A stretch of 64,000 nt of DNA from Sphingomicrobium arenosum. GTDB taxonomy: Bacteria > Pseudomonadota > Alphaproteobacteria > Sphingomonadales > Sphingomonadaceae. The notes beneath the pieces are model-generated. The model searched no databases. It saw nothing but the letters and a program-made list of their open reading frames with translations, and was not told the DNA's origin. The DNA lies in NCBI RefSeq assembly GCF_026157085.1, contig NZ_JANPVN010000001.1, positions 1,860,001-1,924,000 of the forward strand, read 5' to 3'. This document shows positions 1 through 64,000 of the stretch, in pieces. Position 1 is the stretch's first letter. The number at the start of each line of letters is the position of its first letter. Position numbers and translations under genes: made by a program.

Positions 1-2
1 TG

Positions 3-467
3 GCGGGCCTGGAAGCGCTCGACCAGGACCCCGAGGCGACCGGTCCGCTCGTCGACATCTACCGCCGCCCCGTGCCGCTGCTCGCGCCCGGCGCCGCGCT
101 CGCGCGCCACGCGCACGCCATGATGGATGTCTCCGATGGGCTGCTTCTCGATGCCGCTCGCATGGCCGACGCCTCGGGTTGCAGCGTCACCATCGAGCTT
201 GCCAGCCTGCCGCTCGAGACCGCCTTCATCGCTGAGAAAGGCGAGGATCGCGCCGCGCGCCTGTTCGCCGCCACCGCGGGCGACGATTACGCCCTCCTCG
301 CCGCTATTCCGCCCGAGACTGAAGAAGCGGTAAGACAATCTTTACCAAGAGACGCCAGGGTGACGATCGTCGGACGACTGGCGTCCGGCACCGGCCTGTC
401 GCTCACCCATGACGGCGCGCCGGTCGAACTGCCCGAAAGGCTCGGCCATGAACATGATCGCGATTGA
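3..467 (+). CDS. thiL: Thiamine-monophosphate kinase, C-terminal part (5' truncated by window edge)
   Basis: This ATP-dependent kinase makes thiamine diphosphate from thiamine monophosphate. Only about the last 154 residues are present, because the frame is open from base 3. The visible part has the MDVSDGLLLDAARMA helix and the GDDYALL motif, both typical of the C-terminal AIRS/ThiL fold. The stop is the TGA at 465-467. A 29-codon ORF begins inside the last codons. The call rests on these motifs and the size of the tail. The N-terminal Mg-ATP site lies outside the window. Confidence 0.88.
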   Translation, partial: AGLEALDQDPEATGPLVDIYRRPVPLLAPGAALARHAHAMMDVSDGLLLDAARMADASGCSVTIELASLPLETAFIAEKGEDRAARLFAATAGDDYALLAAIPPETEEAVRQSLPRDARVTIVGRLASGTGLSLTHDGAPVELPERLGHEHDRD

Positions 468-537
468 TTATCGCCGCATCTGCATCGCCCTCGCCGGCCT
501 CGCCAGTGGCAGCATGGTCGCTTTGACCCTCCTTTAA
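448..537 (+). CDS. Possible 29-residue hydrophobic peptide overlapping the end of thiL
   Basis: A short frame starts ATG-AAC-ATG within the last codons of thiL and ends TAA at 535-537. The peptide has a basic YRR segment followed by a small hydrophobic helix (IALAGLASGSMVALTLL), so it could be a single-pass membrane peptide translated by coupling to thiL. No clear Shine-Dalgarno is visible. Such a short frame could occur by chance. Confidence 0.25.
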   Translation: MNMIAIDYRRICIALAGLASGSMVALTLL

Positions 538-656
538 CCTCGATCAACCTCTCTGTTGACCAGCCTTGCGCACGCTAAAATGTGCGTTACACCTGTTGGC
601 CACAAACCATGGGGCCAGCGGCCTGCTGGCTTTCCGAACAGGGGGGATTATCCAGC

Positions 657-2825
<2,169 letters not shown>

Positions 2826-2845
2826 GCGACAATCGCCTTCGACCT

Positions 2846-2885
2846 GAGAAAGGGGGTGTGGCCTGTCCGCGCTCCCTTTTTCTTT
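2846..2885 (+). terminator. Probable intrinsic terminator after hppA
   Basis: GAGAAAGGG (2846-2854) pairs with CCCTTTTTC (2874-2882), with one G-U pair and a 19-base loop, followed by TTT. It lies 21 bases after the hppA stop. The loop is long for an intrinsic terminator, so the call is moderate. Confidence 0.45.
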
Positions 2886-2952
2886 ACTTGCATTTCACGC
2901 CTTGCCCTCCACGATGTGAAGCGAAGTATCGCCTTGGGGGAAAGTATAAGTG

Positions 2953-4854
2953 ATGTTGCGTCTGTTCGGAGCGGCCTGCCTTGCCGCGCTGTCCACTCTT
3001 GCCGTCGGCCATGCGGCCGCCCAACCGCTCCTGCCGACGCAATTGGTCGAGGACGACTCCCTCAAGAGCCCGCGCCTCTCACCCAATGGCCAGCTGGTTG
3101 CCAGCTACCTGCACGAAGAGGATGGCGACACCATCGTCCTCATGGATGCAAGCGACAGCGAACGGGCAAGCCCGATCGACATGGGCGGTATTCATTTGCG
3201 CGACCTCCAATGGGCCGACGATCACCGCCTGCTCCTCTCGGTCCTGCGCCCCGAACGTGTTCGCGGCTTCGACTTCCACTCGCAGCGCCTCGTCGTCCTT
3301 GACATCCGCAACGGCGACATGGTCGTCGCCGATCCCAAGTCGCGAGGGCTCGTGACGGGCCGGGTACTGCACATCGACGAGGAGGGCGACTTCGCCATCG
3401 TCGCCAGCGAAGATCGGGTCGGCGAGACCCCCACGGTCAAGCGCATCGATCTTGCCACCGGCGATGCCGAGATTCTCGAGCGCGATCGCCATGACGTCTG
3501 GCGCTGGGCTGTCGACAGCGAGGGCGTCGTGCGCGCCGGGATCGCGGTCGAGGACGGCAAGTATCGCATCTACTATCGCCAGCGCGAGGGCGAGGACCTG
3601 CGCAAGATCAAGGGCCGGATCGACGAGCGCACCAACGTCACGCTCGACAGCATGCACTTCGGCCTGCCCGGCGCCGATGCGGTCGTCGTCACCAACGCCG
3701 ACAGCGACCGCTTCGCCGCCTATCGCTTCGACTTCGAAACCGGCGAGGTCGGGGACAAGATCTTCGAGCATGAGACCGCCGATCTCGACGACGTCATCTT
3801 CGACGGCGATTATCGGATCACCGGCTTTACCTATCAGGACGATCGCCCCCGCACGCACTGGATCGACGAGGATTATGCCGCGCTCCAGGCCAAGCTCGAC
3901 CGCGCTCTGCCCGACCGCAACAATGTCATCCTCGATTTCTCGCGCGACAATGGCCGTGTCCTCCTCTTCTCGAGCGGGCCGACCGCACCCGGCACCTATT
4001 TCGTGCTCGACGAAGCCGAGCGCACCATGGCGCCGATCATCTCGCGCTTCCCCGACGTCGATGCCGAACGATTGAGCCCGACCCGGTCGGTGACCTACGC
4101 CGCGCGCGACGGGCTCGACATTCCCGCCTATCTCACGCTGCCCAAGGGAGGCGCGCAGGAAGGCCTGCCGCTCATCCTCATGCCGCACGGCGGCCCCTAT
4201 GCGCGCGACGACTGGGGCTACGACCCGCTCGTCCAGCTCTTCGCCAGCCGCGGCTATGCTGTCTTCCAGCCGCAGTTTCGTGGCTCGACCGGGCGCGGAC
4301 GCGCCTTCGTCGAGGCGGGGTTCGGCGAATGGGGCCGCGGCATGCAGGACGATCTCGACGACGGCGTCGACTGGCTCGCCGCGCAAGGGCTCGTCGACCC
4401 CGCGCGCGTCTGCATCGTCGGCAGCAGCTTTGGCGGATACGCCGCCATGTGGGGCGCGATCCGCAACCCCGAACGCTATCGCTGCGCGGTCAGCCATGCC
4501 GGCGTCAGCGACCTCGACCGTGCCGTCCGCCACACCAAGCGCGCCATGTCGGCCAAGCGCTATTTCCGCGACTGGCGCGATTCGATCCGCGGCATGGAAC
4601 GGCTCGACCTCGACCAATATAGCCCGATCGAGCAGGCCGAGCGTCTCTCGGTGCCGCTGTTCCTCAGCCACGGCGAGAAAGACGGCATCGTCGATGTCGA
4701 CCAGACCACCCGCTTCGCCCGTGCGCTCGAGCGCGCCGGCAAACCCTTCACGCTCCGGCTCTATCCCGATGGCGGGCACAGCCTCGATCAGGACGAGCTC
4801 ATCGACTATATGCAGCGCATCAGCGCCTTCGTCGCCGAACACAATCCCAGCTGA
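2953..4854 (+). CDS. Secreted S9 (prolyl oligopeptidase) family serine peptidase
   Basis: This is a predicted periplasmic peptidase of the S9 family (acylaminoacyl peptidase/DPP-like), 633 residues. A signal peptide covers residues 1-24 ([10 protein letters not shown]... with an AAAQ cleavage region). Residues 30-390 look like a beta-propeller with repeated D-x-R/W strands, followed by an alpha/beta hydrolase domain. The catalytic triad is visible: Ser492 in GSSFGG, Asp577 in GEKDG, and His609 in DGGHS. A GTG directly before the ATG could also initiate. The ATG at 2953 is preferred because GGGGGAAAG lies about 10 bases upstream. The natural substrate is unknown. Confidence 0.92.
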
Positions 4855-4928
4855 GAAAAGGCGATACTTCCCTTGGCCAACGTTCTCGCCTAAGGGAGGC
4901 GCTCCCGAAACACTGCACAAGGACGTTC

Positions 4929-5147
4929 ATGGCCAAGGAAGAACTTCTCGAAATGCGGGGTCGGGTGGTCGAACTGCTGCCCAACGCGATGTTCCGCGTC
5001 GAGCTGGAAAACGGCCACGAGATCCTCGGACACACCGCAGGCAAGATGCGCAAGAACCGCATCCGCGTGCTGACCGGCGACGAAGTCCTCGTCGAGCTGA
5101 CCCCCTACGACCTCACCAAGGGTCGGATCACCTACCGCTTCAAATAG
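4929..5147 (+). CDS. infA: Translation initiation factor IF-1
   Basis: IF-1 is a single OB-fold protein that binds the 30S A site with IF-2 and IF-3 during initiation. The 72 residues ([11 protein letters not shown] ... GRITYRFK) match the family in length and cover the whole protein. The sequence includes the conserved [15 protein letters not shown] and DLTKGRI segments. AAGGACG lies just before the start. The gene leads a cluster with maf (15 bp downstream), which is the common alphaproteobacterial order. A small GGGAG-GCG-CTCCC hairpin sits at 4894-4906 in its leader. Confidence 0.98.
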
Positions 5148-5162
5148 GGCATTGCCCCCGCG

Positions 5163-5738
5163 ATGAAACTCGTGCTCGCCTCGGCCTCGCCTCGCCGCCG
5201 CGAATTGCTGGCGCGCATCCATGTGACGCCCGATCTCGTCGATCCCGCCGATATCGACGAGGATCCGACGCCCGGCGAACTGCCGCGCCCCCATGCCGGC
5301 CGCCTCGCCGCCGAAAAGGCCGCGGTGGTCGCGGGGCGCCACCCTGACGCGCTCGTGCTGGCAGGCGATACCGTCGTCGCCGTCGGCCGACGCATCCTGC
5401 CCAAGGCCGAGGACGAGGCGACCTTGCGCGACTGTCTCCACCTCCTCTCGGGCCGCCGCCACCGCGTCTTCACCGGCATCGCCGCGGTCGCTCCCGACGG
5501 GCGCTCATGGTCCAAGGTCGTCGAGACCATCGTCGCCATGAAGCGGCTCTCGAGCCAGGAAATCGACACCTACGCCGCGATGGAGGCTGAGTGGATGGGC
5601 AAGGCGGGCGGCTATGGCCTCCAAGGCTATGGCGAAGTCTATGTCCGCTTCATCCACGGCAGCCATTCCAACGTCGTCGGCCTGCCCGTCGCCGAAACCC
5701 GCCACATGCTCAAATCCGCCGGGCTGACGATCCCGTGA
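5163..5738 (+). CDS. maf: Maf-like nucleoside triphosphate pyrophosphatase
   Basis: This is a cytosolic house-cleaning pyrophosphatase that hydrolyses non-canonical or free nucleoside triphosphates (dTTP/UTP/m7GTP type) to monophosphates. The 191 residues carry the family signature SASPRRRELL at 7-16, the LAGDTVV motif with Asp69, and the C-terminal GKAGGYGLQG loop. The stop codon overlaps the GTG start of the following ribonuclease gene (GTGA), so the two are translationally coupled. The exact substrate subclass cannot be settled by eye. Confidence 0.94.
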   Translation: MKLVLASASPRRRELLARIHVTPDLVDPADIDEDPTPGELPRPHAGRLAAEKAAVVAGRHPDALVLAGDTVVAVGRRILPKAEDEATLRDCLHLLSGRRHRVFTGIAAVAPDGRSWSKVVETIVAMKRLSSQEIDTYAAMEAEWMGKAGGYGLQGYGEVYVRFIHGSHSNVVGLPVAETRHMLKSAGLTIP

Positions 5739-6661
5739 ACGGGCTCGTCCAGCCTGAGTGGATCATCGAGGAAGGCATCGGCGAGACCCGCGCCGCGCTG
5801 GTCGAGCAGGACGACATCCTCGAAGCCCGCATTCGCCGCCACGGCGTGACGCCCGCAGGCACAATCCTCGACGCCAAACTCCTCGCCATCGCCCCGCGCG
5901 TCACGGTCGAGGCGGAAGGCGAACAATTCCTCCTCCCCCGCGGCGCGAGCGGGATCAGCGAGGGCGCGACCATCCGCATCCGCGTCACCCGCGAGGCCTT
6001 GGGCGGCGCCGAACCGTGGAAGCGCGCGCTCGCGGTCCAGACCGACGAGGCCGTGGCTCCCGCCCCGCCGCTCGCCGACGGGCAGCCCGGCACCATCCCC
6101 GGATGGGACGACCTCATCGAGGACGCCCGCACCGGCACCGCCAGCTTCGACGGCGGCCAGCTCAAGATCGAGCCGACCAGCGCCATGACCATGATCGACG
6201 TCGACGGCTGGCTCGTCCCCGACAAGCTCAGCCAGATGGCCGCCTGGGCCAGCGCGCGCGCCATCCGCCGCCTCGATCTGGGCGGTGCCACCGGTATCGA
6301 CTTCCCCAGCCTCGAGGGCCGCGAGCCGAAAAAGAGGGTCGGCGACATCCTCGACATGTATCTCGAAAAGCCTTTCGAGCGCACCGCGATGAACGGCTTC
6401 GGTTTCGTCCAGGTCGTGCGGCCCAAGACCCGCGCCAGCCTGATCGACCTCGCGACCGACCGCGCCGCCTTCGAGGCCCGCGCCTTGCTGCGACAAGCAC
6501 AGGCCCATATCGGCGCCGCCACCATCGACGCCCACCCCGCCGTGATCGCCGCGCTGCGCCCCGACTGGATCGCCGCGCTCGAACGCCGCATCGGCGGCAC
6601 CGTGACGCTCGCGCCGCGCCCCGACCTCTCGCTCTCGGGCGCTACGGTCCAAGGGGCATAA
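5735..6661 (+). CDS. Short ribonuclease E/G-like protein
   Basis: This 308-residue protein matches the catalytic region of RNase E/G but is far shorter than RNase G (about 490). The N-terminus retains an EEGIGETRAAL segment resembling the RNase E/G start. The S1 domain seems reduced. The RNase E-like catalytic strand appears as RRLDLGGATGIDFPSL, and the later FGFVQVVRPKTRASL resembles the G-L-V-E-x-T-R block. The start is the GTG that overlaps the maf stop. Position between maf and yacG agrees with the usual alphaproteobacterial cluster. Catalytic activity is inferred only; a role in RNA processing is the likeliest. Confidence 0.8.
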   Translation: MNGLVQPEWIIEEGIGETRAALVEQDDILEARIRRHGVTPAGTILDAKLLAIAPRVTVEAEGEQFLLPRGASGISEGATIRIRVTREALGGAEPWKRALAVQTDEAVAPAPPLADGQPGTIPGWDDLIEDARTGTASFDGGQLKIEPTSAMTMIDVDGWLVPDKLSQMAAWASARAIRRLDLGGATGIDFPSLEGREPKKRVGDILDMYLEKPFERTAMNGFGFVQVVRPKTRASLIDLATDRAAFEARALLRQAQAHIGAATIDAHPAVIAALRPDWIAALERRIGGTVTLAPRPDLSLSGATVQGA

Positions 6662-6712
6662 GCGGAACTTCCCGCCCCCGCGCCGCCTTGGGTCTGACAA
6701 GGAGACCCGACC

Positions 6713-7573
6713 ATGTGCAAGCGCTCGCCCCTCGACCCCGATCTTCTCAGCCTCAGCCGTCGCCGCTTCGCGGTGCTCGGCCTCGCCACGACCCTCGCCG
6801 CCTGCGCTGGCGGCGGCATGGGCAGCAGCGCGGGACTGCGCGAACGCCGCGTCTCCATCCCCACCGCCTCGGGCGTCATGGACGGGTTCTTCGTTCATCC
6901 CAAGGGTGAGACGTCGGCAGCGGTCTTCCTGTGGCCCGATATCGCCGGGCTGCGCCCCGCCTTCGAGGTCATGGCCCGCCGCCTCGCCGCGACCGGCCGC
7001 GCCGTGCTTGTCGTCAACCAATATTACCGCACCGGCCCCGCCCCGCTGTTCGACGACTTCGCCGCCTTTCGCGAACAGGACGGCTTCACCAAGGTCCGCC
7101 CGTGGCGCGAGGCCCTGAACCCGCAGGCCATCGCCGCCGACACGCGCGCCATCGTCGACTGGCTCGACGAACAGGACGAGGTCGACACGAACGTCGGCAT
7201 CGGCGTCCAGGGCTATTGCATGGGCGGCCCCTTCGCCTTCCGCTCGGCGACCGCGCGGCCCGATCGCATCGCCGCCGTCGCCTCCTTCCACGGTGGCGGG
7301 CTCGTCACCGACGCTCCCGACAGCCCCCACCGCCAGTTGTCGGACAGCAAGGCCGCCTATCTCGTCGCCATCGCGCAGGACGACGATGCCGAGGCGCCCG
7401 AGAACAAGTCCGTCCTGCGCGGCGCGATGGCCGCGACCGGCCGCCCTGCCGAGATCGAGGTCTATGCCGGCGATCATGGCTGGACGGTCCTCGACAGCCC
7501 CGCCTATGACGCCGACGCCGCCGAACGCGCGTTCGGGCGCCTGCGCGCGCTGCACGATCGCGTGCTGGGTTGA
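6713..7573 (+). CDS. Dienelactone hydrolase family protein, predicted Tat-exported lipoprotein
   Basis: This is an alpha/beta hydrolase of the dienelactone hydrolase family, 286 residues. The N-terminus has a twin-arginine-like SRRRFAVLG motif (residues 15-23) followed by a lipobox with Cys31 (TTLAAC), which suggests Tat export and lipidation. The nucleophile is Cys169 in GYCMGG. An acid in the QDDDAE segment and His in AGDHGW complete the triad. A strong AAGGAGA sequence precedes the ATG. The substrate is unknown. The gene interrupts the usual RNase-yacG neighbourhood and ends 32 bp before yacG. Confidence 0.88.
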   Translation: MCKRSPLDPDLLSLSRRRFAVLGLATTLAACAGGGMGSSAGLRERRVSIPTASGVMDGFFVHPKGETSAAVFLWPDIAGLRPAFEVMARRLAATGRAVLVVNQYYRTGPAPLFDDFAAFREQDGFTKVRPWREALNPQAIAADTRAIVDWLDEQDEVDTNVGIGVQGYCMGGPFAFRSATARPDRIAAVASFHGGGLVTDAPDSPHRQLSDSKAAYLVAIAQDDDAEAPENKSVLRGAMAATGRPAEIEVYAGDHGWTVLDSPAYDADAAERAFGRLRALHDRVLG

Positions 7574-7605
7574 ACGGGGACGCCGCCCGCGCCATGTGAA
7601 GCCCC

Positions 7606-7785
7606 ATGCCAGCAAAGCCCGCAAAATGTCCGATCTGCGCCAAACCGACGGCGCACGACCACCGCCCGTTCTGCAGCCGCGGCTGCAAGGATCGCGACCT
7701 GCTGCAATGGCTTGGCGATGGCTATCGCATCCCCGGCCCACCGGCCTTGCAAGAAGGGGTGGACAGCGCCGAAGAGGACGGCTAG
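7606..7785 (+). CDS. yacG: YacG zinc-binding DNA gyrase inhibitor
   Basis: This 59-residue zinc-finger protein of the YacG family binds GyrB and inhibits gyrase in E. coli. It carries the complete four-cysteine motif: CPIC at residues 8-11, then FCSRGCKDRDLLQWL, whose two cysteines complete the site, with the family's D-L-x-x-W segment. The C-terminus is short and acidic. It is too small to stand out against the overlapping frames, but the motif is diagnostic. The gene lies between the hydrolase and tRNA-Phe. Confidence 0.95.
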   Translation: MPAKPAKCPICAKPTAHDHRPFCSRGCKDRDLLQWLGDGYRIPGPPALQEGVDSAEEDG

Positions 7786-7829
7786 ACGCCCCTTCGCACC
7801 AAGCGGCATTCGCCCGCTTTTGCCCCGGC

Positions 7830-7905
7830 GCCTGGGTAGCTCAGTTGGTAGAGCATGCGATTGAAAATCGCAGTGTCGGCGGTTCGATCCCGTCCCCAGG
7901 CACCA
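7830..7905 (+). tRNA. tRNA-Phe (GAA)
   Basis: This is a complete 76-base cloverleaf with an encoded CCA end. The acceptor arms GCCTGGG and CCCAGGC pair. The D-loop contains AGCTCAGTTGGTAGAGC. The anticodon stem TGCGA/TCGCA encloses TTGAAAA, giving anticodon GAA at 7863-7865. The T-arm contains GGTTCGATCC. The region downstream (7906-8002) is not coding and leads to an unusual serine hydrolase gene. Confidence 0.98.
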
Positions 7906-7991
7906 TTTTCCCGATGTGATGCGTCCTGCATCTGGCGAAGCCGTTGCCCCGTTAGTCGATGGGCGTTTGTAGCAAGCCGCTGCCCCGGTAT

Positions 7992-8007
7992 GACATCGTA
8001 CGATGTC
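7992..8007. promoter_or_regulatory. 16-bp perfect palindrome spanning the serine hydrolase start codon
   Basis: GACATCGTACGATGTC is a perfect palindrome, and the ATG at 8003 lies inside it. Its first 10 bases (GACATCGTAC) recur at 9555-9564, immediately after the gene. It may be an operator or a remnant of an insertion event. Confidence 0.5.
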
Positions 8008-9553
8008 TACAATACTCCTGGTCGCGGCATCGCTCGCCGTACAACCCGCCATCACCGAAATGACACCCGCTAGCATCGGTGCGTCACAGGCGCTGCCGCT
8101 CGATGCCGAAGCTGTGGGGGAGATCGAGCGGTTCATCGAGCACGGTCTCGAACGGCTCGCGATCCCCGGTGCTTCCTATGCACTGATCTCGGGCGATCAG
8201 ATCATCGCGCAGGGCGGTCTGGGGGTTCGCAACGCTCTGGGCGATCCAATGCAAGCCGATACGCTTCTGATGGCAGCGTCAATCACCAAGGGAATGACCA
8301 CCTTGCTGATGGCCAAGGCGGTTGAGCTCGGGTTGGCAGATTGGGACGATCGCGTCGTCGACCATTACCCGTCATTTGCGCTCGCCGATGCGGCGCTGGC
8401 AGAGCGGCTCGAACTGCGTCATCTCCTGTGCGCCTGTACTGGCCTGCCTTGGAACGACTTTTTCTGGTCCTACAACGGTAAGGCCCATGCCGACGAGGCG
8501 CTCGTGTTCGAGCACCTAAGTACGATGTCACCCGTCGCGTCGCTCGGCGAGGAATATCATTACAGCAACCATCTCGGCGCGGCCGCTGGATATGTCACCG
8601 GCAAGATCTTCTACCCCGGCCTGCCGATCGGCGAGGCATACGATCTGGCGATGCAGACCCATATATTCGGTCCCATAGGCATGACGCGAACAACCCTCGA
8701 TCCGGTCACCGCGATTGGCGGCACCAATGTCGCGGAGCCATTCGGCCATGATTCATCAGGCTCCTTCGCGCGCGTTTCGCAGGACGAAAACCACGGCCAC
8801 CCCCATTCGATGGCGCTTGTCCGCCCAACTGGAGGATCATGGTCGAGCGCCAGCGACCTTGCACGATATGTCCGCAACGAAATCCTGAAAGGCAGAGCTC
8901 CCGACGGCACGCGCCTGTTCGCTGAAACGCCGCTGCTGGAACGTCGGCAGCCCGGTATCTATACCGGCCAGCATGACGGCCATTATGGCATGGGCCTGCG
9001 CGTCGAGAATCGCGAAGGGGTCGACGTGATCCGTCACTGGGGTGCGGCGCGCGGTTACCGCTCCGGCATCTTCTTCCTACCCGACGCCGACATTGGGGCG
9101 GTGATCATGACCAACTCGGAAGCCGGCTATGCTTTGGTCGATGCCTTCATCGTAAAGGTTCTGGAACTGCTGTACGCCCGCTCCCCTCGTGCCATGACGA
9201 TGATCGAAGATGCCGAGCAAGACCTCGCGGCCGCCACCCATGAGCAAGCTGCGCTCTTGCAAACAGTATCGACGGCGCCAAAACTCACACCGGGGCGCTA
9301 CTCCAACGAATACCTTGGCGATGTCGACCTCATCCTTTCAGGGAACCGTTACCGGCTCGACACCGGCGATTGGCACCTTGACGTGATCGCAAGCAAAAAC
9401 GCTGATGGGTCGATCCATCTCGCTGGCACGTCGCCAGGGTATCGAACCTACTCCTACACCTATCGTCTCGACGACGGCGGAAAGGCCGAAATCGCGCTCG
9501 ACAGTGGGCACACTATCTTCCATTTCACCCGCCAAGGCTCCGTGACCCAATAG
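8003..9553 (+). CDS. Serine hydrolase of the class C beta-lactamase/Pab87-like family
   Basis: This 516-residue protein has a penicillin-binding-protein fold. The motifs are Ser93-x-x-Lys96 (SITK), Tyr187-Ser-Asn189 (YSN) and a His-x-Gly-type third box (RHWGAARG) about 150 residues later. A lipocalin-like C-terminal region of about 110 residues follows, as in peptidases and esterases of this family. A weak hydrophobic N-terminus (ILLVAASLAV) may direct export. Codon use has visibly more A/T at third positions than its neighbours. The gene sits between tRNA-Phe and nhaA with short flanking repeats, which suggests acquisition. It is more likely a D-aminopeptidase or esterase than a true lactamase. 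Confidence 0.85.
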   Translation: MSTILLVAASLAVQPAITEMTPASIGASQALPLDAEAVGEIERFIEHGLERLAIPGASYALISGDQIIAQGGLGVRNALGDPMQADTLLMAASITKGMTTLLMAKAVELGLADWDDRVVDHYPSFALADAALAERLELRHLLCACTGLPWNDFFWSYNGKAHADEALVFEHLSTMSPVASLGEEYHYSNHLGAAAGYVTGKIFYPGLPIGEAYDLAMQTHIFGPIGMTRTTLDPVTAIGGTNVAEPFGHDSSGSFARVSQDENHGHPHSMALVRPTGGSWSSASDLARYVRNEILKGRAPDGTRLFAETPLLERRQPGIYTGQHDGHYGMGLRVENREGVDVIRHWGAARGYRSGIFFLPDADIGAVIMTNSEAGYALVDAFIVKVLELLYARSPRAMTMIEDAEQDLAAATHEQAALLQTVSTAPKLTPGRYSNEYLGDVDLILSGNRYRLDTGDWHLDVIASKNADGSIHLAGTSPGYRTYSYTYRLDDGGKAEIALDSGHTIFHFTRQGSVTQ

Positions 9554-9628
9554 CGACATCGTACATCCTCGCCACTTTACCTCGATTAGCCCCTTGGCGA
9601 GCGCACCCGCCTCTGTCTATCAAGCGCC

Positions 9629-10864
9629 ATGGCCAAGACCCCCCAAGACGTCGCCGCGCAGGAAAAGCTCGCGGGTATCGTGCTCATCGTTGCCGCGCTC
9701 GCCGCGCTGATCGCTGCCAATTCGCCGCTCGCCGAACTCTACGAGGACCTGCTCAAGTTCAAGTTCGGCCCGGTCATGCCCTACAGCCCGCCGGGCTATG
9801 ACGGTTACACCCAGTTCAGCGTCGAATATTGGGTCGTCGACGGCCTCATGGCGATCTTCTTCCTGCTCGTCGGGCTCGAGGTGAAGCGCGAATGGCTCGA
9901 GGGCCGCCTCGCGGATTCGCAGGCCCGCCGCCTGCCGATCATCGCCGCCATCGGGGGCATGGCCGTACCCGCGCTCATCTATGCGCTGGTCGTCGGCTTC
10001 GATCCCTCGCGCATCCATGGTTGGGCCATCCCGGCGGCCACCGACATCGCCTTCGCGATCGGCGTGCTGGCCATCCTCGGGCGCTATGCCCCGGCCTCGA
10101 TCAAGCTCCTCCTCGTCACCATCGCCATCGTCGACGATGTCGGCGCGGTGATCATCATCGCGCTTTTCTATACCGCCGATCTCAACACCTATGCCTTGGG
10201 CGCCGCGCTCGCCGTCACCGCCATCATGGCGACGATGGCGCTCTATGGCGTGCGCCGCCTCATCTGGTACCTGATCGGCTTCTTCATCCTCTGGCTGCTC
10301 GTGTTGGCCAGCGGGGTGCATGCGACCATCGCGGGCGTGCTCGCCGCGCTCACCGTGCCGATCGGGCGCGGCGAGGCGAAATCGCCGCTTCGCCAGCTCG
10401 AACATGACATCCACCCCTGGGTGATGTTCCTCATCGTCCCGGTCTTCGGCTTCGTCGCCGCGGGCGTGGAACTGCCATCCAACGTGGACGCGCTGTTCGA
10501 GCCGCTGCCGCTCGGCGTCATGCTCGGCCTGTTCCTCGGCAAGCAACTGGGCGTCTTCGGTGCCATCTGGGCGGCCTGCAAGCTGCGCCTCGCCGCGCGT
10601 CCTCGCGGTACCCGCTGGGCCCAGGTCTATGGCGCGGCCATCCTGTGCGGCATCGGCTTCACGATGAGCCTGTTCATCGGCGGCCTCGCCTTCCCCGGCC
10701 AGCCCGAGCTGGTCGACGCCGCCAAGATCGGCACGCTGGCGGGATCGCTCCTGTCCGCGCTCGTCGGCTATGCCGTGCTGCGCTTCACCCCGCCGATCCC
10801 CAGCCGCGCCGACGACATCGAGCGCGCCGGCGACATGTTCGACCCCGAACCCATGCGCGAATAG
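9629..10864 (+). CDS. nhaA: Na+/H+ antiporter NhaA
   Basis: This inner-membrane antiporter exchanges internal Na+ for external protons in pH and salt homeostasis. The 411 residues hold about 12 hydrophobic helices. The ion-binding residues are present: Asp139 in ATDIAFAIG and Asp169-Asp170 in AIVDDVGAVIIIALFYT, corresponding to Asp133 and Asp163-164 of E. coli NhaA. The C-terminus is a short acidic tail. It ends 64 bp before a hairpin shared with the convergent etf operon. Confidence 0.96.
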   Translation: MAKTPQDVAAQEKLAGIVLIVAALAALIAANSPLAELYEDLLKFKFGPVMPYSPPGYDGYTQFSVEYWVVDGLMAIFFLLVGLEVKREWLEGRLADSQARRLPIIAAIGGMAVPALIYALVVGFDPSRIHGWAIPAATDIAFAIGVLAILGRYAPASIKLLLVTIAIVDDVGAVIIIALFYTADLNTYALGAALAVTAIMATMALYGVRRLIWYLIGFFILWLLVLASGVHATIAGVLAALTVPIGRGEAKSPLRQLEHDIHPWVMFLIVPVFGFVAAGVELPSNVDALFEPLPLGVMLGLFLGKQLGVFGAIWAACKLRLAARPRGTRWAQVYGAAILCGIGFTMSLFIGGLAFPGQPELVDAAKIGTLAGSLLSALVGYAVLRFTPPIPSRADDIERAGDMFDPEPMRE

Positions 10865-10928
10865 CGCACGGGAGCGATCACGGGCCGACCGACCTTCCGC
10901 TTCGGATCGACGGCATCCTGCACAAAGA

Positions 10929-10964
10929 AAGGGCCGCGTCTCCCTCATGGGAAACGCGGCCCTT
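10929..10964. terminator. Terminator hairpin between nhaA and etfA
   Basis: AAGGGCCGCGT (10929-10939) pairs perfectly with ACGCGGCCCTT (10954-10964). On the minus strand the hairpin is followed by TTTCTTTGTG, so it mainly suits etfA. It could also act on nhaA. Confidence 0.8.
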
Positions 10965-10987
10965 CGATGTTCCGGAAAAGAAAAGCT

Positions 10988-11917
10988 CTAAAGCTTCTCG
11001 GTCAGCTCCGGCACGATCTGGAAGAGATCGCCGACGAGGCCGATGTCGGCGACCTGGAAGATCGGCGCTTCCTCGTCCTTGTTGATGGCGACGATGACCT
11101 TCGAGTCCTTCATGCCGGCAAGGTGCTGGATCGCGCCCGAGATGCCGATGGCGATATAGACTTCGGGCGCCACGATCTTGCCGGTCTGGCCGACCTGGTA
11201 GTCGTTGGGGGCATAGCCCGCATCGACCGCGGCGCGGCTGGCGCCGACGGCGGCGTTCAGCTTGTCGGCGAGCGGATCGAGGAGCTTGTGGAAGTCTTCG
11301 TTCGAGCCGAAGGCGCGCCCGCCCGAGACGATCACGCCCGCACTGGTGAGTTCGGGACGGTCGCCCGCCGACAGTTCGGCCGAGACGAAGTCCGACTTGG
11401 CGCTGGACGAACCCGCGTCGATCGCCTCGATCGCCCCGCTGCCACCCTCGGCACCGGCCTTGTCGAAGGCGGTGCCGCGCACGGTGATGACCTTCTTGGC
11501 ATCGCTCGACTGGACCGTCGCGATGGCGTTGCCGGCGTAGATCGGACGCTTGAACGTGTCATCGCCGTCGACCGCAATGATGTCGCTGATCTGCGCCACG
11601 TCCAATTTGGCGGCGACGCGCGGGGCGATATTCTTGCCGGTCGTGGTCGCGGGCGCGAGAAAGACGTCGTGATGCCCCATCTGGTCGATGATGATCGGCG
11701 CGACATCCTCGGCCAGCTGGTGCTCGAGATGCGCGGCATCGGCGACATGGACCTTGCCGACACCGTCGATCTTGGCGGCGGCTTCGGCGACCGCGCCGAC
11801 ATCCTTGCCGACGACGAGCAGGTGCACCTCGCCAAGCTTGGCGGCGGCGGTCACGGTGGAGAGGGTGGCGTCCTTGATGGCGGTGCCATCATGTTCGACG
11901 AGAACGAGCGTTTTCAT
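10988..11917 (-). CDS. etfA: Electron transfer flavoprotein, alpha subunit
   Basis: This is the large ETF subunit that binds FAD and passes electrons from acyl-CoA and other dehydrogenases to ETF-quinone oxidoreductase. The 309 residues begin [11 protein letters not shown] and contain the C-terminal FAD domain, with [12 protein letters not shown] and a segment ending [19 protein letters not shown], both characteristic. The start at 11917 lies 1 base after the etfB stop, so translation is coupled. An upstream in-frame ATG would extend into etfB and is rejected. Confidence 0.97.
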
Positions 11918-11918
11918 C

Positions 11919-12665
11919 TTAGGCGACTCCCAGTTCTTTGAGCTTGGCGACGAGTTCATCGACGCTGTCGACCTTGTCGCCCGCCTCGCGCGTGGGCGGC
12001 GGGGCGACGTTGGTGATGGTCAGGCGGCGCGCGACGTCGACACCGTAGTCTTCCGGCGTCTTGGTCTCGAGCGGCTTCTTCTTGGCCTTCATGATATTGG
12101 GGAGCGAGGCATAGCGCGGCTCATTGAGGCGAAGGTCGGTGGTGACCACGGCAGGAAGCTGGAGCTTCACCGTCTCGAGGCCGCCGTCGATCTCACGCGT
12201 CACGCTAACCGCGCCATCGGCGGGCTCGACCTTCGAGGCGAAGGTGCCCTGGCCCCAGTCGAGCATGGCGGCGAGCATCTGGCCCGTCGCATTGCTGTCG
12301 TCGTCGATCGCCTGCTTGCCGAGGATCACCATGTCGGGATTTTCCTCACCCGCCACCTTGGCGAGCAGCTTGGCCACGCCCAGCGGCTCGACGTCTTCGT
12401 CGGTCTGGATGAGGATGGCGCGATCGGCGCCCATCGCCAGCGCCGTGCGCAGCGTTTCCTGCGCCTTGGCGGGACCGACCGAGACCACGACGATCTCCTC
12501 GGCCTTTCCGGCTTCCTTGAGGCGCACGGCTTCCTCGACGGCGATTTCGTCGAAGGGGTTCATGCTCATCTTGACGTTGGCGAGATCGACACCGCTGCCA
12601 TCGGGCTTGATCCGAGGCTTCACGTTATAGTCGATCACCCGTTTCACGGCGACCAGCAGCTTCAT
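11919..12665 (-). CDS. etfB: Electron transfer flavoprotein, beta subunit
   Basis: This is the small ETF subunit (248 residues), which binds AMP and docks with partner dehydrogenases. It begins [19 protein letters not shown], the usual ETF-beta start, and contains the signature [28 protein letters not shown] precedes the start on the minus strand, which supports 12665 rather than a longer frame reaching 12713. It is first in the etfBA operon and is divergent from exoD. Confidence 0.97.
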
Positions 12666-12790
12666 GGGCTGACTTCTCCTGACTGAAAATTCGAGTGCGA
12701 TATGCTTTGCCAAACAGCGCGCGTCAAATGGTCGGAGTTCCGTAGGGGCCGGAAACGCAACGAAATGGGTTCATCCGTTGTTTTTCCGTC

Positions 12791-13417
12791 ATGAGCACGC
12801 GTACCGACCATCGGGGCAACTACGAAGTTCACTCGATCGCCGACATTCTCGAATGCCTCGAGGAGATCGGCGAGAAGCAGGGCTGCGTGAAGGTCGGCGA
12901 TATCGCCGACGCCTTCGGCAGCCGCACCTACGCCCCCTTCATCATCGTGCCCGCGCTGCTCGAATTGTCGCCGATCGGGGCGATCCCCGGCGTGCCCACC
13001 TTGCTGGCGGTCACCATCGCGATTTTCGCCGTGCAGATGTTGCTCGGCAAGGACCACATCTGGATCCCCAACGTGCTCGAGGAACGACGCATCTCGGGCG
13101 ACAAGCTCAAGAAGGCTGCCGAGAAGGTCGAAGGCGTCGCCGACAAGATGGACAGCTGGTTCCACAAGCGGCTGCGCAAGCTCACGCGCGGTGTCTTCAT
13201 CCGCCTTGCTGCCGTGGTCATCCTGCTTTTGTGCTTCGCGGTGCCGCCCTTGGAATTCCTGCCCTTCGCCAGCGCGGGGCCGATGCTGGCCATCATCTTC
13301 ATCAGCCTCGCGCTCCTGGTGCGCGACGGCGTTTTGCTGCTCTTGAGCGTGACCGTCGGCCTCACCGCCGTCGGGTTCGGCCTCAGCCAGCTATTGATCG
13401 GCGGGGGCGGGGGATAA
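12791..13417 (+). CDS. ExoD-family membrane protein
   Basis: This 208-residue membrane protein is of the ExoD (exopolysaccharide synthesis) family. The cytosolic N-terminal part contains VGDIADAFGSRTYAPFIIVPALLELSPIGAIPG, typical of the family. About four hydrophobic segments follow, at about 45-85 and 140-205, separated by a charged Lys-rich linker (KLKKAAEKVEG). Rhizobial ExoD affects exopolysaccharide production and nodulation, but its biochemistry is unclear, so no reaction is claimed. The protein ends in a run of five glycines. Confidence 0.88.
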   Translation: MSTRTDHRGNYEVHSIADILECLEEIGEKQGCVKVGDIADAFGSRTYAPFIIVPALLELSPIGAIPGVPTLLAVTIAIFAVQMLLGKDHIWIPNVLEERRISGDKLKKAAEKVEGVADKMDSWFHKRLRKLTRGVFIRLAAVVILLLCFAVPPLEFLPFASAGPMLAIIFISLALLVRDGVLLLLSVTVGLTAVGFGLSQLLIGGGGG

Positions 13418-13425
13418 AACTCCGC

Positions 13426-13454
13426 GTCATTGCGAGCACAGCGAAGCAATCCAG
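13426..13454. repeat. REP-like dispersed palindromic element
   Basis: The segment contains CATTGCGAGC and GCGAAGCAATCCAG. This motif recurs as an intergenic repeat in many bacterial genomes, and translated in reverse it gives GLLRCARNDA. Only one copy is seen in this window. It lies just after the exoD stop. Confidence 0.55.
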
Positions 13455-13523
13455 CGACACCGCCATGAATTGACTCACAGCCAACAGTGGTGGCTCGCGC
13501 GCCTCGTGCGACTGCGGTCAAAA

Positions 13524-13549
13524 AAAAGGGCCGCCGAAGCGACCCTTTT
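13524..13549 (-). terminator. Intrinsic terminator of sucC with UUCG loop
   Basis: On the minus strand AAAAGGG-x-CGC pairs with GCG-x-CCCTTTT around a CGC-TTCG-GCG tetraloop, followed by eight T. It lies 62 bases beyond the sucC stop, with one internal mismatch. Confidence 0.88.
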
Positions 13550-13611
13550 CATTGTTTGATGATGAGGAAGCTTACGCAGCAGAGGCCGCGCAAACAGCCC
13601 CCGTCTGTTCG

Positions 13612-14808
13612 CTACGCGGCCTCTTTCACCTGCGCGACGATCTTCTTCGCCGCGTCGCCAAGATCGTCCGCCGCGATGATCGGCAGGCCCGAATTGGACA
13701 GAATGTCCTTGCCCTGCTGCACGTTGGTGCCCTCGAGGCGCACCACCAGCGGCACGTCCAATTCGACTTCCTTGGCCGCCGCGACGATGCCCTCGGCGAT
13801 GATGTCGCACTTCATGATGCCGCCGAAAATGTTGACGAGGATGCCCTTCACTGCAGGGTCGGACAGGATGATCTTGAACGCCGCGGTGACCTTTTCCTTG
13901 TCGGCGCCGCCGCCGACGTCAAGGAAGTTGGCGGGGAAGGCGCCGTTCAGCTTGATGATGTCCATCGTCGCCATGGCGAGGCCCGCGCCATTGACCATGC
14001 AGCCGATGTCGCCATCGAGCTTGATATAGGCGAGGTCGTACTTGGAGGCTTCGACCTCCATCGGATCCTCTTCGGTCAGGTCGCGCAGTTCCTCGATGTC
14101 CTTGTGGCGGAACATGGCATTGCTGTCGAAACCGACCTTGGCGTCGAGCACCATCAGTTCATCGCCCGACACGGCGAGCGGGTTGATCTCGATCTGGCTG
14201 GCGTCGGTGCCAACGAACGCCTTGTAGAGCGCGGCGGTGACGCGCGCGGCCTGCTTGGCGAGATCGCCCGTGAGGCCGAGCGCATTGGCGACGCTGCGCC
14301 CGTGATGCGGCATCAGCCCGGTTGCGGGATCGATGGTGAAGGTGTGGACCTTCTCGGGCGTGTCGTGGGCGACCGCCTCGATGTCCATGCCGCCTTCGGG
14401 GCTGGCGACGATGGCGATCCGGCCCGAGGCACGATCGACGAGCATCGCGAGATAGAATTCGCTGTCGATATCGACGCCGTCGGTGATGTAGAGGCGCTGG
14501 ACTTCCTTGCCCTCGTCACCGGTCTGGATGGTCACCAGCGTGTTGCCGAGCATGTCCTTGGCATGCGCCTCCACTTCCTCGAGGCTCTTGGCGAGGCGGA
14601 CGCCGCCCTTCGAGCCTTCGGGCAGTTCCTTGAAATGCCCCTTGCCGCGACCGCCGGCATGGATCTGCGCCTTGACCACCCACAGCGGGCCGGGGAGCTG
14701 TTTGGCCGCCTCGACCGCTTCTTCCACGCTCATCGCGGGGATGCCGGCGGGCACGGGCGCGCCATATTTCTTGAGCAGTTCCTTGGCCTGATACTCGTGG
14801 ATGTTCAT
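13612..14808 (-). CDS. sucC: Succinyl-CoA ligase (ADP-forming), beta subunit
   Basis: This TCA-cycle enzyme subunit (398 residues) binds the nucleotide and couples succinyl-CoA cleavage to ATP/GTP synthesis together with SucD. It begins [12 protein letters not shown]. The ATP-grasp region contains [18 protein letters not shown], and the C-terminal domain has NFLDVGGGA and [12 protein letters not shown]. No sucD follows. A terminator lies downstream, so the alpha subunit must be encoded elsewhere. The gene is divergent from dinB, with 91 bp between starts. Confidence 0.97.
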
Positions 14809-14899
14809 GGGGTCGTCCTTCGCTGTGCGAACTATCTAAAGAGTCGCCGCGCCCTAAAGCATATCGGGGCGGAGAGGAAAAGGCGCTAGGAGGGAACAG

Positions 14900-16024
14900 G
14901 TGAGCGTGAATCCCGATTCTCTGTCTGGTCCTGGCGACCTGCCCGCCCCCGGTGCCGACGGGCGCAAGATCATCCATGTCGACATGGATGCCTTCTTCGC
15001 CTCCGTCGAACAGCGCGACCATCCCGAACTCAAGGGCAAGCCCGTCGCCGTGGGCGGCGGCCATCGCGGCGTGGTCGCGGCGGCGAGCTACGAGGCGCGC
15101 GTCTTCGGCGTGCGCAGCGCCATGCCGAGCGTCACCGCCAAGCGCAAATGCCCCGACCTCATCTTCGTCAAATCGCGCTTCGACGTGTATCGCGCGGTCA
15201 GCCAGCAGATCCGCGACATCTTCGCCATCCATGCATCCGCGGTGCAGCCGCTCAGCCTCGACGAAGCCTTCCTCGACGTCACCGAGGACCCCCACGGCCT
15301 CGGCTCGGGCAAGGCGATCGCGGAGGACATTCGCGCCCGCATCAAGGCGGAAACCGACCTCACCGCCTCGGCCGGCGTCTCTTACTGCAAGTTTATCGCC
15401 AAGCTCGCCTCCGACCAGAACAAGCCCGACGGCCTGTGCGTCATCCCGCCATCGAAGGGCCCCGCCTTCGTCCAGAGCCTTCCGGTCAAACGCTTCCACG
15501 GCGTCGGCCCCAAGACCGCCGAGAAGATGAACCGGCTCGGCATCATGACCGGCGCCGACCTCGCCGCCTGGCCCTATCGCGAATTGAAGGCGCGCTTCGG
15601 CTCTTCGGCCGACTGGTATTACCGCATCGCCAGAGGGATCGACGAGCGCCCCGTCCGCTCGAACCGCACCCGCAAGAGCTGCTCGGCCGAGCGTACCTTC
15701 AACGAGGATGTGCGCGAGGAAGCGGAGACCTATGCCGAACTGGACCGCGTCAGCCAGATTGCGTGGGAGCGGATCGAGAAAGCCCGCTTCAAGGGCCGCA
15801 CGGTCAACCTCAAGGTCAAATATTCGGACTTCGAGATCATCACCCGCGCCAGGAGCTTCACCGCCCCCGTTACCGATGCCGACACCTTTCACGCCGCAGG
15901 CCGTGCGCTGCTCAGCCCCCTGTTTCCGCTGGAAAAAGGCGTTCGACTGCTCGGTCTCGGCCTGTCTTCGCCGGTCGAGGAGGAGGTCAGAGGCCCGACA
16001 CAACTGGGACTCGCATTTGAATAG
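14900..16024 (+). CDS. dinB: DNA polymerase IV
   Basis: This Y-family error-prone polymerase does translesion synthesis. The 374 residues include the catalytic HVDMDAFFASVE (Asp28) and LSLDEAFLDV (Asp121-Glu122), the little-finger domain, and a C-terminal QLGLAFE that fits a beta-clamp binding motif. The start is GTG at 14900 because TAGGAGGGAACA lies immediately upstream. A second in-frame GTG occurs two codons later. No LexA-type operator was recognised. Confidence 0.96.
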   Translation: MSVNPDSLSGPGDLPAPGADGRKIIHVDMDAFFASVEQRDHPELKGKPVAVGGGHRGVVAAASYEARVFGVRSAMPSVTAKRKCPDLIFVKSRFDVYRAVSQQIRDIFAIHASAVQPLSLDEAFLDVTEDPHGLGSGKAIAEDIRARIKAETDLTASAGVSYCKFIAKLASDQNKPDGLCVIPPSKGPAFVQSLPVKRFHGVGPKTAEKMNRLGIMTGADLAAWPYRELKARFGSSADWYYRIARGIDERPVRSNRTRKSCSAERTFNEDVREEAETYAELDRVSQIAWERIEKARFKGRTVNLKVKYSDFEIITRARSFTAPVTDADTFHAAGRALLSPLFPLEKGVRLLGLGLSSPVEEEVRGPTQLGLAFE

Positions 16025-16035
16025 GATTTCTGTTA

Positions 16036-16041
16036 TATAAT
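16036..16041 (+). promoter_or_regulatory. Candidate -10 element upstream of carD
   Basis: TATAAT lies in the A/T-rich stretch TGTTATATAATAG just after dinB. No matching -35 with standard spacing was found. If used, it gives carD a leader of about 140 bases. Confidence 0.35.
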
Positions 16042-16190
16042 AGTCACAACGAGCCGCCGCCCGTGTAAATGAGCGACGGCTTCTTCATGCAGGAACACCA
16101 CTTCACGCAGCATGGACATGGGGCCCGGTCAACGTTGGGGGACGACGACCGCTTCCGCTTGTCCGGCGTGATCAACCGGAGAAACTCTTT

Positions 16191-16724
16191 ATGGCGAGCA
16201 AGGCTCTCAGCTTCGATGTCGGCGATTATGTCGTGTACCCCAAGCACGGCGTGGGAAAAGTGATCGAACTCCAGTCGACCGAAATCGCCGGTGCCAAGCT
16301 CGACCTCTACGTGCTCCGGTTCGAAAAAGAGAAAATGACGCTCCGCGTGCCCGTCAACAAGGCCGAATCGACCGGCATGCGCAAGCTGTCGTCGGACAAG
16401 GCCATGAAGGACGCGATGGAAACGCTGAAGTCCAAGCCCAAGGTCAAGCGCACCATGTGGTCGCGCCGCGCGCAGGAATATGAAGCCAAGATCAACTCGG
16501 GCGACCTCATCCTGATCGCCGAAGTGACCCGCGACCTGTTCCGCGCCGACGACCAGCCCGAGCAGAGCTATTCGGAGCGCCAGATCTTCGAAGCGGCTTC
16601 CTCGCGCCTCGCCCGCGAACTTGCGGCGATGGAAAAGACCGACGAAAAGACCGCGCTAAAGAAGATCATCACCGTCCTCGACGACGCCGCGAAGATCTGG
16701 AACGCGGAAAAAGAAGACGCATAG
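16191..16724 (+). CDS. carD: CarD/CdnL-family RNA polymerase-binding regulator
   Basis: This 177-residue regulator binds RNA polymerase and stabilises open promoter complexes, often at rRNA and housekeeping promoters. The N-terminal Tudor-like RNAP-interaction domain is seen in FDVGDYVVYPKHGVGKVIEL. The C-terminal helical domain includes the conserved MWSRRAQEYEAKINSGDL, with the tryptophan that inserts at the -10 region in characterised homologues. GGAGAAAC precedes the start. It stands alone between dinB and the GIN-domain pair, with a terminator hairpin after it. Confidence 0.96.
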   Translation: MASKALSFDVGDYVVYPKHGVGKVIELQSTEIAGAKLDLYVLRFEKEKMTLRVPVNKAESTGMRKLSSDKAMKDAMETLKSKPKVKRTMWSRRAQEYEAKINSGDLILIAEVTRDLFRADDQPEQSYSERQIFEAASSRLARELAAMEKTDEKTALKKIITVLDDAAKIWNAEKEDA

Positions 16725-16792
16725 AAGGTCCGGGCGACGTTCGGAGCGTCTTCAGACGCCTGACGGCATCCGATCGACAAGATCACCAAGGG

Positions 16793-16818
16793 GGCCCGGC
16801 CGGGAACGGTCGGGCCCT
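16793..16818 (+). terminator. GGAA-loop hairpin after carD
   Basis: GGGCCCGGCCG (16793-16803) pairs with CGGTCGGGCCC (16808-16818) around GGAA, an 11-bp stem with one G-T pair. TTCTGCTTG follows rather than a clean T-run. A second inverted repeat GCGTCT-TC-AGACGC lies at 16747-16760. Confidence 0.65.
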
Positions 16819-16881
16819 TCTGCTTGCCAAGCGCCGCGCATCCGCGTATTAGATGAGCAACACAGCCAAGCGGAAAGCATC

Positions 16882-17622
16882 ATGATCCTCAAAGCCACCA
16901 CCATCGCGCTCCTCACCGGCGCCATTTCGACCTGCACCGACATGGTCGACGAGGGACGCATCATCACCATCGAGGAAGGCCCCGCCATCACGCGGCAGAT
17001 CGAGGCGCAGGACTTCGACCGCCTGACCGTGGCCGGGCGCTACGACGTCATCGTCGTCGAAGGCGACACGCCCTCGATCGAGATCGAGGGCCCCGAGGCC
17101 GCGCTCAACCGCACCGCCTTCGACTTCGAGGGTGACGAGCTCACCATCCGTCCGGACGACGAGGACGACAAGGTCATCATCCGCTGGGCCGACGGGACCA
17201 AGGTCACCGTGCGCATCACGACCGCCGCCTTGAAGGAAGCAACCATCGCGGGCGCGGGCACAATGCAGCTTGCCGCCGTCGATGCAGAGCGCTTCTCGGG
17301 CACCATTGCGGGCTCGGGCGACATCAAGATCGACCGCATTGCGGCCAAGCGCGCCGACTTCACCATCGCCGGCTCGGGCGCGATCGATGTGCGCGGCAGC
17401 GCCGACGTTCTCGACCTGTCGATCGGCGGCTCGGGCGACTTCCTCAACCAAGCCTTCAGCGCGACCAACGCCGACATCTCGATCGCCGGCTCGGGCGATG
17501 TCGCCGCGCAGGTGTCGGGCGAGGCCGATATCTCGATCGCCGGCTCGGGCGATGTGACCCTGACGGGCGGCGCCAATTGCAGCGTCTCCAAATTCGGCTC
17601 GGGCGACGTCAGCTGCAGCTGA
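16882..17622 (+). CDS. GIN-domain (DUF2807) protein with GSGD repeats
   Basis: This is a predicted exported protein of 246 residues. After a hydrophobic N-terminus (MILKATTIALLTGA) and a first beta region, residues 115-246 contain about seven copies of an I-x-G-S-G-D turn spaced 18-20 residues apart, the right-handed beta-solenoid pattern of the GIN domain (Pfam 'putative auto-transporter adhesin, head GIN domain'). Two repeats share an identical 26-bp stretch 54 bp apart. The function is unknown; it is probably an envelope or surface protein. It is followed 57 bp later by a second member. Confidence 0.88.
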   Translation: MILKATTIALLTGAISTCTDMVDEGRIITIEEGPAITRQIEAQDFDRLTVAGRYDVIVVEGDTPSIEIEGPEAALNRTAFDFEGDELTIRPDDEDDKVIIRWADGTKVTVRITTAALKEATIAGAGTMQLAAVDAERFSGTIAGSGDIKIDRIAAKRADFTIAGSGAIDVRGSADVLDLSIGGSGDFLNQAFSATNADISIAGSGDVAAQVSGEADISIAGSGDVTLTGGANCSVSKFGSGDVSCS

Positions 17623-17679
17623 CCGTCCGCCGCTCGATCTTCTGGCTTTATTAACCATCTTGGGCGATGGTCCTCGTCT

Positions 17680-18375
17680 ATGAGGATCATCGCTCTTTCG
17701 CTGCTCGCTATTCTCGCCATGCCTGCCGCCGCGCAGGCCGAGGAACGCCGCTATTCGGTCACCGACTACAACCAGCTTCGGATTGACGGCGGCTTTCGCA
17801 TCCAGCTCGAGACCGACCGCTCGCCCTTCGCCGTGGCCGAGGGCAATAGCGCGGCGCTCGACGGGGTCCGCATCCGGGTCGAGGGCCGCACGCTCATCGT
17901 CTCGGCCAATCGCTCCAACTGGTCGGGCAATGAGCGCGATCGCGCCCAGCCCGTCACCATCCGCCTCGGCGCCCATCGCCTCGAACGATTGTGGGTGAAT
18001 GGCTCGGGACTGATCGAGGTCGATTCGATCGAGGGACAGAAGTTCGGCCTCGCCATCCAGGGCAGCGGCCGCGCGGTCATCCACCACGTCGAGGTCGACA
18101 CTCTCGACGTCGGCCTCAACGGCGCCGCCAGCGCGCAGATCGGTGGCGATGTCGAGGATGCCACGCTCATTGTGCGCGGCATGTCCAATCTCGACGCCCA
18201 AGGGCTCGAGGCCGACCGCGCCACGCTCGGCGTCGATGGCCCCTCGATCGTTGCCATGGGCTCCGCCCAAGAGGTTCGCGTCGATGCGATCGGAGTCGGC
18301 GAAATCAGCCTCGCCGGACGCCCCGCCTGCGAATTGCGCCTTGTCGGCGCGCCGCTCGTCACTGGCTGCAAATAG
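17680..18375 (+). CDS. Second GIN-domain (DUF2807) protein
   Basis: This 231-residue exported protein has a clear signal peptide (MRIIALSLLAILAMPAAAQA). The mature part resembles DUF2807: YNQLRIDGGFRIQLET near the start, then short beta-repeats with NGSG, QGSG and NGAAS turns. Its repeats are less regular than in the preceding paralogue and lack the GSGD consensus. The two genes probably arose by duplication and may be co-transcribed. It converges on the DUF1489 gene with only 3 bp between stops. Confidence 0.82.
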   Translation: MRIIALSLLAILAMPAAAQAEERRYSVTDYNQLRIDGGFRIQLETDRSPFAVAEGNSAALDGVRIRVEGRTLIVSANRSNWSGNERDRAQPVTIRLGAHRLERLWVNGSGLIEVDSIEGQKFGLAIQGSGRAVIHHVEVDTLDVGLNGAASAQIGGDVEDATLIVRGMSNLDAQGLEADRATLGVDGPSIVAMGSAQEVRVDAIGVGEISLAGRPACELRLVGAPLVTGCK

Positions 18376-18378
18376 GCG

Positions 18379-18783
18379 TCACACCAGCGCCAGCGCGGCC
18401 AGCTTGCCATAGAGCCGCGGCGGCAATTCGCCGATGCCGCTCCCGTCGTCCTCCTCGCCCGGCGCGTCCTTGGCCCCGAGATAGCGCCACCCCTGGTGCG
18501 CGCGCTTCGGGCTAGCCGCGCAAGGCTCCAATCGGTCCGACAGCACGATGTCCCAGCGCCCGTCCGGACGCTCTTCGAAGGCCAGCACCTTGGAGCGCGC
18601 CACGATACGATGCTTGACGATCCAGTGCAGCCGCCCGCCGTTCAACACCTCGGCATGTCGCACCGGGCGGCGCTTGGTGACGATGCGCACTTTGCCCCCG
18701 CTCGCGCGCCGCGCGATCCGCTTTTCCAGCGTCGGCAGGCTGGCGCAGCCATAGGCCACCTTGGTCATATGCACGCAGGACAT
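18379..18783 (-). CDS. DUF1489-family protein
   Basis: This 134-residue cytosolic protein of unknown function belongs to a family common in Alphaproteobacteria. Conserved segments include TKRRPVRHAEVL, GGRLHWIVKHRIVARSKVL and PKRAHQGWRYL. The first residues (MSCVHMTKVAYGC) allow initiation at either of two methionines. The protein is rich in basic residues and has no signal or membrane segment. No function is assigned. Confidence 0.85.
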   Translation of the reverse strand: MSCVHMTKVAYGCASLPTLEKRIARRASGGKVRIVTKRRPVRHAEVLNGGRLHWIVKHRIVARSKVLAFEERPDGRWDIVLSDRLEPCAASPKRAHQGWRYLGAKDAPGEEDDGSGIGELPPRLYGKLAALALV

Positions 18784-18823
18784 GGGCTTGAAAATGGCGG
18801 CCTAGGCCCCTCTTTTCAATACC

Positions 18824-20209
18824 TTATAAAAGCACCGCGCTGGCCAGCCCGAGGAAGGCGAGGAAGCCCATCGTGTCGGTCACGGTGGTGACGAAGACGC
18901 TACTCGCCACCGCCGGGTCGGCCCCCGCATTCTCCAGCGCCACCGGCACGAGAACCCCGGCCAGCCCGGCAACGAGGATGTTGAACAGGATCGCCGCCGC
19001 GATCACCGCGCCTATCATCGGGTCGAGGAACAGCGCCACGCCCGCCCCCAGCAGCACCGCGATGGTGATGCCGTTCATCAGCGCCACCAGCCCCTCACGC
19101 CGGATCGCGCGCCAGCGGTTCGATCCCGTCAGCTGGTTGGTCGCCAGCGCGCGCACCGTCACCGCCAGCGCCTGCGTCCCCGCATTGCCGCCCAGCGCCG
19201 CCACGATCGGCATCAGCGCCGCGAGAATCGCGAGCCGTGCGATCGTGTCTTCGAACTGGGCGATGACGAAAGTGGCGAGCAGTGCGGTGCCGAGGTTGGC
19301 GATCAGCCAGCGCACCCGCCCCGAATAGGCCTCGCGCACCGGCTCGTTGATATCGCCCTCGCCCGCGCCCGACAGCAGCAGCGCATCCTCGCCCGCTTCC
19401 TCTTGGATGATGTGCACCACGTCATCGACCGTGATCATGCCGACCAGTCGTCCGCTATCGTCGACCACGGCGGCGGAGATGAGGGCGTATTTTTGGAACT
19501 TCAGCGCCACTTCTTCCTGGTCGAGCGCGACCGGGATGAGCGTCTGCTCCTCCTGCATGATCTGCGTCACCGGGGTGAAGCGCTGGGTGCGCAGCAGCGT
19601 CGACAGCTTGACCGTGCCGACGGGATGATGCTGCGGCCCCGTCACGAACACTTCCCAGAAATCGGTCGCCAGCTCCTCGTCAGAACGCAGATAGTCGATC
19701 ACCTGGCCGACGTTCCAATGTTCGGGCACCGCGATGAGGTCGCGCTGCATGATGCGACCCGCGGTTTCCTCGGGATAGGACAGCGCCTCCTCGACCGCGG
19801 CGCGATCGTCGGGCTCCATCCGCGACAGGATCGCCTGCTGGTCCTCCTCGTCGAGATCCTCGAGGATGGCGACCGCATCGTCGGTGTCCATCTCGCTCGC
19901 CAGGTCGGCGGCGTCCTCGGGCTCCATCTCCTCGATGACGAGCTCGCGGACATGCTCGTTCATCTCGGCATAGACGTCGGCGTCGATGAGGCTGCCCAAG
20001 GCGCTGATGATCGCGGGACGGTCCTCGGGCCCGGCCAGCTCGATGAGGTCGGCGCGGTCGGCGGGGTGCAGCTCGGCGACCAGCGCGCAGGCCTCCTCGA
20101 TCCGCCCCTCGCGCACATCCTCGACGACTTCGCGCACGAAGTCGGGGCGCAGGCGGTCGTCCTCGTCTAGCACCAGATCCTCTTCGGGGGGAGCTGTCAT
20201 CTCGCTCAT
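18824..20209 (-). CDS. mgtE: Magnesium transporter MgtE
   Basis: This Mg2+-gated channel/transporter has 461 residues. An acidic MgtE N domain (about 20-150, rich in Asp/Glu) is followed by two CBS motifs (about 150-275: AGRIMQRDLIAVPE..., VTQIMQEEQTLIPV...). A five-helix transmembrane domain follows with VAALGGNAGTQALAVTVRALA, the pore-lining signature. The architecture is complete and standard. It is transcribed alone from the region shared with the amidohydrolase gene. Confidence 0.96.
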   Translation of the reverse strand: MSEMTAPPEEDLVLDEDDRLRPDFVREVVEDVREGRIEEACALVAELHPADRADLIELAGPEDRPAIISALGSLIDADVYAEMNEHVRELVIEEMEPEDAADLASEMDTDDAVAILEDLDEEDQQAILSRMEPDDRAAVEEALSYPEETAGRIMQRDLIAVPEHWNVGQVIDYLRSDEELATDFWEVFVTGPQHHPVGTVKLSTLLRTQRFTPVTQIMQEEQTLIPVALDQEEVALKFQKYALISAAVVDDSGRLVGMITVDDVVHIIQEEAGEDALLLSGAGEGDINEPVREAYSGRVRWLIANLGTALLATFVIAQFEDTIARLAILAALMPIVAALGGNAGTQALAVTVRALATNQLTGSNRWRAIRREGLVALMNGITIAVLLGAGVALFLDPMIGAVIAAAILFNILVAGLAGVLVPVALENAGADPAVASSVFVTTVTDTMGFLAFLGLASAVLL

Positions 20210-20342
20210 GTCGATTGTCCCCCGAAAACTGCGGCCTGCCCCCTCCTAGGCGCGTCCGCCGGACCGATCAACCGATGGCCGTTGCATTAGTGTAATATAT
20301 CTCTAATACAGTGTGCAGGACATCCGATCACGAGGGGCAGTT

Positions 20343-21908
20343 ATGACGCATCAACCAAACCGCATCGCGCTGGCAGCCATGGCCGCGCTGGCCGCTACTA
20401 CCATGGGATGCGCGACGACGCCCACCACGACGACGACAGCCCCCGCCGCGCCGACGCGCGCTGCCGTCGGCGCCGACCTCCTCGTGCGCGACGTTCGGGT
20501 CATCGATCCCGAACGTCGCCTCGTGCTCGAGCATCGCGACGTGCTGGTGCGCGACGGCATGATCCTCGCCATCGAGCCGACGGACAGCCTTGCGGTCGCC
20601 GCCGCGAAGGTGATCGACGGCAGCGGCAAGACGCTTCTCCCCGGCTATATCGATATGCACGCCCATGTCGGCTATGCCATGCTCCACCAGCCCACCTTGT
20701 CGATGATGCTCGCCAACGGCATCACAGGGGTGCGCGACATGTCGGCCGACTGCCGCGACGACGAGGGCGGCATGCTGATGTGCCGCGAACAATTGCTCGA
20801 CAGCCGCGAGAAGATCGCAAACGGCACCATGGCGGGGCCTGACCTGCTCTCGCTCGGCACCGCCAAGATCGACAGCAATCGCGGCGAGGATATCACCGGG
20901 CGCGCCGCGCTCTATCGCGTCGCCACCCCCGACCAGGCCCGCGCCGCCGTCGCGGCCTTCGACGCCGAGGGCATGGAGTTCCTCAAGGTGAGCCAGGAAT
21001 TCATGCCCGACGCCTTTGCCGCATTGCTCGAGGAAGCCGCCGCGCGCAACCTTCGGGTCACCGGTCATGTGCCGATGATGTATTCGGTCGGCGAGGTCGC
21101 CGCCATGGGCATGGCCTCGATCGAGCACGCGCGCGACCTGCCGCTCGACTGTTCGGGGCATGGCTCGGTCTATCGCGGCGCCATTGCTGCCGCCTTGAAG
21201 GGCGAGGCCGACTGGCCCGACCGCGACGCCATGCCGGGCCTCGCGCGCAACAGTTTCGATCCCGCGCTCTGCGCCGACCAGCTCGCCGCCATGCGCGCGG
21301 CCGGCACCGCCTACGTGCCGACCCACCTCACCCGCGAGATGGACTATCGCGCCGCCGATCCCGCCTATCGCGACGACCCCCGTCTCGCCTACATCTCGGC
21401 CCCGCAGCGCGGCTTCTGGGACCGCGACCTCGACCGCACGGCGCAAGCGTCCGACGACCAGCGCGCCGACCTCGAAGACTTCTTCGACCTCGGGCTGCGT
21501 ACCACTCGCATGGCGCACGAGGCAGGCGTCGCGGTCATGGTCGGCACCGATGCCAATGACACGATGGTCTTCCCCGGCTTCTCCTATCATGACGAGATGG
21601 CGCATCTCGCCGCCGCGGGCCTGTCGCCGATGGACGTCCTGCGCGCCGCGACCACCGTGCCCGCTACCTTCCTTGGCCGCGCCGACCTCGGCGGCATCGC
21701 GCCGGGCAAGCGCGCCGACTTCCTGCTCCTGTCGGGCGATCCGCTCGCCGATATCGACGACAGCGACACGATCAGCCTCGTCGTCCAGCGCGGTCGCATC
21801 CACGACCGCGCCGCGCTCGATGCGCTGCTCGCCGACGTGCGCGCCTTCGTCGCCGCCACCGATGCGGCGATGGCGGCACAGGATGCGGCATCGGGGGGTG
21901 GCCAGTAG
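20343..21908 (+). CDS. Exported lipoprotein amidohydrolase (imidazolonepropionase-like)
   Basis: This metal-dependent amidohydrolase has 521 residues. A signal sequence ends in a lipobox with Cys23 (ATTMGC), followed by a Thr/Pro/Ala-rich linker. The active-site residues are His106 and His108 in DMHAHVG, Lys in EFLKVSQ, His in RVTGHVP, His in SIEHARD, and Asp in GTDAND, which fits a binuclear or mononuclear metal site. I chose the ATG at 20343 because GAGGGGCAG precedes it. An upstream in-frame GTG at 20313 is less likely. The substrate is unknown; relatives cleave peptides and carbamates. Confidence 0.9.
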   Translation: MTHQPNRIALAAMAALAATTMGCATTPTTTTTAPAAPTRAAVGADLLVRDVRVIDPERRLVLEHRDVLVRDGMILAIEPTDSLAVAAAKVIDGSGKTLLPGYIDMHAHVGYAMLHQPTLSMMLANGITGVRDMSADCRDDEGGMLMCREQLLDSREKIANGTMAGPDLLSLGTAKIDSNRGEDITGRAALYRVATPDQARAAVAAFDAEGMEFLKVSQEFMPDAFAALLEEAAARNLRVTGHVPMMYSVGEVAAMGMASIEHARDLPLDCSGHGSVYRGAIAAALKGEADWPDRDAMPGLARNSFDPALCADQLAAMRAAGTAYVPTHLTREMDYRAADPAYRDDPRLAYISAPQRGFWDRDLDRTAQASDDQRADLEDFFDLGLRTTRMAHEAGVAVMVGTDANDTMVFPGFSYHDEMAHLAAAGLSPMDVLRAATTVPATFLGRADLGGIAPGKRADFLLLSGDPLADIDDSDTISLVVQRGRIHDRAALDALLADVRAFVAATDAAMAAQDAASGGGQ

Positions 21909-21966
21909 CGCCAAGCGCGCCTACATCAGCCGGCAACATTCACCCTTCGACGGAGATCAACGCCTC

Positions 21967-22416
21967 ATGGCCGATACCCTCACCCTCACCCTCTCGACCG
22001 GCGGCGACGTCGTCATCAAGCTGCGCCCCGACCTTGCCCCCGGCCATGTCGAGCGCATCACCAGCCTCGCCAATGACGGCTTTTACGACGGCGTCGTCTT
22101 CCACCGCGTCATCCCCGGCTTCATGGCGCAGGGCGGCGATCCGACCGGCACCGGCACCGGCGGCAGCGACCTGCCCGACCTCAAGGCCGAATTCTCTGCC
22201 GAACCGCATGTGCGCGGCACCTGCTCGATGGCGCGCACGCCCGATCCCAACTCGGCCAACAGCCAGTTCTTTATCTGCTTCGACGATGCTCGCTTCCTCG
22301 ACAACCAGTACACTGTCTGGGGCCAGGTCGAGAGCGGCATGGAATATGTCGACCAGCTGCCCAAGGGCGAGCCGGTCCCCAACCCCGGCAAGATCGAGAA
22401 AGCGACCGTTTCCTAA
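21967..22416 (+). CDS. Cyclophilin-type peptidyl-prolyl cis-trans isomerase
   Basis: This 149-residue cytosolic cyclophilin catalyses proline isomerisation in folding. The family signature FHRVIPGFMAQGGDPTGTG is present, with active-site Arg in FHRV, Gln in MAQGG and Phe in SQFFICF. There is no signal peptide, unlike periplasmic PpiA. GGAGATCAACGCC lies before the ATG. Its stop overlaps the stop of the convergent DUF418 gene by 4 bp. Confidence 0.96.
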   Translation: MADTLTLTLSTGGDVVIKLRPDLAPGHVERITSLANDGFYDGVVFHRVIPGFMAQGGDPTGTGTGGSDLPDLKAEFSAEPHVRGTCSMARTPDPNSANSQFFICFDDARFLDNQYTVWGQVESGMEYVDQLPKGEPVPNPGKIEKATVS

Positions 22417-23672
22417 GCGATCGCTTGCTGACCCGTGGCAAGGCGCATCTCTTGCGCCTTGCCATAGGTCAGGCTGCGCCACAGCCATTCGGCCGGCCCG
22501 AAGGCGTGAGACGCCAGCCACCAGCGACTGAAGACGACCTGGGCGGCGAAAATCGCCAGCGTCAGCAGCACGTGCCAGCCGAGGCTCAGCTGGTTGATCA
22601 GCCCCAGCCCATAGCCGAAGAAAATGACCGCCTGCACGACCGACTGGGCGAGATAATTGGTCAGCGCCATCCGCCCCATCGGCGCGAACAGCCTGAGCCA
22701 CCGCTCGCGTCCCTTGGCACAGGCCAGCGCGGCCAGCGCGGCATAGGCCAGCCCCAACAACGGTACCGATAGGCTGTAGGCGCTCGCATAGAGGACCAGT
22801 CCCCACTCCTCGGGCCGCCACCATCCCAGCGCCAACACGGCCTTCAGGACCGCGACGGGCAGGCCGAGCGCCAGCCCGACCAGCACCACGCGCTTCAACA
22901 GCGGCGCGAAGGCCGCGGGATCGCGGTGGATGCCTTCGCGCCCCACCCACAGCCCGATGAGGAACATCCCCAGCACCTTGGTGAAGCGCATCTCGTCGAG
23001 ATAGACGACGAAGCGCAGGTACAGGTCGATGACGTGGCTGCGCAGTTGCATCCACAGGTCCGCACTTTCCCAGATGCGCGTCGGCCCACCCGGTCCGAAC
23101 GGCACGTCGAGCGCGGCGGCCAGCGGCGCCACCTTGGGCATCAGCAGCGGGAACACGTTGAACCCCGCCACCTCCTGCCACGCCGCCCAGCCCACCGGCA
23201 CCAACCAGCAGATCACCGCCGCCGGGATGAGCGCGCGCGTCGGCAGCCATCGCAGCGCGAGCAGCACCAACCCCATCAGCGCGTAGAGCAGCAAGATGTC
23301 GCCGATCCAGATCAGCAGGATATGCGCGACCCCGAACAGCGCGAGAAAGAAGAGCCGCCGCGCATAGCGGCCCGCCCCTTCGCCCTTCGCCTCGATCCGC
23401 TCGAGCTGGAGCGCGAAGCCGATGCCGAACAGGAGCGAGAAGAGCGCGTAGAATTTGCCGTGGACGAGCGTCTCGAACAGGAGATCCAGCGACCGATCCA
23501 CCATCCCACCGCCGAGCGCCGCGCGTGCCTCCGCATCCATGAAATACCAGCCGGAAAAGGTCGTCATGTTGGCGAACAGGATGCCGAGCAGCGCCAACCC
23601 GCGCACCCCGTCGAGGAGCACCAGCCGTTTGGCGGCATCGATCGGCCCGGCGGGCATGGCGGCTTCGGTCAT
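22413..23672 (-). CDS. DUF418-family multi-pass membrane protein
   Basis: This predicted inner-membrane protein has about 10-11 hydrophobic segments and 419 residues from the ATG at 23672. The N-terminal LDGVRGLALLGILFANM and the C-terminal NYLAQSVV and GPAEWLWRSLTYG are typical of the DUF418 family (YeiB-like). The role is unknown; related proteins are thought to transport or modify small molecules. A longer start at 23696 is possible but adds a Gly-rich tail with no obvious role. Its stop codon overlaps that of the cyclophilin gene. Confidence 0.88.
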   Translation of the reverse strand: MTEAAMPAGPIDAAKRLVLLDGVRGLALLGILFANMTTFSGWYFMDAEARAALGGGMVDRSLDLLFETLVHGKFYALFSLLFGIGFALQLERIEAKGEGAGRYARRLFFLALFGVAHILLIWIGDILLLYALMGLVLLALRWLPTRALIPAAVICWLVPVGWAAWQEVAGFNVFPLLMPKVAPLAAALDVPFGPGGPTRIWESADLWMQLRSHVIDLYLRFVVYLDEMRFTKVLGMFLIGLWVGREGIHRDPAAFAPLLKRVVLVGLALGLPVAVLKAVLALGWWRPEEWGLVLYASAYSLSVPLLGLAYAALAALACAKGRERWLRLFAPMGRMALTNYLAQSVVQAVIFFGYGLGLINQLSLGWHVLLTLAIFAAQVVFSRWWLASHAFGPAEWLWRSLTYGKAQEMRLATGQQAIA

Positions 23673-23760
23673 GGCAGGTCCCCCTGCTTCGCCCATTAAC
23701 CCAGATCAACAGTGTCGCCAACGTCTATTCGCCGCGCGCCTGCGCGCCTAAGAAGAAGCC

Positions 23761-24519
23761 ATGACCAGCACCATCACCCTCATCACCGGCGCTTCCGCCG
23801 GCCTCGGCGAGGAATTCGCTCGCCAATATGCCCGGAAAGGGCACCGCCTCGTCCTCGTCGCGCGCCGCCGCGACCGCCTCGATGCGCTTGCCGCCGAGCT
23901 CGGCAATGCCCGTACGATCGCCACGGACCTCAGCGAACCCCACGCCGCCAGCCGCCTCCTCGCTGACGTGGCCTCGGCGGGTGAGACGGTCGGAACGCTC
24001 GTCAACAATGCGGGCTTCGGGCTCGTCGGCGCCTTCGATGCGCTCGACAATGCCCGCCAGCGCGAGATGATCGATTTGAACTGCGGCGCGCTCACCGAGC
24101 TCGCCCATGGTGTCATTCCCGGCATGAAACGACTCGGGCACGGCGGCATCGTGAACGTCGCCTCGGTCGCCAGTTTCCAGCCGGGCCCCGGCATGGCGGT
24201 CTATTTCGCGACCAAGGCCTATGTCCTCTCCTTCACCGAAGCGCTCCACGAAGAATTGCGCAAATCCGGCATTTCCGTCAGCGCGCTCTGCCCCGGCCCG
24301 ACCGCCACCGAGTTTGGCGACGTGGCCGGTTTTGGCGGAAATTCGGCGGTCGATGCGGTCAAGATGACCGCCGAAGAGGTCGTCGCCGCCGGGATCGCCG
24401 GATTGGACGCCAACAAGGCCGTCGTCGTGCCGGGTCTCGCCAACAAGATTTCCGCCAATTCCAGCCGTTTCCTGACCCGCAAGGCGGTGCGGAAGATCGT
24501 CGGCATCATCAAAAAGTGA
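23761..24519 (+). CDS. Short-chain dehydrogenase/reductase
   Basis: This 252-residue classical SDR oxidoreductase uses NAD(P)H. It shows the nucleotide-binding TGASAGLG (residues 9-16), NNAG (82-85), a catalytic Ser near 135-138, and Tyr148-x-x-x-Lys152 (YFATK). The basic ARRRDR segment after the second strand suggests NADP(H) preference. The substrate cannot be predicted. A candidate small RNA gene begins about 54 bp after its stop. Confidence 0.93.
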   Translation: MTSTITLITGASAGLGEEFARQYARKGHRLVLVARRRDRLDALAAELGNARTIATDLSEPHAASRLLADVASAGETVGTLVNNAGFGLVGAFDALDNARQREMIDLNCGALTELAHGVIPGMKRLGHGGIVNVASVASFQPGPGMAVYFATKAYVLSFTEALHEELRKSGISVSALCPGPTATEFGDVAGFGGNSAVDAVKMTAEEVVAAGIAGLDANKAVVVPGLANKISANSSRFLTRKAVRKIVGIIKK

Positions 24520-24538
24520 ACGTTCACAACTTTTGCAC

Positions 24539-24567
24539 TTGCACAATAAATTGTGCGGTGCGATAAA
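24539..24567 (+). promoter_or_regulatory. Promoter of the candidate small RNA, with inverted repeat
   Basis: TTGCAC (24539-24544) and GATAAA (24562-24567) are separated by 17 bases, a good sigma-70-type arrangement. Between them lies GCACAAT-AA-ATTGTGC (24541-24556), a 7-bp inverted repeat that could be an operator. The -35 region is inside a 17-bp sequence that recurs upstream of rel. Confidence 0.6.
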
Positions 24568-24573
24568 GGTTGC

Positions 24574-24642
24574 GTCGGACCACTGGTTCGGCATCCTCTC
24601 CTGACGGGGCCCGGACACTTTCGAGTGACCGGGCCCTTTTTT
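24574..24642 (+). ncRNA. Candidate trans-acting small RNA of about 69 nt
   Basis: A short transcription unit is defined by the promoter at 24539-24567 and a strong terminator at 24607-24642. It contains a first hairpin CGGACC-ACT-GGTTCG (24576-24590). An unpaired linker with CCTCTCCT (24595-24602) follows, which is complementary to Shine-Dalgarno sequences, and then the terminator stem. No ORF with a ribosome site fits. Hairpin, C/U-rich anti-SD linker and terminator is the layout of alphaproteobacterial sRNAs such as the suhB/MmgR (alpha-r8) family. Membership is an inference. It could alternatively be an attenuated leader of the Cdc48-like gene 74 bp downstream. Confidence 0.62.
24607..24642 (+). 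terminator. Strong intrinsic terminator of the small RNA
   Basis: GGGCCCGG-A-CACT pairs with AGTG-A-CCGGGCCC around a TTCG loop, followed by TTTTTT. There is a single A-A mismatch in a 13-position stem. Confidence 0.9.
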
Positions 24643-24715
24643 CATTCCGCCTCCGTCCCCACGTGAACCTTTGTCCGCGCCGACCCATTGTCGGTGGAAG
24701 AACGAAGGAATATCC

Positions 24716-27052
24716 GTGCCCGACAGCGATACGAAGACGAAGCCCAACCGCGTCCAGGTGGCCAGCCTGCCGCCCGCCGATTCAGGGCGCGGCCTCGCGC
24801 GCCTGCCTGCCCAGCTGATGGACCGCCTCCGGCTCGCCGATGGCGATGTCATCACCATCACCGGCAAGCGCACCACCCCGGCGCGCGCCATCCGTCCCTA
24901 CAAGGACGATACCGGGCTCGACATCATCCGCCTCGACGGGCTCCAGCGTTCCAACGCGGGCGTCGGCGCGGGCGATTTCGTCACCGTGGAAAAAGCCACC
25001 TCCAAGCCCGCCAAGAAGGTCAGCTTCGCTCCCGCGCAAGCGGGTGTGCGCCTGTCGGGGTCGACCGACGCCCTCAAGCGCAGCTTCTTCGGCGCGCCGC
25101 TCACCAAGGGCGATTTCGTCGCCACCGCCGGTCACCAGCGCGTCAACACCGACATGCCGGAAACCATCCGCCAGCTTCTTCAGGCCCCCACCTTCGCGCT
25201 CCAGGAAATTCGCCTCCGCGTCGTCTCGACCAAGCCCGAGGGCATCGTCCATATCGACGCCGACACCGAGATCGAGCTGATGCCCGAGGGCGCGGCGGTC
25301 GAGGCGGGCGAGCGCCCGGCGATCACCTATGACGACCTTGGCGGCATGACCGACACCATCGACGCGCTGCGCGAAATGGTCGAACTGCCCTTGAGGCATC
25401 CCGAACTGTTCCAGCGCCTTGGCGTCGACCCGCCCAAGGGCGTCCTGCTTCACGGCCCGCCCGGCACCGGCAAGACCATGCTCGCGCGCGCCGTCGCCAA
25501 TGAAAGCGACGCCGAATTCTTCCATATCGCTGGCCCCGAGGTCATGGGCTCGGCCTATGGCGAATCGGAAAAGAAGCTCCGCGAACTGTTCGACAATGCC
25601 GCGAAGGCCGCGCCCAGCATCGTCTTCATCGACGAGATCGACTCAATCGCCCCGAAACGCGACAAGGTGCAGGGCGAGGCCGAAAAGCGCCTCGTCGCCC
25701 AGCTTCTCACGCTGATGGACGGCCTCGAACCACGCGCCAATCTGGTCGTCATCGCCGCCACCAACCGGCCCGATGCCATCGATCCCGCATTGAGGCGCCC
25801 CGGCCGCTTCGACCGCGAGATCGTCGTCGGCGTCCCCGACGAGGCCGGCCGCCGCGAAATCCTCGGCATCCACACGCGCGGCATGCCGCTCGCCGAGGAT
25901 GTCGACTTGGACAAGCTGGCGCGCCGCACCTACGGCTTCGTCGGCGCCGACATGGCCAGCCTGACGCGCGAGGCCGCGCTTGAGGCCGTCCGCCGCATCA
26001 TGCCGCAGATCAATCTCAGCGAAGAGGAGATCCCGCAGGACATCCTCGACAGCCTGGCCGTCACCGCCGACGACTTCCGCGAAGCACAAAAGCGCGTCCA
26101 GCCCAGCGCCATGCGCGAGGTCATGGTCGAGGTACCGCGCGTCGGCTGGGACGATATCGGCGGCCTCGACGAGGCGCGCGACAAGCTGAAGGAGGGCATC
26201 GAACTGCCGCTCCGTCATCCCGACGCCTTCCGCCGCCTCGGCATCCGCCCGGCCCGCGGCTTCCTCCTCTACGGTCCGCCCGGCACCGGCAAGACACTGC
26301 TCGCCAAGGCCGCCGCGCGCGAATCCGAGGCCAATTTCATCGCCACCAAATCTTCGGACCTCCTGTCCAAATGGTATGGCGAGAGCGAACAGCAGATCGC
26401 CCGCCTCTTCAGCCGCGCCCGGCAGGTCGCCCCCACCGTCATCTTTATCGACGAGATCGACAGCCTCGTGCCCGCGCGCGGTGGCTCGATGGGCGAACCC
26501 GCCGTGACCGAGCGCGTCGTCAACACGATCCTCGCCGAAATGGACGGGCTGGAGGAGATGAACAACGTCGTCGTCATCGGCGCGTCCAACCGCCCCAACC
26601 TCCTCGACCCCGCGCTCCTGCGCCCCGGCCGCTTCGATGAATTGATCTACGTCGGCCCGCCCACGCTCGAAGGGCGCCGCCGCATTCTCGAGATTCACAC
26701 CTCGAACATGCCGCTCGGCAAGGATGTCGATCTCGACTTCCTCGCCGAGAAGACCGAGCGCTTCACCGGCGCCGACCTCGAGGATCTCGTGCGCCGCGCG
26801 GGCCTCACCGCCATGCGCCGCGACATGGAGAAGGCCGAGGTGTCCAAGGCCGATTTCGATGCCGCGCTCGAGGAGACCAAGCCCTCGGTAACGCAGAAGA
26901 TGATCGACCAATATGCCCGCATCCGCTCCAACCTGAAACAGGATGCGATCAAGCCCGGCCCGACCATCGGCTTCGTCTCGCCGGGCATGCTCAGCCCGCG
27001 CAACGCGCAGAAGAACGGCAAGCCCGCCAACGGCGAGGGGGAGGCCGAATAG
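24716..27052 (+). CDS. Cdc48/VAT-type AAA+ ATPase
   Basis: This 778-residue ATPase has the Cdc48/p97 architecture. An N-terminal double-psi barrel (about 10-95) and Cdc48 domain 2 (about 110-190) come first. The D1 AAA domain has Walker A GPPGTGKT (247-254) and Walker B Asp306-Glu307. The D2 AAA domain has GPPGTGKT (520-527) and Asp579-Glu580. Both have arginine-finger-like RRPGRFD/LRPGRFD segments. It probably unfolds proteins as a hexamer; partners in bacteria are not established. The start is GTG at 24716, with GAAGGA just upstream. The C-terminus is polar and lacks a recognisable binding motif. Confidence 0.94.
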   Translation: MPDSDTKTKPNRVQVASLPPADSGRGLARLPAQLMDRLRLADGDVITITGKRTTPARAIRPYKDDTGLDIIRLDGLQRSNAGVGAGDFVTVEKATSKPAKKVSFAPAQAGVRLSGSTDALKRSFFGAPLTKGDFVATAGHQRVNTDMPETIRQLLQAPTFALQEIRLRVVSTKPEGIVHIDADTEIELMPEGAAVEAGERPAITYDDLGGMTDTIDALREMVELPLRHPELFQRLGVDPPKGVLLHGPPGTGKTMLARAVANESDAEFFHIAGPEVMGSAYGESEKKLRELFDNAAKAAPSIVFIDEIDSIAPKRDKVQGEAEKRLVAQLLTLMDGLEPRANLVVIAATNRPDAIDPALRRPGRFDREIVVGVPDEAGRREILGIHTRGMPLAEDVDLDKLARRTYGFVGADMASLTREAALEAVRRIMPQINLSEEEIPQDILDSLAVTADDFREAQKRVQPSAMREVMVEVPRVGWDDIGGLDEARDKLKEGIELPLRHPDAFRRLGIRPARGFLLYGPPGTGKTLLAKAAARESEANFIATKSSDLLSKWYGESEQQIARLFSRARQVAPTVIFIDEIDSLVPARGGSMGEPAVTERVVNTILAEMDGLEEMNNVVVIGASNRPNLLDPALLRPGRFDELIYVGPPTLEGRRRILEIHTSNMPLGKDVDLDFLAEKTERFTGADLEDLVRRAGLTAMRRDMEKAEVSKADFDAALEETKPSVTQKMIDQYARIRSNLKQDAIKPGPTIGFVSPGMLSPRNAQKNGKPANGEGEAE

Positions 27053-27055
27053 GCG

Positions 27056-28357
27056 CTAACCCCGCGTCCGCCCGAACAGCGCGAGGCTGAGCGCCAGAAG
27101 CGCGATCAGCACGGTAAAGGCGAGCCATGGCGCGGCATGATAGAGGAGCAGCGTGCCGGTCGGCGCGAAGATGAAGGCGAAGCCGTTGACGCTCGTCGTC
27201 AATCCCGCCACCGCACCCTGCTCGGCCAGCGGCACCGCCAGGCTCGCCCCCGATGCAAAGCCCGGACGCGTCAGCCCGAACCCGAGGCAGGCGATGCCAT
27301 AGCCCAGAACGAGGCCGTAGAGGCTGGCTGCCAGCATCACCACCACGATGCCGACGATCCCCACCATCGCCCCGACGATGATCAGCTGGCGAGGCGCCCA
27401 GCCCGAACGCGGGATCACCCCCCATTGCGCCACCAGCGAGGCGATCGCCCCGCCCATCAGCACGATCCCCACCTCGTCGAGCGAGCGCGCCGGATCGAGC
27501 CCGAGCACGTCGATCGTATAAAAGCCCACCACCGTCAGCAGCCCCGCCATCGACGTATTGGTGATCGCGCCTGCCACCAGCCAGTCGCGTACACGCCGAT
27601 CGTGCCAGCGCAGTCGCCCGCTCGGCGCGGCAGACGTCGCTGCCCTGACCGACGCGCCGGTAGGGCTCGCGCTCGGAAATCCCATCGCCGCCGAACGTGC
27701 GCGCCGCACCCGCGCGCGATCGTCGGGCAGCCGCCGCCAGACCACCACCCAGGTCGCCACGCCGAGCGCGGCAAAGACATAGAGCGGGCCGATCAGCTCG
27801 AGCCCCGGCAGCGCGAAGGCGGGCACCAGCGCGGGGCCGATCACCGTTCCCAGCCCGAAGGCCGCGGTGAGGCCCGACAGCGCCACCGTTCGGCTCGATC
27901 GCCGCGTGCGCGCTGCCAGATAGGCCTGCGTCCCAGCCGGCGTCGCGCAGCCGAGTAGCCCGTAGACCGCGCGCACCACCGCGAACCCCAGCATCGCGGG
28001 CAGCACGCCGACCCACCCCTCGAGCCCCGCCTGCAGCGCCACCGCGCAGCCCAGCGTCGAAGTGATGAACCCGACGAGCCCGATCAGGATCAGCGATTTT
28101 CGCCCATGGCTGTCCGAACGTCGTGCCCAGATCGGCGCCAGCACGACCCACGCCACGGCAGAGGTCGTGAAGGCCAGCGCCATCCAGAAATCGTCCACCC
28201 CGAGCGACCTGCCCACCGGCGGAATGATCGTCTGCATTGCCGTATTGCCCGTCGCGGTGACCAGCATCGCGCTCCACAACAGGGCGAAATCGCGCCGCGA
28301 CAACGCGCTGCCCGGCACCTTGCCGAACGGCGTGCCCGCCGCATCCGCCGCGCCCAT
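27056..28357 (-). CDS. Major facilitator superfamily transporter
   Basis: This 433-residue inner-membrane transporter has about 12 helices in two halves. The loop 2-3 motif appears as PIWARRSDSHGRKSLILIG, close to the MFS G-x-x-x-D-x-x-G-R-K/R consensus. A long basic loop (about residues 210-250) separates the halves. The start at 28357 is chosen because the stop of the upstream phospholipase gene overlaps it (TGATG). Longer frames run into that gene. The substrate is unknown; drug or metabolite efflux is typical for this type. Confidence 0.88.
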   Translation of the reverse strand: MGAADAAGTPFGKVPGSALSRRDFALLWSAMLVTATGNTAMQTIIPPVGRSLGVDDFWMALAFTTSAVAWVVLAPIWARRSDSHGRKSLILIGLVGFITSTLGCAVALQAGLEGWVGVLPAMLGFAVVRAVYGLLGCATPAGTQAYLAARTRRSSRTVALSGLTAAFGLGTVIGPALVPAFALPGLELIGPLYVFAALGVATWVVVWRRLPDDRARVRRARSAAMGFPSASPTGASVRAATSAAPSGRLRWHDRRVRDWLVAGAITNTSMAGLLTVVGFYTIDVLGLDPARSLDEVGIVLMGGAIASLVAQWGVIPRSGWAPRQLIIVGAMVGIVGIVVVMLAASLYGLVLGYGIACLGFGLTRPGFASGASLAVPLAEQGAVAGLTTSVNGFAFIFAPTGTLLLYHAAPWLAFTVLIALLALSLALFGRTRG

Positions 28358-29520
28358 CAGTCGTCCCCCGCGAGCGGCAGGTTCAAGCGCCGGCTCACCG
28401 TATAATCCATCGTCGTGACGAGGAAATTGGCCAGCGCCCACACGGTGCGCTGCCACAACGTATCGCGTTCGGCGTGCAGCTGCGGCGTGATCTGCCGACT
28501 GTCGCGCAATTCGCCCGTCACCCAGTCGCGCATCATCGCCGCGACCTCGGCATCATCGATCCGCAGCATCACTTCCATGTTGAGAAACAGGCTGCGAAAA
28601 TCGAAGTTCGAGCTGCCGATATGCACCTTGTCGTCGACGACGATCAGCTTGGTGTGCAGCTTGCACTTCTCATATTCGTGAATTTCGACCCCGGCTTCCA
28701 AGAGCTGGTGGTAAACGTGCCGCGCCGCCGCGATGGTGGTCGTATTGTCGGACTTGGCGGCGGTCAGCAGCCGCACCTTCCCGCCATCCTTCGCCACCCG
28801 CTCCAGCCGCCGCAGCATCGCGCTCGATGGCGAGAAATAAGCGGCGACGAGGTCGACGTCGGTGGCGCTCCACAAATCGCGGATCATGCCCCCGGGCCAG
28901 GGCGTATGGCGCGGCCAGGGCGCCGAGAATTGCCATTGCAGCGGCCCCTCGAAGGTGCTCTGCCGCGCGACGATGTCGGACAATCGCATGAGCCGCGGCG
29001 TCTTTTCCTTCAGGAACCCGTCGACCGCGTCATAATAAGCAGCCAGCGGTTCGACCGCTTCCCCTTCGATAACCAGCCACAGGTCGCGCCAGCAGGTGGC
29101 GGGATCATCGCCCAGATAGGCATCGCCCAAATTCGCCCCGCCGATGATTGCGCGATTTCCATCGGCGATGAAGATCTTCTGGTGATTGCGGATGAGGTAG
29201 CGCCGCCCGAAGCGCGCGTTGAAGGCATTGGCCTCGCCGCCTGCCGCGCGCAGCGGCGCGAAAAAGGCGTCGACATCGTCCATGTCCGACAGGCCGAACC
29301 CGTCGACGATCAGTCGCACCTGTACCCCGCGCCCCGCCGCCGCCACGAGCGCATCGCGGATCTGCGTCCCGCATTCGTCATCGGCCAGGTCGTAGAAGAG
29401 GAGGTCGAGCTTCTCGCGCGCGCCCTCGATCATCTCGACGATGCGTGCGCGCCGGTCGGCGCCGCCCGCCACCAGCGTCATGTCATTGCCCGCGACGGTG
29501 AAGTGAAGGCGATCGGTCAT
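28357..29520 (-). CDS. Phospholipase D-family protein (cardiolipin synthase-like)
   Basis: This 387-residue phosphatidyltransferase or phosphodiesterase carries two HKD motifs: His113-x-Lys115-(x)4-Asp120 in RNHQKIFIAD, and His289-x-Lys291-(x)4-Asp296 in LHTKLIVVDD. Each is followed by a GGAN or GSSNFD segment. The N-terminus lacks the two transmembrane helices of classical cardiolipin synthase A, so it resembles ClsB-like or other soluble PLD enzymes. It is coupled to the MFS transporter gene downstream. Confidence 0.92.
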   Translation of the reverse strand: MTDRLHFTVAGNDMTLVAGGADRRARIVEMIEGAREKLDLLFYDLADDECGTQIRDALVAAAGRGVQVRLIVDGFGLSDMDDVDAFFAPLRAAGGEANAFNARFGRRYLIRNHQKIFIADGNRAIIGGANLGDAYLGDDPATCWRDLWLVIEGEAVEPLAAYYDAVDGFLKEKTPRLMRLSDIVARQSTFEGPLQWQFSAPWPRHTPWPGGMIRDLWSATDVDLVAAYFSPSSAMLRRLERVAKDGGKVRLLTAAKSDNTTTIAAARHVYHQLLEAGVEIHEYEKCKLHTKLIVVDDKVHIGSSNFDFRSLFLNMEVMLRIDDAEVAAMMRDWVTGELRDSRQITPQLHAERDTLWQRTVWALANFLVTTMDYTVSRRLNLPLAGDD

Positions 29521-29568
29521 TGCCCGCTTGGATGGCGACTGGCGCGCGCCCTTGCAAGCGTCCTGTCA

Positions 29569-29596
29569 TTGACTCTTCGACCCCCCGACCCTATTT
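29569..29596 (+). promoter_or_regulatory. Candidate rpoZ promoter
   Basis: TTGACT (29569-29574) and CTATTT (29591-29596) are 16 bases apart, close to the alphaproteobacterial housekeeping consensus (TTGAC/CTATAT). The rpoZ start is 49 bases downstream of the -10. Confidence 0.5.
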
Positions 29597-29644
29597 GGCC
29601 CGTTGATCGATTTCCTCAGATAAAGAGATAAGGAACAGCGGCTC

Positions 29645-29980
29645 ATGGCACGCGTCACCGTCGAAGATTGCGTCGACAAGGTTTCCAACCGGTTCGACCT
29701 CGTCCTGCTCGCCGCCGAGCGTGCGCGCCAGATTTCGGGCGGCGCCGATCTGACCATCGACCGCGACCGCGACAAGAACCCTGTCGTCGCGCTGCGCGAG
29801 ATCGCCGAAACCACGGTCAAGCCCAAGCATCTCGAGGAAAGCCTCATCCAGGGTCACCAGCGCGTCCAGATGGACGATGATGACGAGACCGATGAGCTGT
29901 CGAGCCTGTCGGAGAGCGCCGAAGCGCTCCGCCTCACCGCCTCGGCCCCGCCGCGTCCGACCCCGGGTGCCGCCGACTAA
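29645..29980 (+). CDS. rpoZ: RNA polymerase omega subunit
   Basis: Omega is the small subunit that wraps the beta-prime C-terminus and supports RNA polymerase assembly. The 111 residues begin [29 protein letters not shown], the hallmark of the family. The tail is acidic and then Pro/Ala-rich, as in other alphaproteobacteria. AAGGAAC precedes the ATG. In many relatives rpoZ is followed by spoT/rel. Here two genes intervene before rel. Confidence 0.97.
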
Positions 29981-29997
29981 GGCGCTTCCAGGTATCG

Positions 29998-30039
29998 AAA
30001 CAAAAAGGGCGGCTCCGTCGGGAGCCGCCCTTTTTGTTT
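29998..30039. terminator. Bidirectional terminator between rpoZ and hxlR-type gene
   Basis: A perfect 19-bp inverted repeat has left arm 29998-30016 and right arm 30021-30039. The GC core GGGCGGCTCC is flanked by A5 and T5, with loop GTCG. The T-run exists on both strands, so it can stop the two convergent genes. Confidence 0.93.
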
Positions 30040-30057
30040 GCCTTGATCTGTCGGCGC

Positions 30058-30630
30058 CTAGAGCTCGACATGCTCCATCTCGTGGCGGCGCATGCTCGCC
30101 CCAGTGCGCCGGTCGACCCACATCAGGTCTTTCAGCCCCAGGGTGCGGCCATCCTTGGCGGTCACCGCCACGCGCGCCACCTTCTCCCCATCGCGGGCAT
30201 CGGCAAGCTGGATGTCGGCACATCCATGCCCCCAATCCTCGCCCCACTGCCGGAGCGCCACCACCACCGGCAGCAGCGCCTCGCCCTTCTCGGTCAGCCG
30301 ATAGACCACCTTGCGCCCGTCGTCGGGATCGGGTTGGCGGTCGAGGATCTCGCCCGCCACCAGCTTCGACAAGCGGTCCGACAGGATGTTGCGCGCGATA
30401 CCGAGCCCGGCCTGGAACTGCTCGAAGTGGCGCAGGCCATTGAACGCGCCGCGCAGGATCAGGAACGACCATTTCTCGCCGATCAGTTCGATCGCAGGGG
30501 GCAAGGGGCAGCGCAGCGCCGCGTCCCTGAAGGCTTCGATGTCAGGCTGGATACCGCTCAAGCGTACTTCCCTCTCACTGGCGGAGCCGTCAGCCGTCCG
30601 GCGCCGGTCCCCGAGTCTCGCATCCGTCAT
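30058..30630 (-). CDS. HxlR-family winged-helix transcriptional regulator
   Basis: This 190-residue regulator has the HxlR/DUF24 core: RCPLPPAIELIGEKWSFLILRGAF, then LGIARNILSDRLSKLV and the wing YRLTEKGEALLPV. It carries a C-terminal extension of about 60 residues, found in some members. The start is uncertain. The ATG at 30630 is used, but a TTG at 30561 with GAGAGGGAAG upstream would give a conventional 167-residue protein. It is divergent from the CC_3452-like gene, and an inverted repeat lies between them. Confidence 0.88.
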   Translation of the reverse strand: MTDARLGDRRRTADGSASEREVRLSGIQPDIEAFRDAALRCPLPPAIELIGEKWSFLILRGAFNGLRHFEQFQAGLGIARNILSDRLSKLVAGEILDRQPDPDDGRKVVYRLTEKGEALLPVVVALRQWGEDWGHGCADIQLADARDGEKVARVAVTAKDGRTLGLKDLMWVDRRTGASMRRHEMEHVEL

Positions 30631-30659
30631 AAGCCCGTCATCGTCAAAATAACAGTTGC

Positions 30660-30674
30660 GAAAAGATACTTTTC
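30660..30674. promoter_or_regulatory. Inverted repeat in the hxlR-type/CC_3452-like divergent region
   Basis: GAAAAG-ATA-CTTTTC is a perfect 15-base inverted repeat in an otherwise GC-rich region. It is followed by TATCCT, which could be a -10 for the plus-strand gene. It is a plausible autoregulatory operator of the HxlR protein. Confidence 0.45.
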
Positions 30675-30716
30675 TATCCTAGGTCAGTTGCCAACCGAAA
30701 CTGAAAGGACGTTGTC

Positions 30717-31007
30717 ATGCGCCTCCTCCCGATCGCTCTTGCCGCCGCCGCCCTTGCCGCGCCCGCCATGGCCGCCGCCCCGCATCTCAGCGCCGACCTC
30801 GTCGCCGCCGCCGACGCGCGCGTCATCGTCAAGGGCGCCGCCTTTGCCTGCGAGGGCACGACCTGCACCACCCGCGCCGCCGCCAGCCGCCCCGCCATCC
30901 TGTGCGAGCGTCTCGTCAAGGAAGTCGGCCCCGTGACCCGCTTCGCCGTCGACGGCGTGGCGATGGACGAGGCCGCGCTCTCGCGCTGCAACGCCAAGGC
31001 GCGCTAG
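30717..31007 (+). CDS. Small secreted CC_3452-like protein
   Basis: This 96-residue exported protein has a clear signal peptide (MRLLPIALAAAALAAPAMA). The mature part holds four cysteines, including FACEGTTCTT, and a SRPAILCERLVKEVGPV segment that I recognise from the CC_3452 family of Caulobacterales and Sphingomonadales. The function is unknown. Conserved cysteines may form disulfides in the periplasm. It is divergent from the HxlR regulator, which may control it. Confidence 0.75.
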   Translation: MRLLPIALAAAALAAPAMAAAPHLSADLVAAADARVIVKGAAFACEGTTCTTRAAASRPAILCERLVKEVGPVTRFAVDGVAMDEAALSRCNAKAR

Positions 31008-31045
31008 GCACCTTTCGCCCGGCCCCCGGCCGGATCGACTGTCCT

Positions 31046-31084
31046 ACAGGGCATCGGCGCGTTTATGATGCGCCGGTGCCCTGT
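31046..31084 (+). terminator. Long hairpin after the CC_3452-like gene
   Basis: ACAGGGCATCGGCGC (31046-31060) pairs with GCGCCGGTGCCCTGT (31070-31084): 15 bp with one T-G pair and a 9-base loop. The downstream bases TTGCGTC are not a T-run, so this may be a weak terminator or a leader structure of rel. Confidence 0.5.
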
Positions 31085-31117
31085 TGCGTCTCCACGCGTC
31101 GGAACCGCCGAGTTCCC

Positions 31118-31192
31118 AAAGTGGACAAAGTGGACAACCCCCCGATTTCATCCGACAAACTGCGCCCAGCCGCCTCTTTTGCACTTGCACAA
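31118..31192 (+). promoter_or_regulatory. Candidate regulatory elements in the rel leader
   Basis: Two elements precede rel: a tandem 9-bp repeat AAAGTGGAC-AAAGTGGAC (31118-31135), and CTTTTGCACTTGCACAA (31176-31192), a 17-base match to the small RNA promoter region at 24530-24546. No convincing -10 follows the second at standard spacing. Confidence 0.4.
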
Positions 31193-31221
31193 ATAGCCCC
31201 CGGAGCCCCATTAATCATCCC

Positions 31222-33318
31222 GTGCTGAGACAATATGAACTGGTCGAGAGGGTCCGGGCCTATGACCCCGATGCCGACGAGGCGCTGATCAACCGCGCCT
31301 ATGTCTTCTCGATGAAAGCCCATGGCGCCCAGCTGCGCGCCTCGGGCGATCCCTATTTCTCGCACCCCATCGAAGTCGCGGGCATCCTCACCGACCTCAA
31401 ATTGGACGACGAGACCATCGTCACCGCCATCCTCCACGACACCATCGAGGATACGGTCGCCACGCCCGAGCAGATCGAGAATCTCTTCGGCGAGGAGGTC
31501 GCCCGCCTCGTCGACGGCGTGACCAAGCTCTCGAAGGTCGAGGCGATGAGCGAATCGCAACGCGCCGCCGAGAATTTGCGCAAGTTCCTGCTCGCCTTGT
31601 CGGGCGACATCCGCGTGCTGCTGGTCAAACTCGCCGACCGCCTCCACAACATGCGCACCCTCCACCACATCCCCAAGGAGGAAAAGCGCCGCCGCATCGC
31701 TCGCGAGACGATGGACATCTACGCGCCATTGGCCGAGCGCATCGGCATGTACGAGATGATGAAGGAGATGCAGACGCTCGCCTTCCAGCATCTCGAACCC
31801 GACGCCTATGCCTCGATCCTGAAGCGGCTCGAACAATTGAACGACAAGGGCGGCGATGTCATCAACCGCATCGGGCTGGGGCTCCAGCTTCACCTTGCCG
31901 ATCACGGCCTCGATGCCGATGTCACGGGGCGCGAGAAGCATCCCTACTCGATCTGGAAGAAGATGGCCGAGCGGCACATCAGCTTCGAGCAACTGTCCGA
32001 CGTCATGGCCTTCCGCGTCATCGTCGACACGGTCGAGGACGTCTACCGCGCGCTGGGCCTCATCCACCAGCGCTGGCCGATGGTCCCGGGGCGCTACAAG
32101 GATTATATCTCGACGCCGAAGCGCAACGGCTACCGCAGCTTGCACACCTCGGTGATCCACGACACCAACATGCGCATCGAGATCCAGATCCGCACGCGCG
32201 AGATGCACGAGCAGGCCGAGCGCGGGCTCGCCGCCCACTGGGCCTATAAGGAAGGCGCGCCCAAGGGGGACAAGCCCGTCCTGTGGATCAACGACCTCGT
32301 TGAGATCCTCGAACATGCGGCCGATCCCGAGGAGCTGCTCGAACATACCCGCATGGCGATGTACCAGGATCGCATCTTTGCCTTCACCCCCAAGGGCGAG
32401 CTCATCCAGCTGCCCAAGGGCGCGACCGCGGTCGACTTCGCTTATGCCGTCCACACCGATCTCGGCGACCAGACGGTCGGCGTGAAAGTGAATGGCCGCG
32501 TCGTGCCGCTGCGCACCGTGCTCGACAATGGCGATCAGGTCGAGATCCTCGCCAGTGACGCACAGCAGCCCCAGCCCTCGTGGCTGCGCTTCGTCGCCAC
32601 CGGCAAGGCGCGCGCCGCCATCCGCCGCTATGTCCGCCACAAGGAGCGCGACGAGACGATCGAGCTCGGCACCAAGATCTTCGCCGAGATCCTCGAACGC
32701 CTCCCCTCCGCGCCGCGTGCGGGCGCCACCAAACGCGCCGCCAAGCGACTGAAGATGGACGACGAGGCCGCGCTGATGGAAGCCATCGCCAAGCGCCGCA
32801 TCGGCGATGAAGCCGTGATGGAAGCGCTCGTCCCCGGCTCGACCGCCAGCCTCGAAAAGAATGAGGGCCGCCTGCCCGAACAGCGCAACGCCATCTCGAT
32901 CAAGGGTCTCACCCCCGGCGTCGCCTTCGAACTTTCCGACTGCTGTCACCCCATCCCCGGCGACCGCATCGTCGGCGTGCGCGGGGAAGACGAGATGATC
33001 GCGGTCCATGTCATCGGCTGCGAGCAATTGCTCGCCAGCGACGACACCGACTGGCTTGACCTCAGCTGGGGCGAACAGTCGGACGGCGGTACCGCGCGCA
33101 TCCGCGTCATCCTGCACAATGTCGCGGGCGCGCTCGGCCAGATGGCGGGTATTTTTGGCGCCAAGGGCGCCAATATCGTCAACCTCGGCCTCGTCCACCG
33201 CGACGGCGCCTTTCACACCTTCGACGTGGACACCGAATTGCACGATCTGGCGCACCTCCACGCCATGATCGCCGCGCTGCGCGCCAGCGACGCGGTGAGC
33301 GCCGCCGACCGCATCTAG
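31222..33318 (+). CDS. Bifunctional (p)ppGpp synthetase/hydrolase (Rel/SpoT homologue)
   Basis: This stringent-response enzyme makes and degrades (p)ppGpp. The 698 residues start at GTG 31222 (VLRQYELVERVRAYDPDADEA). The HD hydrolase domain has His72-Asp73 and Glu76-Asp77 (LHDTIEDT), so hydrolysis should be intact. The synthetase domain contains GRYKDYISTPKRNGYRSLHT. TGS (FAFTPKGELIQLPKGATAVDFAYAVHT region), a helical zinc-finger-like part with DCCHPIPGD, and a C-terminal ACT domain follow. The gene converges on maeB with 3 bp between stops. Confidence 0.96.
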   Translation: MLRQYELVERVRAYDPDADEALINRAYVFSMKAHGAQLRASGDPYFSHPIEVAGILTDLKLDDETIVTAILHDTIEDTVATPEQIENLFGEEVARLVDGVTKLSKVEAMSESQRAAENLRKFLLALSGDIRVLLVKLADRLHNMRTLHHIPKEEKRRRIARETMDIYAPLAERIGMYEMMKEMQTLAFQHLEPDAYASILKRLEQLNDKGGDVINRIGLGLQLHLADHGLDADVTGREKHPYSIWKKMAERHISFEQLSDVMAFRVIVDTVEDVYRALGLIHQRWPMVPGRYKDYISTPKRNGYRSLHTSVIHDTNMRIEIQIRTREMHEQAERGLAAHWAYKEGAPKGDKPVLWINDLVEILEHAADPEELLEHTRMAMYQDRIFAFTPKGELIQLPKGATAVDFAYAVHTDLGDQTVGVKVNGRVVPLRTVLDNGDQVEILASDAQQPQPSWLRFVATGKARAAIRRYVRHKERDETIELGTKIFAEILERLPSAPRAGATKRAAKRLKMDDEAALMEAIAKRRIGDEAVMEALVPGSTASLEKNEGRLPEQRNAISIKGLTPGVAFELSDCCHPIPGDRIVGVRGEDEMIAVHVIGCEQLLASDDTDWLDLSWGEQSDGGTARIRVILHNVAGALGQMAGIFGAKGANIVNLGLVHRDGAFHTFDVDTELHDLAHLHAMIAALRASDAVSAADRI

Positions 33319-33321
33319 TCG

Positions 33322-35634
33322 CTAGCCAACCACCGCCTCGGCGGCACCGCGCGCCGCAGTATTGCGCCGCAGCCCATCGGCCCCGCCCGACGCCAGCACC
33401 GCCAGCGTGACGAGATCGCTCGAGCTTGCCGTCATCGGCGCGATCTGCACCGGGAGCGCCATGCCCATGAGATAGGGACCGAGCAGCGTCTCGCCGCCCA
33501 GCGCTTTCAACAACTTGGCCGACAGGTTCGCCGACTGCAGCCCCGGCATGATCAGGATATTGGCCGGCCCCGTCAGGCGCGAGAAGGGATAGTAGGCCCG
33601 CTGCGCCTCGTAATTGAGCGCGACATCCGGCCCCATCTCGCCTTCATATTCGAAGTCGGTGGTCATCCGGTCGAGCACTTTCACCGCGTCGCGAAGCTCC
33701 TCGATGTGCCGCCCCGGCGGATTGCCGAAGGTCGTGTAGCTGATGAACGCCACCCGCGGCTCCTGCCCCATGCGCCGGGCAAAGGCCGCCGAGCGCACCG
33801 CGATGGCGGCGAGCTGTTCGGCGCTCGGCCGCTCGGTCACCGATGTATCGGCGATCATCACCGTCTGGCCGTTGCCGCCCGCGACGATATGGATGCCGAA
33901 GGGCTCGGCGCCGTGATCGTCGTCGATCACGGTGCGGACCTGCGCAAGGCTCTGGCTGAAGGGTCGCGTCGTCCCCGTGATCATCGCATCGCCCTCGCCC
34001 AGCGCCAGCATGGCGGCGGTGAAGTAATTGCGATCCTGGTTGACCATTCGCTCGACCTGGCGGCGCAGCATGCCCTGGCGCTGATGCTTCTCGTAGATGA
34101 AGTCGACCGCCTTCTCGACCAGCGGCGAGTTGCGGCTGTTCAGCACCTCGAACTCGTGCGGATCCTCGACCCCCATCTCGCGAAGCCGGTCATAGGTGCT
34201 CTCGCGGCCGACCAGCACCGGGATGCCATAGCCGCCTTCCTTGAAGGCGATGGCGGCGCGCAGGACATTCTCTTCCTCGCCTTCCGCGAACAGCACCCGC
34301 TTGGGATTGCGCTTGGCCGCCTCGAAGGCGAGGCTCAGCGTCGAGCTCGTCGGGTTGAGGCGGGCGCGCAGCTGAGCGCGATAGGCGTCATAATCCTCGA
34401 TCGGCTTTTGCGCGACGCCGCTCTTCTCGGCCGCCTGCGCCACCGCGACGGGCACCACCTCGATGAGGCGCGGATCGAAGGGCGCGGGGATGATGTAATC
34501 GGGGCCGAAGCTCTTGGCCGCGCCGCCATAGGCCGCCGCCACTTCCTCGGGCACCTGTTCGCGCGCCAGTTCGGCCAGCGCCTGCGCCGCCGCGATCTTC
34601 ATCTCCTCGTTCACCGCCGTCGCGCGCACGTCCAATGCGCCGCGGAAGATGAAGGGGAAGCCGAGCACGTTGTTGACCTGGTTGGGATAGTCCGACCGCC
34701 CCGTCGCGATAATCGCGTCGGGCCGCGCCGCCTTGGCGACGGGGGGCGAGATTTCGGGCGTCGGATTGGCCATCGCGAAGATGATCGGCTGGTCGGCCAT
34801 CGTCTTGATCATGTCGCCGTCGAGCACATTGCCCGCCGACAGGCCGAGGAAGACGTCGGCTCCTTCGAGCGCCTCGGCCAGCGTACGCCGGTCGGTCTTG
34901 ACCGCCTGCGCGCTCTTCCACTGGTCGAGATCGTCGCGATCCTCGTGGATGACGCCCGAGCGGTCGCACATGATCACATTCTCGCGCCTGACCCCCATCT
35001 CGCGGATAAGGTCGGCGCAGGCGATCGCCGCCGCGCCCGCACCGTTCACCACCACCTTGAGGCTGTCCATCGTGCGCCCGGTGAGATGCGCCGCGTTGAT
35101 CAGCCCCGCCGCGGTGATGATCGCGGTGCCATGCTGGTCGTCGTGAAAGACCGGGATGTTCATCCGCTCCTTCAGCGCCTGTTCGATGACGAAACAGTCG
35201 GGCGCGCCGATATCCTCGAGGTTGATCCCCCCGAAGCTCGGGCCCATCAGCGCCACCGCCTCGATGAACTTGTCGCAATCCTGCGTGTCGAGCTCGATGT
35301 CGATCGAATCGACGTCGGCGAAGCGCTTGAAGAGCACCGCCTTGCCTTCCATCACCGGCTTCGATGCCAGCGCGCCGAGGTTGCCCAGCCCGAGGATCGC
35401 CGAGCCGTTCGAGATGACCGCGACCAGATTTCCCTTGGCGGTCAGCTCATAGGCGCGGCCCGGATCGGCGGCGATGGCCTCGACCGGCACCGCAACGCCG
35501 GGCGAATAAGCCAGCGCGAGATCGCGCTGCGTCGCCATCGGCTTCGATGCCTTGATCTCGATCTTGCCGGGACGCCCCTTGGCGTGAAAGTCGATCGCTT
35601 CCTGCTCGGAAAATTTGACGTTGGCTTCGCTCAA
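33322..35634 (-). CDS. maeB: NADP-dependent malic enzyme with C-terminal phosphotransacetylase-like domain
   Basis: This MaeB-type enzyme decarboxylates malate to pyruvate. It has about 770 residues. The malic enzyme part (about 1-430) has YSPGVAVPVEAIA, VFHDDQHGTAIITAAGL and the dinucleotide-binding VVVNGAGAAAIACADL. The C-terminal part (about 440-770) resembles phosphotransacetylase, which in MaeB is usually regulatory. The start is best placed at TTG 35634, because ACAGGAGAGAACA lies immediately before it. An ATG at 35661 would put the ribosome site inside the gene. It is divergent from mutS. Confidence 0.94.
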   Translation of the reverse strand: MSEANVKFSEQEAIDFHAKGRPGKIEIKASKPMATQRDLALAYSPGVAVPVEAIAADPGRAYELTAKGNLVAVISNGSAILGLGNLGALASKPVMEGKAVLFKRFADVDSIDIELDTQDCDKFIEAVALMGPSFGGINLEDIGAPDCFVIEQALKERMNIPVFHDDQHGTAIITAAGLINAAHLTGRTMDSLKVVVNGAGAAAIACADLIREMGVRRENVIMCDRSGVIHEDRDDLDQWKSAQAVKTDRRTLAEALEGADVFLGLSAGNVLDGDMIKTMADQPIIFAMANPTPEISPPVAKAARPDAIIATGRSDYPNQVNNVLGFPFIFRGALDVRATAVNEEMKIAAAQALAELAREQVPEEVAAAYGGAAKSFGPDYIIPAPFDPRLIEVVPVAVAQAAEKSGVAQKPIEDYDAYRAQLRARLNPTSSTLSLAFEAAKRNPKRVLFAEGEEENVLRAAIAFKEGGYGIPVLVGRESTYDRLREMGVEDPHEFEVLNSRNSPLVEKAVDFIYEKHQRQGMLRRQVERMVNQDRNYFTAAMLALGEGDAMITGTTRPFSQSLAQVRTVIDDDHGAEPFGIHIVAGGNGQTVMIADTSVTERPSAEQLAAIAVRSAAFARRMGQEPRVAFISYTTFGNPPGRHIEELRDAVKVLDRMTTDFEYEGEMGPDVALNYEAQRAYYPFSRLTGPANILIMPGLQSANLSAKLLKALGGETLLGPYLMGMALPVQIAPMTASSSDLVTLAVLASGGADGLRRNTAARGAAEAVVG

Positions 35635-35732
35635 TGTTCTCTCCTGTATGGCGCCCGCCATAAAAAGAGCCCCCTGAAGAGTCACGGACTTAATGGAAAC
35701 GCTTCGGGAAAGCGGCTAGCGTTGCGCCCGAC

Positions 35733-38345
35733 ATGGCCCGCGACGATTCCAATCCCCAATCCACCCCCGTGATGCAGCAGTTCCACGACCTGAAGGCGCA
35801 GGCGGGGGATGCGCTCCTGTTCTTCCGCATGGGCGATTTCTTCGAGCTGTTCTTCGAGGACGCCAAGGTCGCGGCCCAGTGCCTCGACATCGCGCTGACC
35901 GCGCGCGGGACCGACCGCGGCGAGCCCGTGCCCATGTGCGGTGTGCCCGTCCATGCCGCCGAGGCCTATCTCGCCCGCCTCATCAAAGCGGGCCACCGCG
36001 TCGCCATCGCCGAACAGATTGAAAGCCCCGCCGAAGCCAAGCGCGCGCGAGGATCGAAAGCCTTGGTCGCGCGCGGCATCGTGCGCGTCGTCACGCCGGG
36101 CACGCTGACCGAGGACAATCTGCTAGACAGTGCCGCCGCCAACTGGCTCGCCGCCGTGGGCCGCGCGGGCGATGATTATGCCGTGGCCGCCTGCGACATT
36201 TCGACCGGCCGCTTCGAGCTCATCGCCTGCGACACCGGCACCCTGCCCGCCGAGCTGGCGCGGCTCGACGCCGCCGAGGTCATCGCCGACGAGCGCATCC
36301 CCGGCATCTCCACCCTACCCGGTGCGGGCGGGTTCGACAGCCGCGCCGGCGAAGAGGCGTTGAAGCGCCGTTTCGGGGTCGCCGACCTCGCCGGTTTCGG
36401 CAGCCCCGGGCGCGCCGAATGCGCCGCCGCCGGCGGCCTCCTCGCCTATCTCGCCGCGACCCAGAAGGATGCCACCGCGCACCTCGCCGCGCCGCGCCGG
36501 ATCGAACGCTCGAGCCTGATGGCGATCGACCCCTCGACCCGTGACAGCCTTGAACTCTTGCGCGGCGCCGACGGGACCAGCGCGACCAGCCTCCTCCATG
36601 CCATCGACCGCTGCGTCACCGCCGGGGGCCGCCGCCTGCTCGCCGGCGACATCGCCGCCCCGCTCGCCACCCTCGACCCGATCAACGCCCGCCTCGCGCT
36701 GGTGCAGTTCTTCGCCGAGGACCAGCTTCTGCGCGACGAGGTCCGCAGCCGCCTGAAAGCCCTCCCCGACCTCGCCCGCGCTTTGTCGCGCCTCGTCGCG
36801 GGACGCGGCTCCCCGCGCGATCTCGGCCAATTGCGCGATGCGCTTGCCGGCGCCGTCGACCTCCATGCGCGCCTGTCGCAGGTCGAGGCCCACCCCGACC
36901 TCCTCGCCACGCTCCTGCCCCGTCTCACCGGCCACGAGGCGCTGCACGACCGCCTCGCCGCCGCGCTCGTCGATGCGCCGCCCATCGAGACCGCCAAGGG
37001 CGGCTATATCCGCTCCGGCTTCGATCCGGATCTCGATGCGCTGCGTGACCTCTCCAAGGGGGGGCGCCAGGCCATTGCCGCATTGGAAGCCAAATATCGC
37101 GAGGCGACCGGCGTCTCGTCTCTCAAGATCAAGCATAACAACGTCCTCGGCTATCATATTGAGGTGCCGGCCAAATCCGCCGCCCCGCTGATGGCCGAGG
37201 ACAGCGGCTTTACCCATCGCCAGACGATGGCCAATGCGGTGCGCTTCAACAGCCCTGAATTGCACGAACAGGCCACCGCGCTGGGCGAAGCGGGCGACAA
37301 GGCACTGGCGCTCGAGGCCGAGCATCTGACGCGACTCGTCGCTGCGGCCACCGCGCAGGCCGCCCCGCTCACCGCCGCCGCCGACGCGCTCGCCCGCCTC
37401 GACGTTTCGGCGGGACAGGCGCACCGCGCGATCGAGGGGAATTGGTGCCTCCCCACCCTAGCCGACCAGCCCTGTCTGGAAATCGAGGGCGGGCGCCACC
37501 CTGTCGTCGAAGCCGCCGTCGAAAAAGCGGGCGAACGCTTCATCGCCAACGACTGCCAGCTCGGGCCCCATGATCGCCTGTGGCTCATCACCGGCCCCAA
37601 CATGGGCGGCAAGTCGACCTTCTTGCGCCAGACCGCGCTCATCTGCCTGTTGGCGCAGGCGGGCGGTTACGTGCCTGCGACCCGCGCCAGGATCGGCCTC
37701 GTCGACCGCCTGTTCAGCCGTGTCGGTGCGTCGGACAATCTCGCCCGCGGTCGCTCGACCTTCATGGTCGAGATGGTCGAGACCGCCGCCATCCTTGCGC
37801 AGGCGACGAAGAACAGCCTCGTCATCCTCGACGAGATCGGCCGCGGCACCTCGACCTATGACGGGCTCGCCATCGCCTGGGCGGTGACCGAGGCGTGCCA
37901 CGACACCATCCGCTCACGCACCCTGTTCGCGACCCATTATCACGAGCTCACCCGCCTCGCCGACCGCCTGGACGCGCTCTCGCTCCACCACGTCCGCGCC
38001 CGCGAATGGAAGGGCGACCTCGTCCTCCTCCACGAAGTCGCGTCGGGCCCCGCCGACAAGAGCTACGGCATCGCGGTCGCCAAGCTGGCAGGGCTCCCCC
38101 CCGCCATCCTTGCCCGCGCCCGCGACATCCTCTCGCGCTTGGAAGCCGGGCGCGACGAGACGGGCGGCATCGCCGCGGGGCTCGACGATCTGCCCCTCTT
38201 CGCCGCTTCGGCCCCGCAGGAGGAACAGGCCGACCCGCTGATGGAGGCGCTTGGTCAGCTCGATCCCGACGCGCTCACCCCGCGCGAGGCCCTAGACGCG
38301 CTCTATCGCCTGAAAGCCCTGCACGACGAGGGCGCCGCAGGCTGA
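35733..38345 (+). CDS. mutS: DNA mismatch repair protein MutS
   Basis: MutS recognises mismatches and starts MutL-dependent repair. All 870 residues are present. The mismatch-reading Phe-x-Glu lies in MGDFFELF (residues 33-40). The ATPase domain has Walker A GPNMGGKST (621-629), then DEIGRGTSTYDGLAIAWA and FATHYHELT. The C-terminus includes a clamp/tetramer region with DALTPREALDALYRLK. The stop overlaps the glnD start by one base (TGATG), so the two are co-translated. Confidence 0.98.
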   Translation: MARDDSNPQSTPVMQQFHDLKAQAGDALLFFRMGDFFELFFEDAKVAAQCLDIALTARGTDRGEPVPMCGVPVHAAEAYLARLIKAGHRVAIAEQIESPAEAKRARGSKALVARGIVRVVTPGTLTEDNLLDSAAANWLAAVGRAGDDYAVAACDISTGRFELIACDTGTLPAELARLDAAEVIADERIPGISTLPGAGGFDSRAGEEALKRRFGVADLAGFGSPGRAECAAAGGLLAYLAATQKDATAHLAAPRRIERSSLMAIDPSTRDSLELLRGADGTSATSLLHAIDRCVTAGGRRLLAGDIAAPLATLDPINARLALVQFFAEDQLLRDEVRSRLKALPDLARALSRLVAGRGSPRDLGQLRDALAGAVDLHARLSQVEAHPDLLATLLPRLTGHEALHDRLAAALVDAPPIETAKGGYIRSGFDPDLDALRDLSKGGRQAIAALEAKYREATGVSSLKIKHNNVLGYHIEVPAKSAAPLMAEDSGFTHRQTMANAVRFNSPELHEQATALGEAGDKALALEAEHLTRLVAAATAQAAPLTAAADALARLDVSAGQAHRAIEGNWCLPTLADQPCLEIEGGRHPVVEAAVEKAGERFIANDCQLGPHDRLWLITGPNMGGKSTFLRQTALICLLAQAGGYVPATRARIGLVDRLFSRVGASDNLARGRSTFMVEMVETAAILAQATKNSLVILDEIGRGTSTYDGLAIAWAVTEACHDTIRSRTLFATHYHELTRLADRLDALSLHHVRAREWKGDLVLLHEVASGPADKSYGIAVAKLAGLPPAILARARDILSRLEAGRDETGGIAAGLDDLPLFAASAPQEEQADPLMEALGQLDPDALTPREALDALYRLKALHDEGAAG

Positions 38346-41089
38346 TGCTGCCCCCGCGCGCCTCCCTGATCGAGGATCGCCGCGCGATCATCGACCGCCG
38401 CGCGCTCGACGACCGTCTGGAAGCCCTTCCCTATGGCGAGGCCGCCCGCGCGCCCGCGCTCCAGATCCTTGCCGAGGCCCTTGCCACGGGTCGCGCCGAG
38501 ATCGACCGCCGCATGATCGCCCAGCCCTATCGCGGGCGCGTCCATGCCGCCGCCACCAGCTTTCTCTACGACCAGCTCCTGCGCCTCGCCTATGACGTCG
38601 TCACCCAGCGCCTCTTCCCCAATCCCAATCCGACGCCTGCCGAACGTCTCGCCCTCGTCGGCATCGGCGGCACCGGGCGCGGCGAGATGGCGCCGCACAG
38701 CGACCTCGACCTCCTCCTTCTCGTGCCCGACCGCCGCAACGCCTGGGTCGAACAGGCGATCGAGGGGCTCCTCTACCTCCTCTGGGACCTCCAGCTGAAA
38801 GTTGGCCACGCGGCCCGCACCCCCGACGAGGTCGTCACCTTGTCGCGGGACGACATGAGCGTGCGTACCGCCACGCTGGAGGCGCGCTACATCTGGGGCG
38901 ACGATGCGCTGTTCGAGGAAATGGAGGCCCGCTTCGACCGCGAGATCGTGCGCGGCACCGCGTCCGATTTCGTCGCCGCCAAGCTCGCCGAGCGCGACGA
39001 ACGCCACGCGCGCATGGGCGACACGCGCTATCTGGTCGAACCCAATGTCAAGGACGGCAAGGGGGGCCTGCGCGACCTCCACACGCTCTACTGGATCGGC
39101 AAATATGTCCATGGCGTGGACCGTCCCGCCGAGCTCGTCGACAAGGGCATGTTCTCGGCCCGCGAGTTCCGCCGCTTCGAGCGTGCCGAGCGATTCCTGT
39201 GGTCGGTGCGCTGTCATCTCCACCGCGTTACCGGGCGGCCCGAGGACCGATTGGGATTCGACCACCAGCGCGAGATCGCCGAGGCGATGAATTACGCCGA
39301 TCGCCCCGGCAAGGCGGCGGTCGAGCGGTTCATGCACTTCTACTTCCTCAACGCCAAGGCGGTGGGCGACCTCACCGGCGTCTTCCTCGCCCAACTCGAT
39401 GCCCAGCTCGCCGACGAGGGGCGCCGTTTCGCGCTTCCCACGCTCCTTCGCCGTGAAAAGAAGCTGGACGGCTTCCCGCTCGACCGCGGCCGCCTCACCG
39501 TGCCCTCGCAAGCCTGGCTCGAGGAAGATCCCGTCCGCCTCCTCCAGCTCTTCCGCACCGCACAGGCCGAGGAGGTGGAGATCCATCCCGACGCCATGCG
39601 CGCCGCCGCCCGCGCCGCGCGCGCCGTCGATGCGGTGCGCGACGACCGGCAGGCCAACGCCGTCTTCCTCGACATCCTTACCGGCAGGAACCAGACCGAC
39701 GCCGTCTTGCGCTGGATGAACGAGGCGGGCGTCTTCGGCCGCTTCGTTCCCGACTTCGGCCGCGTCGTCGCGCAGATGCAGTTCGACATGTACCACCACT
39801 ATACGGTCGATGAACACACCATCCGCGCCATCGGCCTTACCGCCGCCATTCATCGCGGCGAACTGGCCGCCGATCATCCGCTCTCCAGCGCGCTCATCAA
39901 GCAGATCGCCAGCCCCCGAGCACTTTATGTCGCGGTGCTGCTCCACGACATCGCCAAGGGGCGCGGCGGCGATCATAGCGAATTGGGTGCCGAGATCGCG
40001 CAGGAACTTGGCCCCCGCTTCGGCCTGTCGGCGGGCGAGACCGACATGGTCGCCTGGCTTGTCCTCAATCACCTGCTGATGAGCGCGACCGCCTTCAAGC
40101 GTGACCTCGCCGACCCCACCACCATCGATGCGTTCGTCAAGAAGGTGCAGAGCACCGAGCGACTGCGCATGCTGCTCATCCTCACCGTCGTCGACATCCG
40201 CGCCGTCGGCCCCGGCACCTGGACCGACTGGAAGCGCCGTCTCCTGCGCACGCTCTACGAGGCCGCCGAGGAGCGGCTGCGCCTCGGGCACAAGCAGCAC
40301 GGTCGCTCGGCGCTGGTCGAGGCGCGCAAGGCCGAGCTGGACGCTGCGCTCGACTGGCCGCGCGATGCGCTCCACGCCCATCACAAGCGGCTGCCCGACA
40401 GCTATTGGCTCGCCGAACCGACCGGCTGGCAGGTCGACAACGCCCTCCAGGTCGCCGAGGCCGAAGCGAAGAGCGCGCTCGGTCCGCCCGCCCCTTCCGT
40501 GCGCCTCAAACTCGACAAGGATGCCGACGCCACCCGCGTGTCGATCTTCGCCCCCGATGCCAGCGGCCTCTTCTATCGCATCTGCGCAGGCTTGAGCGCG
40601 GCGGGGGCGAGCATCATCGATGCGCGCATCCACACCACCCGCGATGCGCGCGCGCTCGACAATCTGCTCGTCGTCGATGCGCAGGGGCGCCCCTATCGCG
40701 ACAAGCGCCGCAGGACACGGCTGCGCGCCAGCCTCATCGACGCGATTCGCGCCGAGACGCTGCCCGAACCGCCCGCACCCGAGCCCCTGTCCGATCGCGA
40801 CGCCGCCTTCGACGTGCCCCCCAACATCATCGTCAGCCAGACCGCCTCGACGCGGATGACGGTGGTCGAGGTGCACGCCCGCGATCGCACCGGCCTTCTC
40901 GCCCGCCTCGCTCATGCGATCCTCTCGGTCGGCGCGCTCGTCCATTCGGCGCATGTCACCACCTATGGCGAGCGCGCGGTCGACACCTTCTATCTGACCG
41001 ACGATCATGGGCGAAAGCTCGACCATGCCACCGCGCAAGCCCTGCGCGAGGCGTTGCGCGCCGCCGCCGCCGATCCCGTCGCCGCCTGA
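38345..41089 (+). CDS. glnD: Bifunctional uridylyltransferase/uridylyl-removing enzyme (PII regulator)
   Basis: GlnD senses glutamine and adds or removes UMP on PII proteins. The 914 residues show the nucleotidyltransferase motif GIGGTGRGEMAPHSDLD (Asp120, Asp122), an HD domain with VLLHDIAKGRGGDHSELG, and two C-terminal ACT domains (VSIFAPDASGLFYRI... and VEVHARDRTGLLARL...). The start is the ATG overlapping the mutS stop. The mutS-glnD pairing is common in alphaproteobacteria. A terminator follows 31 bp after the stop. Confidence 0.97.
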   Translation: MLPPRASLIEDRRAIIDRRALDDRLEALPYGEAARAPALQILAEALATGRAEIDRRMIAQPYRGRVHAAATSFLYDQLLRLAYDVVTQRLFPNPNPTPAERLALVGIGGTGRGEMAPHSDLDLLLLVPDRRNAWVEQAIEGLLYLLWDLQLKVGHAARTPDEVVTLSRDDMSVRTATLEARYIWGDDALFEEMEARFDREIVRGTASDFVAAKLAERDERHARMGDTRYLVEPNVKDGKGGLRDLHTLYWIGKYVHGVDRPAELVDKGMFSAREFRRFERAERFLWSVRCHLHRVTGRPEDRLGFDHQREIAEAMNYADRPGKAAVERFMHFYFLNAKAVGDLTGVFLAQLDAQLADEGRRFALPTLLRREKKLDGFPLDRGRLTVPSQAWLEEDPVRLLQLFRTAQAEEVEIHPDAMRAAARAARAVDAVRDDRQANAVFLDILTGRNQTDAVLRWMNEAGVFGRFVPDFGRVVAQMQFDMYHHYTVDEHTIRAIGLTAAIHRGELAADHPLSSALIKQIASPRALYVAVLLHDIAKGRGGDHSELGAEIAQELGPRFGLSAGETDMVAWLVLNHLLMSATAFKRDLADPTTIDAFVKKVQSTERLRMLLILTVVDIRAVGPGTWTDWKRRLLRTLYEAAEERLRLGHKQHGRSALVEARKAELDAALDWPRDALHAHHKRLPDSYWLAEPTGWQVDNALQVAEAEAKSALGPPAPSVRLKLDKDADATRVSIFAPDASGLFYRICAGLSAAGASIIDARIHTTRDARALDNLLVVDAQGRPYRDKRRRTRLRASLIDAIRAETLPEPPAPEPLSDRDAAFDVPPNIIVSQTASTRMTVVEVHARDRTGLLARLAHAILSVGALVHSAHVTTYGERAVDTFYLTDDHGRKLDHATAQALREALRAAAADPVAA

Positions 41090-41119
41090 GGCCTTGCCTC
41101 GGTCTCGCCGCGATGAAAA

Positions 41120-41149
41120 AAGGGCCCCGCACCGAAGTGCGAGGCCCTT
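41120..41149. terminator. Bidirectional terminator between glnD and the TonB receptor gene
   Basis: AAGGGCC-C-CGCAC (41120-41132) pairs with GTGCG-A-GGCCCTT (41137-41149). On the minus strand the loop is a C-TTCG-G tetraloop followed by TTTTTT, strong for the TonB receptor gene. On the plus strand TTCCCCCTTTT follows. Confidence 0.88.
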
Positions 41150-41191
41150 CCCCCTTTTGTCCATGAACCCCCCGAGGAGCCCCGAGCCGGC

Positions 41192-44341
<3,150 letters not shown>

Positions 44342-44467
44342 GAACATGCCTCCCCTGAAATACGGAACGTGAAATCCTCACCGGACTACGCCAGCAACAC
44401 GGCTCAAGGGAAGGTTTTTGGAGAGGACCTAACGCTTATTCGGGAGTGAATGCGGCCCAAATGCAAC

Positions 44468-44503
44468 ATCGTGCAGCGCAGCATTTACGCTGCACTGCAC
44501 GAT
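44468..44503 (-). promoter_or_regulatory. Long imperfect palindrome in the leader of the TonB receptor gene
   Basis: Left arm 44468-44482 and right arm 44489-44503 pair over 14 of 15 positions around ATTTAC. The arms carry ATCGTGCAG and CTGCACGAT. On the minus strand, TATAGA (about 44509-44514) lies just upstream and could be a -10, which would place the structure at the start of the transcript. Confidence 0.55.
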
Positions 44504-44555
44504 AGGTTGTCTATACTGTACTGATTTACCGCAAAGCGCGCAAATCCGCCAATGG

Positions 44556-45101
44556 TTACTTCGGCGCAACCACCATCAGCATCTGGCGCCCTTCCATGCG
44601 GGGGCGCTGTTCGACCTTGGCGATCTCGGCCGTATCTTCCTCGACACGATTGAGGACTGCCATGCCGAGCTGGTTATGCGCCATCTCGCGACCGCGGAAG
44701 CGGATGGTGAGTTTGACCTTGTCGCCGTTCTCGATGAACTGGACGACCTTCTTCATCTTCACCTGATAATCGTGGTCGTCGATATTGGGACGCATCTTGA
44801 TCTCCTTGATCTCCTGCGTCTTCTGGGCCTTGCGCTTGGCATTGGCCTTCTTCTGCGCCTCATATTTGTGGCGCCCGATATCGAGAAACTTGGCGACGGG
44901 CGGATCGGCGTTGGGAGAAATCTCGACCAGGTTGAGGCCAATCTCATTGGCCTGCTCCATCGCCTCGCGGGTGAACATGACGCCCAGATTGTCGCCATTT
45001 TCGTCAATCACCCGGACCTTGGGCGACTGGATATGCTTGTCGTAGCGAGGTCCGGAAAGGGGCGGCGGCGACATCCCACGTCGCGAAAGGGGCGGTCGTA
45101 T
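44556..45101 (-). CDS. infC: Translation initiation factor IF-3 (predicted ATA start)
   Basis: IF-3 prevents subunit association and proofreads start codons. Starting at the ATA codon 45101-45099 gives 181 residues (E. coli has 180), reading (M)RPPLSRRGMSPPPLSGPRYDKHIQSPKVRVIDENG. AAAGGAG lies 8-9 bases upstream of that codon, while the next ATG (45074) has no ribosome site and would shorten the protein. infC typically uses a rare start for autoregulation (AUU in E. coli). The C-domain MRPNIDDHDYQVKMKK and VKLTIRFRGREMAH are typical. Confidence 0.95.
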   Translation of the reverse strand: MRPPLSRRGMSPPPLSGPRYDKHIQSPKVRVIDENGDNLGVMFTREAMEQANEIGLNLVEISPNADPPVAKFLDIGRHKYEAQKKANAKRKAQKTQEIKEIKMRPNIDDHDYQVKMKKVVQFIENGDKVKLTIRFRGREMAHNQLGMAVLNRVEEDTAEIAKVEQRPRMEGRQMLMVVAPK

Positions 45102-45233
45102 AGCGATTTCTCCTTTGAGTCGTTGTCTCTTCTGGGCACGAGGTAGGGATTTTCGCGCCCGAAATAAAGGGGGAGGCCGCCGCGCGGCCCCCGCCATGCG
45201 GCCAGCCGAGCCTCGGCCGATCAGGCGGCAGAC

Positions 45234-47438
45234 CTAGGCGGCCTGCGCGTTTTGCAGATCGTTGAGAAATTGCTCGACGTCGATGCGCACCGCATCGGCG
45301 AGCTGCGCCAGTTCGCCCGAGGCTGCCTTGACCTGCGTCGCGGCCGCCATGACCGAGCCCGCGCCCTCGTCGACGTTGCGCGCGCGATCGGCGACGGTGT
45401 CGGCGACCCGCGCCGCGCCCTCGACGCCATGGCTGAGCTGTTCGGTCGCTTCCGATTGCTGGCGCACCGTCGCCGCGATGGCGGTCGCGGCCTGGCTGAT
45501 CCGCTGGATCGCCTCGTCGACCTGGGTAAAGCCCGACACCGATCGGGTGATGCCGTCGGCCATGCCGCCCACGGTGCTGCCCGCCTTGGCGGTCGCCTCG
45601 CCGGTTTGCTCGGACAAGGCCTTCACCTCGCCCGCGACCACCGCGAAACCGCGCCCTGCCTCGCCCGCGCGCGCCGCCTCGATGGTGGCATTGAGTGCAA
45701 GGAGGCCGGTTTTCTTGGCCACATCGTCGATCATCTCGACCATCTGGCCTACGCTACCGGTCGCTTCCGACAATCGCTTGACCTCGCCCGCCGTGTCCGA
45801 GCTCTGCCGCGCCGCCAGTTCGGACGAGCTGCGCTGCTCTTCGATCTGGCGCGCGATGTCCGAGATGGCGAGGCGGATCTGGTCCGCCGCCGCTGCCGCT
45901 GCGCGCACGTGGCTCGACGCATTGCCCGTCTCGCGCGCCACTTCGGACAACTGCGTCGTGGTCATGCCGAGCTGCTCGACCATGAGGTCCGCGGTGGCAT
46001 TCATTTCATCGGCTGCGCTTGCCAGCGTCGACACGGTCTCGTGCATGCGCCGGGTGAAGTCGTTGCCCGCATCGGCCAGCTGGCGGGCGCGCAGTTCGCG
46101 CTCCTCGACCGCGCGCTGTTCCGCCGCGAGCGCTTCCTCGCGCGCCTCGGCGTTGCGCCGCTCGGCCTCCAGCTTGGCGGCTTCCAGCGCCTCGCGTTCC
46201 TTGACCGCCGCCTTGAAGCGGCCCATCGTCTGCGCGATCTGCGCGATCTCGATCGAGCGCGCCTTGGTCGGCAGCCGCACATCGAAGCGTCCCTGTGCCA
46301 TCAGGCGGGTCGCGCCCATGAGCTCGGCCATCGGCATCTGCACCTGGCGAATGGTCACCCAGACGAGCCCGACGATGGCCAGCATCGCGGCCAGCAGCAG
46401 CGCGGCCTGAAGCACGATCGACCACCCTGAGCGGCCATGCTGGCGCTCGACCCAGAACAGCGTCGCCGCCTCGGCCGCGTCGGTCAGTTCGAGCAATGGC
46501 TCGATCGCCTCGGTCGAGGCGTCGAACCAGGCATAGGCCCCCATCGGATAGGGCTGGGCCGTATCGCTGGCGGCATAGACGGGCGCGCGCACCTGGTCGT
46601 AGTCGACGAAGAAGACCTGCCGCGCATTGTTGATCGCCTTGTCCATGTCGAGATGCGCGGCATTGGCCGATTTCAGCATGCGCAGCGTTTCCCAGCTGTC
46701 GAGCACGCGGCCGCGATTCTCGATGATGGTGGCCCGCTGCAGCGGCGTGATCGTCTCGTTGGCAGCGATCTGGCCGGCGACGATGGCGCGCTCGCGCCCG
46801 GCATATTCGCCCATCTGCCACGACAGGTGCTTCAGCATCATCAGGTTGGAGATGCTGCCCTCGCTTTGCGCCTGCGCGGCGGCGGTAAAGCGCAATTCCT
46901 GCGCCGCGACGATGCGGCGGGTCGCCGCGCCGAGAAAGCGCATTGCCAGATTGGCATCACGCGAGAAACCCGGCTCGCGAATCGCCGCCAGCGCCTGCGT
47001 CTCGATCGCGGAAAATTCGCGTTCGGTGTCCTCGAAGGTCGCGAAGATCGCGCGCTCGCTGGGCGTCTGGGGGACGAACCCTTCGAGCGCTGCCTCCATC
47101 GCCCGATTACCCGCGAGCCGTTCGCGGCGGATATTGTCGAGCACCTCGCGGCTGACCGGGACGGGCGCCTTTAACGCCGTATAGGTCAGCCCGCGCGACA
47201 TCGCCCAATGTTCGCCTGCCTCGACCACATCGGTGGTGAAGGCGTTGACGCGGCGCAGCTCGGCGGCCTGCTGGCGATCGTTGATGGAGCCCAGGAAATT
47301 GCCCGTCGCCATCGTCAGGATGATGAGCGCCATGATCGTGATGGTGATGATGATCGCGCGCGTCAGCGAAAAGGTGCCCTTCGACACGCGCGAAAAGGTC
47401 AGCGCCACTTGCGCCAAGGCCTGTTTGAAGAACGTCAC
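45234..47438 (-). CDS. Methyl-accepting chemotaxis protein
   Basis: This 734-residue membrane receptor has a first transmembrane helix near 28-50 and a large ligand-binding region of about 300 residues, predicted to be helical. A second helix lies near 350-370, then HAMP ([23 protein letters not shown]). A cytoplasmic coiled coil ends in the hairpin tip [22 protein letters not shown]. The tip has KKTGL where most receptors have QTNLL. No CheR-docking pentapeptide is seen at the C-terminus. The signal is unknown. No other chemotaxis or flagellar gene lies nearby. Confidence 0.93.
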
Positions 47439-47708
47439 CCGTCGATCCCGTCTGTCCCCGCCGAATCCCGAGCGATCCGGCCTCGCGTCCCGGTCTACGA
47501 GGTGACGGCAAACGATTGGTTAACGGTGGCTCAAGGAAAAATGCCTAATAAGCGTTATCGACGCGTCATCGTAACGAGTTCGGCGCCACCTCTTTTGGTC
47601 CGGGGTCGGGTCGTTCATGCCGCCCAGCGGGTCGTTGGTGGAATGACACTTGTAGTCGCCCAGCATCGCCGCCCTGCTTCGTCCTTCGTTGCAACAGGGA
47701 AGTGACGC

Positions 47709-49130
47709 ATGAGCATGACGATGATGATGGCGCTGGCCGCCGCCGCCCTCCAGCCCGCCGAACCGAGCTGGTCCGACAAGGCGCTGATGGACCTAGAGGC
47801 GATCCGCGAGGCGGTCGCCGAGGGCACGCCAGCGCTCCACGATCCGGCCAATCCCTCTTATGCGCGTTGGTATGAAAACGGCTATCCACAGGCGCAATAT
47901 CTCGCCCGGCAGGCCGACGGCTTCGGCGACTATATCCGCGCGCTGCGCTTTTATACGGCAGGGTTCGAGGACAGCCACATCGCCGCCTATATCGAGGAAG
48001 AGGCGCCCGACCGGCTCGTCACGCCGCACCTGCTCGGCAGCGATGCCGATGGGAATGTCGTGGTGGTCGGCAGCAAGGACGCGCGCATTGCGGTGGGCGA
48101 CCGGCTGCTCGGCTGCGATGGAAAGTCGGCGCTGGCGTGGGTGGGCGAGCTTGTAACGCCCTTTTACGGCAACCGCGCCATCCCCCATTCGATGGGCAAC
48201 AGCTATTGGGCCCTGACCTTCGGTTATGGCGGCGACGAGGATCGCCTGCCGAAGCGCTGTACGTTCGCGCGCGAGGAGGAGCAGCGCATCGTCGACCTCG
48301 ACTATCGCCTCATCCCAAACAGCGAGTTGAACGACCTTTTCGCCGAATTGCGCGCCTCGGGCAGCGCATCGGGCGACACCTTTGCAGTCGACGCGGATCC
48401 CGACTTGTCATGGGTCCGCGTGGGCACCTTCATGCCGAGCGACGATATGGACGCGTTTCAGGCCGAGGTCGCCGACAAGGTGGAAGCGCTCCGATCGGCG
48501 ACCGCACTCGTCCTCGACATACGCGGTAATGGCGGAGGATGGAGCGGCAAGGCCGATCTCCTGCTCCGCACCCTGTTCGGCGAGACCCTGCAACAGCAAG
48601 CTTACAAGAGCCTCGACTGGACCCTCGATTATCGTGCCAGCCAATATGTCCTCGACGCCTATGACTACAGGATCGAGAACATGATCGCCGGCGGCGCGTC
48701 GGAAGCCGACGTCACGAGGATAAGGAATGCGCGCGCCAATCTCGTCGACGCCGTCGCGGCTGGCGAACCGCTCGTCGCCTATATCGACGAGGACAATCCG
48801 CCCCCCGTCGCCGCCGATGCCGACAGTCCCGTACAGGGCAAGGTCTACATCCTCGCCGACGCGGGGTGCGGCAGCGCCTGCCTCGACTTTCTCGACAGCG
48901 CTTTGCAGATGCCGAACGTCACGCTGATCGGCCAGCCGACTCATGCCGACGCCATCTACAACGACGTGCTCACCGCGCCGCTCCCCAGCGGCTACGGGCA
49001 GGTCGTCTTCCCCAAGAAGGTATTCCGCAACCGCGTGCGCGACCACAATCAATGGTACTCGCCCGAGATCGCCTGGCCCGGCGGCCCGATGACCGACGAA
49101 GCGGTGCGCGCCTGGGTGAAGAGGCTCTAG
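47709..49130 (+). CDS. S41-family (C-terminal processing-like) peptidase
   Basis: This 473-residue protein resembles tail-specific proteases of family S41. The core contains ALVLDIRGNGGGWSGKADLLL and later YILADAGCGSACLDFLDSAL, where Ser389 is the likely nucleophile, followed by TLIGQPTHAD. There is no PDZ domain recognisable by eye. A short hydrophobic N-terminus (MMMALAAAALQP) may be a signal peptide. GGGAAG lies before the ATG. It is divergent from the chemoreceptor gene; the 270 bp between them holds no ORF I can support. Confidence 0.85.
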   Translation: MSMTMMMALAAAALQPAEPSWSDKALMDLEAIREAVAEGTPALHDPANPSYARWYENGYPQAQYLARQADGFGDYIRALRFYTAGFEDSHIAAYIEEEAPDRLVTPHLLGSDADGNVVVVGSKDARIAVGDRLLGCDGKSALAWVGELVTPFYGNRAIPHSMGNSYWALTFGYGGDEDRLPKRCTFAREEEQRIVDLDYRLIPNSELNDLFAELRASGSASGDTFAVDADPDLSWVRVGTFMPSDDMDAFQAEVADKVEALRSATALVLDIRGNGGGWSGKADLLLRTLFGETLQQQAYKSLDWTLDYRASQYVLDAYDYRIENMIAGGASEADVTRIRNARANLVDAVAAGEPLVAYIDEDNPPPVAADADSPVQGKVYILADAGCGSACLDFLDSALQMPNVTLIGQPTHADAIYNDVLTAPLPSGYGQVVFPKKVFRNRVRDHNQWYSPEIAWPGGPMTDEAVRAWVKRL

Positions 49131-49151
49131 CGATCAGCGCCCCGTCCGGCC

Positions 49152-51170
49152 TTAGGCGAGGTCGGGCGGGGTGGCTTCCTTCGCGGCCATCGCCACGAAA
49201 GCATCGAGGTCGACGATCTCCTGGTCGCGGCTGCCCAGGCGACGCAGCGCGACCTTGCCCTCCTCGGCCTCGCGCTTGCCCACGACCGCGATGATCGGGA
49301 CCTTGGCAAGGCTGTGCTCGCGCACCTTGTAGTTGATCTTCTCGTTGCGAAGGTCGGTCTCGACGCGCAGCCCCGCTGCCTCGAGCTTCGTCGCCGCTTC
49401 CTTGGCGAAATCGTCGGCGTCGGAGACGATGGTGGTGACGACGATCTGCGTCGGTGCCAGCCACAGCGGCATCTTGCCGGCATAATGTTCGATGAGCATG
49501 CCGATGAAGCGCTCGTACGAACCGAAGATGGCGCGGTGGAGCATGACGGGGCGATGCTTCTCGCCATCCTCGCCGACATAGGTCGCATCGAGGCGTTCGG
49601 GCAGGACGCGGTCTGACTGGATCGTGCCGACCTGCCAAGTCCGCCTGATCGCGTCGGTCAGGTGCCATTCGAGCTTGGGCGCGTAGAAGGCACCTTCGCC
49701 CTCCAACTCTTCCCAGCCATAGTCCTCATTGTCCATGCCCGCGGCCTTCACCGCGTCGCGCATTTCCTGTTCGGCCTTGTCCCACATCTCGTCGCTGCCG
49801 AAGCGCTTTTCGGGGCGCGTCGCCAGCTTCACCGAATAGGTATAACCGAAGTCCTTGTAGATGCGGTCGGCGAGGCGGCAGAACTTGTGGATCTCCTCCA
49901 CCACCTGGCCTTCGGTGCAGAAAATATGCGCATCGTCCTGCGTGAACTGGCGCACGCGCATGAGGCCGTGGAGCGCGCCATGGGGCTCGTTGCGGTGGCA
50001 ACAGCCATTCTCGTAGAGCCTGAGCGGCAAGTCGCGGTACGACTTGATGCCCTGGTTGAAGACGAGGATGTGCGCCGGGCAGTTCATCGGCTTGATCGCC
50101 ATCCAGTCGGCGTCCTCGGCGACATCGGGGGCGGCGGCCTCTTCCTCGCTCTCCACGTTCGGGACGATATCGGGGACCGCGAACATATTCTCGGCATATT
50201 TCCCCCAGTGGCCCGAGCGGGTCCACTGCTTGACGTCCATCAGCTGCGGGGTCTTGATCTCGCGATAGCCACCTTCGTCGATGGCGCGGCGCATATAGGC
50301 CTCGAGCGCGCGCCACATCTTGAAGCCCTGCGGATGCCAGAAAACGCTGCCATGCGCCTCCTGCTGAAGGTGGAACAGGTCCATCTCGGCGCCCAGCTTG
50401 CGATGGTCGCGCTTGGCCGCCTCCTCGAGGCGATGCAGATGCTCGGCGAGCTGTTTCTTGTCGAGCCAGGCGGTGCCGTAGATGCGGCTCAGCATCGGGT
50501 TCGACTGGTCGCCGCGCCAGTAAGCGCCCGACACGCGGGTCAACTTGAACGCCTTGGGGTCGAGATAGCCGGTGCTCGGCAGGTGCGGCCCGCGGCACAG
50601 GTCGATCCAGTCCGCTTCGCCCTTGCCGGTCTTGTACATGGTGATGGGCTCGTGCTCGGGCAGCTCCATCACCCATTCGGCCTTGAACGCCTCGCCATGG
50701 TCGATGAAGAACTGGCGTACCTTCTCGCGGTCCCACACTTCGCGGATCAGCGGCTTGTCGGCCTTGATGATGCGGCGCATCTCTTCTTCGATTTCGGGCA
50801 GTTCCTCTTCGGTGAACATCCCCCGGCCCGGCGCCGGTGCGAAATCGTAATAGAAACCGTCGTCGGTCGCGGGGCCGAAGGTGATCTGCGTGCCGGGATA
50901 GAGATTCTGCACCGCCTCGGCGAGGACGTGCGCAAAGTCGTGGCGCGCCAGTTCCAAGGCATCGGCCTCGTCGCGCTTGGTGACGAGCGCCAATTCGGCA
51001 TCGCCCTCGAAGGGACGCTTCAGGTCGCGCAATTCGCCATTCACCCGCGCCGCGATCGCCGCCTTGGCGAGTCCCGGCCCGATCGATGCGGCCACGTCAT
51101 GCGGGGTCGCGCCCGCGTCCATTTCCTTCACGCTGCCATCGGGCAGGCTGATCTTCACCATCTCGGTCAT
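49152..51170 (-). CDS. thrS: Threonyl-tRNA synthetase
   Basis: ThrRS charges tRNA-Thr. The 672 residues include the TGS domain (MVKISLPDGSVKEMD...), the editing domain with the ARHDFAHVLAEAVQNLYP metal-binding region, and the catalytic core with MNCPAHILVF (zinc Cys) and HRNEPHGALHGLMRVRQFTQDDAHIF. The C-terminal anticodon domain includes PTQIVVTTIVSDAD. The start at 51170 is chosen by family similarity (MTEMVKI). A longer frame to 51257 crosses the divergent promoter region and is rejected. Confidence 0.97.
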   Translation of the reverse strand: MTEMVKISLPDGSVKEMDAGATPHDVAASIGPGLAKAAIAARVNGELRDLKRPFEGDAELALVTKRDEADALELARHDFAHVLAEAVQNLYPGTQITFGPATDDGFYYDFAPAPGRGMFTEEELPEIEEEMRRIIKADKPLIREVWDREKVRQFFIDHGEAFKAEWVMELPEHEPITMYKTGKGEADWIDLCRGPHLPSTGYLDPKAFKLTRVSGAYWRGDQSNPMLSRIYGTAWLDKKQLAEHLHRLEEAAKRDHRKLGAEMDLFHLQQEAHGSVFWHPQGFKMWRALEAYMRRAIDEGGYREIKTPQLMDVKQWTRSGHWGKYAENMFAVPDIVPNVESEEEAAAPDVAEDADWMAIKPMNCPAHILVFNQGIKSYRDLPLRLYENGCCHRNEPHGALHGLMRVRQFTQDDAHIFCTEGQVVEEIHKFCRLADRIYKDFGYTYSVKLATRPEKRFGSDEMWDKAEQEMRDAVKAAGMDNEDYGWEELEGEGAFYAPKLEWHLTDAIRRTWQVGTIQSDRVLPERLDATYVGEDGEKHRPVMLHRAIFGSYERFIGMLIEHYAGKMPLWLAPTQIVVTTIVSDADDFAKEAATKLEAAGLRVETDLRNEKINYKVREHSLAKVPIIAVVGKREAEEGKVALRRLGSRDQEIVDLDAFVAMAAKEATPPDLA

Positions 51171-51238
51171 GGCATCCCACCTAGTGCAGGCGGCCAAGCG
51201 CTTCAACCAAAAGGCGAATTCAAGCTCGCTTGTCCTTA

Positions 51239-51276
51239 TGTCAATGTCGCTTGACAAGCGTACTACGCCATGTCAA
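51239..51276. promoter_or_regulatory. TGTCAA operator array and -35 element before the XRE triad
   Basis: TGTCAA (51239-51244) and TTGACA (51251-51256) form an inverted repeat with 6-base spacing. A third TGTCAA is at 51271-51276. TTGACA is also a perfect -35 for the triad, with CAAACA as a weak -10 at 17 bases. Occupancy would block this promoter. Confidence 0.55.
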
Positions 51277-51310
51277 ACACACTTTACAAATTGAAAAGGG
51301 AGTTTGACCG

Positions 51311-51484
51311 ATGACCCAGAATGCCCGCGCCCTCATCTTCGGTGCGCTCATCATCCTCGCCGCCATGGCGGCCAAGCAGCTCGGCCTGTCGGACAAGGCG
51401 AGCTTCGTCATCATCATGGGACTGATGGCCGCATCGATCATCACGCTGCGCCGTGGCTGCACCCGCTGCGAGAAGGCCGTCTGA
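51311..51484 (+). CDS. Small two-helix membrane protein, first gene of XRE triad
   Basis: This 57-residue protein has two hydrophobic segments (ALIIFGALIILAAMAA-like at about 7-20 and VIIMGLMAASIITL at about 33-46) and a basic, Cys-containing end (RRGCTRCEKAV) that may bind metal. AAAAGGGAG is well placed before the ATG. Its TGA overlaps the next start (TGATG). No family is recognised. Tight coupling to the following membrane protein and XRE regulator suggests a shared function. Confidence 0.75.
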   Translation: MTQNARALIFGALIILAAMAAKQLGLSDKASFVIIMGLMAASIITLRRGCTRCEKAV

Positions 51485-51891
51485 TGAGCAGCCCGCACAA
51501 GCGCTATATGCAGCGCATGGTCCTCGCGTCGATCTTCTACATCGGCACGCTGATGATCGCCGCCTTCATGCATGACGAGGGCGATCCGGTGACCCCGCTC
51601 ACCGTCATCCTCGCCATCCTCCCCGGCCTCGGGGTGATCGGCTATCTCTGGGCGATCGGGCGGCTCATCATCGAGCAGAAGGACGAATTCATCCGCATGC
51701 TCATCGTGCGCCAGTGCCTCTACGGCATCGGCATCGCCCTGAGCGCGGCGGCGGTCCACGGCTTCCTCTCCTCCTTCGACGTGGTACCGAGGATCGACGC
51801 CTTCTGGTGGCCCGTCGTCTTCTTCCTCGGCTTCGGCGTCGGCGGGGTGATCAACAAGATGCAGTTCGGCGCCTCGGGGGAATGCGCGTGA
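51484..51891 (+). CDS. Four-helix membrane protein, second gene of XRE triad
   Basis: This 135-residue protein has four predicted transmembrane segments (about 14-31, 40-62, 73-93, 104-124) separated by short charged loops (HDEGDP, EQKDEF). It is coupled on both sides: its ATG overlaps the upstream stop, and its stop overlaps the XRE GTG (GTGA). Small multi-pass proteins beside YozG-type regulators are common and may sense envelope signals. No molecular function is assigned. Confidence 0.8.
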   Translation: MSSPHKRYMQRMVLASIFYIGTLMIAAFMHDEGDPVTPLTVILAILPGLGVIGYLWAIGRLIIEQKDEFIRMLIVRQCLYGIGIALSAAAVHGFLSSFDVVPRIDAFWWPVVFFLGFGVGGVINKMQFGASGECA

Positions 51892-52082
51892 AGAACCGTC
51901 TGAAGGTCCTGCGCGCGGAGCGCGACTGGAGCCAGCAGGCGCTCGCCGACAAGCTCGGGGTCAGCCGCCAGAGCGTCAATGCCATCGAGACGGGCAAATA
52001 CGACCCCTCGCTCCCGCTCGCCTTCACCATCGCCGAGGTCTTCGATCTCGCCATCGAAGAGATCTTCGACCCCAAGGGCTAG
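51888..52082 (+). CDS. XRE/Cro-CI family regulator (YozG-like)
   Basis: This 64-residue DNA-binding protein consists of one helix-turn-helix: KVLRAERDWSQQALADKLGV-SRQSVNAIETGKYDPSLPLAFTIAEVF. The SRQSVNAIE recognition helix and length match the YozG-like group. The GTG at 51888 is preferred because GGGGG is 7 bases upstream. An in-frame ATG at 51882 has poor spacing. It is probably the autoregulator of the triad through the TGTCAA sites upstream. Confidence 0.93.
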   Translation: MKNRLKVLRAERDWSQQALADKLGVSRQSVNAIETGKYDPSLPLAFTIAEVFDLAIEEIFDPKG

Positions 52083-52090
52083 GCTTTTCC

Positions 52091-52122
52091 ATGGCGCCCT
52101 CCCCGGCTAGGGAGGGCGCCAT
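52091..52122 (+). promoter_or_regulatory. Perfect 13-bp hairpin covering the ribosome site and start codon of the hydrolase gene
   Basis: ATGGCGCCCTCCC (52091-52103) pairs perfectly with GGGAGGGCGCCAT (52110-52122) around CGGCTA. The right arm contains the Shine-Dalgarno GGGAGGG and the first two bases of the ATG at 52121, so folded mRNA should block initiation. Confidence 0.7.
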
Positions 52123-52888
52123 GAACGACCAGCCAACTATCCAGCACCTCGACGTCGAGGGCCGCCCGATCGCCTATCGCCACCGTCGTGGCAAAGGCCT
52201 CACCTATCTCTTCCTGCCCGGCTATGCCTCCGACATGGAGGGCGGCAAGGCCACGGCGATCGACGCCTATGCCGCCTCGGGCGGGCGCACCTCGCTGCGT
52301 ATGGACTATTCGGGCACCGGCAGCTCGGCGGGCGATTTCGCGCAAGGCACGCTGTCGCGCTGGCTGACCGAGGTGCTCGCCGTCATCGACCGGCTCGCCA
52401 AGGGTCCGGTCATCCTCATCGGCTCCTCGATGGGCGGCTGGCTCGCCCTCGCCGCCGCGGTCCAGCGCCCCGACAGGGTCGCGGGCGTCCTCGGCCTCGC
52501 CGCCGCGCCCGACTTCACCGACTGGGGCTTCTCCGACGAGGAAAAGACCGCCATCGCCACCACCGGCAAACTGGAGCGAGCGAGCCAATATGACGACTCC
52601 GTCATGGTCACCCATCGCGGCTTCCTCCAGTCGGGGCTGGAGATGCGCCTCCTCGACGATCCCATCCGCTTCAACGGACCGGTCCGTTTCGTGCATGGCG
52701 AAAAGGACAAGGACGTCCCCGCCAAGATCGCCGCCAAGGCCCTGCAGAAACTGACCAGCCCCGACGTTCAGCTGCGCCTCATCAAGAATAGCGGACATCG
52801 CCTGTCCGAGCCGCACGAGATCGCGACCATCCTCGCCGAACTCCACGGCCTCGACCAGTTGATCAGCCAGAACGGAGCCACCGCCTGA
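52121..52888 (+). CDS. Alpha/beta hydrolase
   Basis: This 255-residue serine hydrolase has the nucleophile elbow GSSMGG (Ser103), an acid in HGEKDKDVP, and His226 in NSGHRL. FLPGYASDMEGGKA and MDYSGTGSSAGDF are typical of small palmitoyl-thioesterase-like or carboxylesterase-like hydrolases. There is no signal peptide. I place the start at 52121, after GGGAGGG. An in-frame ATG at 52091 would add 10 residues and would free translation from the hairpin. The stop overlaps the TPR gene (TGATG). Confidence 0.88.
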   Translation: MNDQPTIQHLDVEGRPIAYRHRRGKGLTYLFLPGYASDMEGGKATAIDAYAASGGRTSLRMDYSGTGSSAGDFAQGTLSRWLTEVLAVIDRLAKGPVILIGSSMGGWLALAAAVQRPDRVAGVLGLAAAPDFTDWGFSDEEKTAIATTGKLERASQYDDSVMVTHRGFLQSGLEMRLLDDPIRFNGPVRFVHGEKDKDVPAKIAAKALQKLTSPDVQLRLIKNSGHRLSEPHEIATILAELHGLDQLISQNGATA

Positions 52889-53598
52889 TGCATCTTCTCG
52901 CCGCCCTCGCCAGCCTCTTCCTCCTGCAGGACGCGCCCTCGCCCGCGCTTGTTTGCGGGACGGCGGCGGCGAGTGAAAATCGCGAATGCCAGGCCCAGCT
53001 GGCGGTGAAGGAAGGGCGCGCCGAGGATGCCGCCGCCATCTTCATGGCCATCGCCGCCGAGGCCACCAACCTCGTCGACACCGCCCGCGCGCAGGCCGCT
53101 GCCGCCTCGCTTTTCTTGCAGGCCGGACAGCATGAGGCTGCGCTCGAGGCGGCCAGCGCCGCGGCGGGCGCCAATGTGCTGGCCCCGCTGCAGCAGGGAT
53201 GGACGCTGCTCGACAAGGCCTACAGTCTGCACCGGCTCGAGCGCTACGACGAGGCGAACAGCGTGCTCGCCAGCGCCGGCACGCTCATCCAGGACGATCC
53301 CTTCTACTGGCTCGCCGCGACGCAGATGGCGGGCGAACAGGGCGACTATGACGCTGCCCTCACGCGCATTACCCAGGCCGAGCAGCGCGCTCCCGATGCG
53401 CCCGAAGTGCTCTATGCCAAGGGCGAAGTGCTGCTCGCGCGCGGCGACCGCGACGGGGCCCGCGCCGCCTGGACCGCCGCCATCGCTGCCATGCCCGACC
53501 ATCCGGTCGCAATGATGGCGCAGCAGGCGATCCGCGATCACCTCGATGCACCCTTGGCCGCCACTTCCGACGTCACGCCCGAGGAGCCTGCCCAATGA
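52888..53598 (+). CDS. TPR-repeat protein, predicted exported
   Basis: This 236-residue protein has a short hydrophobic N-terminus (MHLLAALASLFLLQ), then helical repeats with the TPR pattern, for example YSLHRLERYDEANSVL and ALTRITQAEQRAPDAPEVLYAKGEVLLARGD. It is alanine-rich. It probably works as a protein-protein scaffold in the periplasm. It is coupled by overlaps both to the hydrolase upstream and to gloA downstream (ATGA). Confidence 0.82.
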   Translation: MHLLAALASLFLLQDAPSPALVCGTAAASENRECQAQLAVKEGRAEDAAAIFMAIAAEATNLVDTARAQAAAASLFLQAGQHEAALEAASAAAGANVLAPLQQGWTLLDKAYSLHRLERYDEANSVLASAGTLIQDDPFYWLAATQMAGEQGDYDAALTRITQAEQRAPDAPEVLYAKGEVLLARGDRDGARAAWTAAIAAMPDHPVAMMAQQAIRDHLDAPLAATSDVTPEEPAQ

Positions 53599-54017
53599 CT
53601 GCCTTCCTCCACTCCATGCTGCGCGTCACCGACCCCGATGCCACCGTCGCCTTCTTCAAGCTGCTCGGGCTGGAGGAGCGCCGCCGCAAGGACAGCGAAC
53701 AGGGCCGCTTCACCCTCATCTTCCTCGGCGTGCCGGGCGAGGATGCGGAGATCGAGCTCACCCACAATTGGGACGGCGAGGCCGAAGATTTCGGCGGCGG
53801 GCGCAATTTCGGCCATCTCGCCTTCCACGTTGACGATATCTACGCGACCTGCGCCGAGCTGATGGCGGCGGGCGTCACCATCAATCGCCCGCCGCGCGAC
53901 GGGCGCATGGCCTTCGTGAAGACCCCCGACGGCATCTCGATCGAATTGCTCAACGCCTCGGGCGCGTTGCCCGAACAGGAGCCTTGGGCCTCGATGGAGA
54001 ATGAGGGCACATGGTAG
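53595..54017 (+). CDS. gloA: Lactoylglutathione lyase (glyoxalase I)
   Basis: GloA isomerises the methylglyoxal-glutathione hemithioacetal to S-lactoylglutathione. The 140 residues form two beta-alpha-beta-beta-beta units. The metal ligands His6, Glu54 (EIELTHNW), His74 (FGHLAFH) and Glu117 (GISIELL) are all present. It shares a 4-bp overlap with the TPR gene and 7 bp with gloB, so both glyoxalases are made together. Confidence 0.95.
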   Translation: MTAFLHSMLRVTDPDATVAFFKLLGLEERRRKDSEQGRFTLIFLGVPGEDAEIELTHNWDGEAEDFGGGRNFGHLAFHVDDIYATCAELMAAGVTINRPPRDGRMAFVKTPDGISIELLNASGALPEQEPWASMENEGTW

Positions 54018-54781
54018 AGACCCGCGCCGGCTATGAGATCGACCGCGTCGGCGACGTGGAGATCGCCTGCGTCCCCGCGTTTAGCGACAATTACCACTGG
54101 CTGGTAAAATTCGGCGGCGCGGTCGCGGTGGTCGATCCCGGTGACGGTGCCGCCTGCCTGAAGGCCGCCGAGGCCCTGGGCTGGCGCATCACCCATGTCC
54201 TCGTCACCCACTGGCATCCCGACCATACCGGCGGCAATCTCGCCATCCGCGAGGCGACCGGCGCGCAGATATTCGGTCCCGCGCCCGAGGAAGAGAAGAT
54301 CCCCGGCCTCGACGTCGCGCTCGGCGATGACCAGCTCTTCTCGATCGAGGGGCAGGCCATCACCGTCTGGCACGTCCCCGGCCATACGCTCGGCCATATC
54401 GCTTATGTTTTCCATGGCGAGGACGGAGCGCCCGGCCCCGTGTTCTGCGGCGACACGCTGTTCGCCATGGGCTGCGGCCGCCTGTTCGAGGGTACGGCGG
54501 CGCAGATGCACGCCAGCCTCCAGCGCTTCGCCGCGCTGCCCGCCGACACGCCGCTCTATTGCGCCCACGAATATACGCTGTCGAACGGCCGCTTCGCCGT
54601 CACCGCCGAGCCCGACAATGCGGCGATCGCCGAGCGCCTCGCCGCTGTCGAGGACGCCCGCGCCCAAGGCCGCCGCACCGTGCCCACCACCGTCGCCGAG
54701 GAACGGGCCACCAACCCCTTCCTGCGCGCCGCCGATGCCGAGCAACTTGCTGCCCGCCGCACCGCCAAGGACAATTTCTAA
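54011..54781 (+). CDS. gloB: Hydroxyacylglutathione hydrolase (glyoxalase II)
   Basis: GloB hydrolyses S-lactoylglutathione to lactate and glutathione, completing methylglyoxal detoxification. The 256 residues have the binuclear metallo-beta-lactamase motif THWHPDH (66-72), further ligands in PGHTLGH and FCGDTLF, the C-terminal glutathione-binding region (YCAHEYTLSN) and RRTVPTTVAEERATNPFLR. The ATG lies 7 bp before the end of gloA. Confidence 0.97.
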   Translation: MVETRAGYEIDRVGDVEIACVPAFSDNYHWLVKFGGAVAVVDPGDGAACLKAAEALGWRITHVLVTHWHPDHTGGNLAIREATGAQIFGPAPEEEKIPGLDVALGDDQLFSIEGQAITVWHVPGHTLGHIAYVFHGEDGAPGPVFCGDTLFAMGCGRLFEGTAAQMHASLQRFAALPADTPLYCAHEYTLSNGRFAVTAEPDNAAIAERLAAVEDARAQGRRTVPTTVAEERATNPFLRAADAEQLAARRTAKDNF

Positions 54782-54876
54782 AGGACCCGGGTCCGCCCGC
54801 TCGTTCATCGTGGCGCAACCTGCGCGGGCGGAGGATCGTTACAAGGACGGAACCGCTTTATCAAGGAGTCGCCCGC

Positions 54877-55275
54877 ATGACCCGTACCCTCGCCCTCCTC
54901 GCCCCGCTCGCCCTGCTCGGCGGTTGCGCCTCGCCGACGCCCTACGAAATGTCGCCGGACGCCGAGAGCGAATTGGCCGAGTTGCTCGGTGACCGCGTCC
55001 CCGGCGAACCCGTCTCCTGCCTGCCGCCCAACGTCACCTCCTCGACCGTCATCGATGAGCGCACGGTGGTCTACCGCTTCGGCGGCACGCGCTATCTCCA
55101 GACCTTCAATGCCGACTGCAACGGGCTTGACCGCATCGGCCACGTGCTCGTCATCGAAAGCCCGCTGGGGCGTACCTGCTCGGGTGACATCGCCAAGGTC
55201 TACGAGACCGCGACGGGCATGTATGGCGGCTTTTGCGCCTTCAACGATTTCATCCCCTATCGCGACGCGGACTAA
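54877..55275 (+). CDS. Predicted lipoprotein with conserved cysteines
   Basis: This 132-residue protein has a lipoprotein signal (MTRTLALLAPLALLGGC, lipobox Cys17). The mature part contains four more cysteines (EPVSCLPP, NADCNGL, RTCSG, FCAFND) and ends NDFIPYRDAD. CAAGGAG precedes the ATG. It lies 95 bp after gloB and may be separately expressed. It resembles uncharacterised sphingomonad lipoproteins of this size. Function unknown. Confidence 0.8.
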   Translation: MTRTLALLAPLALLGGCASPTPYEMSPDAESELAELLGDRVPGEPVSCLPPNVTSSTVIDERTVVYRFGGTRYLQTFNADCNGLDRIGHVLVIESPLGRTCSGDIAKVYETATGMYGGFCAFNDFIPYRDAD

Positions 55276-55299
55276 GCACCGCACGGACGCGCGCCGCGC

Positions 55300-57063
55300 T
55301 CAACCCTTATAGAGCTTGCCCAGCCGGTCCTCATAAGCGGCGTTGATCTTGTGTCGCCGGATCGACTGCTTGGGCGTGAGCATCTCGTTGTCGACGGTGA
55401 AAGGCTCGTCGGCGATGATGAAACGGCGTACCTTTTCGATGACGCTGAGATCCTTGTTGACCCGGTCGACCGCCGCCGAAAGCGCTTTCTTCACCGCCGC
55501 ATCGTCCATGCCGCGCGTCGCCTCCGCATCGGGCACCAGCAGCGCGACGATGTAAGGACGGCGATCGCCATAGACCATCGCTTGGCCCACCTCGGGCTGC
55601 AACGTCAGGATGCCCTCGATCCGCTGCGGCGCGACATTGTCGCCCTTGTCCAGCACGATGAGGTCCTTCTTGCGGTCGGTGATCTTGATCCGGCCCTTCT
55701 CGTCGAGATGGCCGACATCGCCGGTCAGCAGCCAGCCTTCCTCGTCGAGCACCTTGGCGGTATCGTCGCGGTTGCGCCAATAGCCCGCCATTACCAGCTC
55801 GCCGCGCACGCAAATCTCGCCATCCTCGGCGATCCTGACCTCGGTGTTCTTCAAGGGCGGCCCGACCGTGTCCATCCGCAGCCCCGCCGAGGGCCGATTG
55901 CAGCTGATCACTGGTCCGCTCTCGGTCTGGCCATAGCCCTGGAGCATGGTCAATCCCATCGCCTGGAAAAACAGCCCGACCTCGGGATTGAGCGGCGCAC
56001 CGCCCGACACCATCGCCTTCATCCGCCCACCGAACTTGTCGCGCACCTTCTTGCGCAGCGTCTTCGACAGCAGCGCATCCATCGGCACGTCGAACAGGCT
56101 CGAGCGCCCGTGATAGCGCTTTTCCTCGATCTGCAGCGCACGGCGCAGCAGATAGGCCGCCAACCCGCCTTCCTTCTCGATGGTCTTGAGCATCTTGGCG
56201 CGCAGCATCTCGAACAGGCGCGGCACCACGACCATGATCGTGGGCTTCACTTCCTCGATATTGGCGGCGAGCTTCTCGAGCCCTTCGGCATAATAGATTT
56301 CCGCGCCCAGCCCGATCGGGAAATGCTGCCCGCCGGTATGCTCATAGGCATGGCTCGCGGGCAGGAAGGACAGGAAACGCTCCTCGTCCCAGCCGAAATC
56401 ATTAGCGATGACGTCGACGCAGCCTTCCACATTGTGGAGGATCATGCCGTGATGCTGCATCACGCCGCGCGGCGCACCGCCCGTTCCCGAAGTGTAGATG
56501 AGGCAGGCGAGGTCGCCGCGCGTCTTCTGCCGCGCTTCTTCCTCGAAGGATTCAAGGTCGGCCTCGGTGGCGACGATCTCGTCCCAATAGTGGAATTTGG
56601 CGACGTCGGGCGACTGGCCGGTGATGATGTCGTCGATCGAGATGATATGATGGCATTCGCTCGCGAACAGCACCGCGGGAATGAGCGGCTCGGCCAGCTT
56701 CTGCGTCGACACGATCACCGCACGCGCGTCCGAATTGCCGAGGATATGCTGGTGGTCGCGCGTCGTGTTGGTGGTGTAGGTCGGCACGGTCACGCAGCCT
56801 GCCGCCATGATGGCGAGGTCGGCGATTAGCCATTCGGGCCGGTTCTCGCTGACCAGCATGACGCGGTCGCCTTCCTGCATCCCGAGATCGCGCAGCCCTT
56901 GCGCGAGGCCCGCCACCATCTGCGCGGCCTTCGCCCAGCTGATCGAGGTCCACTCGCCATTCTTCTTGGACCAGAGGAACGGCGCATCGCCCTTCTCGCG
57001 CGAGCGCGTGAAGAACATCGTCACCAAATTGGGGAAATGTTCGAGTTCGGTTTTTCTGCTCAT
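55300..57063 (-). CDS. Long-chain acyl-CoA synthetase-like AMP-forming ligase
   Basis: This 587-residue ANL-family enzyme activates a carboxylate via an acyl-AMP and transfers it to CoA. Motifs are YTSGTGGAPRGVM (P-loop-like A3), GYGQTESGP (A5), TGDVGHLDEKGRIKITDRKKDLI (A7-A8) and a C-terminal Lys in TPKQSIRRHKI. The size and insertion pattern match long-chain fatty acyl-CoA synthetases of the FAA1/FadD15 type. The start lies directly after the ggt stop, so the two are coupled. Confidence 0.92.
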   Translation of the reverse strand: MSRKTELEHFPNLVTMFFTRSREKGDAPFLWSKKNGEWTSISWAKAAQMVAGLAQGLRDLGMQEGDRVMLVSENRPEWLIADLAIMAAGCVTVPTYTTNTTRDHQHILGNSDARAVIVSTQKLAEPLIPAVLFASECHHIISIDDIITGQSPDVAKFHYWDEIVATEADLESFEEEARQKTRGDLACLIYTSGTGGAPRGVMQHHGMILHNVEGCVDVIANDFGWDEERFLSFLPASHAYEHTGGQHFPIGLGAEIYYAEGLEKLAANIEEVKPTIMVVVPRLFEMLRAKMLKTIEKEGGLAAYLLRRALQIEEKRYHGRSSLFDVPMDALLSKTLRKKVRDKFGGRMKAMVSGGAPLNPEVGLFFQAMGLTMLQGYGQTESGPVISCNRPSAGLRMDTVGPPLKNTEVRIAEDGEICVRGELVMAGYWRNRDDTAKVLDEEGWLLTGDVGHLDEKGRIKITDRKKDLIVLDKGDNVAPQRIEGILTLQPEVGQAMVYGDRRPYIVALLVPDAEATRGMDDAAVKKALSAAVDRVNKDLSVIEKVRRFIIADEPFTVDNEMLTPKQSIRRHKINAAYEDRLGKLYKG

Positions 57064-58803
57064 CTATCGGGCACCCTCTCCGGTGACATCCTTCTGTGTG
57101 CGCGGATCGAAGGCCGCGACCCAGCGGTCGCCGACCCGTTCGACCGCATTGGCCTTGAAGCGCGAGGGGATCACGCGAACATTTTCATGACCCTTGGCCC
57201 GCAACGCGGCGGCGAGCGCCTCGGCTCCCTCGGCCTGTTCGACGAACAGGACATTGCCCGGCGCATAGACATTGGGCAACGCGATGGCCGCCTGCATTCC
57301 CATGCCGAAATCCACCGCCGCGATGATATTCTTGGCGGTCTGGGTGATGATCGTCGGACCGCCCGCCGCGCCGACGCCGAGCCACGGCGACCCGTCCTTG
57401 GCAAAGACGATGGCCGGGCTCATCGAGCTGCGCGGTCGCTTGCCCGCCGCGACCGCATTGGCCACCGGCCGGCCGTCCTCGCCGACCGGCGCGAAGCTGA
57501 AATCGGTCATCTCGTTATTGAGGAAATAGCCCCCCACCATCAGCCCCGAGCCGAACGGCCCTTCGATCGTCGAGGTCAGCGAGACGACATTGCCATAGGC
57601 ATCGGCGACCGCGAAATGGCTGGTGCCCTGTTCGACCGGCCCGACATGCATCGCCATCGCCCGGGCGCCCTCGGGGTTGCCGACCGGCGCTTGCGCCATC
57701 GCCGCCTCAGGGTTGATGAGGCGGCCGCGCATCCGAAGATAGGCGGGGTCGATCATCCCCGCGACCGGCACGTCGACGAAATCGCTGTCGCCGAGATAAG
57801 CGCCGCGATCGGCAAAGGCGAGGCGCGTAGCTTCGGCGAACAGGTGCCAGAAGTCGGGGCTGTCGGGGCCCAGCGCGGCAAGGTCGAACCGCTCGAGCAT
57901 CCCGAGGATCTGAAGCAATGTCGTCGCCCCCGAGGACGGCGGCCCCATCGAACAGACGCGATGCCCGCGATAGGCGCCGCACACCGGGGCGCGCTCCTTG
58001 GCCTCATAAGCAGCGAGGTCGGCGATGGTCATCGGTGCGGGCGCGATCGGCGCGCGGCTCACCCGCGTCGCGATTCCCGCCGCATTGGGGCCGCGATAGA
58101 AGGCCTCACGCCCGCCCGCCGCAATGGCTTCCAGCGTATCGGCGAGCACCGGGTTGCGCAGCATCGTCCCCACCGGCCACGGCTTGCCGTCGGGGCCGTA
58201 GAAGATCGCGCGGCTCGCCGCATCGACGCTCGCCACCCCGCCCGCATCGCCGAGCAACTCGTCGGTCTCGCGCTCGAGCATGTCATGGAGCCGTTTCGTC
58301 ATCGGGAAGCCACCCCGCGCGAGACGGATCGCGGGCTCGAACAGCTCGGCCCAGGCGAGCCGCCCATGTTCTTCATGCGCCAGCGCCATCAGCGCGACAT
58401 TGCCCGGCACCCCGACGCTGCGCCCGCCGGGCACGACGCTGGAAAAGGGCAGCGGCTCGCCATCCTCGCCGAGGAACCAATCGGGACCCGCCGCCGCCGG
58501 CGCCGTCTCGCGCCCGTCATAAGTGACGACATTGCCGGAAAGGTCGCTCCTCACCATGAAGCCGCCGCCGCCGATGCCCGAGCTTTGCGGCTCGACCACG
58601 GTCAGCGCGACCAGCACCGCAAGCGCCGCATCGGTCGCGCTTCCGCCCTTGGCCAGCATCGCCTCGCCCGCCGCCGTCGCGCGCGGTTCGGCCGAGGACA
58701 CGGCGCCCTCGAACAGCGCGGGCGGGGCGATCTCGGGCGCCGATCGGGGCGTGCTGCACGAGGCGAGCAGCAGGGCGGTCACGGGAAAAAGGGAGCGCAG
58801 CAT
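57064..58803 (-). CDS. ggt: Gamma-glutamyltransferase, predicted lipoprotein
   Basis: This Ntn-hydrolase cleaves gamma-glutamyl bonds of glutathione and related peptides. The 579-residue precursor has a lipobox at Cys16 (LLLASC). Autoprocessing should expose Thr394 in EQGTSHFAVADAYGN. The substrate-binding GSGLMVGGYFLNNEMTDF and PRSSMSPAIVF segments are present. The ATG at 58803 lies 10 bp after the pyrD stop. An upstream ATG (58839) overlaps pyrD and precedes the signal, so it is rejected. It is first-neighbour to glutathione-related genes (gloAB) on the other strand. Confidence 0.95.
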   Translation of the reverse strand: MLRSLFPVTALLLASCSTPRSAPEIAPPALFEGAVSSAEPRATAAGEAMLAKGGSATDAALAVLVALTVVEPQSSGIGGGGFMVRSDLSGNVVTYDGRETAPAAAGPDWFLGEDGEPLPFSSVVPGGRSVGVPGNVALMALAHEEHGRLAWAELFEPAIRLARGGFPMTKRLHDMLERETDELLGDAGGVASVDAASRAIFYGPDGKPWPVGTMLRNPVLADTLEAIAAGGREAFYRGPNAAGIATRVSRAPIAPAPMTIADLAAYEAKERAPVCGAYRGHRVCSMGPPSSGATTLLQILGMLERFDLAALGPDSPDFWHLFAEATRLAFADRGAYLGDSDFVDVPVAGMIDPAYLRMRGRLINPEAAMAQAPVGNPEGARAMAMHVGPVEQGTSHFAVADAYGNVVSLTSTIEGPFGSGLMVGGYFLNNEMTDFSFAPVGEDGRPVANAVAAGKRPRSSMSPAIVFAKDGSPWLGVGAAGGPTIITQTAKNIIAAVDFGMGMQAAIALPNVYAPGNVLFVEQAEGAEALAAALRAKGHENVRVIPSRFKANAVERVGDRWVAAFDPRTQKDVTGEGAR

Positions 58804-58813
58804 CGCTGGATCG

Positions 58814-59848
58814 CTACTCGGTTCCGACGATATCGGCAATGTTCGCGACGCCCTCGGCCTCGAGCCGCTTGGCGAGCTGGCCGTTCAGTCGCATGGCGAG
58901 CCCCGGCCCTTCATAGACCAGCGCCGAATAGATCTGGACCAGGCTCGCCCCCGCGCGCAGCCGGTCCCACACGTCGTCGACCGTCTCGATGCCGCCCGCC
59001 GCGATCAGCGGGATCTTGCCCTTGGTCTCCTTGGCAAAGGCTCTCAGCGCCTCCAGCGACTTGTCCTTCAGCGGTCGTCCCGACAGGCCGCCCGCCTCTC
59101 CCGCATGCGCCGAACGAAGGCTATCGGGTCGGTCGATCGTGGTGTTCGACACGATGATGCCGTCGATCCCCGTCTGGATCGCCACCCGCGCGATCCGCTT
59201 GGGATCGTCCTCGGCGAGGTCGGGCGCCACCTTTAGGAAGATGGGCGGCCCCTCGGCGCCGCGCGTCTCGCGCACGGTCGTCAGCAGTTCCTTCAGCGCC
59301 TTGGGGCTCTGCAATTGCCGAAGCCCCGGCGTGTTGGGCGAGGAGATGTTGACGGTCAGATAATCGGCATAGGGCGACATGGACACGACGCCGCGACGAT
59401 AATCGGCGATGCGGTCCGCGCTGTCCTTGTTGGCGCCAATGTTCACGCCCATGATGCCGCGCCGATACTTGCGATGGCTGACCCGACCGCGCACCTTGTC
59501 CTGGCCCTCATTGTTGAACCCCATGCGGTTGATCACCGCGCGGTCCTCGGCCAGCCGGAACAGCCGCGGCTTCGCATTGCCCTCCTGCGGCATCGGCGTG
59601 ACCGTCCCCACTTCGACGAAGCCGAAGCCGAAACCGAGCATGGCATCGGGCACCTCGCCATTCTTGTCGAAGCCCGCCGCCAGCCCGATCGGCCCCGGAA
59701 AATGCAGCCCCGCCACCTCCTGCGCGAGAATGGGTGCCAGTTTGGGCACCGGCTTCTTCGGCAGGAGCCGGAGCGCACGGATGGTCAGCCTATGCGCCTT
59801 TTCGGCATCCAGGCGGAAAATGAACGGGCGGGTGAGACCGTAGAGCAT
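58814..59848 (-). CDS. pyrD: Dihydroorotate dehydrogenase (quinone), class 2
   Basis: This membrane-associated flavoprotein oxidises dihydroorotate to orotate in pyrimidine synthesis, passing electrons to quinone. The 344 residues include the amphipathic N-terminus (MLYGLTRPFIFRLDAEKAH), LAAGFDKNGEV, the class 2 signature with VNISSPNTPGLRQLQ, catalytic Ser in that loop, and IVSNTTIDRP. GGGAGG lies 5 bases before the ATG on the minus strand. It heads the pyrD-ggt-acyl-CoA ligase operon and is divergent from the Rrf2 gene. Confidence 0.97.
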   Translation of the reverse strand: MLYGLTRPFIFRLDAEKAHRLTIRALRLLPKKPVPKLAPILAQEVAGLHFPGPIGLAAGFDKNGEVPDAMLGFGFGFVEVGTVTPMPQEGNAKPRLFRLAEDRAVINRMGFNNEGQDKVRGRVSHRKYRRGIMGVNIGANKDSADRIADYRRGVVSMSPYADYLTVNISSPNTPGLRQLQSPKALKELLTTVRETRGAEGPPIFLKVAPDLAEDDPKRIARVAIQTGIDGIIVSNTTIDRPDSLRSAHAGEAGGLSGRPLKDKSLEALRAFAKETKGKIPLIAAGGIETVDDVWDRLRAGASLVQIYSALVYEGPGLAMRLNGQLAKRLEAEGVANIADIVGTE

Positions 59849-59915
59849 GGCCGCCTCCCTAGACCCGGCTTGCATCGTCCGGCAAGACGCTCGATACGCG
59901 CCCCCGACGCTGCGA

Positions 59916-60009
59916 CTCGCCAATCGCGAACGACTCGCAACAGCCGGATTTCCCTTGAAAAGCGCCCCCCGCGCTCCTAGCTCGCCAATCGGAACGATTT
60001 GGTCCGATT
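59916..60009. promoter_or_regulatory. Repeated motif and inverted repeat in the Rrf2/pyrD divergent region
   Basis: CTCGCCAATCG(C)GAACGA occurs at 59916-59933 and, without the bracketed base, at 59981-59997, 65 bp apart. The second copy overlaps an inverted repeat AATCGGA-N9-TCCGATT (59987-60009) that ends 21 bases before the Rrf2 start. It is a plausible Rrf2 binding region controlling suf. Confidence 0.5.
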
Positions 60010-60030
60010 AAGATTGAGACAGCGAGTCCC

Positions 60031-60425
60031 ATGCGCCTGACCCACCTTGCCGATTATGCGGTCGTCATGATGACCGCCGCCGCCCGTCGCCCGGGCGAAC
60101 GGCTGAGTGCGTCCGCCCTCTCGGAGGAAACCGGCGTCCCGCTGCCCACCGCGCAAAAGTTGATGCAGGCATTGGGCCGCGCCGGCCTCCTCGAAGGGCA
60201 GCGCGGCGCGGGCGGCGGCTATCGCCTCGCGCGGGCGGCACAGGCGATCAGCCTCGCCGACATCATCGAGGCGGTCGAGGGCCCGATCGCCATGACCCAA
60301 TGTTCGGACGGCGCGACCGACTGCGCCCTCGACACGCATTGCCGGGTCAAGCCGCACATGGGCCTCGTCGGCCAGAAGGTCCGCGGCGCGCTGCAGGACG
60401 TCACCCTCGAAGAATTGAGCATCTG

Positions 60426-60426
<1 letters not shown>
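60031..60426 (+). CDS. Rrf2-family Fe-S-responsive regulator of the suf operon
   Basis: This 131-residue regulator has an Rrf2 winged helix ([42 protein letters not shown]). Three cysteines in [15 protein letters not shown] could ligate a [2Fe-2S] or [4Fe-4S] cluster. Spacing is C-x6-C-x5-C rather than the C-x5-C-x5-C of E. coli IscR. Its stop overlaps the sufB start (TGATG). It probably senses cluster status and controls the operon it heads. Confidence 0.93.
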
Positions 60427-61915
<1,489 letters not shown>

Positions 61916-61916
<1 letters not shown>

Positions 61917-62257
61917 TGATCCTCGCTGCCCTGTTCCTCTCCGCTGCCGTGCAGCAGGTCACGCCCGAGACGATGCAGCTTGCGCAGACGCATGATCGCT
62001 GCATGACGACCTTCGCCGTGCGCCTGTCGAAGGAAACCACCGACGACGAGGCGATCTTCGAACAGGCGCAAGCAGGGTGCGCGGAGCTCGAGCAGGCGCT
62101 CGATGCCCGGCTCGACGCCGATCTCGGCCCCGATCATGCTCCCGCCTTGAAGGCGCAGCTCGAGGTTGCCGCCAAACCCAATTTTCTCGCCATGCTCGAT
62201 CGCATCCGCCGCGACCGCGCTGCCCGCGAACCGTCCTTTGAAGGAGAAGCGCAATGA
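61916..62257 (+). CDS. Small exported protein in the suf operon (unknown)
   Basis: This 113-residue protein has a hydrophobic start (MILAALFLSAAVQQV), probably a signal peptide. The mature part is polar and helical with two cysteines (DRCMTTF, AGCAELE) that could pair. The ATG overlaps the sufB stop, and its own stop overlaps the next gene (ATGA), so it is made as part of the suf transcript. No family is recognised. Confidence 0.78.
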
Positions 62258-62433
62258 TCCGCTACGTACCCAAAGACATCGCCAAGGACGTCACCGCCTT
62301 CGTCGAAAAGAGCTGCAAGGATTCATCCGTGCACACCGATCAGGCCTCGGGCCGCGTTGCCATTGCGACGACGAGCAGCAAGGACATGGACGCCCTCTCG
62401 AAAAAGTTCGGCGCGAAGGGCCTGCGCTTCTGA
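62254..62433 (+). CDS. 59-residue protein in the suf operon (unknown)
   Basis: A short basic cytosolic protein reads MIRYVPKDIAKDVTAFVEKS, then a single Cys (SCKDSS), and ends KKFGAKGLRF. AAGGAGAAGC is ideally placed before the ATG, which strongly supports translation. Both ends overlap neighbouring genes (ATGA upstream, TGATG downstream). It has no signal or membrane helix. No family is recognised. Confidence 0.75.
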   Translation: MIRYVPKDIAKDVTAFVEKSCKDSSVHTDQASGRVAIATTSSKDMDALSKKFGAKGLRF

Positions 62434-62729
62434 TGCGTTTCGCCTATCCCCTCCTTGCCCTCTTGCCCCTCGCGAGCTGCGGCAGCGCCGTCGCCGATGA
62501 GGGCAGTTGCCACGCGATCGAGCAGCGCTATTTGCCCGAATTCGAAGCGCTCGCCGAACGCGGTGAGGCGCTGGTCGACGGGATGGCCGACCCCCCGACG
62601 GCGCAGGATCAGCAAGCAGCATTGCAGCTGCGCGCCGAGTTACAGGAAGTGCACGACCGCGCCAGTGCCGACCTTGCCGGATGCACCGGCCCCAAAAGCG
62701 ATTTGAAAGGACTTTATGGCGCGCTCTAG
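62433..62729 (+). CDS. Small predicted lipoprotein in the suf operon (unknown)
   Basis: This 98-residue protein has a lipoprotein signal (MRFAYPLLALLPLASC, lipobox Cys16). The mature part is Glu/Ala-rich and helical, with two further cysteines (GSCHAIE, AGCTGPK). The ATG overlaps the preceding stop. It ends 15 bp before sufC. An envelope lipoprotein inside an Fe-S assembly operon is unexpected. Function unknown. Confidence 0.76.
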   Translation: MRFAYPLLALLPLASCGSAVADEGSCHAIEQRYLPEFEALAERGEALVDGMADPPTAQDQQAALQLRAELQEVHDRASADLAGCTGPKSDLKGLYGAL

Positions 62730-62744
62730 CGCCATGCACTGCTT

Positions 62745-63488
62745 ATGCTGACCATCAAGAACCTCCACGTCGCGACCGGCGACAAGCCCATCTTGAAGGG
62801 CCTCGACCTCACCGTCCCCGCGGGCGAAGTCCATGCCATCATGGGCCCCAATGGCGCGGGCAAGTCGACGCTCGCTTATGCGCTCGGCGGTCGTCCCGGC
62901 TATGAAGTGACCGGCGGCAGCGCCGACTTCCTTGGCGCGGACCTCCTCGACATGGAGCCGCACGAACGCGCCGCCGCGGGCCTCTTCCTCGGCTTCCAAT
63001 ATCCGGTCGAGATCCCCGGCGTGTCGATGTTGCAGTTCCTGCGCGAAAGCCTCAATGCCCAGCGCCGTGAACGCGGTGAAGACGAGCTGTCGGGCGCCGA
63101 GTTCATCAAGCTCGCCAAGGAGGAATCCGCCGCCCTCGGGCTCCCCGCCGACATGCTCAAGCGGCCCGTCAATGTCGGCTTTTCCGGCGGCGAGAAGAAG
63201 CGCGCCGAGATGGTTCAGATGGGCATCATGAGCCCTAAGTTCGCCATCCTCGACGAGACCGACAGCGGGCTCGACATCGACGCGCTGAAGGCCGTCGGCG
63301 AAGGCATCAACCGCATCATGCGCAGCCCCGACAAGGGCGTGCTGCTCATCACCCATTACCAGCGCCTCCTCGACTATGTGCAGCCCGACAAGGTGCACGT
63401 CCTGTCGGCGGGCCGCATCGTCAAGTCGGGCGGCCCCGACCTCGCGCTCCAGCTCGAGCGGGACGGCTATGCCGAGGTGGTCGCGTAA
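62745..63488 (+). CDS. sufC: Fe-S cluster assembly ATPase SufC
   Basis: SufC is the ABC-type ATPase of the SufBC2D complex. The 247 residues have Walker A GPNGAGKST (34-42), the signature VGFSGGEKKRAEM and Walker B FAILDETDSGLDIDALK, plus the SufC-type LLFITHYQR-like segment (VLLITHYQRLLDYV). It is separated from sufB by three small genes and followed after 2 bp by sufD. Confidence 0.97.
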   Translation: MLTIKNLHVATGDKPILKGLDLTVPAGEVHAIMGPNGAGKSTLAYALGGRPGYEVTGGSADFLGADLLDMEPHERAAAGLFLGFQYPVEIPGVSMLQFLRESLNAQRRERGEDELSGAEFIKLAKEESAALGLPADMLKRPVNVGFSGGEKKRAEMVQMGIMSPKFAILDETDSGLDIDALKAVGEGINRIMRSPDKGVLLITHYQRLLDYVQPDKVHVLSAGRIVKSGGPDLALQLERDGYAEVVA

Positions 63489-63490
63489 GC

Positions 63491-64000
63491 ATGACCGCCC
63501 CTCTCCCCACCCGCGCCGACGAGGCCTTTCGCTACGCCGACATCAAGGCGCTGGGCGAGGTCTGGGACGATCTGTCGCCGCCCGAGACGATCGAAATTGC
63601 TGCGCACAAAAAGGTGCAGCAAATCTGGATGCCGAGCGGCGAGGCGATCGACGTGAAACGCGCTGCCGTGACCATCGGTGAAGGCGGCAAGTTCGACCTT
63701 TACGCGCTCAACTGCGCGCCCCGCTACGGCCGCATCGAACTCGACGTGACGCTGCACGAAGGCGCGGACTTCACCTTTCACGCCGCCAATATCGGTACCG
63801 CCGACGCGACGCTTGAAGTGGTGACGTTCGTGCGCCACGTCGCGCCCGGCGCGACCAGCACGCAGACCGTTCGCACGGTGCTCGGCGGCAAGGCCGTCGG
63901 CTCCTATCTCGGGCAGGTCGCGGTCGCCCGCGAGGCGCAGAAGACGGAGAGCGAACAGGACGTGAAGGCCATGCTCCTGTCGCGCGAGGCCACCGCCAAT
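63491..64000 (+). CDS. sufD: Fe-S cluster assembly protein SufD, N-terminal part (truncated by window edge)
   Basis: SufD pairs with SufB in the scaffold complex. The first 170 residues are present and the frame is open to the window end. Residues near the edge, VAVAREAQKTESEQDVKAML, match the SufB/SufD conserved QDVKA region. The protein starts MTAPLPTRADEAFRYADIKAL, shorter than E. coli SufD at the N-terminus, as is usual in alphaproteobacteria. The ATG is 2 bp after the sufC stop. Confidence 0.93.
   Translation, partial: MTAPLPTRADEAFRYADIKALGEVWDDLSPPETIEIAAHKKVQQIWMPSGEAIDVKRAAVTIGEGGKFDLYALNCAPRYGRIELDVTLHEGADFTFHAANIGTADATLEVVTFVRHVAPGATSTQTVRTVLGGKAVGSYLGQVAVAREAQKTESEQDVKAMLLSREATAN

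Follow-up and report, generated by a model that had tools for sequence, protein, structure and literature searches.

A predicted small RNA gene beside a Cdc48-like gene in Sphingomicrobium is probably a diverged alpha-r8 (suhB/MmgR) family member under PhaR control

The intergenic segment between an SDR-type oxidoreductase gene and a Cdc48-like AAA ATPase gene in a 64,000-nt stretch of Sphingomicrobium arenosum DNA (hereafter, the window) holds an sRNA-type element that is confirmed to be real and not a chance arrangement. Judged by sequence comparison, this element is a diverged orthologue that descends from an alpha-r8 (suhB/MmgR; RF00519) sRNA gene. Taken together, the data make it highly probable that this Sphingomicrobium alpha-r8 sRNA is repressed by PhaR, is released by PHB, and acts with Hfq to block ribosome sites; we infer the transcription of the window sRNA, its control by PhaR binding, its Hfq dependence and its targets. 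The sRNA family, its regulator and a sphingomonad member are already known. As far as literature searches show, the diverged copy, its candidate PhaR sites, its synteny with Cdc48 and its losses within the genus are new. Specifically, a literature search for Sphingomicrobium sRNAs found none; a search combining PhaR, suhB, sphingomonads and polyhydroxy used terms that were too broad and gave nothing relevant among the matches listed; and neither suhB nor an sRNA is mentioned in the main text of the genome paper for Sphingopyxis granuli (PMC4741004). The alpha-r8 family links carbon storage to protein synthesis, and the window copy is too changed for a standard RNA database search.

Direct reading of the sequence placed the promoter, its inverted repeat, the 8-bp hairpin, the CCTCTCCT linker and the TTCG-loop terminator just where the original prediction had put them (Table 1). 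The −35 and −10 boxes are separated by 17 nt, the predicted sRNA starts 54 nt after the SDR stop codon, and the terminator combines a 13-bp stem with one internal mismatch (24606-24637) and a T-run (24637-24642). Folding and covariation indicate that the element has the order hairpin, single-stranded anti-Shine-Dalgarno stretch, intrinsic terminator. The 69-nt stretch folds with −35.7 kcal/mol, compared to a mean of −22 for shuffled sequences (z −4.45), a value equaled by none of 200 shuffles. A consensus scan of the window listed neither the sRNA promoter nor the sRNA terminator, because the promoter hexamers agree with the E. coli consensus at 7 of 12 positions (manual count) and the terminator stem contains a mismatch. 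Thus, the case for an sRNA gene rests on conservation. A 388-aa minus-strand ORF across the element is not credible, as transcript lengths in 20 relatives differ by non-multiples of three.

Table 1. Features in and around the predicted sRNA gene (positions in the window)
Feature	Position	Strand	Basis
SDR-type oxidoreductase gene, upstream	23761-24519	+	ORF list
PhaR-like dyad TGCACTTGCA over −35, one extra base between half-sites (YGCRNNYGCR)	24534-24543	+	Found in 19/20 genus promoters
−35 box TTGCAC	24539-24544	+	Sequence; CTTGC invariant in 20 genus promoters
Inverted repeat GCACAATAAATTGTGC inside promoter	24541-24556		Sequence
PhaR/AniA core operator TGCGGTGCG (YGCRNYGCR), between −35 and −10	24554-24562	+	Published motif; predicted site
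−10 box GATAAA	24562-24567	+	Sequence; GC[GA]ATA in 20/20 genus promoters
Predicted sRNA, ~69 nt, putative alpha-r8/suhB/MmgR orthologue	24574-24642	+	Covariance models R3, R1
5′ hairpin, 8 bp, GTCGGACC-ACT-GGTTCGGC	24574-24592	+	Fold; covariation
Single-stranded linker, 13 nt, anti-Shine-Dalgarno	24593-24605	+	Fold
CCTCTCCT within linker	24595-24602	+	Sequence
Intrinsic terminator, UUCG (TTCG) loop, six T	24606-24642	+	Fold; hairpin then T-rich tail in aligned copies
TGAAC-N17-CATT, EcfG-like stress-sigma promoter candidate of Cdc48-like gene	24664-24689	+	Pattern
Cdc48-like AAA ATPase gene, GTG start	24716-27052	+	ORF list

BLAST of the element against 61 relatives reached only 6 genomes, its own included, and showed 95% identity with the copy of a near relative, Sphingomicrobium astaxanthinifaciens; syntenic loci were needed. 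A Cdc48-like N-domain was present in 60 of 61 Sphingomicrobium genomes, and DNA upstream of the Cdc48-like gene was taken from these 60, two of the loci (L041 and L060) being shortened by contig ends. The element, with promoter, hairpin, linker and terminator all recurring, was found at 20 of the 60 loci. Across the 20 copies, 94.0% of cells were paired compared to 83.6% after shuffling, and the covariation score was 0.414 compared to 0.230; in neither case did any of 500 shuffles reach as high a value. For two of the five covariation measures the shuffles did reach the observed values, double-change pairs in 47/500 and further pair types in 97/500. In helix 1, three of the five pairs showed changes on both sides. 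All 20 copies contain CTCTCC in the linker, and a CATCCTCTCC linker is invariant in 17 other sphingomonads. As a wider set we used 80 records with a close Cdc48, nearly all from sphingomonads by title. The RNA-part model of the genus, R1, matched immediately before Cdc48 in 79 of these 80 (26.7-62.2 bits), L143 being the sole miss, which bears out the expected conservation of the segment across sphingomonads; one of the 80, L102, derives from the same genome as an R1 training sequence.

The original prediction of a regulated sRNA was supported by the promoter, over which lie matches to PhaR/AniA-type operators (motif: PMC12542648, PMC6201568). PhaR of S. meliloti is described as binding NYGCRNYGCRN and shifting the mmgR promoter (PMC12542648) and as repressing mmgR (PMC12542648; review PMC8401924), and Bradyrhizobium PhaR as binding TGCRNYGCASMA (PMC6201568). 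Like mmgR as described there, the window element has a putative PhaR/AniA site in its promoter, assigned here by motif match (PMC8401924, PMC12542648). The core YGCRNYGCR occupies one fixed place beside the −10 box in all 20 genus promoters, compared to a background of 94 occurrences in 58,814 positions. The core is also found in 29 of the 30 genus phaR promoters examined, and the phasin promoter of this genome has three. By script, all 37 phasin loci have at least two PhaR cores within 75 nt (background, 22 of 80 two-kilobase coding stretches), a count in which the clusters at L198, L215 and L217 are G+C-rich DNA unlike a phasin promoter; the own promoter of L215 has two cores. The gene for PhaR was detected in 58 of 61 genus genomes, including 47/47 near-complete ones, and phasin and PhaC_N in 61/61. 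In five phasin promoters (L202, L207, L211, L218 and L219), the extra-base dyad seen over the −35 box takes the place of the usual first PhaR core, which suggests that PhaR may also read YGCRNNYGCR.

Control by a regulator other than PhaR, with the conserved TTCGCACTTGC over the −35 box as the site of that factor, has to be weighed against this assignment. In the wider set no part of the promoter varies less than TTCGCACTTGC (70/79 exact and 78/79 with at most one mismatch), whereas an exact PhaR core near the −10 box is found in only 34 of the 79 promoters (0.024 expected in each) and is missing from 45. However, the core fixed in genus promoters is the PhaR motif as published, which phaR and phasin promoters have in common, and the +1-spaced form stands for the ordinary first core in the five phasin promoters named above. 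We consider a different regulator rather unlikely and favor PhaR. A TGCAA motif was also noted 8-26 nt before TTCGCACTTGC in 69/79 sphingomonad promoters (L102-L181).

At the Rfam gathering cut-off, only a tRNA was found in the window. The element scored 11.5 bits against RF00519 at a loose threshold, compared to a cut-off of 41, so the window sequence itself fails the suhB family search that the original prediction had proposed, and by the formal rule of Rfam it is no RF00519 match. Genome-wide, nothing in this 2.56-Mb genome exceeded the RF00519 cut-off, and the element was unlisted at E ≤ 10. RF00519 matched in 33 genomes among 61 relatives, exceeding its cut-off in 27, with 21 of 22 genera represented; this genome was not among them. 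Of the 20 syntenic genus copies, nine passed the cut-off (41.1-54.0 bits), three were intermediate (28.4, 23.2 and 23.1 bits), and the remaining eight, that of the window included, were unlisted at E ≤ 10. Scanning of 20 other sphingomonad loci from the wider set of 80 gave 17 that passed; L116, L123 and L143 fell below. Thus, even where the locus is conserved, diverged copies escape the Rfam model.

Two further models, R2 (transcript only) and R3 (with promoter), were built solely from the 17 passing sphingomonad copies and contain no Sphingomicrobium sequence. R3 found the window element at 24523-24643 with 38.7 bits (E 2.8e-7; next match, 13.6), recovered 20/20 genus copies, and had no match with E ≤ 1 at any of the 40 genus Cdc48 loci that lack the element; an extra match lay on the minus strand of L031 (13.4 bits). 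The own-genus model R1, whose training set includes the window sequence, gave 56.5 bits. Because syntenic copies pass RF00519 and R3 finds the window copy, the element appears to descend from an alpha-r8 sRNA gene, and the likeness to suhB/MmgR proposed originally is borne out as one of descent. Alignment indicates that the window branch gained a longer, G+C-rich 5′ hairpin and lost the A/U-rich spacer before the terminator. The element resembles the family (RF00519; S. meliloti MmgR, Caulobacter SisA-D) in its 5′ hairpin, C/U-rich anti-Shine-Dalgarno stretch and intrinsic terminator, and differs from it in having an 8-bp rather than a weak hairpin and no spacer before the terminator, as well as in falling below the Rfam cut-off. 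The linkers differ too: the 10-mer UUUCCUCCCU, given for Caulobacter SisA-D (PMC12559287), is absent from the window linker, which has AUCCUCUCCU instead. The Caulobacter 10-mer is absent from the 17 passing sphingomonad copies as well, of which all 17 have AUCCUCUCC and 14 have AUCCUCUCCU. Two other matches in this genome were rejected as extra copies: C1:1193748, ranked second for R1 (23.5 bits), and C1:826416, ranked first for RF00519 (24.9 bits), are terminators that lack the CTCTCC linker.

That the element represents a new sRNA family, similar to alpha-r8 in layout only, would account for an RF00519 score far under the cut-off, for a hairpin and spacer loss unlike those of other sphingomonad copies, and for the transcript-only model R2 giving 23.1 bits to the element compared to 23.8 to an unrelated plain terminator at 29981; but the locus, promoter and linker are those of copies that pass RF00519, graded intermediates are partly present, and R3 matches the window and genus copies, and we view a separate family as very improbable. 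Another known family, Atu_C4 (RF02499), aligns with the element end to end with parts in the same order and was rejected at 16.1 bits, compared to its cut-off of 80; it matched none of the 61 relatives, in a search that picked up no control genome either and so carries no weight.

The position of the element raises the alternative that it serves the Cdc48-like gene in cis, as a 5′ leader or a transcription attenuator. Consistent with this, nearly all the sphingomonad records have it immediately before Cdc48 and in the same orientation, and in S. astaxanthinifaciens (L008) it remains beside Cdc48 even though a further gene separates it from the SDR gene. However, the other 40 genus loci, the two shortened ones included, have Cdc48 without the element, and genome-wide searches revealed promoter-bearing copies away from Cdc48 in four genomes: G069 (twice; L253, L262), G063 (L256), G006 (L257) and G003 (L258). 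R3 backs these five at 53-72 bits, and by sequence they are taken to be moved or duplicated sRNA genes. In addition, genus loci have a separate Cdc48 promoter candidate beyond the terminator, which the records of other genera lack. Specifically, [TG]GAAC-N14-18-C[GA]TT occurs upstream of Cdc48 at 46/60 genus loci (L007-L067), in 2/400 control chunks, and in 1/80 wider-set records. The label of stress promoter candidate for 24664-24689 is based on likeness to the consensus for the sigma factor EcfG. An EcfG (general stress) promoter of Cdc48 was possibly gained in Sphingomicrobium. Finally, the SuhB of Sphingopyxis is a 61-nt stand-alone RNA (PMC6563040). We therefore hold a cis-acting leader to be a very poor account of the element and retain a stand-alone sRNA.

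Within the genus, a match to the SDR gene was found upstream at 16 of the 20 element-bearing loci, ending 189-313 nt before Cdc48 in 15 of the 16 and 1,328 nt before it in L008. The 322-codon gene between SDR and sRNA in S. astaxanthinifaciens (L102:1202-2170; L008) is absent from the window, and the sRNA of that species still adjoins Cdc48 despite it. Of the element-less loci, 34/40 have an SDR match, ending 22-135 nt before Cdc48 in 27 and 188-728 nt before it in 7. When presence of the element is mapped on a tree of 48 SDR proteins (15 from loci that have it; strong support for only 9 of the 45 inner branches), it requires 4 changes compared to 13 in shuffles (0/500 as low). Together with its occurrence in other genera, this reads as an ancestral element with few losses. 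Genome-wide, R1 matched in 27/61 genus genomes (23/47 of high quality); G010, G080 and G027 had weak R1 matches only (21-26 bits). Closely related species that share the PHB genes but differ in having the sRNA offer a natural comparison. One record in the wider set, L135, titled Bacillus sp. 2B10, has a sphingomonad Cdc48 gene and sRNA and is probably a mislabelled or mixed assembly.

In the mechanism that we propose, PhaR (AniA), a binder of DNA and of PHB granules, would occupy two dyads, one over the −35 box and one between the −35 and −10 boxes, and silence the gene. Accumulating PHB would draw PhaR to its granules, and the ~69-nt RNA would be transcribed and stop at the terminator. With Hfq, the single-stranded CAUCCUCUCCUGA linker would pair with target mRNAs at their Shine-Dalgarno regions and lower their translation, which would tune carbon metabolism to storage status. 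Using sequence alone, this extends to sphingomonads the PhaR-MmgR circuit established in S. meliloti, and it provides a ready explanation for the published PHB-SuhB link in Sphingopyxis. As published, SuhB of Sphingopyxis granuli TFA is a sphingomonad sRNA of 61 nt with proven Hfq dependence, its transcription is favored by PHB granules, and its target is thnR, the regulator of the tetralin pathway; by this published description it is like the window sRNA (PMC6563040). Action on many mRNAs, as originally predicted, may be expected from the anti-Shine-Dalgarno linker and by analogy with Caulobacter SisA, an alpha-r8 sRNA (PMC12559287).

According to a review, MmgR reduces the amount of phasin protein in S. 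meliloti, whether by a direct or an indirect route (PMC8401924). As a target here, phaP did not stand out, as linker pairing was equal or better for 38 of 44 window start regions, in a comparison with crude start calls and this window as the only background. Exact 8-mers complementary to the linker occur 21 times in the window, 6 of them in the element itself; two lie near plausible gene starts, at ~12682 and ~35646 on the minus strand, without statistical support. These genes presumably encode electron transfer flavoprotein beta and malic enzyme, respectively. A broader reading, which we put forward tentatively and think somewhat doubtful, is that sphingomonads couple their storage state to a broad translational brake: PHB-titrated PhaR, which would also read the extra-base dyad, would free an sRNA in which the anti-Shine-Dalgarno linker alone is accessible, and part of Sphingomicrobium would have lost this arm but retained phaR, phasin and phaC. 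The hfq gene of this genome lies at G000:C1:699445-699843 (L269, L270). It is a single frame of 157 codons that holds two Hfq domains, a tandem Hfq.
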